From a virus, in the IMG/VR virus record IMGVR_UViG_3300044684_000273, positions 1-44,252 of that record: DNA of 44,252 nt; one strand, written 5' to 3'. Made by a program: the position numbers and the translations under genes. Every line of letters begins with the position of its first letter. Within the stretch, counting starts at the first letter, position 1. Shown piece after piece: positions 1 to 44,252 of the stretch. Below the pieces are notes generated by a model. The model did not search any database, was not told the DNA's origin, and was given only the letters and a program-made list of their open reading frames with translations.

Positions 1-59
1 TCGCGACGAACGAGCGGGCAATGGCCGACATCCGAGAGTTCGCTGCGCGCGAGGCGTGA
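1..59 (+). CDS. 3' end of a truncated gene
   Basis: Only the last 18 codons are in the window (reading from base 3, stop TGA at 57-59). The readable tail ends MADIREFAAREA. It resembles the tail of the gene ending at 3688, which reads AEAMREFADREARRMA. Both have an acidic/basic helical character. Function cannot be told from this fragment. The next gene starts 2 bases downstream, so it belongs to the same rightward operon. Confidence 0.5.
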   Translation, partial: ATNERAMADIREFAAREA

Positions 60-61
60 CC

Positions 62-208
62 ATGACCACGCGTGCCCGCTACTCCCCCTTCTGGCTCCTC
101 ATCTGGCTGCTGCTCGTGCTGGTCGCAGCGCACTACCGCGCCCGCCTGCCGCAGCATCCGCAGCCGCTGACACCGGTGGTGCGTAGAGAGTTTGGGGGCA
201 TGGCTTGA
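62..208 (+). CDS. Small single-pass membrane protein
   Basis: A 48-residue protein starting at ATG 62, 2 bases after the preceding stop. Residues about 10-23 form one strongly hydrophobic segment (FWLLIWLLLVLVAA), preceded by a basic N-terminus and followed by a basic, proline-rich tail, so it is probably an inner-membrane protein with the tail in the cytoplasm or periplasm. No family is recognised. Its stop overlaps the next start (TTGA at 205-208), which suggests translational coupling. It is too small to distinguish a real membrane effector from a filler early gene. Confidence 0.5.
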   Translation: MTTRARYSPFWLLIWLLLVLVAAHYRARLPQHPQPLTPVVRREFGGMA

Positions 209-498
209 GGCGCCACATCTCCATCTACCTTGGCGAGCGCACGACCGCGACGCACTGCGGGGACTGCCAGGTCATGAGCGGCACGGGGCGGTGCCGGATG
301 AACGGAGAGACCCCGGCGGCGGACGATCAGGGCTACCTGCGCACCGCCGCTTGTAGGTCGGCCGAGCCGCCGGCATCCGTTGCCGCGAACTCGCCGTGCA
401 CCTGCGGCCTCAAGGTGCTCAACCGCGTCGAGTACCGTGTGCCTCGTAAGAGCTGTCCAGAGCACGGGCCCAAGACGCAGCTGCGGGTCGTGCCGTGA
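205..498 (+). CDS. Cysteine-rich putative zinc-binding protein
   Basis: A 97-residue product from a TTG start at 205 that overlaps the previous stop. It carries a CGDC pair near residue 18, further cysteines near 30 and 50, a CTC motif near 65 and CPEH near 84. This spacing suggests one or two structural zinc sites, as in many small early phage proteins. No catalytic motif is seen. The end overlaps the next GTG start at 495 (GTGA), so the run 62-719 looks like one coupled operon. Function unknown. Confidence 0.55.
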   Translation: MRRHISIYLGERTTATHCGDCQVMSGTGRCRMNGETPAADDQGYLRTAACRSAEPPASVAANSPCTCGLKVLNRVEYRVPRKSCPEHGPKTQLRVVP

Positions 499-719
499 GC
501 GACTACCTCGACATCGCGACGCGCTGCGCCGGTGACATGTACCCCAACCCGGGCTCCTACTCGCTGCTCGGCCTGTCCGGTGTCGATCTTCAACGCTTCC
601 TGGATGGCCTGTCTGATGCCGCCGCGCAGGACTTGCAGGAGGCGATCGACAACGCCCGGCGCGTGGGGCAGCTCGATGTCGCGGGGACGAAAACAGAGAT
701 GTTTCGGATGGCAGCGTGA
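495..719 (+). CDS. Small acidic hypothetical protein
   Basis: A 74-residue protein from GTG 495, starting MSDYLDIATRC. The middle is helical and acidic (DGLSDAAAQDLQEAIDNARR), with no transmembrane segment or recognisable catalytic motif. Start choice is supported by the four-base overlap with the preceding stop; its own stop at 717-719 overlaps the GTG at 716. I do not recognise a family. Confidence 0.55.
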   Translation: MSDYLDIATRCAGDMYPNPGSYSLLGLSGVDLQRFLDGLSDAAAQDLQEAIDNARRVGQLDVAGTKTEMFRMAA

Positions 720-964
720 ACCAGCTCGCTCTATTCACCGACCCGCCCGCTGACCCGGACCTCGCGCCCGGCCGTCTCTGGCTGCAATCCGGCCTGCGCG
801 ATGGCGACTAACGCCGCGCCATCAAGATCAAGGCGATCGCCGGCAGCTCGGCCACGGTGTGCCCGGCGAACTTCGTGGACGACAAATGGCCCTGGTACGG
901 GCGGACGATTTCAATCGAGGCGCTGCGCGGTGCGTGGCAGCCCATGAAGAGGAGAGCAGCGTGA
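716..964 (+). pseudogene. Small early gene interrupted by an in-frame TAA
   Basis: GTG 716 opens a frame (MNQLALFTDPPADPDLAPG...) that meets TAA at 809-811 after 31 residues. The same frame then stays open to TGA 962-964, reading RRAIKIKAIAGSSATVC... with coding-like composition. The downstream gene starts at 961 and overlaps the distal stop, exactly the overlap style of the rest of the operon, so the original gene most likely ran from 716 to 964 (82 residues). The product resembles short phage proteins with a small beta-barrel-like core, but no family is assigned. A sequencing error or a real nonsense mutation would look the same here. Confidence 0.5.
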
Positions 965-1176
965 CCGACAGCAACCCCCAGCCCGGCGACATCTACCAGA
1001 AGCGCGCCACGACCAAAACGAGCGTGAACGCGCCGATGATCGCGGTCTGTGGCCGCGATGAGCTCGTGCGCGTGCGTCCTCTCAACTTCTGCGGCAAGCA
1101 CGGTTTCACGCTGATGAGCGCCAAGGGCATGACGCTCGCCGTGCTCGATCGCGACTGGCGCAAGGTCGGGCAGTAG
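961..1176 (+). CDS. Small hypothetical protein
   Basis: A 71-residue product from GTG 961. The purine-rich stretch GAGGAGAG ends about 5 bases upstream and serves as a good ribosome-binding site, which favours this start over longer upstream frames. The sequence begins VTDSNPQPGDIYQKR and continues with a beta-rich segment including VRVRPL and CGKHGFT. Two cysteines are present but no clear zinc site. It is overlapped by the preceding broken gene and followed by another strong ribosome-binding site. Function unknown. Confidence 0.55.
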   Translation: MTDSNPQPGDIYQKRATTKTSVNAPMIAVCGRDELVRVRPLNFCGKHGFTLMSAKGMTLAVLDRDWRKVGQ

Positions 1177-1185
1177 GAGGGAATC

Positions 1186-1384
1186 ATGGGCACGTTGGAC
1201 ATACACGAGCGCTTAGCAAGCCCTGCGCGATGCCGCCAGGCTGTGCGTGGAGGGCCTGCTCGCGGCGCCGGGTAGATTCGTGGCCACCGGCGGCGTGCGG
1301 GCCGTGAGATTGGACTCGGGCGGGGTTGAGGTGAGGCCGGATGGGCGGTTGGTTGAACTTTTGATGGGGGAGAGTAGACGATGA
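1186..1384 (+). pseudogene. Frameshifted small gene with a strong RBS
   Basis: ATG 1186 is preceded by an excellent AGGAGGG ribosome-binding site. The frame reads MGTLDIHERL and then goes out of register, stopping at 1273-1275. The +1 frame is open from 1217 to TGA 1382-1384 and reads QALRDAARLCVEGLLAAPG..., ending with an overlap onto the next ATG at 1381. Skipping one base, for example the G at 1216, joins the two into a 65-residue protein with a sensible helix-strand pattern (ERLQALRDAARLCVEGLL). A one-base insertion, real or from sequencing, is the simplest explanation. There is no slippery sequence to suggest programmed frameshifting. Confidence 0.5.
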
Positions 1385-1743
1385 GCTTCGAGGCGACCCA
1401 GTGGAAGTTGGCAGCATTGAAGATGCCGCCCGGACTGTCTGCGAAGGACGCTCCGGCAACATGGATTGATTCCATGGGCCGCGCGTACAAAGTAAGCAGG
1501 GCCAAAAAGTGGCAGGACGTCTCCGTAATCCAACGGGTCGCCATGCGAGAGCTTGTTTTCGCCCGCGATGGCGCTCAGTGCCGCGTGTGCGCTGCTGACG
1601 GCCCTGTTCTCTGCCTGGATCACATTTTGGCTGTCTGCAACGGTGGCGCACACCATCCAAGCAACATGCAGGTTCTCTGTGACGTCTGTAATTCCAGGAA
1701 GGCGAACCTGATCGACAAACGCCTCCGGAGGTCAGCAGTATGA
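1381..1743 (+). CDS. HNH endonuclease
   Basis: A 120-residue protein. The C-terminal half has the HNH fold signature: CRVC at about 63-66, the catalytic-type LDH at about 79-81, the central Asn/His of GGAHHPSNMQ, then CDVC and NSRKAN. The paired CxxC motifs form the usual structural zinc site, and the LDH histidine would be the general base with a metal at the active site. It is compact, without an added DNA-binding domain. It sits in the early region next to replication genes rather than beside the terminase, so a nicking/replication or homing role is as likely as packaging. ATG 1381 overlaps the previous stop. Confidence 0.85.
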   Translation: MSFEATQWKLAALKMPPGLSAKDAPATWIDSMGRAYKVSRAKKWQDVSVIQRVAMRELVFARDGAQCRVCAADGPVLCLDHILAVCNGGAHHPSNMQVLCDVCNSRKANLIDKRLRRSAV

Positions 1744-2843
1744 TCCGCAGCTTTTCTACAGCCATCACAGCTGACCCTACTTTCACGCGCAGGAGCCCAG
1801 CCGCGCAGCTGCTCTATTTTCGGCTCTACTTCCACCCCGCCAATCACCTGTGCGGTCTTTTTCTGTACAGCCCTGAGTACATGGCCGTGGACCTAAAGTG
1901 CTCGGCCGACCAAATCCGGGAGGCCCTAGCAGAGTTGGTGCTGCACAAATTCGTAGAGGTTGAACCAGAAGCGGACCTTGTTTGGATTCCGGAAATGGCA
2001 GCCACACTTGGCAAGGTCAGCGCTCCAAACCACCCGATCGGCAACGCGATCGTGAAGTACCTTCGCGGCCTCAGCCTCAGAGATTCTCGTCTGATCACCA
2101 GGGTAGCCACTACCCTAGGCCTTACCCTACCTCCTACCCTAGGCGATACCCTACGGGCTACCCTTCTGTCAGGATCAGGATCAGGTACAGATTCAGGATC
2201 AGGAGAGCACAAGAGCTCTCGTCTTTCGCCGGCCGCTTCGCAGCCGGTCGAACCAGTGGAGGCCGTAAGGGAATCTGGACAGCCAAGCCCGAGAACTCAA
2301 GCGCCCGACCTAAGGCACGAGCATGGCGAGCGCATGACGCCCCCTTCGCCGCCACGGCTGACCAGTCGCCAGGAGCCCCCAGCCGGCCAGCAGGCGCAGC
2401 TGGCCCTTGTGCCCGCCAGAGAGGCCACGCCACCGCGGAAGCCAAAGGCCGGGGGCGGCAAGCCTGACGAACCAGACGCGCCGACCAATGCGCTCTGGGA
2501 AGCCTACGAGCGTGCGATGATGGCGCACCCCGTGTACGGGCGCGGCAAGCCGCCCCTGCGAAACCGGAAGGTCAACGGCCTGCTTGCACAGCTTCTGAAG
2601 AAGATGCCACGCGAGGACGCGCCGGAGGTAATCGCGTTTTACGTGCGCCATCCAGACGGGTGGTACATCCGGAAGGGGCACAGCATCGAGTGTCTGCTGA
2701 CGGACGCGGAAAAGATCTACGGCGAGTGGTCGCGAGACCAGCCCATCACGGGTATCACAGCGCGCCAGCACGAGCAGACCGCGAGCAACCCCGGCCTCGC
2801 CTACCTGGCTGAGCTCGAGGCGGAAAGGAATCGGAAAAAGTGA
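1740..2843 (+). CDS. Replication initiator-like protein with N-terminal winged helix
   Basis: A 367-residue protein. Residues 1-100 resemble the winged-helix N-termini of phage replication initiators (lambda O/DnaD-like): a start-up segment ITADPTFTRRSPAAQLLYFRLY, an HTH-like stretch DLKCSADQIREALAELV, then a beta wing. Residues about 125-145 encode a TLxx repeat whose DNA forms iterons. Residues 145-240 are a low-complexity, proline- and glycine-rich linker. The C-terminal 120 residues form a compact helical domain (LWEAYERAMMAHPVYGRG) likely to contact helicase or loader. The next gene overlaps (GTGA at 2840-2843) and may load helicase. The lambda O parallel, with origin inside the initiator gene, is an inference from the iterons. 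Confidence 0.65.
   Translation: MIRSFSTAITADPTFTRRSPAAQLLYFRLYFHPANHLCGLFLYSPEYMAVDLKCSADQIREALAELVLHKFVEVEPEADLVWIPEMAATLGKVSAPNHPIGNAIVKYLRGLSLRDSRLITRVATTLGLTLPPTLGDTLRATLLSGSGSGTDSGSGEHKSSRLSPAASQPVEPVEAVRESGQPSPRTQAPDLRHEHGERMTPPSPPRLTSRQEPPAGQQAQLALVPAREATPPRKPKAGGGKPDEPDAPTNALWEAYERAMMAHPVYGRGKPPLRNRKVNGLLAQLLKKMPREDAPEVIAFYVRHPDGWYIRKGHSIECLLTDAEKIYGEWSRDQPITGITARQHEQTASNPGLAYLAELEAERNRKK
2111..2165 (+). repeat. Five TACCCT iterons at exact 12-bp spacing (candidate origin)
   Basis: TACCCT occurs at 2111, 2123, 2135, 2147 and 2159, i.e. every 12 bases; four copies are TACCCTA and the last is TACCCTT. In the protein frame these give TL at every fourth residue, but the leucine codon is CTA in four of five copies, a rare choice in this GC-rich genome. 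That argues for selection on the DNA rather than the protein. It is followed by TCAGGA hexamer repeats at 2169-2204, which encode a Ser-Gly linker. Iterons inside an initiator gene are the lambda ori arrangement. No clear AT-rich unwinding stretch lies beside them. Confidence 0.6.
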
Positions 2844-3688
2844 ACCTCGACGAGAAAAAGCAGGTCGCGGAACAGCTGACCGTGACCTTGGAGATGTGCG
2901 GGCACCAGTGGTCGCAGGCGACGTTCAAGGGCGCGATGATCCACCTGGACGCCTGCCAGGCCACCGCGGTGATCGGGGCGCTGCACCGGTGCCAGCGCGA
3001 GTTGAAGTGCCGGCTGTCGCTCGCTGACATCATTGAGCGCATCGAGGAGGCGGCGGCCGACGGCTGGCCAGGGCCGAATGAAGCGTGGGCTGCGGTCGGA
3101 ACCACGGACGAGTTCCGCACAATCGTGTGCGTGCAGGAGGCGCTTACCGCTCGGGCCGAGGTAAGCAAGCCAGGGGCAGACGGAGAGCGCTCTTTGCTGA
3201 AACGCGACCCGGTGGCGGCCAGGGTGAGCTTCATCGAGTCGTACAGGCGGCTCATTGCGCAGGCCAAGGCCGAGGGTCGCAGGCCCAGGTGGGAAGTGAG
3301 CGAGGGATTCGACAAGGCAGACCGGGCGCGAGCGGTTCGCGATGCGGTGGTGCGCGGCCAGCTGGTTGGCGATGACCTCGTGCGGGCGCTGGATAAGGTC
3401 GGACCGATCGAAGGGTTGGCGCTGCCCGGCGCGCCTCCACAGCGGCTGCTGCCCGGCCAGATCCGCCAGGCCCAGAAGGATCGAGAAGCATTCGAGAAGG
3501 CCAGAGATGGGGGACCGGAGGCGCTGGCGGCATTGCGGGAACAGCTCGAACAGCGCGAGCGCGACGAGCGGGCAGCGACTGCGCGCGAGTCAGCGGCGCG
3601 TTTGGCTGCCGGCGGCCCGGGCGCGGCCGAGCAGCAGGCCGAGGCGATGCGCGAGTTCGCCGATCGGGAAGCGCGGAGGATGGCGTGA
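2840..3688 (+). CDS. Probable replication accessory protein (helicase loader-like)
   Basis: A 282-residue protein from GTG 2840, overlapping the initiator stop. Residues 1-100 (EQLTVTLEMCGHQWSQATFK, then LSLADIIERIEEAAADGWPG) resemble the N-terminal domain of phage proteins that follow initiators and load or regulate helicase. The middle is mixed; the C-terminal 80 residues are a charged helix (QLEQRERDERAATARESAAR), probably coiled coil. There is no Walker A motif, so it is not a DnaC-type ATPase. The assignment rests on gene order and fold-like pattern, not on a decisive motif. Confidence 0.45.
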   Translation: MNLDEKKQVAEQLTVTLEMCGHQWSQATFKGAMIHLDACQATAVIGALHRCQRELKCRLSLADIIERIEEAAADGWPGPNEAWAAVGTTDEFRTIVCVQEALTARAEVSKPGADGERSLLKRDPVAARVSFIESYRRLIAQAKAEGRRPRWEVSEGFDKADRARAVRDAVVRGQLVGDDLVRALDKVGPIEGLALPGAPPQRLLPGQIRQAQKDREAFEKARDGGPEALAALREQLEQRERDERAATARESAARLAAGGPGAAEQQAEAMREFADREARRMA

Positions 3689-3963
3689 CCTGCGGCGGCT
3701 GCAAGCACTACGGCAACAACAGCTGCTACTGCCCGAGCGCGGCGCTGTCGCTGCTCGATGACGTCTACGTGACCACGCCGGCCTGCGAGCACTTCGAGCG
3801 GGCCAGCGCGATGCCGGGCCCCGAATTTCCGGTTTTGGCGCCTCAAATGAGGCAGGAAAACAGGAAAAACACAGACCTGAGCGACTGGCTCAGCCCCGAG
3901 ACCCGCGCCAAGCTGCGGCCGCTCGGGCAGGCCACGTTTCTGGAGAGGAGCGCGGAAAAGTGA
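3685..3963 (+). CDS. Small cysteine-rich protein
   Basis: A 92-residue product from GTG 3685, overlapping the preceding TGA. The N-terminus carries CGGCKHY and CYCPSA, with a further CEH near residue 30, which would make one Cys4 or Cys3His zinc knuckle. The remainder is polar (DLSDWLSPETRAKLRPLG). Similar short Zn proteins are common between phage replication and packaging genes. No function can be assigned. Confidence 0.55.
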   Translation: MTCGGCKHYGNNSCYCPSAALSLLDDVYVTTPACEHFERASAMPGPEFPVLAPQMRQENRKNTDLSDWLSPETRAKLRPLGQATFLERSAEK

Positions 3964-4154
3964 GCCGCCGCCGAGACAGACACAAGCGCCTGCGCCGCCT
4001 GGAGTGGGTCGGCGACCACAAGCCCACCGCGCCCGGGTTCCCGATGACGGCATGGGGCAGTTTGGCGAGGTGCTGGCACGACGCGACCACCTACATCGAG
4101 GCGGGCTGGCGGTGCCCCGATGGAGAGGAGTGCTGCGAGAATTTGCCGTTCTGA
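3960..4154 (+). CDS. Small basic hypothetical protein
   Basis: A 64-residue protein from GTG 3960, again overlapping the previous stop by four bases. A strongly basic N-terminus (MSRRRDRHKRLRRLEW) is followed by aromatic and cysteine residues (CWHD, CPDGEECCENLPF). The pattern could bind nucleic acid through the basic region and zinc through the cysteines. It is the last gene of the left rightward operon before a 261-base non-coding gap. Confidence 0.5.
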   Translation: MSRRRDRHKRLRRLEWVGDHKPTAPGFPMTAWGSLARCWHDATTYIEAGWRCPDGEECCENLPF

Positions 4155-4415
4155 TGCAGCGTAGCTGCGGCCCCGCCGCCGGGGTTATCAGCAGCGGGTC
4201 TGGACAGCGCAGCAGGTCCAGAAAAGCGGCCCCGGTGCCGGCCCGACTGCCCTTTGGGCTAGCAGCGATCTGGAAAGTGCGCAAGTCCTCCCGTCGCACA
4301 AGAGCGCGCGCAGCCAAACTGACTCACAACGCACGGCAGGACATTACCGGTCATTGCAGGCACGTTGCCCTGAGGCATCCGCAGCGGTCAGGCTCGCACT
4401 TGCGTAGTCGTTGCG
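4155..4415. promoter_or_regulatory. Intergenic control region before the packaging genes
   Basis: A 261-base gap between the early operon and the terminase genes. An inverted repeat CTGGAC/GTCCAG lies at 4200-4205 and 4216-4221 with a 10-base loop, followed by AAAA but no T tract, so it is at best a weak terminator. TTACCGGTCATTGCA at 4344-4358 matches 14 of 15 bases with 10889-10903, which lies in front of the protease-capsid genes. This makes it a candidate site for a phage late-gene activator or promoter. No convincing sigma-70 hexamer pair is evident and no tRNA cloverleaf is seen. Confidence 0.4.
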
Positions 4416-4907
4416 ATGCCGCCCATTATCCGCAAGATACCCCCAGAGCTGGCGCCAGATATAGGCCGTCTCGTCGAGGTTGAGCTTTACACCTACGCCG
4501 CTGTCGCTCAGCACCTGGAGGATGAACACGCGCTCAAGGTGACCGCGGAGGCGGTGCGGCAGTTCTATTGGCGGTGGAAGGCCCAGGACGAGCTGTCAGC
4601 GCCCGAGGGACAGATCCCGCCAGCGGATGAGGCCATTGACCCCGCGGACGCGCTGCAGGCGATGCGCTACACGCTGGCTAAGGACGCGGCCACGGCGCGG
4701 CGCCGGCTGGCGCTTGACCCGCAGTGCAAGGTGACGGCGTCGCTGTACCTGGGGCTGCAATCGCTGCGGGTGCGGCTCCTGATCGCGCTGGGGGCAAAGG
4801 GCGCGGCGCGGAAGGTCGAGAGCGAGACGAAGCCCGCGGACGAGAAGCCGCGCCAGCCCGTGGCGCGCTTCGTGGTTGGAGGCAAGCCGGTGGTGATGCC
4901 GTCATGA
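4416..4907 (+). CDS. Probable terminase small subunit
   Basis: A 163-residue protein directly upstream of the large terminase cluster. The first 65 residues contain an HTH-like pattern (LYTYAAVAQHLEDEHALKVT followed by a basic helix FYWRWKAQ), suited to recognising the packaging site. The middle is helical (DALQAMRYTLAKDAATARRR) as expected for the oligomerising core of small terminases, and the tail is short and polar (PVARFVVGGKPVVMPS), where the large subunit usually binds. Function is inferred from position, size and architecture. Start ATG 4416 is the first possible one after the regulatory gap. Confidence 0.55.
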   Translation: MPPIIRKIPPELAPDIGRLVEVELYTYAAVAQHLEDEHALKVTAEAVRQFYWRWKAQDELSAPEGQIPPADEAIDPADALQAMRYTLAKDAATARRRLALDPQCKVTASLYLGLQSLRVRLLIALGAKGAARKVESETKPADEKPRQPVARFVVGGKPVVMPS

Positions 4908-5098
4908 CGATCCGGCTCACAGCGCAGACCGCGCGGCACGCCGACGACTTCGCGCACCGGGTCGTGCGGCCGCAGCTGCAGGTCGACCAGCGCCTGCGCA
5001 TGTCGGTGCTCGGGAACGTCATCACGATCGCGGGGCCCGACGAGGCGCTTGACGCGCTGCCGAGCTTCGCGGGGATGGAGGCGTCGTCATGGGCCTGA
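4904..5098 (+). CDS. Small hypothetical protein
   Basis: A 64-residue protein starting at ATG 4904, overlapping the preceding stop (ATGA). It has mixed strand and helix character (VVRPQLQVDQRLRMSVLG, ITIAGPDEALDAL) and no cysteine or membrane segment. Its end overlaps the next gene by 10 bases. Its position between the small and large terminase subunits hints at a packaging accessory but there is no motif to show it. Confidence 0.5.
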   Translation: MTIRLTAQTARHADDFAHRVVRPQLQVDQRLRMSVLGNVITIAGPDEALDALPSFAGMEASSWA

Positions 5099-5238
5099 GC
5101 ACCTGTTTGCACTGCGGGAAGCGCATCCACTCGAGCAAACGGGATGCGATGCTTTCCAATCGCCGCAACGGTCACCGCCTGCGCGCCTATTGGTCGACGG
5201 AGTGCGGCGCCTGGCATGTAGCAAAGGTCATGCGGTGA
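5089..5238 (+). CDS. Small zinc-finger protein
   Basis: A 49-residue protein from ATG 5089. It begins MGLSTCLHCGKRIHSSKRDA, with a CxxC knuckle near residues 6-9; a second cysteine and a histidine (TECGAWHVAK) lie near residue 40, completing a plausible Cys3His site in a single small finger. Such one-finger proteins are common in phage packaging and early regions. It overlaps the gene before it by 10 bases and the terminase start by 4, so it is translationally coupled. Confidence 0.55.
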   Translation: MGLSTCLHCGKRIHSSKRDAMLSNRRNGHRLRAYWSTECGAWHVAKVMR

Positions 5239-6941
5239 GCGACCCCAGTATCACGATCGAGTTCACCGAGCGCCAGGCCATCGCCTTCGGCTCGCCGGCT
5301 GACATCACCCTGGTAGGTGGCGGCAACGGCGGCGGCAAGACGGGCTTCGGCGTGCGGGTGCCGCTGGCGGACGTGCACGATCCGCTCTACCGCGGCTTCC
5401 TGGCCATGGAGAGCCTCGAAAAGTGCAAGCTGCCCGGCGGCATGCTCGACGAGGTGACGGCGCTCTACCAGAGCTTCGGCGCGCAGCTCAACAAGACGGA
5501 GATGCGCTTTGACTTCGACTCGGGCGCAGAGATCAAGCTGTCCTTCGTCGGGGAGCCGAGCCGCGTAGACGGTGCGCAGATCACCTATGGGTTCTTCGAC
5601 CAGGTCGAGCAAGCCACCCAGGCGCAGGCCTTCGCGCTGGTCTCGCGCCTGCGCACCAAGGCTTCGGTGCGGCCGCGCAATATCTGGTCGGCCAATCCCC
5701 CGCCAGAGGGAGAGGACCACTGGCTGACGCAGCTGGTGGACGCCGGCGGCTACCTGGACCCCGATGGCTACCCGATCACGGAGATGGTCGGGGTGATTCG
5801 CTACTTCGTGCGCAGCCCCGAGAATGATTCGTTCATCTTCGGCGCGACGGCCGAGGAGCTGGAACCTTACTGCCAGCGCAAGCGCAGCGGCGAGGTCATT
5901 AGGCCGTACTCGTTCACCTTCGTGCCGATGCTCGTCGAGGACAATAAGTTCCAGAGCGACGAGTATATGCGATCGCTGGCCGCGCTCGACGAGCAGAGCC
6001 GCCTGCGCCGCCTCAAGGGGAAGTGGAAGGGCCTCAACATGGAGGGAAGCCACTTTAAGGTCGAGTACTTCCCCACGGTGTACGTCAAGCCCCACCGGCT
6101 GGCGCGCGGCGTGCGCAGCTGGGACAACGCCTGGGCCAGCAGCAAGACGCAGGACGAGAGCAAGGACGGGCGCGCCACGGACCCCGACTGGACCAACGGC
6201 ATCAGAGAGTGGGCTGAGCCCGATTCGACCTTCCTTGTTGACGACGTGATCCGCTTCCGCGGCAGCCCGGCGCACATCGAGCGCGCGATCTTCCTGACGG
6301 CCGAGGTGGACGGGCCCGACGTTGCGATCCGACTCCCGCGCGACCCCGGCGCAGCGCAGGCCATCCAGGCGGGATGGGCTAACAAGCTCGGCGCCCGCGG
6401 CTACACCGTCTACCTGACGCCGGACGTGGGCGACAAGCTGACCCGCGCGCAGCCCTACATCGCGTGCGCGCAGCGCCGCCAGATCAAGCTGTGCGCCAGC
6501 CACCCGAGCCAGGACGTGGCGCTCGAGCTGCTGCAGCCGTTTGAGTTCATCGAAGGGTGCGGCGGCTGCCAGGCCTGCGGCAAGTCCGCGGCGCCGGCGC
6601 GCTGCGGTGGCGATGGTGTGGTGCGCATCACGATCCCCGGTCTCAAAGAGGCCGACGTGTCGACCACCAAGGAGTGGCAAAAGGGCTTCGTCGTCGAGCA
6701 CGTGCGCTTCGGTCGCAAGGCCAAGGGCGCCGCGATGAAGCTCAAGGGCAAGAAGGACCAGGTTGACGCCGCGGTGGGCGGCTACCTCTACCTCACCGAC
6801 CCCGAGATGGTGCCGGTTGAGCACGTAGACCCCGACATGCCAGGCCTGCGCGAGCTCGCAGCAGCCGCGCAGGGCCTCGGCAAGACCAACCAGCGCCGCG
6901 TGACCGGATTCGGCGGCGGCGCGATGAAGACGTTTCGATAG
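5235..6941 (+). CDS. terL: Terminase large subunit
   Basis: A 568-residue packaging motor ATPase-nuclease. GTG 5235 is chosen because it overlaps the preceding stop and places the Walker A motif GGGNGGGKTG at residues 28-37. A Walker B-like strand ITYGFFDQVEQ lies at about 116-126, with FDQ in place of the more usual FDE. The RNase H-like nuclease has its first acidic residue in RSWDNAWA (D296) and late acidic residues at 508 and 511 before GGYLYL. Residues 442-457 contain an unusual cysteine cluster (CGGCQAC...C) that could bind zinc. It translocates DNA into the prohead through the portal encoded at 7494. Confidence 0.9.
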   Translation: MSDPSITIEFTERQAIAFGSPADITLVGGGNGGGKTGFGVRVPLADVHDPLYRGFLAMESLEKCKLPGGMLDEVTALYQSFGAQLNKTEMRFDFDSGAEIKLSFVGEPSRVDGAQITYGFFDQVEQATQAQAFALVSRLRTKASVRPRNIWSANPPPEGEDHWLTQLVDAGGYLDPDGYPITEMVGVIRYFVRSPENDSFIFGATAEELEPYCQRKRSGEVIRPYSFTFVPMLVEDNKFQSDEYMRSLAALDEQSRLRRLKGKWKGLNMEGSHFKVEYFPTVYVKPHRLARGVRSWDNAWASSKTQDESKDGRATDPDWTNGIREWAEPDSTFLVDDVIRFRGSPAHIERAIFLTAEVDGPDVAIRLPRDPGAAQAIQAGWANKLGARGYTVYLTPDVGDKLTRAQPYIACAQRRQIKLCASHPSQDVALELLQPFEFIEGCGGCQACGKSAAPARCGGDGVVRITIPGLKEADVSTTKEWQKGFVVEHVRFGRKAKGAAMKLKGKKDQVDAAVGGYLYLTDPEMVPVEHVDPDMPGLRELAAAAQGLGKTNQRRVTGFGGGAMKTFR

Positions 6942-6949
6942 GAGCGACC

Positions 6950-7321
6950 ATGGCCAAGGACGAGAAGCAGGGCGAGAAGAAGAGCGAGCAGGCGCAGGAC
7001 CTCGGCAAGCAGGAAGCGACGCCTACCGCCGCGCCAGCGGTGCCGCCCAAGGTGGACCAGGCCGCGCTGGAGCGCGATCAGACTGAGGCGGCAATGATCA
7101 GCGTGGGCAAGGCGCTCGCGCACCTGCAGCGCATCGGCGACCCGGGCCCGGTTCTGGGGCACCTCGTGCGCGCGGCCGCCGCGGCGATCGTAGCGCGCCT
7201 GAATCCGGGATCGGACCCGCTTCTGGGCGTGCGCGAGCTTGGCGCCCTGGGCATTGCTCTCGATGAGCTGAACCTCTACGGCGTGCAGCACCTGAAGGAC
7301 GCGGCGGAGGCGCTGCCGTGA
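6950..7321 (+). CDS. Hypothetical protein between terminase and portal
   Basis: A 123-residue protein from ATG 6950 with AGGAG just upstream. The first 45 residues are lysine/glutamate-rich and disordered (MAKDEKQGEKKSEQAQDLGK), followed by two or three helices (AMISVGKALAHLQRIG, LVRAAAAAIVARLN). No family is recognised. Its end overlaps the next GTG start at 7318, and position suggests a packaging or head accessory, without direct proof. Confidence 0.55.
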   Translation: MAKDEKQGEKKSEQAQDLGKQEATPTAAPAVPPKVDQAALERDQTEAAMISVGKALAHLQRIGDPGPVLGHLVRAAAAAIVARLNPGSDPLLGVRELGALGIALDELNLYGVQHLKDAAEALP

Positions 7322-7491
7322 AGCCGGCCGCCAGATGGGCTCTCGTCCTCGTGTTGCTCCTTATCGCGGCCGCGCTTCGCAGCGCCGCAGACGCGACAAG
7401 CGGGGCGGGTCATTTTGTCTTGTTGTGTCTTGAGTCGATGGCCGATATGCTGGCCGGCGCTCTGATCCTGAGTGCGGGCGGAGGGCGCTAG
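7318..7491 (+). CDS. Small hydrophobic membrane protein
   Basis: A 57-residue product from GTG 7318, overlapping the previous stop. Residues about 6-20 (RWALVLVLLLIAAAL) form a transmembrane helix and residues 32-53 (FVLLCLESMADMLAGALILS) a second hydrophobic stretch, giving a two-pass hairpin of holin-like size. A holin between terminase and portal would be unusual, so membrane function is all that can be said. The portal start follows 2 bases after the stop. Confidence 0.5.
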   Translation: MKPAARWALVLVLLLIAAALRSAADATSGAGHFVLLCLESMADMLAGALILSAGGGR

Positions 7492-7493
7492 GC

Positions 7494-9044
7494 ATGCCAC
7501 GCCAGCAGGCCAAGACCCCGCTCGGCTCGCGGCTGACCACCGCCCAGCGCAGCCTGCTGGCGCCGCAGGACCGCGTAGAACTCGCGCAGGCGCCGCGCCG
7601 GTCTGGCGTGCTCGGGCGCGCCATCGACTGGCTCGTGGGGCCGCCGCAGCAGGCGGTCAATATCATCGTCAACGACCCCGGCGAAGAGATTCAGCCCGAC
7701 GACTTCCGCGTGCAGAAGGAGCAGTACGCCGCGGTGCCGTTCTCGGGCTGGAACGGCGAGATGGTGCAGAACGCCATTGACGACGCCGACCAGGGCATCT
7801 TCGGCACCATGGAGCTGCTCTACCACGCGATGATGAAAGAGCCGCGCATCGGCGACGCGCTCGACCGCCGTGCAGCGCAGCTCCTGCGCCTGCGCCGCAC
7901 CATGGCGATGGACAACGACGCGCCACCCGAGCTGATCCGGCTCGCCAGCGGGCTCGAAAAGGACTTCCGCTACGTGCTACCCGACGGCGAGCTGCGGCAG
8001 TTCGTCAAGCGGTTCATCTTCTTCGGGTTCAGCCTCGGGCCGCTCGACTGGACGTTCAGAAGCAACCAACAGATGCCGCGGGCGAAGTGCTGGACGCACA
8101 GCTACATCCAATGGGACTGGCCCAAGCGCATGTACTTCGGCCAGGAGGAGAAGAAGCAGGTCTGGATTCCCCCCGAGGGCGACGGCAAGAGCTGGATCGT
8201 GTTCACCCTCGGCGGGGAGCGTCCCTGGCTGGAGGGCGCCGGCCGCGCGCTCGCCAACACCTGGTTCAACATCATCCAGACCTGGGATAGGTGGCTCGAG
8301 CTCAACGACGAGTTTGCCGAGCCGCTCAAGGGTCTGAAGACGCCCGGCCTGCGCCGCGAGTCGCCCGAGGTCCAAAAGATGTGGGCCGTCGTCAGCATGC
8401 TGCGCGGCGGCGACACGGTGCTGCTGCCCGAGGGCTATGACCTCAAGTACTTCCAGGCGGCGGCGCAGGGCTACGAGACGTTCAAGAGCGCCCTGCTCGA
8501 CGTCTGGTACGCCAACGTCGCGATCCGCCTGCTCGGCCACAACCTGGCGCAGTACGCGCGCGCTGGCAGCGGCGCTCGCACCGGCATCCAGGCAGGCAGC
8601 GACATCGCGCACGAGTACACAGAGGGCGACGCCAGGATCGCGCAGGATGCCTGGGCGCCCGTGGGCCGCGTCTGGGTGCGCGCGCAGACCGGCTACAACG
8701 ACGACCAAGAATACATCGGTGCGGGCTATGACCAGCCGCTCGAGCACTACGCGCCGCGCCTTGAGATCGACACCAAGCCGCCCGAGGACCAGAAGCAGAA
8801 GTCCGAGACGCAGCGGGCGAGCGCGCAGGCAATGGCAGTGTTTGCCAAGGCAGTCGGGCCGGACGTCATGTCGAAGCTGCCGATCGACTACAAGGCGAGC
8901 GCAGAGGCAGCGGGCTGGCGGATGCGCGAGGATGCCGCCCAGGCCGAGGTCACCGCAGAGGATGTGACGGCGCCGGCGAAGCGCAGGGAGCAGCGACAGG
9001 CGCAGCAGAAGCAGCAGGGGGCAGAGCAGCGGACGGCCACGTAG
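7494..9044 (+). CDS. Portal protein (DUF935/Mu gp29-like)
   Basis: A 516-residue protein forming the ring at the capsid vertex through which DNA passes. Features typical of the DUF935 portal family include the N-terminal linker after DWLVGPP, the early helix MMKEPRIGDALDRRAAQLLR, the aromatic wing segment SYIQWDWPKRMYFG, and the central GRALANTWFNIIQTWDRWLE. The C-terminal 120 residues are acidic and disordered, ending in glutamine-rich repeats (QRQAQQKQQGAEQ). It directly follows terminase genes, and a Mu-like protease and capsid follow, interrupted only by the minus-strand cluster. The last 95 bases overlap the antisense gene ending at 8950. Confidence 0.85.
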   Translation: MPRQQAKTPLGSRLTTAQRSLLAPQDRVELAQAPRRSGVLGRAIDWLVGPPQQAVNIIVNDPGEEIQPDDFRVQKEQYAAVPFSGWNGEMVQNAIDDADQGIFGTMELLYHAMMKEPRIGDALDRRAAQLLRLRRTMAMDNDAPPELIRLASGLEKDFRYVLPDGELRQFVKRFIFFGFSLGPLDWTFRSNQQMPRAKCWTHSYIQWDWPKRMYFGQEEKKQVWIPPEGDGKSWIVFTLGGERPWLEGAGRALANTWFNIIQTWDRWLELNDEFAEPLKGLKTPGLRRESPEVQKMWAVVSMLRGGDTVLLPEGYDLKYFQAAAQGYETFKSALLDVWYANVAIRLLGHNLAQYARAGSGARTGIQAGSDIAHEYTEGDARIAQDAWAPVGRVWVRAQTGYNDDQEYIGAGYDQPLEHYAPRLEIDTKPPEDQKQKSETQRASAQAMAVFAKAVGPDVMSKLPIDYKASAEAAGWRMREDAAQAEVTAEDVTAPAKRREQRQAQQKQQGAEQRTAT

Positions 9045-9222
9045 GGGTGTCTGTAAAAAGGCGGGTTCCTATCTTGACCTTTAGGCGCCGCGCCAAGGCG
9101 TCAAGCCTGGCTGCTTCTGTTTTCATTTTCAATGCCCGCTTTTCAAGCATGCCAGCTTTGCAGCGCAGGTCCTGAGCCTGTTTAGTGTATTGCTCCAGTT
9201 TGTGCTTGGTTTCATCGGTCAT
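8950..9222 (-). CDS. Small coiled-coil protein, antisense to the portal end
   Basis: A 90-residue product; ATG at 9222 overlaps the stop of the preceding minus gene (ATGA). Residues 1-52 (MTDETKHKLEQYTKQAQDLR onward) form a charged amphipathic helix likely to be coiled coil. The last 30 residues (PTWPSAALPPAASAAPVAAP) are antisense to the portal coding sequence and probably reflect read-through of the original end rather than a folded domain. It is the last gene of a five-gene leftward operon. Function unknown. Confidence 0.5.
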   Translation of the reverse strand: MTDETKHKLEQYTKQAQDLRCKAGMLEKRALKMKTEAARLDALARRLKVKIGTRLFTDTPTWPSAALPPAASAAPVAAPCASPAPSHPLR

Positions 9223-9815
9223 GTTGGCTCCTTGGCGCCCCCGATGCGCTTGACGTCGTCCATGGTGTGGGCGAGCTGGACCGGGGCGCACGCGGCGCGG
9301 AGCCAATCCAGAAAGCGCAGGAAGAGATACATTCCAGCGCCCGCCGGCGTTAGCTGGACAACCGCGCGCTGGCCTGTCTGCCAAATGCCAAGCTTGCGCC
9401 AGCTCCGTGCGTACTCTTCAGCCGTCTGCACCCGCTGAGCTTGTTCGTCGGCCCTTTTGAATTCTTGGAATCCCGCCCCAAATGACATTGGGTCGGGCGC
9501 CGGCGGATCAAACTCCACCTTGATGTGGTGCGTCGCGCCGGCGTCCCTCTGCGCTTGCTTCCATCGCTCCAGGGCCGGGCATCCACCGAAGTGGTTGTCC
9601 GTCTCGTGCCCGGCGAAGATCTGCGTCATTGGCGAGTAGCCGCAGTCTGGGCACCGGTTCGGATTCGCCGCCACCCACTCGACGGCCAGGCGCAGTGGGC
9701 AATCGTCTGTGCACCGCGAATGGCGCTTGCAGACGAGGCAGATGGAACGGCCGCCGTCATCCGCGAACAGCCCCGGCTGCGCCACCAGCGCCCGCACGAT
9801 GTCTTCGGCGGTCAT
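9219..9815 (-). CDS. Zinc-binding hypothetical protein
   Basis: A 198-residue protein. ATG 9815 is preferred over a longer frame because it overlaps the upstream stop at 9812-9814. The N-terminal half carries CLVCKRHSRCTDDC and CPDCGYS with GHETDNHFGGC, enough for two zinc sites. The C-terminal half is helical and aromatic (MYLFLRFLDWLRAACAP). No catalytic motif is seen. Together with the cysteine-rich genes above it, it suggests the operon encodes nucleic-acid or protein-binding accessories rather than structural proteins. Confidence 0.6.
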   Translation of the reverse strand: MTAEDIVRALVAQPGLFADDGGRSICLVCKRHSRCTDDCPLRLAVEWVAANPNRCPDCGYSPMTQIFAGHETDNHFGGCPALERWKQAQRDAGATHHIKVEFDPPAPDPMSFGAGFQEFKRADEQAQRVQTAEEYARSWRKLGIWQTGQRAVVQLTPAGAGMYLFLRFLDWLRAACAPVQLAHTMDDVKRIGGAKEPT

Positions 9816-10120
9816 GGGCTGAGCTCCACGCCGGCGGCGGCCCAACACAGAGGACACGGCATCGTCTCGGGGTCCTCGTCGGCATGCAGGATCGCCACGT
9901 AGCGCGGATGCACCGGGCAGATACAGCGTACTACTCTGAAGTCAACGACGCGGGCGCGCATCGGCGCAGTCAGGCGGTCTGCAAAGTCCTGCCAGGCGTC
10001 CAGGGCGCCCTCATTGAAGTATACCCGCATGCTGGACGTCGATGGATCGGCCTCGAAGACTTTGCGCGCTTCCAGGCGGGTTTTGTGGCGTTGCTCAACG
10101 GTCAGATCCAGGTGGCTCAT
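9812..10120 (-). CDS. Small zinc-ribbon-like protein
   Basis: A 102-residue product; ATG 10120 overlaps the upstream stop at 10117-10119, better than an in-frame ATG three codons earlier. The N-terminus is a charged helix (LTVEQRHKTRLEARKVFEAD); the C-terminus has CICPVH and CPLCW motifs that pair as a CxCxxH / CxxC zinc site. It could be a DNA- or RNA-binding adaptor. No family is recognised. Confidence 0.55.
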   Translation of the reverse strand: MSHLDLTVEQRHKTRLEARKVFEADPSTSSMRVYFNEGALDAWQDFADRLTAPMRARVVDFRVVRCICPVHPRYVAILHADEDPETMPCPLCWAAAGVELSP

Positions 10121-10494
10121 CGTCTCCACTCCCTGTGCATGCGGCGCTGCGCGCGCTTGCCGTCGCGGCGCCCGCGGTCAACGGTCTGCCGGGTGCGACC
10201 GCGGCAGGTGAGCACCGGCGAGGTGTAGGCGTAGGTGTCGCCGTTGCGGGCGGTGAAGTGCAAGTGCTCGATTTGGCGGCCGATGTCCGGCAGCTCGAGA
10301 CCGGCCAGCGGGTAGCGCGCCAGCTGTGACCGGTCGATCTCCGCCAGTGCCGCCCGTGCCTCATTGGTCAGCGCGGCGTAGAGCCCATTGGCGCGCAGCT
10401 CGCAGGGGATCAAGAATGTGCGGTCGCCGATGCGCAGGGGTAGCGCAACGGGCTGAGGCTCTCCGACGATGCACATCTCGGCCGGCGGGCTCAT
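10117..10494 (-). CDS. Hypothetical protein of the leftward operon
   Basis: A 125-residue protein from ATG 10494, overlapping the upstream stop. The N-terminal 90 residues alternate strands and helices (PLRIGDRTFLIPCELRANGL, LTNEARAALAEIDRSQLARY), consistent with a small globular domain. The C-terminal 30 residues are arginine-rich (RGRTRQTVDRGRRDGKRAQR), which could contact nucleic acid. Function unknown; genes before and after overlap by four bases. Confidence 0.55.
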   Translation of the reverse strand: MSPPAEMCIVGEPQPVALPLRIGDRTFLIPCELRANGLYAALTNEARAALAEIDRSQLARYPLAGLELPDIGRQIEHLHFTARNGDTYAYTSPVLTCRGRTRQTVDRGRRDGKRAQRRMHREWRR

Positions 10495-10868
10495 TGCCCC
10501 CCCGCTGACCGCGCCGCCCGCTCGCGGATGCTGCGCACCGTGTCGCGCCGGCAGGGCACATCCCGCGCGATGCGGGCGTTGGTCCAGTCGGGGTGGTCGG
10601 CAATCAGTTTGGTGATGCGCTCGCGCTTCTCGGTGTCCGGCCGGCGCCCGCCCTGTGCTCGCAGGTTCAGCCGGTGCGGGTAGGTCACGCCCTGCCGCGC
10701 GCAGAACGCCGCGCAGCCCTGATCCACGATATCGCGGTCCTTGGCCTCCACGCGCTCGCGCGCGAAAAAGACCTTTTTCGCCTGCTCGACGGCCGCCTGC
10801 TGCTCTGGGTAAAGCTCACCAACCATCCGGTGCAATTTCGTCGGGGGGGTCTTGGCATTAAGTGTCAT
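10491..10868 (-). CDS. HTH DNA-binding protein, likely operon autoregulator
   Basis: A 125-residue protein from ATG 10868. The C-terminal 50 residues look like a helix-turn-helix (ERITKLIADHPDWTNARIAR, then a recognition helix CRRDTVRSIRERA), similar to homeodomain-like or Sigma-70 region 4-like HTHs. The N-terminus is helical (YPEQQAAVEQAKKVFFARER). It is the first gene of the leftward operon, and its start codon lies inside a perfect inverted repeat AGTGTC/GACACT (10861-10877). Autoregulation through that site is therefore inferred. Confidence 0.6.
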   Translation of the reverse strand: MTLNAKTPPTKLHRMVGELYPEQQAAVEQAKKVFFARERVEAKDRDIVDQGCAAFCARQGVTYPHRLNLRAQGGRRPDTEKRERITKLIADHPDWTNARIARDVPCRRDTVRSIRERAARSAGGQ

Positions 10869-10931
10869 GCCGACACTTTGTACAGAAGTTTCCGGTCATT
10901 GCAAGTGTCTGGTTAGTGTCAATGCGACACG
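10861..10931. promoter_or_regulatory. Divergent operator/promoter region
   Basis: The space between the leftward operon (start 10868) and the protease gene (start 10947) holds AGTGTCATGCCGACACT at 10861-10877, a perfect 6-bp inverted repeat with 5-base spacer. A second copy, AGTGTC-AATGC-GACAC, lies at 10915-10930, 54 bases away, and a half site at 10904-10908. A leftward promoter reading TTGCAA-16-TACAAA fits between 10877 and 10904, with the first operator just past its -10. TTTCCGGTCATTGCA at 10889-10903 is shared with the region before the terminase. This layout suggests one repressor and one activator acting on both directions. Confidence 0.55.
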
Positions 10932-10946
10932 ATTGACTCAGGGGGC

Positions 10947-12581
10947 ATGGCGAACGTGCCCCACCACCGCTATCCGCTCGACGACTCCCCGGAATGGGAC
11001 GTCGACGCCGCGGAAGCGCGGTGGCGCAAGCACTTCAGCTCTGATGGCAGCGGCGACAAAGACACGATCAACTGGCGCGAGTATGCCAAGGGCTTCCTCA
11101 CCGTCACCGGCGACGGCAAGCACTTCGGCGACTACCACTACCTGCACCACGACATCAAGGATGGGCAGCCGGTCACGGTCTGGGGCGGCGTGAAGGCCGC
11201 GGCCGGGCGCGCAGACCAGAACCTGTCGGGGCCCGAGCTGCACAGCGCGCAGCACCACCTCGGCGAGCACTTCCACGAGTTCGGCAAGACGCCACCATGG
11301 GAGCACAAGCCCGAGCAGGCGCACCTTGACGACGCCGGCGAGGTCTCGCTGCTCGATGACGCCCAGGGCGCGGTGTCGATTCCGCTGCCCAGGATCGGCG
11401 CGCCGCCGCCCAAGCGCATCCGCTTGTTCAAGTGGGGCTGGAACGACACCACCAAGGGCCGGCTCAAGCTCGACCAGCAGGGAGCTGACGCGCTCATGGC
11501 GGCGTTCCGCAAGCGCGGCGTGTCGCAGACCTTCGATCTCTGGCACAGCACTTTCGACCCAAACCTGCGCCCCGAGGACAAGAAGACCTACGGCAACTAC
11601 TTGCTGTCGGTCGAGGGCTCGGAGGCATCCGGCGAGGGCGGCGTGTTCGCCACTGAGTGCCAGTTCTCGCCCGACATCGCCAAGGAAATCAGCGACGGCA
11701 AGTGGCCCTACGTATCGCCCGTGCCGCTGCACACCAAAGACGGCCGCATCGTCGACATCAAGAACACGGCTCTCGTCGGCCTCCCCGCAACGCACAACGC
11801 GCAGCCGCTGCTCATGTCGCTGCTGTCCGCGCTTCCTCTTCCTCCCAAGAAGGAACCCACCAAGATGTCAAAGCACCTCAAGAAGGTGCTGTCCACCGGG
11901 CAGCACTACATGGCGGCGCTCAAGGAGCTGGCCGATCACGGCGAGCCCGAGCACCGCGAGCTTGCCAACGACGGCCTGGCGAAGATGGGCCAGTACATGC
12001 AGAAGTGCGCCGAGGCCGCGGGCGAGCACCACGCGGGCTACATCAAGGAGCTCGCCGAGGAAGAGGAGCTGGCCGGGCGCAAGCTCTCGCTCCTGTCCTC
12101 GCTCGAGACGGAGTTTGGCACCACCGACCCCGACGTCATCGAAGGAAAGGTGTTCGCGCTCCAGACCCGCCACTCGACCGCCGCCAAGAAGGAACAGGCC
12201 GCAGTCCTGAAGCTGCTCGATGGCCGCAAGGACGACGTGCCGGCCCTCATGCGCGAGAAGATGCTGAAGCGGCCGCTCTCGGTCGTGACCGCGTACCTGT
12301 CCGAGCTCGATGCGGACGGCGCCAGCACGGGCGCCTCCGACCTGCCGCGCGGCCAGCGCAGCGAGAAGCAGCCGCCGGCGCCGACCACCGCCAACACCCA
12401 GCAGCTGGCCGGCAACGAGCAGCCCAAGGCGCTGAAACTGTCCGACCTCGACGACAACCAGAAGGGCGCGCTGTCCGCCATCCAGGATCTGAAGCGGCGC
12501 CAGCTCGGCGACAAGTACGACGAGCAGGCAGTGACCACGACCTTCCTGTCCGAGCTCAACGCCAGCCTGGGGAGCAAGTAG
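10947..12581 (+). CDS. Mu gpI-like prohead protease with scaffold domain
   Basis: A 544-residue fusion. Residues 1-115 form an extra N-terminal domain rich in histidine and aspartate (YHYLHHDIKDGQPVTVWGG). Residues about 150-290 match the Mu-like I protease: IRLFKWGWNDT, FDLWHSTFDPNLRPED, YLLSVEGS, KWPYVSPVPLHT and the terminal NTALVGLPATHN. Residues 307-544 are a charged helical scaffold ending in a capsid-binding tail (TTTFLSELNASL). In Mu, I cleaves scaffold while the coterminal Z is the scaffold itself; the internal ATG at 11865 mirrors this. Start ATG 10947 has AGGGGG upstream. Confidence 0.8.
   Translation: MANVPHHRYPLDDSPEWDVDAAEARWRKHFSSDGSGDKDTINWREYAKGFLTVTGDGKHFGDYHYLHHDIKDGQPVTVWGGVKAAAGRADQNLSGPELHSAQHHLGEHFHEFGKTPPWEHKPEQAHLDDAGEVSLLDDAQGAVSIPLPRIGAPPPKRIRLFKWGWNDTTKGRLKLDQQGADALMAAFRKRGVSQTFDLWHSTFDPNLRPEDKKTYGNYLLSVEGSEASGEGGVFATECQFSPDIAKEISDGKWPYVSPVPLHTKDGRIVDIKNTALVGLPATHNAQPLLMSLLSALPLPPKKEPTKMSKHLKKVLSTGQHYMAALKELADHGEPEHRELANDGLAKMGQYMQKCAEAAGEHHAGYIKELAEEEELAGRKLSLLSSLETEFGTTDPDVIEGKVFALQTRHSTAAKKEQAAVLKLLDGRKDDVPALMREKMLKRPLSVVTAYLSELDADGASTGASDLPRGQRSEKQPPAPTTANTQQLAGNEQPKALKLSDLDDNQKGALSAIQDLKRRQLGDKYDEQAVTTTFLSELNASLGSK
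11865..12581 (+). CDS. Internal in-frame start: candidate scaffold protein (Mu Z-like)
   Basis: ATG 11865 is codon 307 of the protease gene, in frame, and is preceded by AAGAAGGAA at 11848-11856 at a workable distance for initiation. Translation from here gives a 238-residue, highly helical, lysine/glutamate-rich protein beginning MSKHLKKVLSTGQH, the expected form of a capsid scaffold. Known Mu-type and lambda-type protease genes make scaffold from a nested start; the sequence here only shows that the start is possible. Confidence 0.45.
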   Translation: MSKHLKKVLSTGQHYMAALKELADHGEPEHRELANDGLAKMGQYMQKCAEAAGEHHAGYIKELAEEEELAGRKLSLLSSLETEFGTTDPDVIEGKVFALQTRHSTAAKKEQAAVLKLLDGRKDDVPALMREKMLKRPLSVVTAYLSELDADGASTGASDLPRGQRSEKQPPAPTTANTQQLAGNEQPKALKLSDLDDNQKGALSAIQDLKRRQLGDKYDEQAVTTTFLSELNASLGSK

Positions 12582-12583
12582 CC

Positions 12584-13012
12584 ATGACCGCGATGAATCA
12601 GGAGCAGGCGCGTCGCTACAGCGAGGTCGACCCGCACAACCCGATCCTATTCGGCCTCCAGAAGGGCGGCACGACCATCTACAAGAACGCCGTCGCGGTG
12701 AAGCTGAACGGCAAGGCGCAGCCGGCCGTGGCCAACACCGCCGGCCAGACGCTGCTCGGCTTCTCGGAGCTCACCTACGTCGCCGGCACATCCGATACGA
12801 CCTGGAGCCAGCCGCAGATGGTGTTTCAGCAGCGCGTGGGCGCGCTGGCGAACGACGCCAACGATCCCGTGGTCGCTGCGGACGTCGGCTCGGACGTCTA
12901 CCTGAGCGACGACAACACCGTGCACCACACCAACGCCGGAAACGACGTCGCCGTGCGCTGCAAGTGGATCGAGCCCGACGGCACGATCATGTGCGAAGTC
13001 AAGAACCCGTAA
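12584..13012 (+). CDS. Capsid decoration/cement protein (DUF2190-like)
   Basis: A 142-residue beta-rich protein between the scaffold and the major capsid gene, the usual place for a decoration protein. It contains GGTTIYKNAVAVKLNGKAQP, LLGFSELTYVAG and DVYLSDDNTVHH, a pattern like that of DUF2190 capsid cement proteins, which bind the shell at its threefold or quasi-threefold points. Start ATG 12584 follows the protease stop by 2 bases with GGGGAGC upstream; the second Met is four codons in. The family assignment is by pattern only. Confidence 0.6.
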   Translation: MTAMNQEQARRYSEVDPHNPILFGLQKGGTTIYKNAVAVKLNGKAQPAVANTAGQTLLGFSELTYVAGTSDTTWSQPQMVFQQRVGALANDANDPVVAADVGSDVYLSDDNTVHHTNAGNDVAVRCKWIEPDGTIMCEVKNP

Positions 13013-13024
13013 GGAGCCGCCACC

Positions 13025-14122
13025 ATGACTACTCCTGCCGGCCCTGGCGTAATCGTACCCAGCGGCCTCGATATCAAGGGGCTCTTTACCGCCTACGACG
13101 CCTCCTTCCGGATGGCAGTCCAGGGCGACAACAGCACCCTCTACCAGAAGCTGGCCTTCATCCCGAGCGCAGCCGACATGCAGGCCGCCGGAGAGCCCCG
13201 CCAGGGCGTGAACTCCGCGGGCCAGGCGTGCCAGTTCCTGCGCTTCCCCTTCCCGATGATCTCCGGCGCGCCGGAAGATTGGGACTGGGGCAAGCCGCGC
13301 GAGGAGACGCAGGCGAAGATCGCCTACGTTGAGCTTGAGCTCAAGCGCAAGGCACCCAAGGACGAGAAGCAGTACTACGACCTGCTGAACGCCCCGATCT
13401 TCGGGATGATCCGCAACAACCTGAACCTCATGCTGGACCGGGCCCCCAAGGTCTGGGACTACATGCTGGCCGACGCGATCATCGCCAATGCCAACGCGTA
13501 CGACGGCATTCCGTTCTTCACGCCGGCGGCGACGCCGCACCCCGCCAACTCCGGCGAGACGGTGTATCTGCCGAGCGGCCAGCCGGCGACGTTCTACAAC
13601 GACATCCAGATCGGCGCGATCAACGCCCCCAACCTGCGGACCGCTGTCAACCTTCTGGAGACCGTCCCGGGCTTCGATGGCCAGCCGCTCGACACCGGCA
13701 CGAATACCCGCATCCTCGCCATCGCGCCAAACAGCGACATCGAGATGCAGCTGCGCGATGTGTTCTTCGGCACGATCCAGGCGCAGAGCCTGAACGCCGC
13801 CAGCGCCGCCACCGGGCCGAACGAAGGCCTGCGCGGCAAGGCCGACGTCATGCTCTGGAAGGACCTGCGGCGCGGCACGCCGGTCGGCATCAAGTCGGGC
13901 CTCACGGCGGACAAGGTCTTCTACCTCATGTCCAAGCCGACCAACATTCAGCAGGCGCTGATCGTGGTGCCGATGCGCCAGCCGACGCCGCACTACGCCG
14001 GCCTTGACCCGACGCATCCTTACCGTGTCGAGCAGGGCGGCATCCGGTACGGCTGGTACGTGTTCGGCGGCGCGCAGCTCGCCCTGCCGCAGCGGATGAT
14101 CCGCGTGCAGATCACGGGCTGA
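13025..14122 (+). CDS. Major capsid protein (Mu gpT-like)
   Basis: A 365-residue shell protein. Features of the gpT family, an HK97-fold capsid, include the N-arm IKGLFTAYDASFRMAVQGDN, the mid-domain AMLADAIIANANAYDGIPFF-type segment with an A-rich helix, and the C-terminal domain reading VEQGGIRYGWYVFGGAQLAL. It follows the decoration gene by 12 bases with an AAGGAG ribosome-binding site, consistent with high expression. Protease cleavage of an N-terminal piece cannot be judged here. Confidence 0.85.
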   Translation: MTTPAGPGVIVPSGLDIKGLFTAYDASFRMAVQGDNSTLYQKLAFIPSAADMQAAGEPRQGVNSAGQACQFLRFPFPMISGAPEDWDWGKPREETQAKIAYVELELKRKAPKDEKQYYDLLNAPIFGMIRNNLNLMLDRAPKVWDYMLADAIIANANAYDGIPFFTPAATPHPANSGETVYLPSGQPATFYNDIQIGAINAPNLRTAVNLLETVPGFDGQPLDTGTNTRILAIAPNSDIEMQLRDVFFGTIQAQSLNAASAATGPNEGLRGKADVMLWKDLRRGTPVGIKSGLTADKVFYLMSKPTNIQQALIVVPMRQPTPHYAGLDPTHPYRVEQGGIRYGWYVFGGAQLALPQRMIRVQITG

Positions 14123-14124
14123 TC

Positions 14125-14484
14125 ATGGGGCTGGATTTCGCGCAGCTTGTCCCGGTGACGACGATTCCGACCCGCGGGTCTGGCCTGGGAGCGATCCCGG
14201 CCAGCCAGCGCCTGGACCTCGCCGCCGGATTCGACAGCATCGACCTGCACGTCACGCTTTCGGCGAACAGTGCCAACTACGGCGTGCTGCGCTACTTCCC
14301 CCAGGACGATGAATGGCGCCTCGAGCGCGGGCTGTCGCTGTTTGACTCGACGGTGCCGCACTCGGCGCTCGACCCCCTTTCGATACCGCGCGACCGCGCG
14401 ATGAGCCTGGCCATCTACCGGGACACGGTCTTCGCAGACCCGGGCCCGACCGAATCGGCCATCCTCTCGGCGACGGTGCGCTGA
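14125..14484 (+). CDS. Hypothetical virion protein after the capsid gene
   Basis: A 119-residue protein from ATG 14125, two bases after the capsid stop. It is beta-rich (GFDSIDLHVTLSANSANYGV, LRYFPQDDEWRLERG) and ends in a short helix-strand unit. No transmembrane or cysteine features. Position in the head-tail connection block suggests a minor capsid or head accessory, but the family is not recognised. Confidence 0.55.
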   Translation: MGLDFAQLVPVTTIPTRGSGLGAIPASQRLDLAAGFDSIDLHVTLSANSANYGVLRYFPQDDEWRLERGLSLFDSTVPHSALDPLSIPRDRAMSLAIYRDTVFADPGPTESAILSATVR

Positions 14485-14491
14485 GGACCAC

Positions 14492-14929
14492 ATGTCTTTC
14501 GTGAACTTCAGCCTTGCAGGTCAGAACACCACCGGGTACGTGCTGGCGCTCACTGGGGCCGGTACCTTCAATGCCGCAGCGAAGACCAAGTGCGGATCGG
14601 TCACGATCTCGGTCAATGGCAGCGGTGGCGACTTCTGGGTATGCCCGATCGGCGTGGCCGATGGCGCGTCACCCCCGGCCGTCATCGCAGCCGACCCGCG
14701 CCCGGCCGCCGGCTCGCAGACCTACCTGCGCCAGATCAAGAGCGGCGAGTCCTTCACGTTCGGCACCCCGAACAGCAAGGGCTACGACCCGGCAGTGCAC
14801 GGCTCGCAGCCGACCACGCTGCCCGACTTCAATGGCAACGGCACCGTCGGCTTCTTCTCGCACGTCATCGTCTGGTGCCAGGCCGCCGGCACCGTCACCA
14901 CCACCCAGCTGCAGATCGAGGGGAGCTAG
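14492..14929 (+). CDS. Hypothetical beta-rich virion protein
   Basis: A 145-residue protein from ATG 14492. The sequence alternates short strands with glycine and serine loops (VLALTGAGTFNAAAKTKCGS, GDFWVCPIGVADGASPP, GFFSHVIVWCQAAGTVTTTQ), suggesting an immunoglobulin-like or jelly-roll fold that decorates the head or neck. It lies between capsid and connector genes. Function is inferred from location only. Confidence 0.5.
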   Translation: MSFVNFSLAGQNTTGYVLALTGAGTFNAAAKTKCGSVTISVNGSGGDFWVCPIGVADGASPPAVIAADPRPAAGSQTYLRQIKSGESFTFGTPNSKGYDPAVHGSQPTTLPDFNGNGTVGFFSHVIVWCQAAGTVTTTQLQIEGS

Positions 14930-14937
14930 GGCGGACC

Positions 14938-15735
14938 ATGTACTCGTCGGGGCCAACATATATCACGCCGGACCAGGTCTTTACCCTGGCTCCGCTCGGC
15001 GTGATTCCGCGCGCGGATGTGCCGGGCAAGCTCGCCGGGCGCATCGGCCCCATTGTGCACACCGGTGCTAGCACGGGCGCGCTCAATGTCCTTGGGTTCG
15101 TCGTCGACACCTACCCGACAACCGTCAAGGTGGTTGTCCCTGGCGACATCGGTGTCGCGCAGTTCGCCTTTTCGACGGACGGGACGACGTTCAGCGACCC
15201 GGTTCTCTCGGACCCCAACGCCCTGCAGAACCAGCGCTGGGACTATGAGATCGGGATCACGGGCGTCCAGATACAGGCGACCAACGGCAGCGGCACGCCC
15301 ACCAGCTTCCTCCTGAACGACACGTGGACCTTTACGACGAGCGCATCGCCGTGGGTCCAGGGTCTGTGTGTCGCGGTATCCGAGCACTACCGCAAGTACA
15401 TGGGCGACGTCGCGCAGGCGCTCGGCCAAACCGGCGGCCAGACGATCACCGACATCAACCAGGCCGACCTGCTGACAATGGCGCAGTGGATCCGCTGCGT
15501 CTTGGTGAGCGGTCGCGGCGATGTGCCCAAGGAATGGCTTGCGGAGCGGGAGCGCGCCGAGAAGCTATGGCGCATCACCGCCGATGGCGACTTGCGGCCG
15601 AATGTCGCGCCGGATGCCGATGTCTTTGTCTACCCGCAGATCATGCGGCCGCGGCCGGCGTACTCCGGCACCGACCGCATCCCAGGCACAGGCCGCGGGT
15701 GCGGGCGCCGATTCTATGGGCCGGGGTGCTGCTGA
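14938..15735 (+). CDS. Probable head-tail connector (adaptor-like) with N-terminal beta domain
   Basis: A 265-residue protein from ATG 14938. The first 140 residues are beta-rich and glycine-poor, with FAFSTDGTTFSD and GITGVQIQATNGSG, like a small Ig-type domain. Residues about 145-225 (YRKYMGDVAQALGQTGG to EKLWRITADGDLRP) are helical and resemble the small adaptor proteins that sit under the portal. The tail ends in a cysteine- and glycine-rich patch (RGCGRRFYGPGCC). It is probably a connector; the beta domain is unusual for that role. Confidence 0.45.
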   Translation: MYSSGPTYITPDQVFTLAPLGVIPRADVPGKLAGRIGPIVHTGASTGALNVLGFVVDTYPTTVKVVVPGDIGVAQFAFSTDGTTFSDPVLSDPNALQNQRWDYEIGITGVQIQATNGSGTPTSFLLNDTWTFTTSASPWVQGLCVAVSEHYRKYMGDVAQALGQTGGQTITDINQADLLTMAQWIRCVLVSGRGDVPKEWLAERERAEKLWRITADGDLRPNVAPDADVFVYPQIMRPRPAYSGTDRIPGTGRGCGRRFYGPGCC

Positions 15736-16154
15736 TGCCGCGGGGCAACGACCTAGATCGCCTCGAGCGCGACCTTGCGACCGCCGAGCGCCGCATGATG
15801 GGAGCGGCCGCGGCGGCAGGTCGCGAGTCGCTGCTGGAGTCCGCGGATGCGGGCTACCAGGAGCGGCAGGACGTGCACGGGAAGGCCTACCTGCCGCCCA
15901 AGGATGGCCACCAGCCGCCAATGGAGCGCAGCGGCCGCCTGCGCCGGGCCTACCGAGTGCTCGCCAGCGCGGGCATTGGCGCTTGGCTGCTCAGGCTCGC
16001 GGAAGACACGCCGTATGGGCGGTTCTTGCGCGACGGAACGCACAAGATGGAGGCGCGCCAACACATCCCCCGACCGGACGAGCCGATGCCCGCCAGCTGG
16101 GCGGCACGTTTCAAGGCTAAGGTCGACGCTGCGGTAGCCAGGGTGTGGTCATGA
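15735..16154 (+). CDS. Virion morphogenesis protein (Mu gpG/tail-completion-like)
   Basis: A 139-residue protein; ATG 15735 overlaps the preceding TGA. It has the features of the phage virion morphogenesis (gpG/HK97 gp10-like) family: a basic N-terminus, YQERQDVHGKAYLPPKDGH, a central helix with RRAYRVLASAG, and HKMEARQHIPRPDE, a motif characteristic of the family (xxxRQHxPRPD). It would join the tail to the neck. The neighbouring gene gives a terminator-like partner. Confidence 0.75.
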   Translation: MPRGNDLDRLERDLATAERRMMGAAAAAGRESLLESADAGYQERQDVHGKAYLPPKDGHQPPMERSGRLRRAYRVLASAGIGAWLLRLAEDTPYGRFLRDGTHKMEARQHIPRPDEPMPASWAARFKAKVDAAVARVWS

Positions 16155-16711
16155 GTATCAACCGCCCATCATGGCCGCACAGCGCCATCGAGGTCTTGGA
16201 GCTCATCAACAAAGAGCTCGTGCAGCGCCTCAACAGCGCCCCCCGACCCCAGGGGCTGTGGACCATAGAAAAGGGACAGTTGAACCTCAGCAAGGCCAGC
16301 GGCGGGCTGCGCATCGTTTGGTCGATTCTCGGTGGCCCCATCAAACGGGGACATCCGTTTGGCCACGAAGACCCAGAGCAGCCGGCGCCTTGCGTCGCGT
16401 TTCGGCGCTGCAGGCTGCGCGCTGACATCGGCACGGACAACCCCAACACCGTGGGCATCACCGCAGACGACATCCAGCAGGCCGAAGAGGTGCTGCGGGC
16501 TCTGATGATCGTCTGGAACAACCAGCGCCCCGCCGACTACGACGATGAAGAGCAGCAGGAGCGATGGGATCAGTTCACGGGGGAGCCCGGCCAGCGCCGC
16601 ATCGTCTGCCAGTACGAGGTCACGTGCCTGTTGACCGTGCTCGGCGACCCCACCCTCTACAAGACGATCACCGAGGCCGATGGAACCACGGTGGTAGGAG
16701 CCCCGCCATGA
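16151..16711 (+). CDS. Probable tail terminator / neck protein
   Basis: A 186-residue protein from ATG 16151, overlapping the preceding stop. It contains WPHSAIEVLELINKELVQRL, a conserved-looking helix, then strands (GGLRIVWSILGG) and a long acidic helix (DDIQQAEEVLRALMIVWN), ending with VTCLLTVLGDPTLYKTIT. The pattern and place between gpG and the sheath fit the terminator that caps contractile tails. No catalytic motif expected. Assignment mainly by gene order. Confidence 0.5.
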   Translation: MSINRPSWPHSAIEVLELINKELVQRLNSAPRPQGLWTIEKGQLNLSKASGGLRIVWSILGGPIKRGHPFGHEDPEQPAPCVAFRRCRLRADIGTDNPNTVGITADDIQQAEEVLRALMIVWNNQRPADYDDEEQQERWDQFTGEPGQRRIVCQYEVTCLLTVLGDPTLYKTITEADGTTVVGAPP

Positions 16712-17280
16712 TCGAAGAGCAGAACGACGAGCAGGACGCGCCCGCGCCGGCGCCCGCCGATTCGCACCAGGACGCGCCGCCCTCGCCGGCGTCTGCCAAG
16801 GATGACGCGGCCACCCAGGACGAACCCAATGCCGATGCCGAGGCCGAGACGCCCGCGCCGACCGCCGCCGAGCTGCACGCCGACCGTCTGGCCAGGCTGA
16901 GCCAGATCAAGGCCATCGGCGCGCCGGCGTACTCGCTGCCGCGGCTCGTGCCGCTCAAGCAGCCCCCGGCCGCGCCGCCCAAGACGCTCGCCTGGTGGGG
17001 CCAGCAAAAGCACTGGCCGCCCGCGCTGGTGGCCGCCATCGGCAAGGACCAGCCGCCCGGCAAAACGTACGAGGAAGCCGAGATCCTGGCCCTGGCGCAC
17101 CTGGCGCACGCGCCCAAGCATTCGATCCGCTGGTGGGCGCTGCACCTCGGCCTGCCCGCGTGGCTGACCGAGGCCATGGCGTACGGCCGGCCGCAGAACC
17201 TGGAGCTCACCGAGCAGCAGCTGGTGCAGCTCGCGGTGGACATCGCCGGGCTGCCGCTCGGCCGCAAGGGAGGGGCGTAG
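16708..17280 (+). CDS. Hypothetical virion protein with disordered N-terminus
   Basis: A 190-residue protein from ATG 16708. Residues 1-60 are disordered and dominated by aspartate, alanine and proline (EEQNDEQDAPAPAPADS). Residues 70-190 are helical with several conserved-looking tryptophans (LAWWGQQKHWPPALV, SIRWWALHLGLPAWL). It lies immediately before the sheath, with 3 bases between. Possible role in tail assembly; family not recognised. Confidence 0.5.
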   Translation: MIEEQNDEQDAPAPAPADSHQDAPPSPASAKDDAATQDEPNADAEAETPAPTAAELHADRLARLSQIKAIGAPAYSLPRLVPLKQPPAAPPKTLAWWGQQKHWPPALVAAIGKDQPPGKTYEEAEILALAHLAHAPKHSIRWWALHLGLPAWLTEAMAYGRPQNLELTEQQLVQLAVDIAGLPLGRKGGA

Positions 17281-17283
17281 CCC

Positions 17284-19311
17284 ATGCCGACGGTACCCAG
17301 CAGTCAGCTTGTCGCGGTCAATGGCCTCGGGCAGAACACGCCCGCGGACCCTTCGCGGGTCGGTCTGGTCATCGGCCCCACCGCCGCCGGCACGCCCAAC
17401 CAAATCCTGCTCGACGATTCACTGAGCACGATTGAGGCGAACTTTGACAGCGGCCCGGGGTCCGAGGAAGCGGCCACGGCGCTCGTCGAGCCCGGCGCGG
17501 GCACGGTCTACCAGATCAAGAGCCCGTCGAGCACGGCCGGCACCATCGGCAGCGTCACCAAGACCGCCGGCGCCACCGTGGGCGCGGTGGTCGATGACTT
17601 CGGCTCGGTGCTGGTGCCTGGCGTCGATTTCAACGGCGACGTTCTGTTCACCGGCAAGCAGGAGGGCGCGCAGCTCGCGATCGTCAACGGCGGCGCGGAG
17701 GCGGTCACGGTTTCGGGCCTACTGGTCACGCTGACCAGCAAGGTCGGCACGACCACCGGCACCTCGCTGGCCGCCCTCGTGACCGGCAACATGGCCGCGG
17801 CGGCTCTCTGGGCCCCCACGGCGATCGGCACAGGCGCGAGCCTCAACGGCACCACCCTGGCGACCTTCACCGAGACGTCGGGTCGGATCGGCTTCCAGGC
17901 ATTGATGGCCGGCATGTCGGTTCAGACCACGCTGGCCGGCAACAACACGCCGTTCTCGGTGGCACTGACCAGCGGCAACACGATCATTGCGGTCACCCTT
18001 GGCACGAATGCTCACGGCGAGCCCACGACAACCGCGCTGACGGTACAGAGCGCGCTCGCGACCCTGGCCAGCAACAATCCGGGGATGTTCCGCAGCACGC
18101 TGGCCGGAGCAGGCACGGGGCTGCTCGGTGCGCTCACGCTGACCAGCCTGCCGTTCGGTAGTTCGGGCGCCATGACGGTCAGTGGCTCGCCGAACGATGC
18201 CTACCAGGTGAGCGTGCAAGTGTCGCTCGCCGGCGGCCTCGGCGCAGCCGGCATCACAGTGTCTCTCGGCAACGCGCAAGGCCTGCCGCTGTACTCGGGC
18301 AACTACCTCATCCCCTCGGGCGGCGTGCTGGTGCTGCCCGACACCGGGCTGACGCTGACCTTTACCGGCAGCTTCGACCTGGGCGACACGTTCACCTTCT
18401 CGACGACGGCGCCGCTGTCGACTCTATCGGACATCGTCAGCGCGCTGACCTACTTCGCCGGCCGGCCTGAGCACGCGAGCCTGGTGCAGATCGCCGGCGA
18501 GATCCCGGTGGTTAACCTGCCGGCGTGGGTGGTCGCGCTGCAGTCGCTGGCCGACAGCATGGCCGCGAGCCTCACGCTGCCCAAGTACCTGGGCATCCTG
18601 CTCGAGTACGCCCCGCCCGGCGTGGGCCAGACCAATGCGCAGTGGGCCAGCCAGGTGACCGGCATCCTGGCCCCTCTGGCCGCGCCGCGCATCTCGGTGT
18701 TCGGCGGCGAGGGCAACGCCGCCGCCGCGCTGCCGCTGCCGCAGCCGGGCCGGTTCGAGGTGGTCAACGGCAGCCGCTTCATGTTCGCGCGCGCGCTGGC
18801 GCTGTCCGCCGGCATCGACGTGGTCGACCAGACGCAGAGCGGCGCCGCCACTGGCGTGCTCGAGGCCTACCAGACCGACGCGGCTGCCGCGCTCGCGGCC
18901 GCCCGCAGCAGCTACTTCTTCCTGCTGAGCGGCACCCCTGGCGTGCAGATGGACTTCGTCATGCTGGACTCACCGACCGGGGACTACACCCGCGGCGTGA
19001 TCCGGCGCGTCATCGACAAGGTCAGCTTCTATGCGTCGATCTTCCAGACCAAGTACGTTGGCACGCGGCAGCAACGCAACCAGGACGGCACGCTGGCGCA
19101 GACCTCGCGCATCGCCATCCAGGACGACCTGAACGCGAAGCTCAAGAAGGTCGTGGTCGACACCGGCGACTGCCAGAGCGTCACCTCGGTGGTCAGCGGC
19201 ATGAACACCGACGGCAGGCTTCTCGTGACGTACTACGTCCAGATCTTCTTCTACGTCTACAACATCTTCGGGCGCGTCGGTGTCACCAAGACCGTCGCCG
19301 TTACCGTGTAA
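17284..19311 (+). CDS. Tail sheath protein (DUF2586-type)
   Basis: A 675-residue protein. Identity rests on size, location before the tail tube and the C-terminal sheath domain, which reads TRGVIRRVIDKVSFYASIFQ, YVGTRQQRNQDGTLAQTSRI and a terminal strand FFYVYNIFGRVGVTKTVAVT. The N-terminal portion begins with the sheath-like VGLVIGPTAAGTPN. A long central threonine/glycine-rich insertion (about residues 110-370) probably forms the outward sheath domains. It forms the contractile tube that drives the tail core through the envelope, so this is a myovirus-type tail. Confidence 0.85.
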   Translation: MPTVPSSQLVAVNGLGQNTPADPSRVGLVIGPTAAGTPNQILLDDSLSTIEANFDSGPGSEEAATALVEPGAGTVYQIKSPSSTAGTIGSVTKTAGATVGAVVDDFGSVLVPGVDFNGDVLFTGKQEGAQLAIVNGGAEAVTVSGLLVTLTSKVGTTTGTSLAALVTGNMAAAALWAPTAIGTGASLNGTTLATFTETSGRIGFQALMAGMSVQTTLAGNNTPFSVALTSGNTIIAVTLGTNAHGEPTTTALTVQSALATLASNNPGMFRSTLAGAGTGLLGALTLTSLPFGSSGAMTVSGSPNDAYQVSVQVSLAGGLGAAGITVSLGNAQGLPLYSGNYLIPSGGVLVLPDTGLTLTFTGSFDLGDTFTFSTTAPLSTLSDIVSALTYFAGRPEHASLVQIAGEIPVVNLPAWVVALQSLADSMAASLTLPKYLGILLEYAPPGVGQTNAQWASQVTGILAPLAAPRISVFGGEGNAAAALPLPQPGRFEVVNGSRFMFARALALSAGIDVVDQTQSGAATGVLEAYQTDAAAALAAARSSYFFLLSGTPGVQMDFVMLDSPTGDYTRGVIRRVIDKVSFYASIFQTKYVGTRQQRNQDGTLAQTSRIAIQDDLNAKLKKVVVDTGDCQSVTSVVSGMNTDGRLLVTYYVQIFFYVYNIFGRVGVTKTVAVTV

Positions 19312-19320
19312 GGAGCGAGC

Positions 19321-19791
19321 ATGGGCAACATCGACGTAGGCAGCCCGGGCTGGGGAATTGACCGCGCCGTCGCGGAGTTTCGTTTCGATGGAGACCGCTT
19401 AAGCGCGGCCATCGAGAGCATGGACTTCGACGAGAAGACGGACGAGGAGATGATTCACTTCCAGGGCCTTACCAAGCCCCAGGATCGGACGCTCGGGCAG
19501 GACACCTTCAGCGGGAACTTCAGCTGGGGCCTGCGGCAGTTCATCAACTTCGCCACGCTGATCGCCGCCAACGACGGCGTCACCGACATGCCGGCGCTTG
19601 ACTACATCAAGCGCAAAGAGTTCACGTTCACCTGTATCGCGTCGCCGCCGAACGACAGCAACCGCTACAAGGTGACCTTCCAGCGGCTCCGGCTTCTCGG
19701 ACTCAGCAGCAACATCGACCAAGCCGCCGCCAAGGCCAAGGTGCCGTTTTCCTTCATGGACCGGGACATCGTACCGGTCCCCGTCTCCTGA
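19321..19791 (+). CDS. Tail tube protein
   Basis: A 156-residue protein after the sheath, in the expected position and size. It contains GWGIDRAVAEFRFDGDRLSA at the start, a beta-rich core, RKEFTFTCIASPPN, and ends in FSFMDRDIVPVPV. It would polymerise as the inner tube of the tail. A strong hairpin follows its stop directly, as often seen after abundant tail proteins. A good ribosome-binding site (AAGGAG) precedes ATG 19321. Confidence 0.8.
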   Translation: MGNIDVGSPGWGIDRAVAEFRFDGDRLSAAIESMDFDEKTDEEMIHFQGLTKPQDRTLGQDTFSGNFSWGLRQFINFATLIAANDGVTDMPALDYIKRKEFTFTCIASPPNDSNRYKVTFQRLRLLGLSSNIDQAAAKAKVPFSFMDRDIVPVPVS

Positions 19792-19845
19792 CGTGACCCC
19801 GCCGCGCGCTTTCCGGTTGGCCCCGAGCGCGCGGCGGGTCTCACG
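19792..19845 (+). terminator. Strong GC-rich hairpin after the tail tube gene
   Basis: A perfect 13-bp stem CCCGCCGCGCGCT / AGCGCGCGGCGGG pairs 19798-19810 with 19826-19838 around a 15-base loop. CGTGA (19792-19796) and TCACG (19841-19845) extend the stem past a small bulge. It starts one base after the tube stop and lies before the chaperone gene. There is no T tract, so rather than a classic terminator it may act as an attenuator, transcript stabiliser or RNA processing site that lets tube exceed chaperone. Confidence 0.6.
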
Positions 19846-19871
19846 TACCAGGGGCCAGCAAGAGGCCAACC

Positions 19872-20615
19872 ATGCAAATTACCGAGCAGCAGTTCGCGGC
19901 GCTGGAGCAGTACCATGGGCAGGGCATGATCATCATCCTGACGGTAGGCGGCGAGGACTTCGCCTTCCGCCGCCCCAACCAGGACCAGGTCAACCACGCG
20001 CTCGAAGCTCAGGCGAACGACATCGACACCTACCGCGAAGAGCTTGCGCGGCTGTGTGTCGTCAGCGCAGCGATGCCAGACGCCGGCGCCGAAGGCGCGC
20101 CCGTCACCGGGGAGGCCCGCGCTGCGCTCACCGCAGAAAAGGAGCGGCTCGATGCGCTCTGGGAGTCTGCGCAGAGTTTCCGGGACGAGATCTCCATCCC
20201 CTTCGCCTGGTCGTGCGGGTCGTCCCCGCAACTCGACAGCACGCCGCTCGGCGGCGGCCGCTACAAGCTGACGCTGACTCCGAACAGCTCGGCGGCAGAG
20301 TTTGGCGTCGACTGGGGCCCGATCGAGATCGTCGCACGCAAGCCGAGCCGGCCCGACTACGACGACTTCAAGCGCAAGAAGATCACCGGGGCCGAAGGCG
20401 AAGCGGAGCTGCTGCTCTGGTCTCGACTCGTCGAGAGCGCGAACAAGGCCGACGTTGCGCGCATGTTTCCCTTAGCGGCGGTCGCAACCGGCAACTTTCT
20501 GCCCACTCTGGGCAGCGAGGGCAGGAGCGTGCGCGTAAAAAAGTTCGGCAGTGGGCCAGCGCTGCCGCCTGGCAGATCTACGCCCACGCCAGCCGCGCAG
20601 GCGACATCGGCGTAA
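19872..20615 (+). CDS. Tail assembly chaperone, short form (G)
   Basis: A 247-residue protein, first of the frameshifted pair upstream of the tape measure. It contains GEDFAFRRPNQDQVNHALEA, a typical chaperone start, then a helical middle and a DUF-like C-terminus. The start ATG 19872 follows an AAGAGG ribosome-binding site. About 24 residues beyond the slippery site are a variable tail (GSGPALPPGRSTPTPAAQAT), consistent with the usual termination product. It binds the tape measure and keeps it soluble for tube assembly. Confidence 0.75.
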   Translation: MQITEQQFAALEQYHGQGMIIILTVGGEDFAFRRPNQDQVNHALEAQANDIDTYREELARLCVVSAAMPDAGAEGAPVTGEARAALTAEKERLDALWESAQSFRDEISIPFAWSCGSSPQLDSTPLGGGRYKLTLTPNSSAAEFGVDWGPIEIVARKPSRPDYDDFKRKKITGAEGEAELLLWSRLVESANKADVARMFPLAAVATGNFLPTLGSEGRSVRVKKFGSGPALPPGRSTPTPAAQATSA

Positions 20616-20731
20616 CCGCGGCGGCGCTGTGGGCCAAAGAGCATGATCCGAGCAGCGACCTGGGGCAGGCCGGCTACCTCCTAGAGGCAGAGCGCCTACA
20701 GGCAACACTCGGCAAAAAGGTGAAGTGGTGA
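19872..20731 (+). CDS. Tail assembly chaperone, -1 frameshift product (GT)
   Basis: Ribosomes slipping back one base on A AAA AAG (20537-20543) leave the 0 frame after codon 224 and continue from 20543 in the -1 frame for 62 codons to TGA 20729-20731. This gives a 286-residue protein whose added domain reads WASAAAWQIYAHASRAGDIG onward and ends GKKVKW. Without slippage that downstream open frame would have no start. The gene pair and its position before the tape measure match the G/GT pattern conserved in long-tailed phages. Confidence 0.7.
20523..20566 (+). promoter_or_regulatory. -1 programmed ribosomal frameshift signal
   Basis: Three elements line up as in E. coli dnaX: a Shine-Dalgarno-like AGGAG at 20523-20527, the slippery heptamer A-AAA-AAG at 20537-20543 nine bases later, and a stem GGCAG (20547-20551) / CTGCC (20562-20566) a few bases downstream. 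In the 0 frame the heptamer lies in GTA AAA AAG. The match to a known efficient signal is close; the real slippage rate cannot be told from sequence. Confidence 0.7.
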
Positions 20732-22740
20732 CCGAGTACATCGTCAAGCTCACGTATATCGACGGAGGCGCGGCCGGCAAGGCACAGCGCGACGCCGATA
20801 AGGTGCGCAAGGCGCTCGGTCCACTGGAGCAGATCGGCGGTGGTGCTGGCCGCGGCGCAGCTACGAACATGCGCCGCATCGCCGACGAGTGGCAGAGATT
20901 GGCTGGCCAGGCAGAGCGTTCGGCTGCGCGGCAGGCGGCCGCTGCGGAGCGGGCCTCATCTCGCCAGGCCGTCGCGGTCGCTCGTTCGGCGCAGCAAGAG
21001 GCGCGCGCCAGAGCCCGGGCAGCGGCCCAGGCCGCGCGCGAGGATGAGCGCTTTAGCGCCTACAGGATCCGCCTTCAGCGTCGTGAGGTTGCCGAGCGGG
21101 AACGCGCCGAGAAGGCCATGCTTGCCGCTGAGATGCGGCGAATCCGCGAGGCGCAACGCGCGGAAGAGCGAGCCGCCAAGGCGCAGGCCAGAGCTCACGA
21201 AAAGTCGCTGCACAAGAGCTACTACGGCGGCCAAAAATCCTTCAGCGCTCTCTTGGGGAAACGCGCCGAGGCGAAGGCAAGCCACCTCGCAACAGGCGTT
21301 GCCGATGGCGCGCTGGGCATATTTGGCTCGGCGGCCTCCGGCGCGGTGAATGCCGCGAGTGTGCTGGTCTCCGAGACTGCCGGCGCCGCATATAACCTAG
21401 GAAGGGCCGCAATCAGCGCCCAGGCGATGCGCGAGAGCTCGGTCGAGGGATTCAAGGCAATCTACGGCAGCTCCGAGGAAGCGAATCGCCTGTTCGATGT
21501 CGCGCGAACCGCCGCGAAGCAAACCAAGTTCGATACCGCAGAGGTCGTGCGGGACTTCAACACCATTGCCGCGGCGGGATTCTCCTCGCGCGACATCGAG
21601 CGCATTTACTGGACCTCCGCTGATATTGGCAGCGCTCGCGGTAACGGAAAACAACAGAGCTACCTGCAGGCTCTGGCCAAGCTGAACGCGAGCCCGCAGG
21701 CAATGTTCGGCAACGTGCAGCAGGCAGGTCTAGCCGGACCTGGTGTCGGAAACGTCTTTCAGGAGCTATCAGAGCGCCTTGGATACCGGCAGACCCTGAC
21801 GCGCAAAGAGTGGCAAAAGAAGTTCCGCTCTGGGGACATCAGCGGCCAAGTTGCCATCGAAGCGGTAATCGCCGCGACGAACAAGCTCTACAACAAACAC
21901 ACGGGCAAACCCGGAGAGTACGCGAAGGGACAGGGCGACACATCCTGGTCCGGAGTGCTGTCCAATATCAAAAACGGCCTCGGGGACGTCCTGAACATGC
22001 GCCTGGGCGAGGATCACCCGCTCAACAGGTTCAAGATCTTGCTGCAGGCGATCGGGAGCACGGGGGGCCTTTTCGATGAAACGAGCCAGCGGGGGCAGCG
22101 GTTTGCAAAGCTAGTCAGCCGCGTGGTCGAGGACATCTTCCTTCCGTTTGGCGGCGTCACCCTAAAGAACACCGGGGACATCATGGACCGCATACTCGAT
22201 GCCGGTGAGGCGCTCGAGCGGAAGTTCCGGTCCCTCATGAAGGAGATCGCCGCCGGGTTTGATAACTTCCTCAAGACGGCGAGAGGGTCGCTTATCAACC
22301 TCGGCGTCGACATCGGCATCGCAATCGGCACCGGGATCGTTAAGGCGTCTGGAACTGTGCTCGATAGGCTTTGGGAAAAGACCGGTGGGGCTGCCAGCGG
22401 CGCCCTCTATGACCTCATCGCGCCCAAGTCCCAACAACAGGGCGATGATGAGGGCGGAACGCCTCCGGTGCGCGCCACCATGGCTCTCGGCGGGGTTGTT
22501 CCAGGTCCGTACGGCAGCCCGCAGTTGATCATGGCGCACGGCGGGGAGGTCGTTAGCGGGCTGCATGGAGAGTACGCCGCTCGCATGGGGGGAAACGGCG
22601 GTGGCAGCGTGTACAACATCACGCTGATTCAAAACATCACCGGATCCGGTGATCCGGTCGAGACCGGACAGCGCTCAGCCGCTGCGAACGAGATGATGCT
22701 GGATCGCTACTTCGGCCGGCTGGCCGCGCAGGGTGTGTGA
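20728..22740 (+). CDS. Tail tape measure protein
   Basis: A 670-residue protein. GTG 20728 overlaps the chaperone stop (GTGA) and is preferred to the GTG one codon upstream. Residues 1-140 are a long charged helix rich in alanine, arginine and glutamate (QARAHEKSLHK region), followed by a hydrophobic middle with glycines and a soluble C-terminus (LGGVVPGPYGSPQLIMAHGG). The length implies a tail of roughly 100 nm at the usual ~0.15 nm per residue. It sets tail length inside the tube and is ejected first on infection. Confidence 0.8.
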   Translation: MTEYIVKLTYIDGGAAGKAQRDADKVRKALGPLEQIGGGAGRGAATNMRRIADEWQRLAGQAERSAARQAAAAERASSRQAVAVARSAQQEARARARAAAQAAREDERFSAYRIRLQRREVAERERAEKAMLAAEMRRIREAQRAEERAAKAQARAHEKSLHKSYYGGQKSFSALLGKRAEAKASHLATGVADGALGIFGSAASGAVNAASVLVSETAGAAYNLGRAAISAQAMRESSVEGFKAIYGSSEEANRLFDVARTAAKQTKFDTAEVVRDFNTIAAAGFSSRDIERIYWTSADIGSARGNGKQQSYLQALAKLNASPQAMFGNVQQAGLAGPGVGNVFQELSERLGYRQTLTRKEWQKKFRSGDISGQVAIEAVIAATNKLYNKHTGKPGEYAKGQGDTSWSGVLSNIKNGLGDVLNMRLGEDHPLNRFKILLQAIGSTGGLFDETSQRGQRFAKLVSRVVEDIFLPFGGVTLKNTGDIMDRILDAGEALERKFRSLMKEIAAGFDNFLKTARGSLINLGVDIGIAIGTGIVKASGTVLDRLWEKTGGAASGALYDLIAPKSQQQGDDEGGTPPVRATMALGGVVPGPYGSPQLIMAHGGEVVSGLHGEYAARMGGNGGGSVYNITLIQNITGSGDPVETGQRSAAANEMMLDRYFGRLAAQGV

Positions 22741-23480
22741 TGGCCGACGTCAGCGTCAAAGAGCTGCCGACCGCAGATGAAAGCCCAGAGGATTGGAACG
22801 TCATCTGGATCGCCAACCAGCAGTGTCCTGGCGTATGTCTGCCACTCGAAGGGGAGCGCCGTCGAGCCGTAGAGCACAAAAAGACCAAGGGCAGCAGCCG
22901 CGACATTCTGGTCGATCAGGGGATGGACCCCACGGAGGTCACGATCCGAATCAAGACTTGGGATGGAGCCACCTTCCGAAGCCTGTACGACTTCTACCTA
23001 AAGTACATGGACCCCGATCGGTCCTTGTCGCGGCAGAATGTCGTGCCCGTGGCTCACCCGCAGCTCTACGCCCGCGGAATCAAACTGGGCTACTTCTTCT
23101 CGGCGCCGCTGCCTAAGCCAACACAGGACACCGGAATCCGCCCCTACATCCATGAATTCCGGATGAAGATCGTAGGTCCCAAGACGCAGATTCAGGGCAG
23201 CAGTCTCGATTCTAGCACGAAGCCCAAGCTGGCGGCGCAAGCGGCGCCGGGGGCGCCGCCCAGCAAGTGGCAAATCAACTACGCGACGGTAAATGCCGTT
23301 TCTTCAATCGTTGTCACGTCGCTTGGCACCCCTATACCGACGTTCCCAAATAGCGCCACCCCGCCCGCCGGTCAGCCGCTGACGCTCTTTGACCCGCTAC
23401 AGCAGCAACAGCTTGCTTCGGGCGGCAACACGACCGCTCGGTTTTCGACAGACCTTCTGGACAAGGCCTCTCCCCGATGA
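22740..23480 (+). CDS. Probable baseplate/tail initiator protein
   Basis: A 246-residue protein from ATG 22740, overlapping the tape measure stop (TGATG). The sequence includes LEGERRRAVEHKKTKGSSRD and PTEVTIRIKTWDGATFRSLY, a fold-like pattern shared with phage hub-associated proteins that connect tube and baseplate. Its place directly after the tape measure supports a tail-tip role. The C-terminal 60 residues are proline- and serine-rich and probably flexible. Function by location. Confidence 0.5.
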   Translation: MADVSVKELPTADESPEDWNVIWIANQQCPGVCLPLEGERRRAVEHKKTKGSSRDILVDQGMDPTEVTIRIKTWDGATFRSLYDFYLKYMDPDRSLSRQNVVPVAHPQLYARGIKLGYFFSAPLPKPTQDTGIRPYIHEFRMKIVGPKTQIQGSSLDSSTKPKLAAQAAPGAPPSKWQINYATVNAVSSIVVTSLGTPIPTFPNSATPPAGQPLTLFDPLQQQQLASGGNTTARFSTDLLDKASPR

Positions 23481-24679
23481 GCGACATCACCCTCAACGGC
23501 AACCCCGTGCTGTGCGGTCAGCTGACGCAGCCCTACCAGGGCGCCTGGGTGGCTGAGTCGCGGCTGGACGCGGACGCCGCGCCGACCGGTGCGGTGCAGC
23601 TGGTGCTGCTCGGTCGCGAGTTTTCGGGCTCGGTGGTCTCGGACCCGAGCGACCCGACGCGGGCGCTGTCTGGCGAGGATGCGGGGTTCTTCGTCTGCCG
23701 GTTGGTCGGTGGCGCGGGTGGCCTGGGCAAACCGGTCGATCCCACCGAGTGGGCACAGGGCGCGGTGGTCTCGCAGGTGCTCGAGTACATCCTGACCGCG
23801 GGCGGTGAGCAGCAGGCTACCGACATCGACCAGCAGCTGCTGAGCCGCCTGCTGCCCCAGTGGAGCATCACCGCGGGGACCGTGGGCGGCGCGCTGGCGG
23901 CGCTGGTCGAGTACCTTGGCGGCGGCATCGTCTGGCGCATCCGCGCAGACGGCGCTGTGTGGATCGGCGTGCCGGCGCCGGCGGCGACCACCGTGCCCGA
24001 TTACGTGGTACTTGCGCCCGGGCCCGATGCCGGCCAGGCAACTTGGGACCTCAACGACAGCAGCCTAGCGCCAGACCAGATCATCGACGGGCTCACGCTG
24101 CGCCAAGTGATCTACTCCTGGGATGAGAGCCAGCTGCGCGCGCTGGTGACCTTCGCGCCGGGGCCCGTCAATGCGCTCTACGGGTTGTTCGGCCAGTGGC
24201 TTCGCCGGGTTGGTCTGGAATACTTCCGCCCGCCCGCCGGCCGCATCGACACGCAAAACGATGGCGCGTCGGTGCAGTTCCAGCCCGACAGTAGCGCTTA
24301 CCCGAGCCTGCGCAAGGCGGCCATCTACTACGGACTACCCGACACCAACTGCGAGAACCTCAACGGAAGGGCTCTGGCCGGCTGGGATGGCGCGCTACCG
24401 ACCTCGCCCGCGCTGCGTGCGTACGGACCAAAGAGCACCGCATCAAAGATCCAGCTGGCCGCCAGCTCCAGCCCGCAGCCGAGCGCGCGCAAGGGCGATC
24501 CGGTGGGCTGGCTGATCATGGTCTATGCGAACGTTTCGGGTGTCCCCGTCGTTGTGATGGTCGACTGGGTGGACATTGACCCAGCGCTGCCGCCCCCTCC
24601 TGTTACCCCGGCGGCCGGGTCATTTGCGCGGCCCCTGCACATCACCGACGGCAGCAGCATCGTCGAGGTGGGTGGCTGA
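23477..24679 (+). CDS. Probable baseplate hub protein
   Basis: A 400-residue protein; ATG 23477 overlaps the previous stop. The N-terminal 140 residues are beta-rich with GAWVAESRLDADAAPTGAVQ and GFFVCRLVGGAGGLG, and the middle continues YLGGGIVWRIRADGAVWIGV, resembling the beta domains of gp27/Mu gp44-type hub proteins that bind the tail tube and spike. The C-terminus includes VGWLIMVYANVSGVPVVVMV. A central hub role fits its place between the tape measure and the wedge genes. Confidence 0.5.
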   Translation: MSDITLNGNPVLCGQLTQPYQGAWVAESRLDADAAPTGAVQLVLLGREFSGSVVSDPSDPTRALSGEDAGFFVCRLVGGAGGLGKPVDPTEWAQGAVVSQVLEYILTAGGEQQATDIDQQLLSRLLPQWSITAGTVGGALAALVEYLGGGIVWRIRADGAVWIGVPAPAATTVPDYVVLAPGPDAGQATWDLNDSSLAPDQIIDGLTLRQVIYSWDESQLRALVTFAPGPVNALYGLFGQWLRRVGLEYFRPPAGRIDTQNDGASVQFQPDSSAYPSLRKAAIYYGLPDTNCENLNGRALAGWDGALPTSPALRAYGPKSTASKIQLAASSSPQPSARKGDPVGWLIMVYANVSGVPVVVMVDWVDIDPALPPPPVTPAAGSFARPLHITDGSSIVEVGG

Positions 24680-25107
24680 TGGCAACGACAAACCCCGTGC
24701 TGCCCGACTACGGCCACCTGGGCATCGACATCGACGTGACGCCCGACCTCAACCAGGACGAGCAGCTGCGCGTCGATGCGGACTGTCTTCTGCAGGACCT
24801 GGTGAACGGCTGGACGCAGAACACCGGTATCGCAGACGGCACAGCCGAGGGCGCGGAATGGGGCATCAACCTGCTTGCGCAGCTGGGTCGCGGCTCCACC
24901 AAGGCGTCGCTGTTCGCGCTCAAGGTGGCGATGGAAGCCCAGGCCGAGCGCGATGATCGGGTGAGCGCTTGCACTGTCGCTCTGACCGTGACCGGCGGCA
25001 CGCTGCAGGTCACGGGCACAGTGTACGTCGGGCAGCAGCCCTACCCGTTCAGTTTCACCTGCACCAACAACACGGTGCAGAACCTCTACATAGCAAGGCT
25101 CGGATAA
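24679..25107 (+). CDS. Baseplate wedge protein (gp46/gp25-like)
   Basis: A 142-residue protein from ATG 24679, overlapping the preceding TGA. Residues 1-30 (YGHLGIDIDVTPDLNQDEQL) and the following LLQDLVNGWTQNTGIAD resemble the wedge proteins that precede baseplate J in Mu-like phages. The C-terminus is a beta strand pair (VSACTVALTVTGGTLQVTG). It would link hub and wedge. Neighbouring J strengthens this. Confidence 0.6.
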   Translation: MATTNPVLPDYGHLGIDIDVTPDLNQDEQLRVDADCLLQDLVNGWTQNTGIADGTAEGAEWGINLLAQLGRGSTKASLFALKVAMEAQAERDDRVSACTVALTVTGGTLQVTGTVYVGQQPYPFSFTCTNNTVQNLYIARLG

Positions 25108-26261
25108 TGGCCGGCACCCCGCTCGCTTCGATCAGCCTGACCGACCTGCTCTCGCCACGCAGCGCGCAGCAGGTGATCAACGACTTTTTCAGCTACCTGG
25201 CCAACCCGCCGGATCCGTCGCTCGTGAGCGTGCGGACCGCGAACTGGCGCACGGGCGGCCCCTATAGGTTCTTGGCCTACCGGCAGGGCATCGAAGCGTC
25301 GCTGATCTACCAGATCCTGGCCAGCTTTGCCGGCAGCTCGTTTCTGCGCTTCGCCTCGGGCAAGTGGCTGGACTGGCTGGGCGAGGACTTCTTTTCCGAG
25401 CCGCGGCAGCAGGCCACCTTCGCCACGATCACGGAGACCGTGACGATCCCCGCCGGTGCTGGTCCGTATGGCCCGCTGCAGCTGGTGGTGCAGACCTCGG
25501 ACGGAAAGCAGTTCATCAGCCAGACGCCGGTGACGCTGCCGGCCGGCCCGCAGAGCATCACGGTGGCCATGCGCGCGGCGCAGGCCGGGACGCTCTACAA
25601 CGTCGGCGCAAACACGGTCAACCAGCTGGTCAGCCCCAGCATCCTCGGGATCTCGGTCAACAACGCAGCCGACGCCGTACCGGCTTTTGACCAGGAGCCC
25701 GATACGCGGTACCGCCAGCGCCTGGCCGCCAAGTGGGGCGCCATCACCGGAACCACGGCTGCGGCATACGTGTACTGGGCAATGACTGCGAGTCCCGAGG
25801 TGGTCAAGGTCTCCATCCTGGCGAATAACAACGCTGGCGTCTTCGCCAACAACTACGTCACTGGCGTGGTGGGTACGGCTGTCGGCCCCGTCAGCTCTGG
25901 TGCGCGCGCTGCCGTCGACGCGTATATCTCACCGCTTGTGCCGCTCGATGTCACGTGGGTCAGCGTAAACGCCGCCACCTATGCCGTGACGATGACGGGC
26001 ACAGCGAAGGTGTTCAAGCCCTACGTGGGCATCGCGGCCGGAAACATCGCCACGTCGCTCCAGAACCTGGCGGCGCTCATCCCCATCGGGTCTTATCCAC
26101 AGGGCCCTGTGCCGCAGTCCGAGGTCGAGCGCGCGATCATCTACGACCAGACTCAGGTCTATGACGTGGTGAGCCTTGTAACGTCACCGTCGCCGATCGC
26201 GCCGGCCTATAACGACCTGGTCACGTTCGACTCGAGCGGTTTGACCATCGTGCAGGCGTAG
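25107..26261 (+). CDS. Baseplate J-like protein
   Basis: A 384-residue protein with baseplate J family features: EASLIYQILASFAGSSFLRF and KWLDWLGEDFF near the start, a beta region with FISQTPVTLPAGPQSITVAM, GTLYNVGANTVNQLVSP, the diagnostic FDQEPDTRYRQRLAAKWG and a helix that follows, and a C-terminal domain with PIGSYPQGPVPQSEVERAI. J forms the main body of the wedge and holds the baseplate ring. ATG 25107 shares a base with the previous stop. Confidence 0.85.
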   Translation: MAGTPLASISLTDLLSPRSAQQVINDFFSYLANPPDPSLVSVRTANWRTGGPYRFLAYRQGIEASLIYQILASFAGSSFLRFASGKWLDWLGEDFFSEPRQQATFATITETVTIPAGAGPYGPLQLVVQTSDGKQFISQTPVTLPAGPQSITVAMRAAQAGTLYNVGANTVNQLVSPSILGISVNNAADAVPAFDQEPDTRYRQRLAAKWGAITGTTAAAYVYWAMTASPEVVKVSILANNNAGVFANNYVTGVVGTAVGPVSSGARAAVDAYISPLVPLDVTWVSVNAATYAVTMTGTAKVFKPYVGIAAGNIATSLQNLAALIPIGSYPQGPVPQSEVERAIIYDQTQVYDVVSLVTSPSPIAPAYNDLVTFDSSGLTIVQA

Positions 26262-26264
26262 CCA

Positions 26265-27065
26265 ATGCCGCCGGAAACGCTGCGACCGCGCGCCTTTGCT
26301 GATCTTCCAACGTCGCCGGCCTACCCGCGGTGGGCCAAGCCCGAGCCGGCAGACAACCCGACGAAGCACCGCGCCACGTATACGTTCTTGCGGGGCCTGA
26401 TGGCCACCTGGGATCGCCTCGTGAGCGCGGCGCAGTCGGCCGCGTACTGTCATGGCGCCAGCACTGCGCCAGCCGATGCGCTCGACTACCTTGGAGAGAC
26501 CTACGGGGGCCTTGCGCGCGCCCTCGTAGATACCGACGCCAGCTACCGGGACTATCTCGCCAACCCCGGTCCTTTCGGTCGTTGGTCCTGGTTCGGCACG
26601 AAGCGGGGGCTGCTGCGCGAGCTCGCGCACCTGGGCTACCAAAATGCCCAGATCGTCACTTGGCGCGACCTTGTGACCGCCGGGGCCGGAGCGCCGGGTA
26701 CCGTGTTTGGTGGCTACGTGAACTTCTTTTTCGTGGCGCTGTTTCAGCCAGCGCGCATCGCTCAGACACAGACCCGCTGGAACGATGGAGTCAGCCGCTG
26801 GAATGACGGGCAGGCCACCTGGGGAGAGGGCGGCAGTGCCGGTCAGCAGGCAGAGGAACTGCGCCGCGTCATCCAGATGGTCAAGCCCGCGCACACGAGC
26901 TGCCGATTCATTGTGGCATTCCTGGATTCTACGAGCGGCCTGAATGCCCAGCTGCTGCCGACAGGAAAATTCACAACGTTCCCAATGAACGAACCCTGGG
27001 AGCGCGCCCGCCCAACCTGGGCCTACCACAACTTCTACATCCACGACCCTCTGAGTGCCACATGA
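26265..27065 (+). CDS. Baseplate protein (tail protein I/gp48-like)
   Basis: A 266-residue protein, three bases after J, as the Mu gp48 / P2 I family is placed. It has an N-terminal proline-rich start, a helix DALDYLGETYGGLARALVD followed by YRDYLANPGPFGRWSWFG, and a beta-rich C-terminus (CRFIVAFLDSTSGLNAQLL). Internal tryptophan repeats TRWNDGVSRWNDGQATWGEG are notable. It would complete the baseplate wedge and carry the fibre. Assignment by order and pattern. Confidence 0.6.
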   Translation: MPPETLRPRAFADLPTSPAYPRWAKPEPADNPTKHRATYTFLRGLMATWDRLVSAAQSAAYCHGASTAPADALDYLGETYGGLARALVDTDASYRDYLANPGPFGRWSWFGTKRGLLRELAHLGYQNAQIVTWRDLVTAGAGAPGTVFGGYVNFFFVALFQPARIAQTQTRWNDGVSRWNDGQATWGEGGSAGQQAEELRRVIQMVKPAHTSCRFIVAFLDSTSGLNAQLLPTGKFTTFPMNEPWERARPTWAYHNFYIHDPLSAT

Positions 27066-27775
27066 GCAACACTGATCTTCAGCAGTACAACAGCACCGGC
27101 GGCGGCGTGTTTCCGACCACCGGCCAGGTAAACACCAACGCCGATCAGTACCTGATTCCGACAGACGGCCCCTTGGTCACGGCCGACAGTAACAACCCCA
27201 ATCAGGCCCCGATCAACGTCGTCACGAAAACAATTCGAGATTGGCTGGTGGGCTTGCGCGGCGCAATCGTGGGTGACTTTACCGGCGCGGTCCGCAAGAC
27301 TCTCAAGAGCCTTGAGGTGGACGGCGCCGGCGCGAACACAAGCACGCTGGTGCCTGGGACGGCTCGATTTTCTGGCGGCACTCTATCGGGAACGACTGCC
27401 CCAACGACCAGCGCGGCACAAGGAACGGTCGCGCAGGATTCCGTGTGCCTGGGTTGGGCGCGGGGGTACTGGAATGGAGCGGCGATGGTCCTGGTACGGG
27501 GCTGGAACGTCCGCAGCCTGACCAGAAACGCACAGGGCGATTATACGGTCGTGTTCAACTCGACGGTCGGATCTCCTGGAACCGCCTATGCGCAGGTGAC
27601 GATGGGAATTAATCCGAGCGTGATTTCCCACGGGTTCGTAGGAAACATTCTGCAGATCGCAGACGACGGATCTTCGAGGATATCCGTCGAATTCATCACG
27701 ATAGACCCCAACGCCAACCTGCAGCTTGACACAACCGCGACGAGCCAGTTTTTTGTTGAGGTCCGAGGCTACTGA
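27062..27775 (+). CDS. Putative tail fibre or fibre-like protein
   Basis: A 237-residue protein; ATG 27062 overlaps the preceding stop. The first 80 residues (TGGGVFPTTGQVNTNADQYL, PTDGPLVTADSNN) resemble the linker and shaft of tail fibres, and the rest is beta-rich with LVRGWNVRSLTRNAQGDYTV and ITIDPNANLQLDTTATSQFF. It directly follows the baseplate genes and precedes the minus-strand moron-like cluster. Receptor binding is inferred from position only. Confidence 0.55.
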   Translation: MSNTDLQQYNSTGGGVFPTTGQVNTNADQYLIPTDGPLVTADSNNPNQAPINVVTKTIRDWLVGLRGAIVGDFTGAVRKTLKSLEVDGAGANTSTLVPGTARFSGGTLSGTTAPTTSAAQGTVAQDSVCLGWARGYWNGAAMVLVRGWNVRSLTRNAQGDYTVVFNSTVGSPGTAYAQVTMGINPSVISHGFVGNILQIADDGSSRISVEFITIDPNANLQLDTTATSQFFVEVRGY

Positions 27776-28149
27776 ACCAGGGTTGTCATGGTGCACTGGC
27801 TGAGCTTCATGGGCGGCCGCGGCACAGGCTCTTGGAGCTGCTGCTTGATGCAATCAGGCGCCGAGCCTTCGACCCTCACGGCCAGCGAGTTCGCCCATAG
27901 ATAGAGCGTCGTCGCGCCATTGCTGTAGATCGTGAACTCCTGCGTCTCCCATTCGCTCTGGCTGATGGACCTGGTGCAATCCATCTCGGTGACGCTGCGC
28001 ATCGGGCCTTCGTTGAAGGCAGTCTGAAACGCATAGATCTGGCAGGATGAATCCACGGGCTGAGGGGCTAGCGGAGCCTGCTGGACCGGATCGGTGCCGC
28101 CGCCGCAGGCGGCTAGGGCTGCTACCAAGACAAACGCTGTTGTCCTCAT
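27769..28149 (-). CDS. Lipoprotein in moron-like cluster
   Basis: A 126-residue protein. The N-terminus MRTTAFVLVAALAAC is a short signal peptide with a lipobox-like AALAAC, so it is predicted to be exported and lipidated at Cys15. The mature part is polar with a possible disulfide (SCQIYAF, DCTRSIS). It is encoded on the opposite strand to the tail genes, and its stop overlaps the fibre gene stop by 7 bases. Such placement is typical of moron genes that alter the lysogen surface; its actual activity is unknown. Confidence 0.6.
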   Translation of the reverse strand: MRTTAFVLVAALAACGGGTDPVQQAPLAPQPVDSSCQIYAFQTAFNEGPMRSVTEMDCTRSISQSEWETQEFTIYSNGATTLYLWANSLAVRVEGSAPDCIKQQLQEPVPRPPMKLSQCTMTTLVQ

Positions 28150-28193
28150 GGCCCATTGCGTATCGCGCCGCCCCGCGCAATGTCAAGCGGCTC

Positions 28194-28658
28194 TCAGTGT
28201 CCCTCTACGTTGAAGTCGATATAGTCGCGGGCGCGCGGCGACACATTGGCGCGCACGACGAGTCCTGCCACCATCGACATCGCGACCACGGCCGCCATGC
28301 CAACGACCCACAGAGCAACGCGGGCCGCGGGCGGCAGCCGCCGGCCCATCCGGACTGGCGGCGCTATCACCACCGCAGGGCCCCACAGCTCGGTGCCGCA
28401 GTAGATGCCTTTGCCGACGAAGTACGCGCCCATGCCGTGAGCGATCGAGAACAACACCAGCTTGTTGTCCTTGTCGGCGGGTTCGACCATCAAGAGGTAC
28501 AGCCCGGCCAGGATGCAGAACGCGGCGGACGCAAAGGCGGCCACCTTGCGCGGCGAGAAGATCACGACGGCCTGGCCTGGCTGGACGACGGGCGGCGCAT
28601 GATCGATGACGGTATGCGGCGGCGGCTCTCTGAACGGGACGGGCGGCGGGGCGGACAT
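28194..28658 (-). CDS. Polytopic membrane protein in moron-like cluster
   Basis: A 154-residue protein from ATG 28658, preceded by CAGGAGGCCAACC, a strong ribosome-binding site. A 35-residue proline-rich cytoplasmic start is followed by three hydrophobic stretches at about residues 40-57, 67-85 and 112-133. It sits between a lipoprotein and a small soluble protein on the minus strand. Superinfection-exclusion proteins are often small membrane proteins in such places, but no motif proves it. Confidence 0.55.
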   Translation of the reverse strand: MSAPPPVPFREPPPHTVIDHAPPVVQPGQAVVIFSPRKVAAFASAAFCILAGLYLLMVEPADKDNKLVLFSIAHGMGAYFVGKGIYCGTELWGPAVVIAPPVRMGRRLPPAARVALWVVGMAAVVAMSMVAGLVVRANVSPRARDYIDFNVEGH

Positions 28659-28681
28659 GGTTGGCCTCCTGGGACGGCGGT

Positions 28682-28957
28682 CTATGTTCTGATGTCGATC
28701 TCGGGCTTGCCGCAGCGTTGCGCGTACATGTTGACCTCGCGCGCGGCCTCGAAGAGCTTGGCGTGCAGCTCGGTGATCACCTGCAGATCGGCGCGCAGTT
28801 TGGCCGCGTCGAGCTTGGGCACCGTCATGTCAAACCGCCCGTTGAAGTCCCGCTGCACTAGCGCGGCGAAGCCGCCCGACTTCCGGTTGAACTCTTCGGC
28901 GATGGCCTTGGCTACCTCGACGCCGGCCGTGTACCGGCCCAGGGCTTCATAGTCCAT
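28682..28957 (-). CDS. Small soluble protein in moron-like cluster
   Basis: A 91-residue protein from ATG 28957 with GGGAGAAGG upstream, preferred over a longer frame. The sequence is helical (YEALGRYTAGVEVAKAIAEE, LRADLQVITELHAKLFEAAR). The short leader frame 28947-29036 ends inside its start region, so the two are probably translationally linked. No family is recognised. Confidence 0.55.
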   Translation of the reverse strand: MDYEALGRYTAGVEVAKAIAEEFNRKSGGFAALVQRDFNGRFDMTVPKLDAAKLRADLQVITELHAKLFEAAREVNMYAQRCGKPEIDIRT

Positions 28958-29036
28958 GGCCTTCTCCCTGTCGCAGTGTAGGCATCCGGTGAGCATGGCC
29001 CAGAGATGAGCACGCCGATCTTTTTCGCGCAAGCAT
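28947..29036 (-). CDS. Possible 29-residue leader peptide
   Basis: The frame starts at ATG 29036 after the same CAGGAGGCCAACC sequence that precedes the membrane-protein gene at 28658, a 16-base repeat including the start codon. It reads MLARKRSACSSLGHAHRMPT and stops with the TGA that overlaps the start of the next gene. It is either a real leader peptide coupling downstream translation or the remnant of a duplicated start. The peptide itself has no recognisable function. Confidence 0.35.
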   Translation of the reverse strand: MLARKRSACSSLGHAHRMPTLRQGEGHGL

Positions 29037-29178
29037 GGTTGGCCTCCTGCGCGCACTGAAGCTTACCCGGGCGGGGGATGGCAAGCCCCGTTGGTGTTCA
29101 GGTCGTTTCCAGTCCATGCAAGCTGATTGACCCATCGTCGTCGGGCTCGCAAGGCTTGTGCCTCATGAGGCATCAGGC

Positions 29179-29619
29179 GTGAGCCGCAACGACTACAAGG
29201 TCTACGAGCTGGCGCGGCATGGGGCGGGCCCGCCCGGTCCCACTGGCCCACAGGGGCCAGCCGGCGCCGCTCCGACCGGCACCCTCGCTGCGCTGACCGC
29301 CCCGAACAAGGTTGTCGCACGCCTTGCCGGCGGCCTGACCGTGCACGACGGCACCGAAACAAGCTCGCTGGCACTTCTGGGCGGCGGTCTATGTGTCGCC
29401 GGGGGCGCAATGGGAGCCACGGTCACCTACTACGGCAACGGAGGCCTTGCGCCGGTGGGCGCCACGGGATGGGCGCAGGGCGTGCCGCTATACCCCAACG
29501 CCAGCGGCGACCTCGTGCCCAAGGGGTCGCTGCCGGGCGGCGTCTACTCGCGCGAAATGGGCACCTATGACGGCGCGAACTTCAGCGTCGGCATCGGCCA
29601 ACCGGAGGGTCCTTTCTGA
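29179..29619 (+). CDS. Collagen-like/fibre-associated protein
   Basis: A 146-residue protein. GTG 29179 is chosen over GTG 29158 because GAGG lies nine bases upstream. Residues about 14-28 are a short Gly-X-Y repeat (GPPGPTGPQGPAGAA), a collagen-like tip used in phage fibres; the remainder is beta-rich (TYYGNGGLAPVGATGWAQGV). It is followed directly by the glycine-rich fibre gene with overlapping stop and start. Likely a fibre linker or attachment protein. Confidence 0.55.
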   Translation: MSRNDYKVYELARHGAGPPGPTGPQGPAGAAPTGTLAALTAPNKVVARLAGGLTVHDGTETSSLALLGGGLCVAGGAMGATVTYYGNGGLAPVGATGWAQGVPLYPNASGDLVPKGSLPGGVYSREMGTYDGANFSVGIGQPEGPF

Positions 29620-31238
29620 TGCGCTCTGTATTCGTCGCGATCCTACTGTTGTTTGCTCTGCCTGCTCAGGCTCAGAGCATCGTTCGGTGCCGCACCAGCG
29701 GCGGCTCTACGGTCGATTGCAGCTCGCCGCTCAGCATTGGATATATCCCAGTGCTGACGACGGCCAAGCTGCCGACAGGCATCCCGCTGGCTAACATTGG
29801 CAACGGCGACACGACCGCGACCGAGCTGTCGTATGTTCATGGGGTCACGGGAGCCCTGCAGACCCAGATCAACGGTCTGCAGCCGCTCAGCGCCAACCTG
29901 ACCGCGATCGCGGCGCTCAACAGCACCGGAATCCTGGCTCGCACGGGCACCAACGCCTGGGCGCTGCGCTCGATCACCGCGGGCACAGGCATCACGGTTA
30001 CCAACGGCGACATGGTGGCCGGTGCACCGAGCATCGCGCTGACCAACAGCTCGCTGACAATCGGCGCCGGGACTGGGCTGTCGGTCAGTGGCTGCAGCCC
30101 AGTGTCGCTCGGCGGGACCTGCACGCCATCGATCGCCAACACGGCGGTCATTGCGGCGAGCTACCCGACAGCTGGGCAGATCCCAACCTTCACTGTGAAC
30201 GGTCAGGGCCAGCTGACCGCCGCGGGCAGCACGACCACGTTGACCGCGCCAAGCATCAGCAGCCCGGCCCTGTCGGGAACAGCCAGCGGCACGTACACGC
30301 TGGGCGGCACGCCAACGATCACATCGCCGGCGATCAGCAGCCCAACGTTCAGCGGGACATATACGCTCGGCGGCACGCCCACGATCCCGGCATCCGGGGT
30401 CAGTGGGCAGCTGGCGCTGTCGAATATGCCAGCGATCGACGTCCAAACCTTCACATCGTCGGGGACGTGGACTAAGCCCGCGGGCGCGCGGTTGCTGCAT
30501 CCGACCTGCATCGGCGGCGGCGGCGGCGGCGGCTCGGGACGAAATGGAGCAGGAACTACCGACTTCGGCGGAGGGGCAGGCGGCGGCGGAGGAATTTCCG
30601 ATGCGTGGATCGAGGCTTCGCAGGTTGGCTCCACGGTGTCTGTCACGGTGGGTGCCGCCGCGACCGGTGGTAGCGCTGTAACGGCCGCGACGACCAACGG
30701 TAACAATGGGAACAATGGCACGGACTCCACCTTCGGGACACTGGTTCGCGGCGGAGGTGGTTCTGGTGGGGCCGGTGGCACGACATCAGCCGCGGCAGGA
30801 GGTGCGGGCGGCACTGGGGCGCAACCCGGTGGCGCTGGCGGCAATGGAAACACCGGAACGGGGCCGGGCCTAAACAACACGCCAGCCAACTATGGCCCGA
30901 GCGGCGGCGGCGGCGGCGGCGGCTTCGTTTCGGGCCTGTACACCAGCGGGGGCAGTTCGCTGTCTCCCTACGGGATGAACCTCGCCACGGTGAACGGCGG
31001 CGCCACCGGCACGTCGAGCACCGCTGGCAGCGCCGGCAGCCCGGGCGGCACCGCTACGACCTACCAGCCCGGCACGGGCGGCGGCGGAGGAGGCGGGGGC
31101 AAGGGCGGCGGCAACGGTGGCGCTGGCGGAACGTATGGAGCTGGCGGCGGCGGCGGCGGCGCTTCGGACACCACGGGCGTCGCTTCTGGCGCCGGCGGCG
31201 CTGGTGGCGCTGGCATCTGCATCGTCGAGAGCTTCTAG
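29619..31238 (+). CDS. Glycine-rich fibre protein with Sec signal peptide
   Basis: A 539-residue protein. Residues 1-19 are a clear Sec signal (MRSVFVAILLLFALPAQAQS), unusual for a virion fibre. Residues 30-290 are a repetitive beta shaft typical of tail fibres (ATELSYVHGVTGALQTQING, TAIAALNSTGILARTGTNAW), including two copies of TLGGTPTI near 30301 and 30366. Residues 300-535 are dominated by glycine runs (e.g. seven consecutive Gly), like the polyglycine-rich tips of receptor-binding adhesins. It is both fibre-like and export-competent. Confidence 0.65.
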   Translation: MRSVFVAILLLFALPAQAQSIVRCRTSGGSTVDCSSPLSIGYIPVLTTAKLPTGIPLANIGNGDTTATELSYVHGVTGALQTQINGLQPLSANLTAIAALNSTGILARTGTNAWALRSITAGTGITVTNGDMVAGAPSIALTNSSLTIGAGTGLSVSGCSPVSLGGTCTPSIANTAVIAASYPTAGQIPTFTVNGQGQLTAAGSTTTLTAPSISSPALSGTASGTYTLGGTPTITSPAISSPTFSGTYTLGGTPTIPASGVSGQLALSNMPAIDVQTFTSSGTWTKPAGARLLHPTCIGGGGGGGSGRNGAGTTDFGGGAGGGGGISDAWIEASQVGSTVSVTVGAAATGGSAVTAATTNGNNGNNGTDSTFGTLVRGGGGSGGAGGTTSAAAGGAGGTGAQPGGAGGNGNTGTGPGLNNTPANYGPSGGGGGGGFVSGLYTSGGSSLSPYGMNLATVNGGATGTSSTAGSAGSPGGTATTYQPGTGGGGGGGGKGGGNGGAGGTYGAGGGGGGASDTTGVASGAGGAGGAGICIVESF

Positions 31239-31246
31239 GAGACATC

Positions 31247-31537
31247 ATGAAACGAGCGATCTTGACCGTTGGTCTTTCCCTCCTGATCGCCTGCGGCACC
31301 TCGTCGGCGCCGCCGGCTCCCGCCCCACGGCCCACGCCCGTGCTAACCCCGCCCCCAGCCCCAGCTGACATGGCGGCCGGCTACTGCCATCCGTGCTGCG
31401 CGCCCGGCGACACGCACTGCTCCCTGGCGTGCGTCGACTGCATGTCGGATGCGTGTGAGCCCGGCGGCGGCGGCTACTGCTGCGACCCGGCGCGCCTCCG
31501 CGCGCTGCCCGATGGCGGGTCGTACTGCCCACGGTAG
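31247..31537 (+). CDS. Small cysteine-rich lipoprotein
   Basis: A 96-residue protein with signal peptide MKRAILTVGLSLLIAC, giving lipidation at Cys16 (LLIAC). The mature part begins with a proline-rich stretch (PPAPAPRPTPVLTPPPAPAD), then carries about eleven cysteines (CHPCCAPGDTHCSLACVDC...), likely disulfide-bonded in the periplasm. AGGAG precedes ATG 31247. It is the first of several lipoproteins in the lysis region; a spanin or envelope role is possible. Confidence 0.6.
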   Translation: MKRAILTVGLSLLIACGTSSAPPAPAPRPTPVLTPPPAPADMAAGYCHPCCAPGDTHCSLACVDCMSDACEPGGGGYCCDPARLRALPDGGSYCPR

Positions 31538-31543
31538 GAAGCC

Positions 31544-31699
31544 ATGAAGCGAGACCTTTTCCTGATTGCGCTCCTTGCCGGCGCGCTCTGCGGCTGCGGC
31601 AGCGACCGCTCGACGATCCCGGTTTCGCCATCGCCGCCGCCGGTGCTGACCCTCTTTCGTCCCGATCTTGGCGCCGACGGGGGTGCGGATGCCGGCTGA
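31544..31699 (+). CDS. Very small lipoprotein, outer-spanin-like
   Basis: A 51-residue protein from ATG 31544 with AGGAAG upstream. The signal peptide LFLIALLAGALCGC offers lipidation at Cys17 (ALCGC). The mature part is short and proline-rich (SPSPPPVLTLFRP). Its last 11 bases overlap the next gene, the putative lysin. Size and place match outer-membrane spanin subunits (Rz1-like), though an inner spanin partner is not obvious. Confidence 0.45.
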   Translation: MKRDLFLIALLAGALCGCGSDRSTIPVSPSPPPVLTLFRPDLGADGGADAG

Positions 31700-32453
31700 G
31701 GTCGTCATCGATCTTGTCGGCCAGACGCCGATCTGGAAGGGTGACGGGCTGCCGCTGTTCATCCGCGATGTGCCGATCATCGTCAATGCCGACGGCGCCA
31801 ATGGGCAGACCAAGGCCACGCCGGCGCGGGCGCGCGAGCTCGGGCTGTACGTGCCGCCCGGCGCCGCGCTGGTTCCGCTCGTCGCATACCATCAGGGCGA
31901 CTGGCTGAGCCGCGAGCGCTGGCTGCCGGCCGGCCGCGGTGCGCTCGGGCTCGACGCGCCCGAAAACGGCGGCAAGACGCCCAGCAATGCCTGGGGCTGG
32001 CTGGTCAAAGACGGCTGGCCCGTCATCCAGGGCGAGCACGACCCTGCGCCGGGGTACTACGTCAGCACGACTGCGCTACAGGACCACAGTTTCGTCGAGG
32101 CAGACCCGCGCCGCTATTTCGATAGTGCAGGCGCGCCGGGCTGGACGCTCCCAGGGCACGATCTGGCCAAGCACGGCGTGGAGCTCGGCGACCTCGCGCG
32201 GGTGGAGCTCGGTGGTGTCTGGGTGTGGTGCCAGGGGTTCGACGTAGGTCATTCGGGGCGTCTGCTTGAGCTGTCCGTGGATGCCTGCCACCGACTCGGC
32301 GTCCGAGACTGCGCGCGCTCGGGGGGCGTCCGTGGCGGCGCTTCGATTACGATACTGCCCGGCTCCGCGCACCTGCTTGGGGGGCGCCCGGCCAGCGCTG
32401 AGGCGATCCGCGCGGCCGGCGAGCGCGCGGCGCTACTGTATGGGCTGAGGTGA
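31689..32453 (+). CDS. GH75 (chitosanase)-like glycosidase, probable endolysin
   Basis: A 254-residue protein from ATG 31689. The pattern matches the glycoside hydrolase 75 fold: DGLPLFIRDVPIIVNADGAN near the start, GYYVSTTALQDHSF, ELGDLARVELGGVWVWCQGF, then DVGHSGRLLELSVDACHRLG and an ending with ASITILPGSAH. GH75 enzymes cleave chitosan-like beta-1,4 glycans; in a phage lysis block the substrate would plausibly be peptidoglycan or a related polymer. The family call is from recalled motifs, not a database search. Upstream and downstream are lipoprotein and membrane genes. Confidence 0.55.
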   Translation: MPAEVVIDLVGQTPIWKGDGLPLFIRDVPIIVNADGANGQTKATPARARELGLYVPPGAALVPLVAYHQGDWLSRERWLPAGRGALGLDAPENGGKTPSNAWGWLVKDGWPVIQGEHDPAPGYYVSTTALQDHSFVEADPRRYFDSAGAPGWTLPGHDLAKHGVELGDLARVELGGVWVWCQGFDVGHSGRLLELSVDACHRLGVRDCARSGGVRGGASITILPGSAHLLGGRPASAEAIRAAGERAALLYGLR

Positions 32454-32917
32454 TGCCCATGACCGATTTCTGGACCAGCCCAGCTCTCCCATGTATCGCC
32501 GGCCTTGTCGTTTTCCTGCTGCAGATCGTAGACGGATGGCTGCACCGCCGCGCGATCATGCGCGCCACGCCCGAGCAGCTTGCGGCGCTCGTGCAGATGC
32601 AGCGCCCGCGCCTGCTTGAAAAGGCCGGGCCGCTCGCGGTGCTGCTAGTCGTCATCGGCGCCGGCGTGTGGGCCTACCGCGGCCGGGCGCTTGATGACGC
32701 GCTGGCGCGCCGGGGGCTACCGCCGCAGGCCGCGCCGGTTGACCGCCGCTGCGACCCGCCGTGCCCGCGCGGGCAGGAGTGCTGGCATGGACGCTGCCAG
32801 GCCACCGCCGGCGGCGACAGGGCCCAGTGCGAACTGCATGGCGACATCGAGGTTGATGGCCGGCTGGACGTGTCGATCGACCCAGCCGATGACCGCTGGA
32901 GGATGTGGACCCAATGA
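32453..32917 (+). CDS. Two-pass membrane protein, holin candidate
   Basis: A 154-residue protein from ATG 32453 (overlapping the previous TGA; a second in-frame ATG lies two codons later). Hydrophobic helices at about residues 10-27 and 56-73 flank a cytoplasmic-type middle. The C-terminal part carries a cysteine patch (CDPPCPRGQECWHGRC) that would be periplasmic. Its location after the putative lysin makes holin a fair guess; the long cysteine tail is atypical. Confidence 0.5.
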   Translation: MPMTDFWTSPALPCIAGLVVFLLQIVDGWLHRRAIMRATPEQLAALVQMQRPRLLEKAGPLAVLLVVIGAGVWAYRGRALDDALARRGLPPQAAPVDRRCDPPCPRGQECWHGRCQATAGGDRAQCELHGDIEVDGRLDVSIDPADDRWRMWTQ

Positions 32918-33609
32918 CCGACCCCATCACTGCCCGGATCATGGAGGTCGCCCCCGGATGGGGCTGCCTGCTCGCCGCGATCGTCATTGCCGGCCGCGAG
33001 GTGCGGCACTGGCTGCAGGTGCACCACAAGCGGATTGTGCTGGACTTCGCACGCACCGCTACGGCTGAGCAGGTAGCCACCGCCAAGGCGATGCTGGAGG
33101 GCGGCGCCCCGCCCACGCTCAACCGCGATCCCAAGCTGGCCAATCTACCGGCTGCCCTGGTGCCGCTGCTCGCCGTGCTGGTTCTGGCCGGCTGCGCGCC
33201 AACCACGGCCGAGCTGCTGCAGGGTAGCCTTTGGGATGCCAACGCCACCCGCGCCTGTTCGCTGCCGGGATCCTGCGCCGCCTCTGAGTTGTGCATCGGC
33301 TCCGTGGTCGTGCTCGCAGCCGATGGCGCGGGCCGGGCCGCTGTGCGCCAGACCGCGAGCAGCTGCGCGGCCTTTACCTCGCCGCCTGCGGCTTCGATGG
33401 CGCGCGCGGCTGCGGGTGCGCATCTCTTCGACCTCGGCAGCCTGGGCGGCGTCAGCACGGCCGTAGATGCGATCAGCGCCGCCGTAGCGGCCCAGGTCTC
33501 CGCCGCTAGCGCCCGCTCCCAGGAGCGCGAGGCGACCCGCAAGGCGGTGGGCGCGCAGGCTGCCCATGACCTCGCCGTAGTGCAGGGCCGGGCGGCGCCC
33601 GGGCCGTGA
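32914..33609 (+). CDS. Membrane protein with internal lipobox-like segment
   Basis: A 231-residue protein; ATG 32914 overlaps the preceding stop. An N-terminal hydrophobic stretch lies at about residues 16-26. A second hydrophobic stretch, LPAALVPLLAVLVLAGC, ends with LAGC at Cys94, like a lipoprotein cleavage site, and an in-frame ATG at 33091 (codon 60) could start a lipoprotein from there. The mature part is alanine-rich with cysteines. A spanin-type lysis gene encoding two forms is one reading; a normal two-pass protein is the other. Confidence 0.4.
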   Translation: MTDPITARIMEVAPGWGCLLAAIVIAGREVRHWLQVHHKRIVLDFARTATAEQVATAKAMLEGGAPPTLNRDPKLANLPAALVPLLAVLVLAGCAPTTAELLQGSLWDANATRACSLPGSCAASELCIGSVVVLAADGAGRAAVRQTASSCAAFTSPPAASMARAAAGAHLFDLGSLGGVSTAVDAISAAVAAQVSAASARSQEREATRKAVGAQAAHDLAVVQGRAAPGP

Positions 33610-33785
33610 GAGAGCTGCTGGCGATCATCAACGACGCCCGCAACCGACTGGCCGAGCTCGCCGCCGACATACGCGCCGGCGCCAACCTCGGCGGCGCCGC
33701 CCTCGTCCTGCATGACATCGCCAAAGACCTCATCCAAGCCGCTCTCTCGACGTCGGGAGAGCTTCTACGAAAGGACCGACCATGA
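33606..33785 (+). CDS. Small helical hypothetical protein
   Basis: A 59-residue product from GTG 33606, overlapping the previous stop (GTGA), and its own TGA overlaps the next ATG at 33782. It is almost entirely helical (RELLAIINDARNRLAELAAD, VLHDIAKDLIQAALSTSG). No family recognised. Confidence 0.5.
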   Translation: MRELLAIINDARNRLAELAADIRAGANLGGAALVLHDIAKDLIQAALSTSGELLRKDRP

Positions 33786-34384
33786 CACGCTTCGCTCTCG
33801 TCGCCGCGTTCGCCGCGGCCATCTGCCTCAGCGCCTGCGCCAACACCAACGGGTTGTATAAGGGGCCGCCCAATGGCGCGCCGCCGGCGGCCATCGACCC
33901 GGCGGTGGCTGCCGCTATGACCACGGTCTGCGCCAGCTTGCCGCTCCAGTCGGCCGGCGGCGCCGACAACAGCGGCACCTGGCAGGCGTTCACCGACAAC
34001 GCCTGCGGCGGTACCGGCCGCATCGCCATGGCCGCCGCGGCGCCGTCCAGCATCCCCGCGGCCGCCCCGCCCGCCATGCCGGTGCTGCGCCTGCCCGGCC
34101 TGACCAAGACCACCAACGGCGGCATCAGCTACGTCGTCGACTTCCTCAATGACGACGGCGCCAGCCGCAGCATCCAGTGGCGCGTGGTGCCCAAGGACTA
34201 CTTCGGCACCAGCAGCGGCTATGACGAGGCCTTTGCCTGGAACGCCGCCGTGGTCACCGGCAAGACGCGGCTCGTGCTCGGCGACACCGGCAAGGCCAGC
34301 GCGCAGGGCACCTCGGTCCGCCTCGAGGTGCAGGTGCCCGTGGGGACCAAGATCGGTGGCTGGTCAGGCGCGGTCCGGCTGTGA
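33782..34384 (+). CDS. Lipoprotein of unknown function
   Basis: A 200-residue protein. The signal MTRFALVAAFAAAICLSAC leads to lipidation at Cys19. The mature part is alanine/proline-rich, then beta-rich (GGISYVVDFLNDDGASRSIQ, SVRLEVQVPVGTKIGGWSG). In a phage lysis or moron block, envelope localisation could relate to superinfection control or lysis. Function unknown. Confidence 0.55.
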   Translation: MTRFALVAAFAAAICLSACANTNGLYKGPPNGAPPAAIDPAVAAAMTTVCASLPLQSAGGADNSGTWQAFTDNACGGTGRIAMAAAAPSSIPAAAPPAMPVLRLPGLTKTTNGGISYVVDFLNDDGASRSIQWRVVPKDYFGTSSGYDEAFAWNAAVVTGKTRLVLGDTGKASAQGTSVRLEVQVPVGTKIGGWSGAVRL

Positions 34385-34641
34385 GCACCGAGCAGCCCGA
34401 GCAGCAGGTGCTGGTGGACCAGACCTTCGCCGCGCCGGGCATCGAAGTGCACGTGCGGGTTGAGGCGCCGCCGCCTGCCGATGAGGAGCCTGCGGAAGAC
34501 GATGAGCAGGACGAGCGGCCGGCCAGCGATGTCGTTGGCGACGCGCTGGCCGCCGGCGCCGGCCTGGCGGCCAAGGCGGTCGAGACCGTGGCCGGCGCGC
34601 TCTGGGATGCGGTCAAACCGCGGCGCGAGCCGGGCGAGTAG
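34381..34641 (+). CDS. Acidic small protein
   Basis: An 86-residue protein from GTG 34381, overlapping the previous stop. Residues 27-48 are acidic and proline-rich (PPPADEEPAEDDEQDER), with a helical C-terminus (DALAAGAGLAAKAVETVAGA). It is the last rightward gene; its TAG stop overlaps the stop of the leftward lipoprotein. No family recognised. Confidence 0.5.
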   Translation: MSTEQPEQQVLVDQTFAAPGIEVHVRVEAPPPADEEPAEDDEQDERPASDVVGDALAAGAGLAAKAVETVAGALWDAVKPRREPGE

Positions 34642-34932
34642 CTACGGCGTGATCGGGCTCAGCGTCCCTGGCTTCAGCTGACACCGTGTCGCCGCCGCCT
34701 GTGCCTCGGACTGCTTGCGCAGCGCTCGCTGCAGCGCGTCATGCTCCGGCAGAGTCTCGCAGTCGTGGCCGCCATTTCTGCGGCAGGCTCCATCGAAGGC
34801 ACTGGAGGCTCGGTCTGCGGCGTGCTGCGCCTCGTCGCGCTCGGCGAACTTCTCGACGCATGGTCCTTCGTGGCTGCTAATCATCGACTCGCAGCCGAGC
34901 AAGAGGACCACGGCCATTGCGATGCGCCTCAT
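34642..34932 (-). CDS. Lipoprotein at the end of the leftward operon
   Basis: A 96-residue protein. The short signal MRRIAMAVVLLLGC predicts lipidation at Cys14. The mature part is a charged helix (FAERDEAQHAADRASSAFDG, RALRKQSEAQAAA) that could form a coiled coil in the periplasm, a form seen in spanin-like and Lpp-like proteins. It is transcribed leftward, last of the operon that includes the integrase. Function unknown. Confidence 0.55.
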   Translation of the reverse strand: MRRIAMAVVLLLGCESMISSHEGPCVEKFAERDEAQHAADRASSAFDGACRRNGGHDCETLPEHDALQRALRKQSEAQAAATRCQLKPGTLSPITP

Positions 34933-34963
34933 GATCTATACCTACCGCCCGATGGTGGCGCGG

Positions 34964-35350
34964 TCAAGGTCTGCACCACGGCTTGCCGCGTCGGCGCTGG
35001 GCTCGCTTGCCGTGGTGGCGTGTCTCGGGCGGTGCAATGAACTCCATCAGCTCTTCGCAATGGACGCCGAGTCGTTGCAGCACGACGGGCGGCATTGTCG
35101 TCGGTGGTGCGATGGGCGCCGCCACGATCATGTGGTTCACTGCTCGGGGAAGCTCCGGCTCAATTTCCGTCAGCCATAGCTCGCTACCTCGAAACCGCGC
35201 CACGCCTTGATAGTCGCGGTCTGCGGATCTGACGGCGATCGCCTTGCCGTCGGTTTCGCGCCTAAACTCCTCCGAGAAGACGATCCGGCCGACGAGGCGC
35301 CCGTCTATCTCGCAGCCGTCGGACTCACGGGCGAGCATGATCTCGCGCAT
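34964..35350 (-). CDS. Hypothetical protein of the leftward operon
   Basis: A 128-residue protein from ATG 35350, overlapping the upstream stop (TGATG), preferred to a start 13 codons earlier. It is mixed alpha/beta (VGRIVFSEEFRRETDGKAIA, LWLTEIEPELPRAVNHMIVA) with a basic C-terminal tail. No recognised motif. Confidence 0.5.
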   Translation of the reverse strand: MREIMLARESDGCEIDGRLVGRIVFSEEFRRETDGKAIAVRSADRDYQGVARFRGSELWLTEIEPELPRAVNHMIVAAPIAPPTTMPPVVLQRLGVHCEELMEFIAPPETRHHGKRAQRRRGKPWCRP

Positions 35351-35904
35351 CACCCACCCCCGACCAAGCGCCCGTGCTTGGCTTCCCATTCCCGCGCAGC
35401 CTGCATGCTCGCCGCCGTGCCATCAAATTTGTTCATGAGCAGGCGAACGCCTCGCTGCAGCTCCTCCATCTGCCCCGCCGCTCGACAAGCCGGACACGGG
35501 TCCGTGGCGTCGCACTCCTTCGTTCCCTCGCCGAGCCTCGCCACAAGGCACTGCGCAGGATTTCCCGCCGCCAGATCTTCTAGCGCCCGACCCATGACCG
35601 CTACGCGCTCCTCGGCGTGGGTACTCCGCGTGCGCAGCGCCTCGACCTCGTCGCGGAGCCGGTCAGTTTCCTTGGCCTTATCGCGGCGCTCCTCAGCGCG
35701 GTCGTTTGCGTCCTCGTAGGCGCCGCGCCAGCACGCCACGCACTGACCGCAGCCCGGTTCTGCGAGCGTCCCCGGGCGCTTGCAATCCCGCAGCGCGTCC
35801 CGCTCTCGCTCCGCCTGCTCCGCGCGCTTGACCGCGGCGTCCAGTGCTTCTTTCAGCCGCCTGTTTTCCTCAGGCAGGCGCGTGATCTCGTCGGTGGGGG
35901 TCAT
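35350..35904 (-). CDS. Coiled-coil protein with cysteine pairs
   Basis: A 184-residue protein from ATG 35904. Residues 1-40 and 65-105 form charged helices (RLKEALDAAVKRAEQAERER, ETDRLRDEVEALRTRSTHAE) likely to be coiled coil. CGQCVAC near residue 53 and CPAC near 138 make plausible zinc sites. Its start overlaps the stop of the transposon-interrupted gene, so expression probably depends on the upstream operon and may be affected by the insertion. Confidence 0.6.
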   Translation of the reverse strand: MTPTDEITRLPEENRRLKEALDAAVKRAEQAERERDALRDCKRPGTLAEPGCGQCVACWRGAYEDANDRAEERRDKAKETDRLRDEVEALRTRSTHAEERVAVMGRALEDLAAGNPAQCLVARLGEGTKECDATDPCPACRAAGQMEELQRGVRLLMNKFDGTAASMQAAREWEAKHGRLVGGG

Positions 35905-36007
35905 GGGGTGGCCTTGGCCTTGAACCGTGCATCCATCGTCCGCATCCAGATCGCGTGCTCCGGCTCCTTGCCAAAGACCTTAGTCGCTGCGGCAACGGCC
36001 TCCTCGA
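35901..36007 (-). pseudogene. 3' fragment of a gene interrupted by the transposon
   Basis: This carries the last part of the phage gene that begins at 42024: after the 9-bp duplication (35999-36007) the frame reads EEAVAAATKVFGKEPEHAIW and ends KAKATP with TGA overlapping the next ATG (35904). Joining it to 41433-42024, counting the duplication once, restores one 690-base frame encoding 229 residues. No independent start with a good ribosome-binding site is seen, so it is probably non-functional. Confidence 0.85.
35999..36007. repeat. Left copy of 9-bp target-site duplication
   Basis: CCTCCTCGA directly left of the transposon's terminal repeat. The identical copy lies at 41433-41441. A 9-bp duplication is usual for IS4-type elements such as IS10 and IS50. 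Both copies are perfect, suggesting a recent insertion. Confidence 0.9.
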
Positions 36008-36063
36008 GGCTTTGCACATAAATGCCCGCCTGCACATTAATCCCGGCGGCTGCACATTTTTAG
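36008..36063 (+). repeat. Left end: terminal inverted repeat and subterminal TGCACAT repeats
   Basis: The 16-bp terminal repeat GGCTTTGCACATAAAT (36008-36023) is followed by two further same-orientation copies, TGCACATTAAT at 36031 and TGCACATTTTTA at 36051, spaced about 18 and 20 bases from each other. They are probably transposase-binding sites. The third copy supplies the stop codon (TAA, 36060-36062 on the minus strand) of the first cargo gene. Confidence 0.75.
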
Positions 36064-36371
36064 ATGTGGCTCACGAAATTTAGGATCCAGTCGAGTGGAT
36101 CTTCGCCCGCAGGACCAGCAGGGCTTCCATGGGCCAACTGGAATCGCCGATTCGCCTGCACCCCCCAGTGGGTTTTGTAATGCCGTCGAAGCGCTTCGAT
36201 AACCTGGTCGGTTACGCTGCTCGGCAGCGCTTCCATAAATGACACCGGACGCGGGATGCTCGGATCGCATCTTCGTCGGCGCATCTGATCATCGAGGTAT
36301 TGGACGTAGTGATTAAAGTCGGCTTGCTCAGACAAATTTAGATTGATCGGTCCGCTGTGTGTCGTTGCCAT
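36060..36371 (-). CDS. Cargo protein of unknown function
   Basis: A 103-residue protein from ATG 36371, first gene inside the left end of the transposon. It is mostly helical (LNLSEQADFNHYVQYLDDQM, SVTDQVIEALRRHYKTHWGV) and ends DWILNFVSHI, with its stop inside the subterminal repeat. No catalytic motif. It could be a small effector or regulator; not recognised. Confidence 0.6.
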   Translation of the reverse strand: MATTHSGPINLNLSEQADFNHYVQYLDDQMRRRRCDPSIPRPVSFMEALPSSVTDQVIEALRRHYKTHWGVQANRRFQLAHGSPAGPAGEDPLDWILNFVSHI

Positions 36372-36440
36372 GTTGCCCCCTCAGTGTCCTTCATAGAGCA
36401 TGAGCGGCGTACGACAAAGGCAATTTTGGGGCGGCCCCAC

Positions 36441-36776
36441 CTACTTCACGAGCGTGAGCGGCTGGCGTGGCGCTTCAACCATCGTGGACTCGTCCGCGAA
36501 GTCGGACTGAGGCAGGTAGCTCGGCATGTGCCCGCACTTGGGGCAGGCGCCTGGACGGTAGCGCCCCGCGAGCAGGTCATCCACGGACGCATCCAGCAAC
36601 CGCGCCACGCGAAAGGCCATGCTCGCCGATACGGTGCCGCGCCCACTCATGACGTAGGTGACCGTCTGCCGCTCGAAACGCAGCGCCGCGGCCAGTGCGC
36701 CTGCTCCCATCTGGCCGCGCAGGTAGTTCAGGGTCGCGCGCACGTTGTTCTGCTCTTTGAGGTCCAGATCGCTCAT
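36441..36776 (-). CDS. XRE-family HTH protein with C-terminal zinc motif
   Basis: A 111-residue protein. Residues about 10-60 form a Cro/CI-like HTH (NYLRGQMGAGALAAALRFER, QTVTYVMSGRGTVSASMAFR, VARLLDASVDDLL). Residues 75-86 carry CPKCGHMPSY, a CxxC pair. It lies 2 bases downstream of the transposase stop on the same strand, so it is probably co-transcribed with it and could control transposase or neighbouring promoters. Start ATG 36776. Confidence 0.7.
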   Translation of the reverse strand: MSDLDLKEQNNVRATLNYLRGQMGAGALAAALRFERQTVTYVMSGRGTVSASMAFRVARLLDASVDDLLAGRYRPGACPKCGHMPSYLPQSDFADESTMVEAPRQPLTLVK

Positions 36777-36778
36777 GG

Positions 36779-38104
36779 CTAGTTCTCCGGCATGGGGACG
36801 AGGGTGAGGTTCGGGCGGCCCATCGGCGCTGGCTCCGGCGCCGGGGCGGCGTCCTGCCAGAACTTCGGCGCCAAGCCGGCGGTAAAGATCGCGTGTACGA
36901 GGCAGCAGAGGTTATGAAGGAGGCACTTGGCCAGGACCTCGTTCATCTGCGCCGTGGGGGTCTTGGAACGCACCGCGCCGCCGAACTTGCTCTTGAGCAT
37001 CATCATGACGGTCTCGACGTTGCTGCGGCGGTGGTAGTGCTTCAGAAACCGCTCATTGTCGAACAGGAACGAGCCAAGCAGCCGGGACCACACCTCGCAC
37101 TTCGGGTCGATCGTCGCATTCACCTTGAACGGGATGAACGCCTCGACGCCAAAGTTCTCTAGAACCCGGTGGTTGTCCTTGCTGCCGTACGCCTTGTCTC
37201 CGCTCATCTCGTGCACGTCGAAGTTCTTCATGGTTTGGGTCAGCAGCGCCGGCAGTTGCGGGCAATCGGCCTCCGGCGACACCTTCACGCCCGTGATCGC
37301 ATGGGTGACGGTGCCGACGGCGACATGCAGCTTGACCCACGGGTGCCGCGCATGCAGCTTGCCGTGCTTCTGATCGAACCAGCGATCGTAGGTCACCGTC
37401 GAAAAACCGGTGCTGTCTATCGCGAACTGGCCGTTTTCAAGCGCCGCGAGCGGCTTGGCTGACTCTTCGATCAGGGACACGAGCAGCGCCGTTGACGACT
37501 CGTCGCCCAGGAAGTTGGAGATCGTGTTGAAGTGCGCGACGTGCTCCAGGTGGCCCTTTTCGGCGCTGTCGGTAAGGTCGGACTGCGCCCGGCGCTGGGA
37601 CTTCATGCTGTAAACCTTGGCGACCGCGGCGAAGGTCGCGTCCTTGAGCGGGATCGGCTTGCGACCGGGGCCGGGCTTGCGCACCGGCTCCTCGATGCCA
37701 TCGCAGAGGGAGCGCAGCAGCCGCTCGACGTAGATCCCCTCGCTCGTCTGCGCCTCGTTATACGCGGCCCAGTCGCGCTTGAAGGTCTTGCGCTTGACCG
37801 TTACCGTCTCGGTCGTGCTGCCGTCAGCGGCCACTTCAGAACCCCAGGCGATCCAGGTGTAGACGGCGTGAACGTGCTTGCACTGCTGCCGACGAACCTC
37901 ATAGTCAGGGCAGGTGCACGTTTCCTCGACGAGATCGACGACGTAGGCGCTAGCACCGCCAGACTGCGACGGGACCGCGTACCGCGAGCCGATCTGCTTG
38001 ATGCCGCCCTTTTGAGCGATCTGCCGGCCGCGCTCCTCGCGGGTGGACAGAACCGGGCGGCTTTCAGCGACGAGGTTTTCGGCCGTGTTCGTAAACATGT
38101 ACAT
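36779..38104 (-). CDS. IS4-type DDE transposase with SWIM-like zinc finger
   Basis: A 441-residue transposase. The N-terminal SWIM-type zinc motif CTCPDYEVRRQQCKHVHAV (CxCx9CxH) lies near residues 63-81 and should bind DNA or the element ends. The catalytic core carries FAIDSTGFS (first Asp), DKAYGSKDN (second Asp) and YHRRSNVETVMMMLK, which matches the IS4 signature Y-(2)-R-(3)-E-(6)-K with the catalytic Glu. It would cut at the terminal repeats and join the element to target DNA. ATG 38104 or the in-frame ATG two codons later could be used. No truncation seen. Confidence 0.9.
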   Translation of the reverse strand: MYMFTNTAENLVAESRPVLSTREERGRQIAQKGGIKQIGSRYAVPSQSGGASAYVVDLVEETCTCPDYEVRRQQCKHVHAVYTWIAWGSEVAADGSTTETVTVKRKTFKRDWAAYNEAQTSEGIYVERLLRSLCDGIEEPVRKPGPGRKPIPLKDATFAAVAKVYSMKSQRRAQSDLTDSAEKGHLEHVAHFNTISNFLGDESSTALLVSLIEESAKPLAALENGQFAIDSTGFSTVTYDRWFDQKHGKLHARHPWVKLHVAVGTVTHAITGVKVSPEADCPQLPALLTQTMKNFDVHEMSGDKAYGSKDNHRVLENFGVEAFIPFKVNATIDPKCEVWSRLLGSFLFDNERFLKHYHRRSNVETVMMMLKSKFGGAVRSKTPTAQMNEVLAKCLLHNLCCLVHAIFTAGLAPKFWQDAAPAPEPAPMGRPNLTLVPMPEN

Positions 38105-38138
38105 ACTATGGACATGTTAAATCACCACGTCAATCCCC

Positions 38139-38175
38139 TTGACCAGCTTTTTTTCATGGCCATAGTTAGGCCATG
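38139..38175 (+). promoter_or_regulatory. Promoter and palindromic operator of the RHH gene
   Basis: TTGACC (38139-38144), 16 bases, then CATAGT (38161-38166) make a plausible sigma-70 promoter. CATGGCC at 38155-38161 and GGCCATG at 38169-38175 form a perfect 7-bp inverted repeat around ATAGTTA. The repeat covers the -10 and the start codon, a position expected for autoregulation by the ribbon-helix-helix protein encoded from 38173. The very short distance to ATG suggests a leaderless message. Confidence 0.55.
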
Positions 38176-38367
38176 GCAAAGGCTAAAAGCCCCCCGAGGG
38201 GGCGACCGCCAATTGCGGCGGAAGACCGTCGAGAAACCCTGGTCAAGGTCCTCGTTACTGAGTCGGAGAACGAGCAACTGCGCCAAGCCGCGAGCGACGC
38301 TGGTTTGACCGTCTCGACATGGGTACGGCTTGCCGCACTCGAAAAGGCGCGGCTCAAACACGCCTGA
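38173..38367 (+). CDS. Ribbon-helix-helix-like DNA-binding protein
   Basis: A 64-residue protein from ATG 38173. After a basic start (MAKAKSPPRGRPPIAAEDRR) comes a strand (TLVKVLVTESE) and two helices (NEQLRQAASDAGL, STWVRLAALEKARLK), the layout of RHH proteins such as MobC- or antitoxin-type regulators. It lies between the divergent transposase and the XRE-ImmA gene. Its start codon is inside the operator-like palindrome. Role: probably regulation of cargo or transposase. Confidence 0.65.
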   Translation: MAKAKSPPRGRPPIAAEDRRETLVKVLVTESENEQLRQAASDAGLTVSTWVRLAALEKARLKHA

Positions 38368-38428
38368 GGCCAGGAAAATCGCCGGATTGTGCGGCGTGCC
38401 GTGATTCACACCGTCGCTGATATCAAAA

Positions 38429-38486
38429 ATTGTCAAAATGCGCAATTTGCAAATTGACAGCATGGAACCGCCTTGTTATTGGTTCC
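38429..38486 (+). promoter_or_regulatory. Promoter and operator before the XRE-ImmA gene
   Basis: TTGTCAA-type arms TGTCAA (38432-38437) and TTGACA (38455-38460) face each other across an AT-rich stretch. TTGACA is also a perfect -35; no strong -10 follows. GGAACC (38464-38469) and GGTTCC (38481-38486) form an inverted repeat with an 11-base spacer over the expected promoter/start region, ending four bases before ATG 38491. This layout suggests autoregulation by the XRE domain. Confidence 0.45.
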
Positions 38487-38490
38487 GCCC

Positions 38491-39633
38491 ATGTCGGACA
38501 ACGCAGACTGCCGCACGCCCGGTCAGTTAATCGAAAAGCTACTCGACGAAAGGGGCTGGAGCCAAACGGTGCTCGCTCTGATTCTCGATTGCGACAAGGC
38601 TGGGCTTAATCGACTTATCAGCGGCAAGAAGTCCATTGATGCCGAGACGGCGTTGGCACTGGGAGAGGTATTTGGCGTCAGTCCTGAGCGCTTCCTGGAT
38701 CTGCAGGCATCCTATGATTTGGCCAGAGCGCGGCTTGTCGCACGTCCTGATCCTGGACGCGCGACCCGCGCGCATCTGTTTGGAGGTCTCCCGATTGCGG
38801 AGATGGTAAAACGCCGATGGATTGACGCCGAGGACCCGCGCGACGTTACAGGCGTTGAAGCTGCGCTGGCTCGCTTTTTTGGGGCCAACTCGCCCGACGA
38901 GATCGAGATTCTGCCCCATGCCGCCAAGAAGACCAATGTAACGGGCGACGCGACCCCAGCCCAACTTGCATGGCTGTATCGAGTGAGAGCTATCGCAAGG
39001 GAATCGCTTGTCGGACGATATTCGCCGAGTGCTGCTTTGGAGGCCGTCGGAAAGCTGAGGAATCTTCTCTCGGCGGCTGAGGAGGCACGCAAGGTCCCCC
39101 GGGTCCTGGCCGAGTGCGGTATCAGGTATGTGATCGTCGAGGGGATTACCGGCTCTAAGATCGATGGGGTGTGCTTTTGGTTGAATGACCACGCGCCAGT
39201 TATTGCGATGTCGCTGCGTCATGACCGAATCGACAACTTCTGGTTCGTCCTTCGTCATGAACTGGAGCATGTGATTCGCCTGCATGGACAGACCGCCATG
39301 ATGCTGGATGCCGAGCTCGAAGGAGAAAGAGCAGGAACAGGAATAGGCATTCCAGAGGAAGAAAGGGTGGCCAATGAGGCCGCAGCGGACTTCTGCGTGC
39401 CTCAGCAATCGTTGGAGCGGTTTATCGCTCGCAAGGCCCCATTTTTCGCCGAGAGAGACATTCTAGGTTTCTCTCGCACGCTCAAAATCCATCCCGGCCT
39501 TGTCGCTGGCCAGCTTCAGCATAAGACGGGTCGCTATGATCGCTTTAAGGCACACCAGGTGAAGATTCGATCCATTGTCGCACCAAGTGCTCTAGTCGAT
39601 GGCTGGGGTGACGTAGCCCCGGTGGGAGAATAG
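38491..39633 (+). CDS. XRE-ImmA/IrrE fusion regulator-metallopeptidase
   Basis: A 380-residue protein. Residues 12-75 form an XRE HTH (GQLIEKLLDERGWSQTVLAL, CDKAGLNRLISGKKSI) like HigA-type antitoxins. A helical linker follows. Residues about 205-320 are an ImmA/IrrE zinc peptidase: HELEH at 256-260 provides the HExxH zinc site, followed by ERVANEAAADFCVP. ImmA-type peptidases cleave partner repressors, as in ICEBs1 ImmA/ImmR, and IrrE cleaves DdrO; a fused HTH suggests self-regulation or a toxin-antitoxin-like switch. ATG 38491 is favoured over 38473. The substrate is unknown. Confidence 0.8.
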   Translation: MSDNADCRTPGQLIEKLLDERGWSQTVLALILDCDKAGLNRLISGKKSIDAETALALGEVFGVSPERFLDLQASYDLARARLVARPDPGRATRAHLFGGLPIAEMVKRRWIDAEDPRDVTGVEAALARFFGANSPDEIEILPHAAKKTNVTGDATPAQLAWLYRVRAIARESLVGRYSPSAALEAVGKLRNLLSAAEEARKVPRVLAECGIRYVIVEGITGSKIDGVCFWLNDHAPVIAMSLRHDRIDNFWFVLRHELEHVIRLHGQTAMMLDAELEGERAGTGIGIPEEERVANEAAADFCVPQQSLERFIARKAPFFAERDILGFSRTLKIHPGLVAGQLQHKTGRYDRFKAHQVKIRSIVAPSALVDGWGDVAPVGE

Positions 39634-39642
39634 GAGATAGCA

Positions 39643-40116
39643 ATGGCCACTCGGCACCAAGAAATGCAACGGATTATTCGTCAGTTCAAAGAGGAGACAG
39701 GCAAAAAGGAAGTCGATCTGAGAGAGGTTGCCGCATGGGCGACCACTCGCGGCTGGCCTCTGCCCAAGCCCACAAGTCCGCTTGATAGGCTTGCTCAAGA
39801 ATTTTCACGGGCGGCACGCGAGGAGATTCGCCGCGATGCCAATACAGGCAAGCCGTATCGCGCAAACCATGCCTATCCGACGGCACAAGGGGTTCTCTGG
39901 TTCGACATCGACGAAAAGCCATCTCGAAATATCATGCATAAGTCGCTCATTCAGCGACGAGAGCAGATGATTGGCGATGGCTTGCAACTATCCCTGGACG
40001 CGGACCATTGGAACAGCACCAATCTGGGTGAGGAGCCAATCCAGATTCCGTTTGACTTTACCGACGATATTGAATGGCGCAAGAACGCGCCAGACGAGGA
40101 GGACAAGGCCAGCTAA
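39643..40116 (+). CDS. Partner protein of the XRE-ImmA gene
   Basis: A 157-residue protein from ATG 39643, nine bases after the XRE-ImmA stop with AGGAGA upstream, so the two form an operon. Features include DLREVAAWATTRGWPLPKP, which resembles a small HTH, and YRANHAYPTAQGVLWFDIDE and FTDDIEWRKNAPDEEDKAS. It has no catalytic motif I can identify. Position makes it a candidate effector, substrate or toxin controlled by the peptidase; this is an inference from linkage. Confidence 0.55.
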   Translation: MATRHQEMQRIIRQFKEETGKKEVDLREVAAWATTRGWPLPKPTSPLDRLAQEFSRAAREEIRRDANTGKPYRANHAYPTAQGVLWFDIDEKPSRNIMHKSLIQRREQMIGDGLQLSLDADHWNSTNLGEEPIQIPFDFTDDIEWRKNAPDEEDKAS

Positions 40117-40136
40117 TCGGTCCCGCTCGGTTCACA

Positions 40137-40385
40137 TCACCGCTTTGTCCCTCGTCCAGCTCGCTTAGCCGCAATCTTCCGTAGCTCTGCCAAAGTCTCT
40201 CGCTCCCGCTCGACCAATTCCCGCGCCGCCTTCACCAAGATCGAGTTGAACGAGCCACCCGGCTCGATTGCAGCCAGAAGCCGCAGGTCCTCGTAAAGGC
40301 TCTTGGGCAGGTTCGCCGTCGTCTTGTGGATCTCTTCCGCTGTCGAGGCTGCTTCGTCGGTGTGCGGCTTTGAAGGCATCGCCAC
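40137..40385 (-). CDS. Arc-like ribbon-helix-helix protein
   Basis: An 82-residue protein from ATG 40385 (an ATG two codons in is equally possible). The region KTTANLPKSLYEDLRLLAAI, then FNSILVKAARELVERER is the RHH pattern of Arc/MetJ-type regulators. It faces the partner gene tail-to-tail and shares the upstream intergenic region with the divergent SAM-like gene. It may bind the AAGTCAGTGACTT palindrome at 40452-40464. Confidence 0.65.
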   Translation of the reverse strand: MAMPSKPHTDEAASTAEEIHKTTANLPKSLYEDLRLLAAIEPGGSFNSILVKAARELVERERETLAELRKIAAKRAGRGTKR

Positions 40386-40623
40386 TACTAACCACGGCGC
40401 TGTCGTGCGGTCAAAGCCTTCCTCGACGGTGATAACTTCATAATTTACACAAAGTCAGTGACTTCAAATATTCTTCCGCGCCAGGAGGGATGCATGAACT
40501 GACGCCAGTTCGCCGTCGTTGCCCATAAACGAAACAGGCCCGCCGGTTGCCCGGCGAGCCCTCGCCCGCGTCGGACACCGCCCTAGGAAAGTGTGCGTCC
40601 GACGCGAACAGGAGAGTCATACC
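40386..40623. promoter_or_regulatory. Divergent control region in the transposon
   Basis: A 238-base AT-richer gap. AAGTCA-G-TGACTT at 40452-40464 is a perfect 6-bp palindrome and a good operator candidate for the adjacent RHH protein. The hairpin CGCCGG-TTGC-CCGGCG (40541-40556) could be a transcription attenuator but has no T tract. GGAGAG before ATG 40624 is the ribosome-binding site of the rightward gene. No gene is seen in this gap. Confidence 0.5.
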
Positions 40624-40974
40624 ATGACTTGTCCCGACGCTGCCACTGTTATCGCCGAACCCGCACCGTCGAGCATCAGAGACGCCATCGAGCGCTACGT
40701 CGAGAATGCACGTGCGCTTGGCAGGCACCGCAAGACCCTGTGGTGCTACGCAAGCACCCTGGCATGGGTGTTCGCGTCGGTACTCGACGACGCGCCGGCC
40801 AGGCTCACGGCTGAGAAGCTGAGCGAATTGCGCGATCAGGTCTGGAAGCGCAAGCGGTCTGGCACCGGTAAGCGCTACTCCGCGTCAACGCTGCGCCTGC
40901 AGTGGAGCGTCGCCGGCACGTTCTGGCGCTGGTGCGCGGCCAGGGGTTGGCTCGCCGCCCCAGGGGCACCATGA
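40624..40974 (+). CDS. Recombinase SAM-like domain without catalytic domain
   Basis: A 116-residue protein from ATG 40624. The sequence SSIRDAIERYVENARALGRH, then LWCYASTLAWVFASVLDDAP, LTAEKLSELRDQVWKRK and YSASTLRLQWSVAGTFWRW matches the N-terminal core-binding (SAM-like) domain of tyrosine recombinases. The catalytic domain with the Arg-His-x-x-Arg-Tyr residues is absent, and the stop overlaps the next ATG (40971), so the short form is the designed end rather than an obvious truncation. It may bind DNA as a regulator or partner of another recombinase. Confidence 0.6.
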   Translation: MTCPDAATVIAEPAPSSIRDAIERYVENARALGRHRKTLWCYASTLAWVFASVLDDAPARLTAEKLSELRDQVWKRKRSGTGKRYSASTLRLQWSVAGTFWRWCAARGWLAAPGAP

Positions 40975-41108
40975 GGCGGCGTCATCGCAGACGGCCCGTT
41001 CCATCGCTGACCAGGCAGATCCGTCTGTTGGACCGGCTGCTGCGGTGGGCCTGGCACCGGCAGATCGCACACGATCTTGCCGGCCAGATTCCCACGGGTG
41101 CCGCATGA
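40971..41108 (+). CDS. Small arginine-rich protein
   Basis: A 45-residue protein from ATG 40971, overlapping the previous stop. It starts MRRRHRRRPVPSLTRQIRLL and is helical and basic (LLDRLLRWAWHRQIAHDLAG), a likely nucleic-acid or membrane-binding helix. Its stop overlaps the ATG at 41105 of the XRE gene. No family recognised. Confidence 0.5.
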   Translation: MRRRHRRRPVPSLTRQIRLLDRLLRWAWHRQIAHDLAGQIPTGAA

Positions 41109-41359
41109 GCGGGCCACGATTCAAGACCCTGGGCGACGTCGTCAAGCTGCTGCGCCAGCGCTACGGTATCGGCAGAGACGCGCTCAACGCCGCGGTCGGG
41201 CTGCCCTTTGGCACCGTCAAGCGCATCGAGCAAGGGCGGTACTGGCCGCCCTGGGAGACGCTCGACAAGCTCTGCGCTCACCCGAGCATGCGCCGACTGA
41301 TCGAGGTCTGCGTGCGCGAAGGCGTGGATCTCGGCGCAAGACCTCCAGCCAAAGCCTGA
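41105..41359 (+). CDS. XRE-family HTH regulator
   Basis: An 84-residue protein from ATG 41105. The layout TLGDVVKLLRQRYGIGRDAL, NAAVGLPFGTVKRIEQGRY is a Cro/CI HTH with a recognition helix, and the tail reads LCAHPSMRRLIEVCVREG. It ends just before the right subterminal repeats. It forms an overlapping trio with the SAM-like and arginine-rich genes and may regulate them or the transposon ends. Confidence 0.65.
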   Translation: MSGPRFKTLGDVVKLLRQRYGIGRDALNAAVGLPFGTVKRIEQGRYWPPWETLDKLCAHPSMRRLIEVCVREGVDLGARPPAKA

Positions 41360-41368
41360 CCGTAGCGC

Positions 41369-41432
41369 TGCACATTTATTCGGCGACCTGCACATTTATT
41401 GGGGTCGCCGAGGGGTATTTATGTGCAAAGCC
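41369..41432 (+). repeat. Right end: subterminal repeats and terminal inverted repeat
   Basis: TGCACATTTATT occurs at 41369-41380 and 41389-41400 in the same orientation as the left copies, while the terminal copy (41417-41432, ATTTATGTGCAAAGCC) is inverted. The inner right copies therefore have opposite orientation to the outer one, an asymmetry that may let transposase distinguish left from right ends. Confidence 0.75.
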
Positions 41433-41441
41433 CCTCCTCGA
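41433..41441. repeat. Right copy of 9-bp target-site duplication
   Basis: CCTCCTCGA, identical to the copy at 35999-36007. In the interrupted gene (minus strand) it encodes part of the FEE segment. Confidence 0.9.
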
Positions 41442-42024
41442 AGTCCTCGAAGCGCTGCTCGCGGGCGAGGTCCACAGTCTCCTTGTCGCTCCCGCTGCTC
41501 AGGCGGTGATGCCATGCCAGGGTTCCGCTGCGGGTTATCGCCAGCCGCCCCAGGCGAACGGTCCAGTACACGCCCGTCGGCGGTCGCGGAAATAGCTCCT
41601 CGTGTTCGCGCGTCCAGCCCTGGTAGCTGAATTCCACGGCCACGCGGGCGATGTCGCCAATGCTCGGATTCTCAAGTGCTTGGTGTGCTTGATCGAACTC
41701 GCTCATGCTCCCTCCGGCCCCGGGGGCGGGCTCAACCATAGCCGCGATCTGCTCAACGTCGGTCATCGAGAGCGGAAGCACGGCGACGCTCGGAGACTGC
41801 CAGCCGTCTTCCATCGGCCACTCTTTGTTGCCCCATCGCACGCCGGCCCCGATGGCCTCATCAGGGGTCAACCCCCACACAAGGGCCGACGCGCAGCGAT
41901 AGTTGATGACGTTGGGCTTCGTCGGGTCATTCCTGTGGGTAAGGATTGAGGCGGTGAACGGGTAGCGCCCATCGGCCCGGAAGTATCCAACGGTCATGGT
42001 CTTGTCGCCGGTCGTCTCGCTCAT
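41433..42024 (-). pseudogene. 5' fragment of the gene interrupted by the transposon
   Basis: The gene starts at ATG 42024 (MSETTGDKTMTVGYFRADG), with AAGGAG upstream on the minus strand, and runs to the insertion site; reading on into the transposon gives only GLCT before TAA 41419-41421. Joined to 35901-35998 it encodes a 229-residue protein. The domain has mixed alpha/beta character with WGLTPDEAIGAGVRWGN and ARVAVEFSYQGWTREHEELF. It is a phage early gene of unknown function that the insertion has probably inactivated. Confidence 0.85.
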
Positions 42025-42072
42025 TCGTTGGCTCCTTGTCCCCGTCGTACCGCATCGCAGCGACGGATGCAA

Positions 42073-42284
42073 TCCCAATTGTCACGTTATTGGCACGGTG
42101 GCGAACTGGTCTAACAGAATATCAGACGGTAAATGCGGGACAGGACGAGATGCCGAAGATCTCGAATGGAGGTCGCATAACCTGTCGAGATCGCTTAACC
42201 GTCGACGGCACAATGGGCGATCACGCCTCCGTTGCGTGCTGTTGAGTCCGCCGCATGTGATCCCATTTGTCACGCTATTGGCAC
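42073..42284. other. attP: Candidate attP site with arm repeats and core palindrome
   Basis: A 24-bp direct repeat occurs at 42073-42096 and 42261-42284 with 22 of 24 bases identical (both end TATTGGCAC); these look like integrase arm-type sites. Between them GATCTCGA (42158-42165) and TCGAGATC (42185-42192) form an 8-bp inverted repeat, and AGGT-CGCATA-ACCT lies inside it, the layout of core-type sites around a crossover. It lies directly after the integrase stop. No tRNA-gene end is recognised. Confidence 0.6.
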
Positions 42285-42286
42285 AC

Positions 42287-43282
42287 TCACAGTTTGCGCA
42301 CCGCCTCGCGCAAGCTGGCGATGTCGAGGTGACCGTACGTCGTATCGACAAGCCGCGACGTCGTGTGACCAAGAAGCTTCGCCACGATCATCGAATCAAC
42401 GCCTTTCTGCTTGAGGCGACTGGCAAACGTCCGACGGAAATCATGCACCGTGCACCGAGCGATCCCGGCACGTTTACACGAGTTCTCCAGGGTGACCGTC
42501 GGCGTCGGCCATCGCTTGACGATCGGCCCCGAATGCCTGGGCTGCTGCTTGAGCCATTCGGCAAAGGGCTCCATCAAGGGGATCGTTCTGTCGCTGGCGT
42601 TCCTCCCTTTGCGCTTGCCCTTGGTGCCGCGAATCCTGATCGTGCCCTCGACCAGGTCGACATCTGACCAGTCCAGGCCGTTGACCTCTTCGCGCCGGGC
42701 GCCTGTCCACACGGCCACGCGAACCCAGTCAGCGCGAGCGGCCGGCAAGCAGGGATACAGCGCATCGAGCTCCGCCTGGGTAAGCCATCTCGTCTTTGGT
42801 TCGATGCTGCCAGGTACTGGGATGGTCAGCAGATCCAGGTCGGGCACCGGGCGGCCGCGCTGCTTGGCCAGCCGCAACGCCGATCGCAACATGCCCAGCT
42901 CAGACGTCATGGTTCTGGGCCCAGCCTTCCGTTCGGCGACGTAGCGCTCGAGGTGAGCACGGCTCAGGTCAGACAGCCGAACACCGCCCAGGATGCGCGC
43001 CAGTCCGATGGCTCGCTGTTCGTATGCGATCCTCGTCGTCGGCGCCCGCTCGACCGGCGCCTCGACGAATGCCAGCAGAGCGTCGGCTACCGTTTCCCGC
43101 CCGTGGACGCGCCCAGGCTCAGCAGAATTTCTCTGCAGCTCGGTCGCCGCTGCGAGAGCGGCCTTTCTGTCGGTGCACTTGGTACTGACGCGGACGCGCT
43201 TGCCGCCCTCGTAGACCCACGTCCACCAGTAAGGCGAGTCGCCACGGCGGTAGATCGGGGCGTCGGTTGAGCGCTTTGGCAT
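42287..43282 (-). CDS. int: Tyrosine site-specific integrase
   Basis: A 331-residue tyrosine recombinase. The N-terminal part is an AP2-like arm-binding domain (YRRGDSPYWWTWVYEGGKR); residues about 55-150 form the SAM-like core-binding domain. The catalytic domain carries the first Arg in TGARREEVNGLDW, HDFRR (HxxR), LLGHTTSRLVDTTYGH for the His and the nucleophilic Tyr. It integrates the phage at the host site through the attP candidate next to its 3' end. ATG 43282; the excisionase frame overlaps its start. Confidence 0.9.
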   Translation of the reverse strand: MPKRSTDAPIYRRGDSPYWWTWVYEGGKRVRVSTKCTDRKAALAAATELQRNSAEPGRVHGRETVADALLAFVEAPVERAPTTRIAYEQRAIGLARILGGVRLSDLSRAHLERYVAERKAGPRTMTSELGMLRSALRLAKQRGRPVPDLDLLTIPVPGSIEPKTRWLTQAELDALYPCLPAARADWVRVAVWTGARREEVNGLDWSDVDLVEGTIRIRGTKGKRKGRNASDRTIPLMEPFAEWLKQQPRHSGPIVKRWPTPTVTLENSCKRAGIARCTVHDFRRTFASRLKQKGVDSMIVAKLLGHTTSRLVDTTYGHLDIASLREAVRKL

Positions 43283-43446
43283 GTCTCCAGGTACCGTATC
43301 AGGGCCGGCTCTGGCAAGCGCAAGGCGCCGCCGCCGGCCCCGACAGCGATGGCCCCGGCCGCACGCATGACCTCATAGGCGGCCGAACGTCCGAGGCTAA
43401 GCGCCTCCATGACGTCGGCGACGGTGAGCATGCGCGGGAGGGTCAT
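43087..43446 (-). CDS. Excisionase-like HTH protein
   Basis: A 119-residue frame from ATG 43446. Residues 6-52 (MLTVADVMEALSLGRSAAYE, then VGAGGGALRLPEPALIRYLE) match the AlpA/excisionase HTH_17 pattern, a small winged helix that bends DNA next to att. The last 60 residues overlap the integrase start in another frame and are arginine/serine-rich; either the overlap is real or the true gene ends earlier. It precedes the integrase on the same strand, as xis usually does. Confidence 0.6.
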   Translation of the reverse strand: MTLPRMLTVADVMEALSLGRSAAYEVMRAAGAIAVGAGGGALRLPEPALIRYLETCQSAQPTPRSTAVATRLTGGRGSTRAASASASVPSAPTERPLSQRRPSCREILLSLGASTGGKR

Positions 43447-43449
43447 GGT

Positions 43450-43848
43450 TTAGCTTCCCACAGCCGAGGCTGGTCGGTCAACCGCGAACGGATCGGCGGG
43501 CGTCTCGCGCGGGAGCCAGAGGGCGCCGTCGAATAGCCAGCAGCCAAGCTCGTATTCTACGCCAAGCATCTCGACGTAAAGCCCCTTGTCGTACTGCCTG
43601 ACGACTGCTTCGACTGGCCAAGTGGGCTGTGCGAGCTCGTCGCGGTTGTCTTGATGCAGCGCAACCCACCACTTGCCCGCCGCCGGCCGATCCGATGTCC
43701 ACGCACCGGGCGGTGGCACCTTGCACGGAATGATGTCCGTCACTGGCACGCCGAGGCCGCCCGTGCTCACTAGCCGGGCCACGCCGTACCAGTTGCCCTG
43801 CCCGTCCGTGCGCCACGCTTCCACCGCATCGTCGATGTCATCAATCAC
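43450..43848 (-). CDS. Hypothetical early protein
   Basis: A 132-residue protein from GTG 43848 that overlaps the upstream stop (GTGA). It is beta-rich and tryptophan-rich (WRTDGQGNWYGVARLVSTGG, GKWWVALHQDNRDELAQPTW, WLFDGALWLPRETPADPF), somewhat like small phage early proteins of unknown function. Located just upstream of the excisionase-like gene. Confidence 0.55.
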   Translation of the reverse strand: MIDDIDDAVEAWRTDGQGNWYGVARLVSTGGLGVPVTDIIPCKVPPPGAWTSDRPAAGKWWVALHQDNRDELAQPTWPVEAVVRQYDKGLYVEMLGVEYELGCWLFDGALWLPRETPADPFAVDRPASAVGS

Positions 43849-44168
43849 TTGCCGCCCTCCTTGAACTCGCCCAGCGCCTCTTTCAGGTCGCAGACGATGC
43901 CCCTAATAATGATGTCGTCAGCGCTGGTCACTGCATCGAGCTCTGCATAGATCGCCCTTACCCGCCCAAGTGCCGCCTCTGCCCTGGTCAGGCGACCGTG
44001 GTCTATGGGGTAGAGCGGGCCGGCGAAGGTGCCGGGCATATCGTTGAGACTGCGGCTGCTACGTTGCCCAATGACCCACGCGCGCAGACCTGTCCATTTC
44101 TCGATCTTGACGGGCTCGGTCGTGCCGCGCTCGGTATACCAATAAACCCCCTCTTTCGTCGGCCTCAT
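43845..44168 (-). CDS. Hypothetical early protein
   Basis: A 107-residue protein; ATG 44168 overlaps the stop of the preceding gene. The N-terminal half is strand-rich and aromatic (GVYWYTERGTTEPVKIEKWT, LRAWVIGQR), and the C-terminus is helical (RAEAALGRVRAIYAELDAVT, CDLKEALGEFKEGGK). A role in early control is possible; no motif recognised. Confidence 0.5.
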   Translation of the reverse strand: MRPTKEGVYWYTERGTTEPVKIEKWTGLRAWVIGQRSSRSLNDMPGTFAGPLYPIDHGRLTRAEAALGRVRAIYAELDAVTSADDIIIRGIVCDLKEALGEFKEGGK

Positions 44169-44252
44169 GGCGCCTCCGGCAGCGGCATCCAGTGGGTTGG
44201 GTGTTCCAGCCCGGTCCGCGTGTCGTCCTCCCATTGCTTACCGACAAACCGC
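44165..44252 (-). CDS. 3' end of a DUF551-type protein
   Basis: Only the last 28 codons are in the window, reading GLEHPTHWMPLPEAP before TGA. HWMPLP is the C-terminal signature of DUF551 proteins, found in phage early regions; function unknown. The start lies beyond the window edge. Confidence 0.65.
   Translation of the reverse strand, partial: RFVGKQWEDDTRTGLEHPTHWMPLPEAP

Follow-up and report, generated by a model that had tools for sequence, protein, structure and literature searches.

A predicted attP with two tandem-repeat arms beside the tyrosine integrase gene of a contractile-tailed phage

The integrase (Int) of phage lambda bridges the arms and the core half-sites of its attachment site and performs strand exchange over a 7-bp overlap (PMC4880445). 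In a myxobacterium, the temperate phages Mx8 and Mx9 have a single phage int gene and site-specific attB sites, and the attP of Mx8 lies within int (PMC6070905). Here we describe a putative attP in the linear IMG/VR viral record IMGVR_UViG_3300044684_000273, which was analyzed over its entire 44,252 bp and is referred to below as the window. Based on gene content, i.e., terminase, head protease, baseplate and a weak sheath match, the phage is contractile-tailed, and the predicted attP suggests that it is temperate. Comparison of the window DNA with named phages gave no match. The sole close relative that we found is G001 (IMGVR_UViG_3300044658_000111; TerL 93% and Int 54–55% against the window). 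The phage contig also encodes, at 36779–38104 on the minus strand, a DDE transposase with a SWIM zinc finger and a remote likeness to IS5-family transposases.

An initial annotation had proposed an attP adjoining the integrase stop, with a 22/24-identical direct repeat whose copies lie about 165 bases apart, and these measurements were confirmed. The repeat at 42073–42096 and 42261–42284 is 22/24 identical, and identity extends to 23/25 when it is lengthened by one base (42072–42096 and 42260–42284) and to 30/36 over 42061–42096 and 42249–42284. The two arms are separated by 163 bp (188 bp start-to-start), and the Int stop codon (42287–42289) lies 3 bp from the end of the right-hand arm, with more stops in the same frame. 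The window contains exactly two copies of the arm motif, where shuffled sequences predicted none; chance does not come close to explaining the direct repeat. A feature that had gone unremarked is that each arm consists of two 11-bp subsites in tandem, roughly cGTGmCAaww, and all eight subsites (four in the window, four in G001) start with GTG[AC]CA when read in the direction of Int (Table 1). The exact arm motif was not found in viral contigs. Among the hits of looser pattern searches, L093 (two-arm pattern) was a chance match, L128 and L129 (single-arm pattern) were chance matches without an Int, and L095 (two-arm pattern) was a low-GC phage without relation to the window, in which GTGCCAA repeats flank a tRNA-like 3′ end. 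In L095 (about 9765–9956, minus strand) the GTGCCAACTCC repeats flank this 3′ end as three and two copies, and the int gene lies beyond, on the other side. Use of the arm type as a clade marker was rejected on the basis of a tree, in which the four integrases whose arms read GTGxCAx/GTGATAA did not group together as a single clade.

Table 1. Features of the integrase end of the window and of the predicted attP
Feature	Position	Strand	Remarks
Tyrosine integrase, 331 aa	42287..43282	-	Right end of window; Pfam PF00589 1.3e-20; PHROG_1 integrase 2e-59
Excisionase-like HTH_17 ORF	43087..43446	-	Upstream of int; PF12728 27.3 bits vs cut-off 27; PHROG_66 excisionase/regulator 0.0097
Int-proximal arm (predicted)	42263..42284	-	Tandem 11-bp subsites GTGCCAATAGC + GTGACAAATGG; motif also in G001 and L027
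Conserved block GCGGACTCAACAGCACGCAACGGA	42228..42251	-	Near arm to core; about 19/24 identical in G001
Conserved block AAGCGATCTCGAC	42184..42196	-	12/13 identical in G001; includes one arm of the nested palindrome
Nested palindrome GATCTCGA..AGGT-CGCATA-ACCT..TCGAGATC	42158..42192		Present, near chance, not kept in G001
Proposed core CGAGAT-GCCGAAG-ATCTCG	42146..42164		Two inverted 6-bp half-sites; 7-bp overlap 42152–42158
Weak IHF-like site TATCAGACGGTAA	42120..42132	+	Core to distal arm; one mismatch to WATCARNNNNTTR
Int-distal arm (predicted)	42075..42096	-	Tandem 11-bp subsites GTGCCAATAAC + GTGACAATTGG

The integrase carries the complete catalytic set R-K-H-R-H-Y (R196, K221, H280, R283, H306 and Y316, assigned by motif in alignments). 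Its PDB matches were XerA, XerD and HP1 Int, and the whole chain of its AF2 model (pTM 0.55) matched XerA, Tn1549 Int and lambda Int. In the same model the N-terminus is composed of strands at residues 10–12, 19–25 and 28–33 and a helix at 39–52 (pLDDT 76–90 there), and this predicted strand-strand-strand-helix order over residues 10–52 would fit an arm-binding domain. No close relatives of this Int were detected when viral and genome contigs were scanned with the single sequence. The HTH_17 ORF and the 5′ end of int share 196 nt; an identical 196-nt overlap is present in G001, whose counterpart (L006:1811–2188, plus strand) shares 49% identity, and this ORF likely encodes an excisionase. The C-terminal half of the ORF, which falls within the int overlap, is also fairly conserved between the window and G001.

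The comparison with G001 bears directly on the function of the repeats. In G001 the arm motif is present twice after the integrase, with a spacing of 178 bp, and the inter-arm DNA of the two phages aligned with a score of 17.5 against −8.3 ± 4.5 in shuffles (0 of 300 reached 17.5), i.e., these stretches are homologous by sequence. The attP reading holds because the motif recurs in two copies behind the integrase of this related phage, and we consider the region very likely to be an attP with these two arms, in agreement with the original proposal; tandem repeats between Int and a tRNA in some integrated relatives (see below) point the same way. An alternative is that a regulator uses the repeats as operators or iterons and that they are not arm-type integrase sites, a reading to which their position beside the int 3′ end and just upstream of a minus-strand ORF (41419–42078) would lend itself. 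However, G001 and the chromosomal locus L027 both have this tandem motif after their integrases, the L027 copy lies between Int and tRNA-Phe, and the inter-arm DNA is conserved as well in G001; we regard a regulatory role as highly improbable. Two blocks within the inter-arm DNA are kept in G001 (Table 1), and the one at 42228–42251 may be a site for an excisionase or a bending protein. An IHF scan revealed no strong site in the window and no IHF-like site in G001.

Integrated relatives of the integrase were examined in 318 genomes, the class of the MAG G002 (‘uncultured Myxococcales bacterium’, from L014). An integrase at E ≤ 1e-20 was found in 36 of them, with 42% identity at best. Twenty loci were fetched, most of which lie beside tRNA-Phe(GAA); ARAGORN detected this tRNA in six of the longer stretches, and elsewhere it was recognized from its anticodon segment. 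L027 contains GTGACAAATACGTGCCAGAC between Int and tRNA-Phe, a motif that is also present in the far arm of G001, and in the same place L025 and L031 show well-defined tandem repeats whose sequence is related; the repeats were less clear in other fetched loci, and by the scan used some had none. The distance from the near arm to the overlap centre is 128 bp in L025, 140 bp in L027 and 130 bp in L031, with values of 153–162 in loci with less certain arms. In genome G135, an interval is bounded on either side by a 48-bp tRNA-Phe segment that reaches from the 3′ end to the anticodon stem; beyond the shortened tRNA copy lies a further tandem repeat, at 66 bp from the centre of the overlap. By sequence this arrangement looks like hybrid att sites and places the crossover in the anticodon stem-loop, although the near and far repeats differ in sequence and may thus belong to different elements. 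Tandem elements appear to occupy tRNA-Phe in G135 (L044, 9313–9386 and 17409–17482); the second tRNA copy breaks off behind the anticodon stem, and the arm-like repeats on its two sides are different. In many of the tRNA-Phe loci (L025, L027, L028, L029, L031, L033–L037, L041 and L043) the Int frame stays open across the repeats and closes only within the tRNA, read antisense (...GFSVRCSTS or a similar ending); integration there would swap the C-terminus of Int, as for Mx8. tRNA-Phe was rejected as the target of the window phage: neither the window nor G001 has the 3′ half of tRNA-Phe, and the window gives no anticodon-loop match and contains no tRNA.

Between the arms of the window, CGAGAT-GCCGAAG-ATCTCG, overlooked in the initial annotation, is the only perfect 6-bp inverted repeat with a spacer of 6–8, and a 6-7-6 repeat by itself has a shuffle-based P of 0.04 for spacer 7 and 0.09 for spacers of 6–8. 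When the half-site was slid along the inter-arm DNA of G001, the best placement was CTAGAA-TTTACTG-ATCTCG (10/12; next best 8), which lies 59 bp from the far arm, identical to the window. The corresponding distance to the near arm is 129 bp in the window, in line with the 128–140 bp of L025, L027 and L031, and 119 bp in G001, about one helical turn shorter. TTTAC-8-GTAAA had been considered as the core of G001 and was dropped, as CTAGAA-TTTACTG-ATCTCG fits the 59-bp spacing. Between the two cores, 10/12 half-site positions are kept against 2/7 of the 7-bp overlap, as would be expected of the same type of integrase directed at different targets. The two attPs are homologous, so that their agreement in the core is not fully independent of shared ancestry. 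Taken together, spacing and half-site conservation indicate that the core is probably located at 42146–42164. No integrated copy of the window phage was found, and hence no junction confirms the core.

The initial annotation had drawn the core instead at 42160–42192, in a nested palindrome. This palindrome lies near the middle of the inter-arm DNA, and CGCATA would be its overlap. All of its pieces are present between the arms, with GATCTCGA at 42158–42165, AGGT at 42170–42173, CGCATA, ACCT at 42180–42183 and TCGAGATC at 42185–42192. However, when the inter-arm DNA is dinucleotide-shuffled, about 5% of the resulting sequences contain an 8-bp inverted repeat with a spacer of 3–30, and about 1.9 4-bp inverted repeats with a spacer of 6–8 are expected by chance in shuffled inter-arm DNA, which makes the palindrome alone weak. 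Furthermore, the inner and outer repeats are not concentric (the outer is off-centre over the inner by 4 versus 1 nt), neither is kept in G001, and the centre of the palindrome is 107.5 bp from the near arm versus 128–140 bp in L025, L027 and L031, the clear-arm relatives with a known tRNA target. Crossover within 42158–42192 thus appears improbable, and this part of the original proposal is not upheld; the core probably lies about 20 bp away.

Searching the 318 genomes with the inter-arm DNA of the window produced 31 hits, of which 13 stacked at 42142–42165, unlike the inter-arm DNA of G001, for which the same search gave scattered matches only. The best match was greA of G156 (19/19, codons E-MPKIS), and G156 also carries the closest integrase found in this genome set, which is suggestive. 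The 19-bp core is exact in greA of one genome and differs by one mismatch in four others. A sub-case of the attP reading is an attB inside the host greA at these codons, such that integration splits the gene. Against this, the 19-mer is coding-like: at ≤1 mismatch it has 57 matches in 53 genomes, and of the 30 loci read, five were greA and the rest other genes or frames. Since the 19-mer also matches many other genes, the pile-up at 42142–42165 is partly a codon-usage effect. Moreover, no prophage was seen in greA, and the phage would not restore greA after integration. The core 19-mer in viral contigs L096 and L097 fell in unrelated frames and both were rejected, and a literature search on greA as attB returned nothing relevant. 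We retain greA as a candidate attB, albeit an unlikely one. TerL relatives at E ≤ 1e-60 were absent from 310 genomes of the presumed host class, and with no strong TerL relative in the class, host membership there gains no proof.

By analogy with lambda, we propose that Int bridges arms and core. Its N-terminal domain would contact both arms, at two tandem cGTGmCAaww-like sites of 11 bp in each, and the inverted half-sites CGAGAT/ATCTCG would be bound by the core-binding and catalytic domains. Cleavage would occur at the edges of the 7-bp overlap (GCCGAAG), followed by strand exchange with a chromosomal site bearing the same overlap, and the HTH_17 protein would act as the directionality factor. 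What the sequences show directly are the repeats, the integrase, the near-constant spacing with which both are kept in G001, and the tandem arm-like repeats that some integrated relatives have between Int and a tRNA gene; the exact position of the core, the cut positions, the role of the HTH_17 protein, the host and the target gene are inferred. It is conceivable, though we think it rather doubtful, that the attPs of the window and G001 show an integrase lineage caught while switching targets, with arms and half-sites kept and the overlap changed. Its ancestor would have used tRNA-Phe and carried attP within int, and the new site would be protein-coding, for instance the beginning of greA. Int and attP of the window form a pair open to experimental test, in a little-studied group of phages that may belong to myxobacteria and for which few integration tools exist, and the window and G001 form a natural comparison between attP bases held by the integrase and those that follow the target.

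When set beside known systems, the site is a well-formed but ordinary attP. The closest named phage integrases belong to the module of the Pseudomonas phage D3 type (29% identity, 98% coverage), in which an excisionase/HTH gene is annotated beside Int; they are too distant from the window Int to share att sites. The nearest chromosomal integrases, up to 42% identical, are those of the tRNA-Phe elements (L025, L027, L031 and others), which likewise have tandem arms beside Int; their core, however, is the tRNA-Phe anticodon stem-loop. Many of these relatives appear to have attP inside int, a likeness to Mx8, whereas the window attP differs from Mx8 and Mx9 in lying outside int: the int frame does not stay open through the near arm and core but stops just before the arm, and the core contains no tRNA sequence. 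Relative to lambda, the arms of the window consist of two 11-bp subsites each, all in one direction, clear IHF sites are lacking, core and target differ, and Int is only remotely similar. In contrast to these differences, the overall organization resembles that of lambda attP: a tyrosine recombinase gene adjoins the site, repeated predicted arm-type sites flank the core on both sides, the pattern CGAGAT-GCCGAAG-ATCTCG is consistent with inverted half-sites around a 7-bp overlap (within the 6–8 bp range), the total length is about 210–240 bp, an excisionase-like gene is close by, and the window Int may have an arm-binding N-terminal domain, to judge from its predicted fold.
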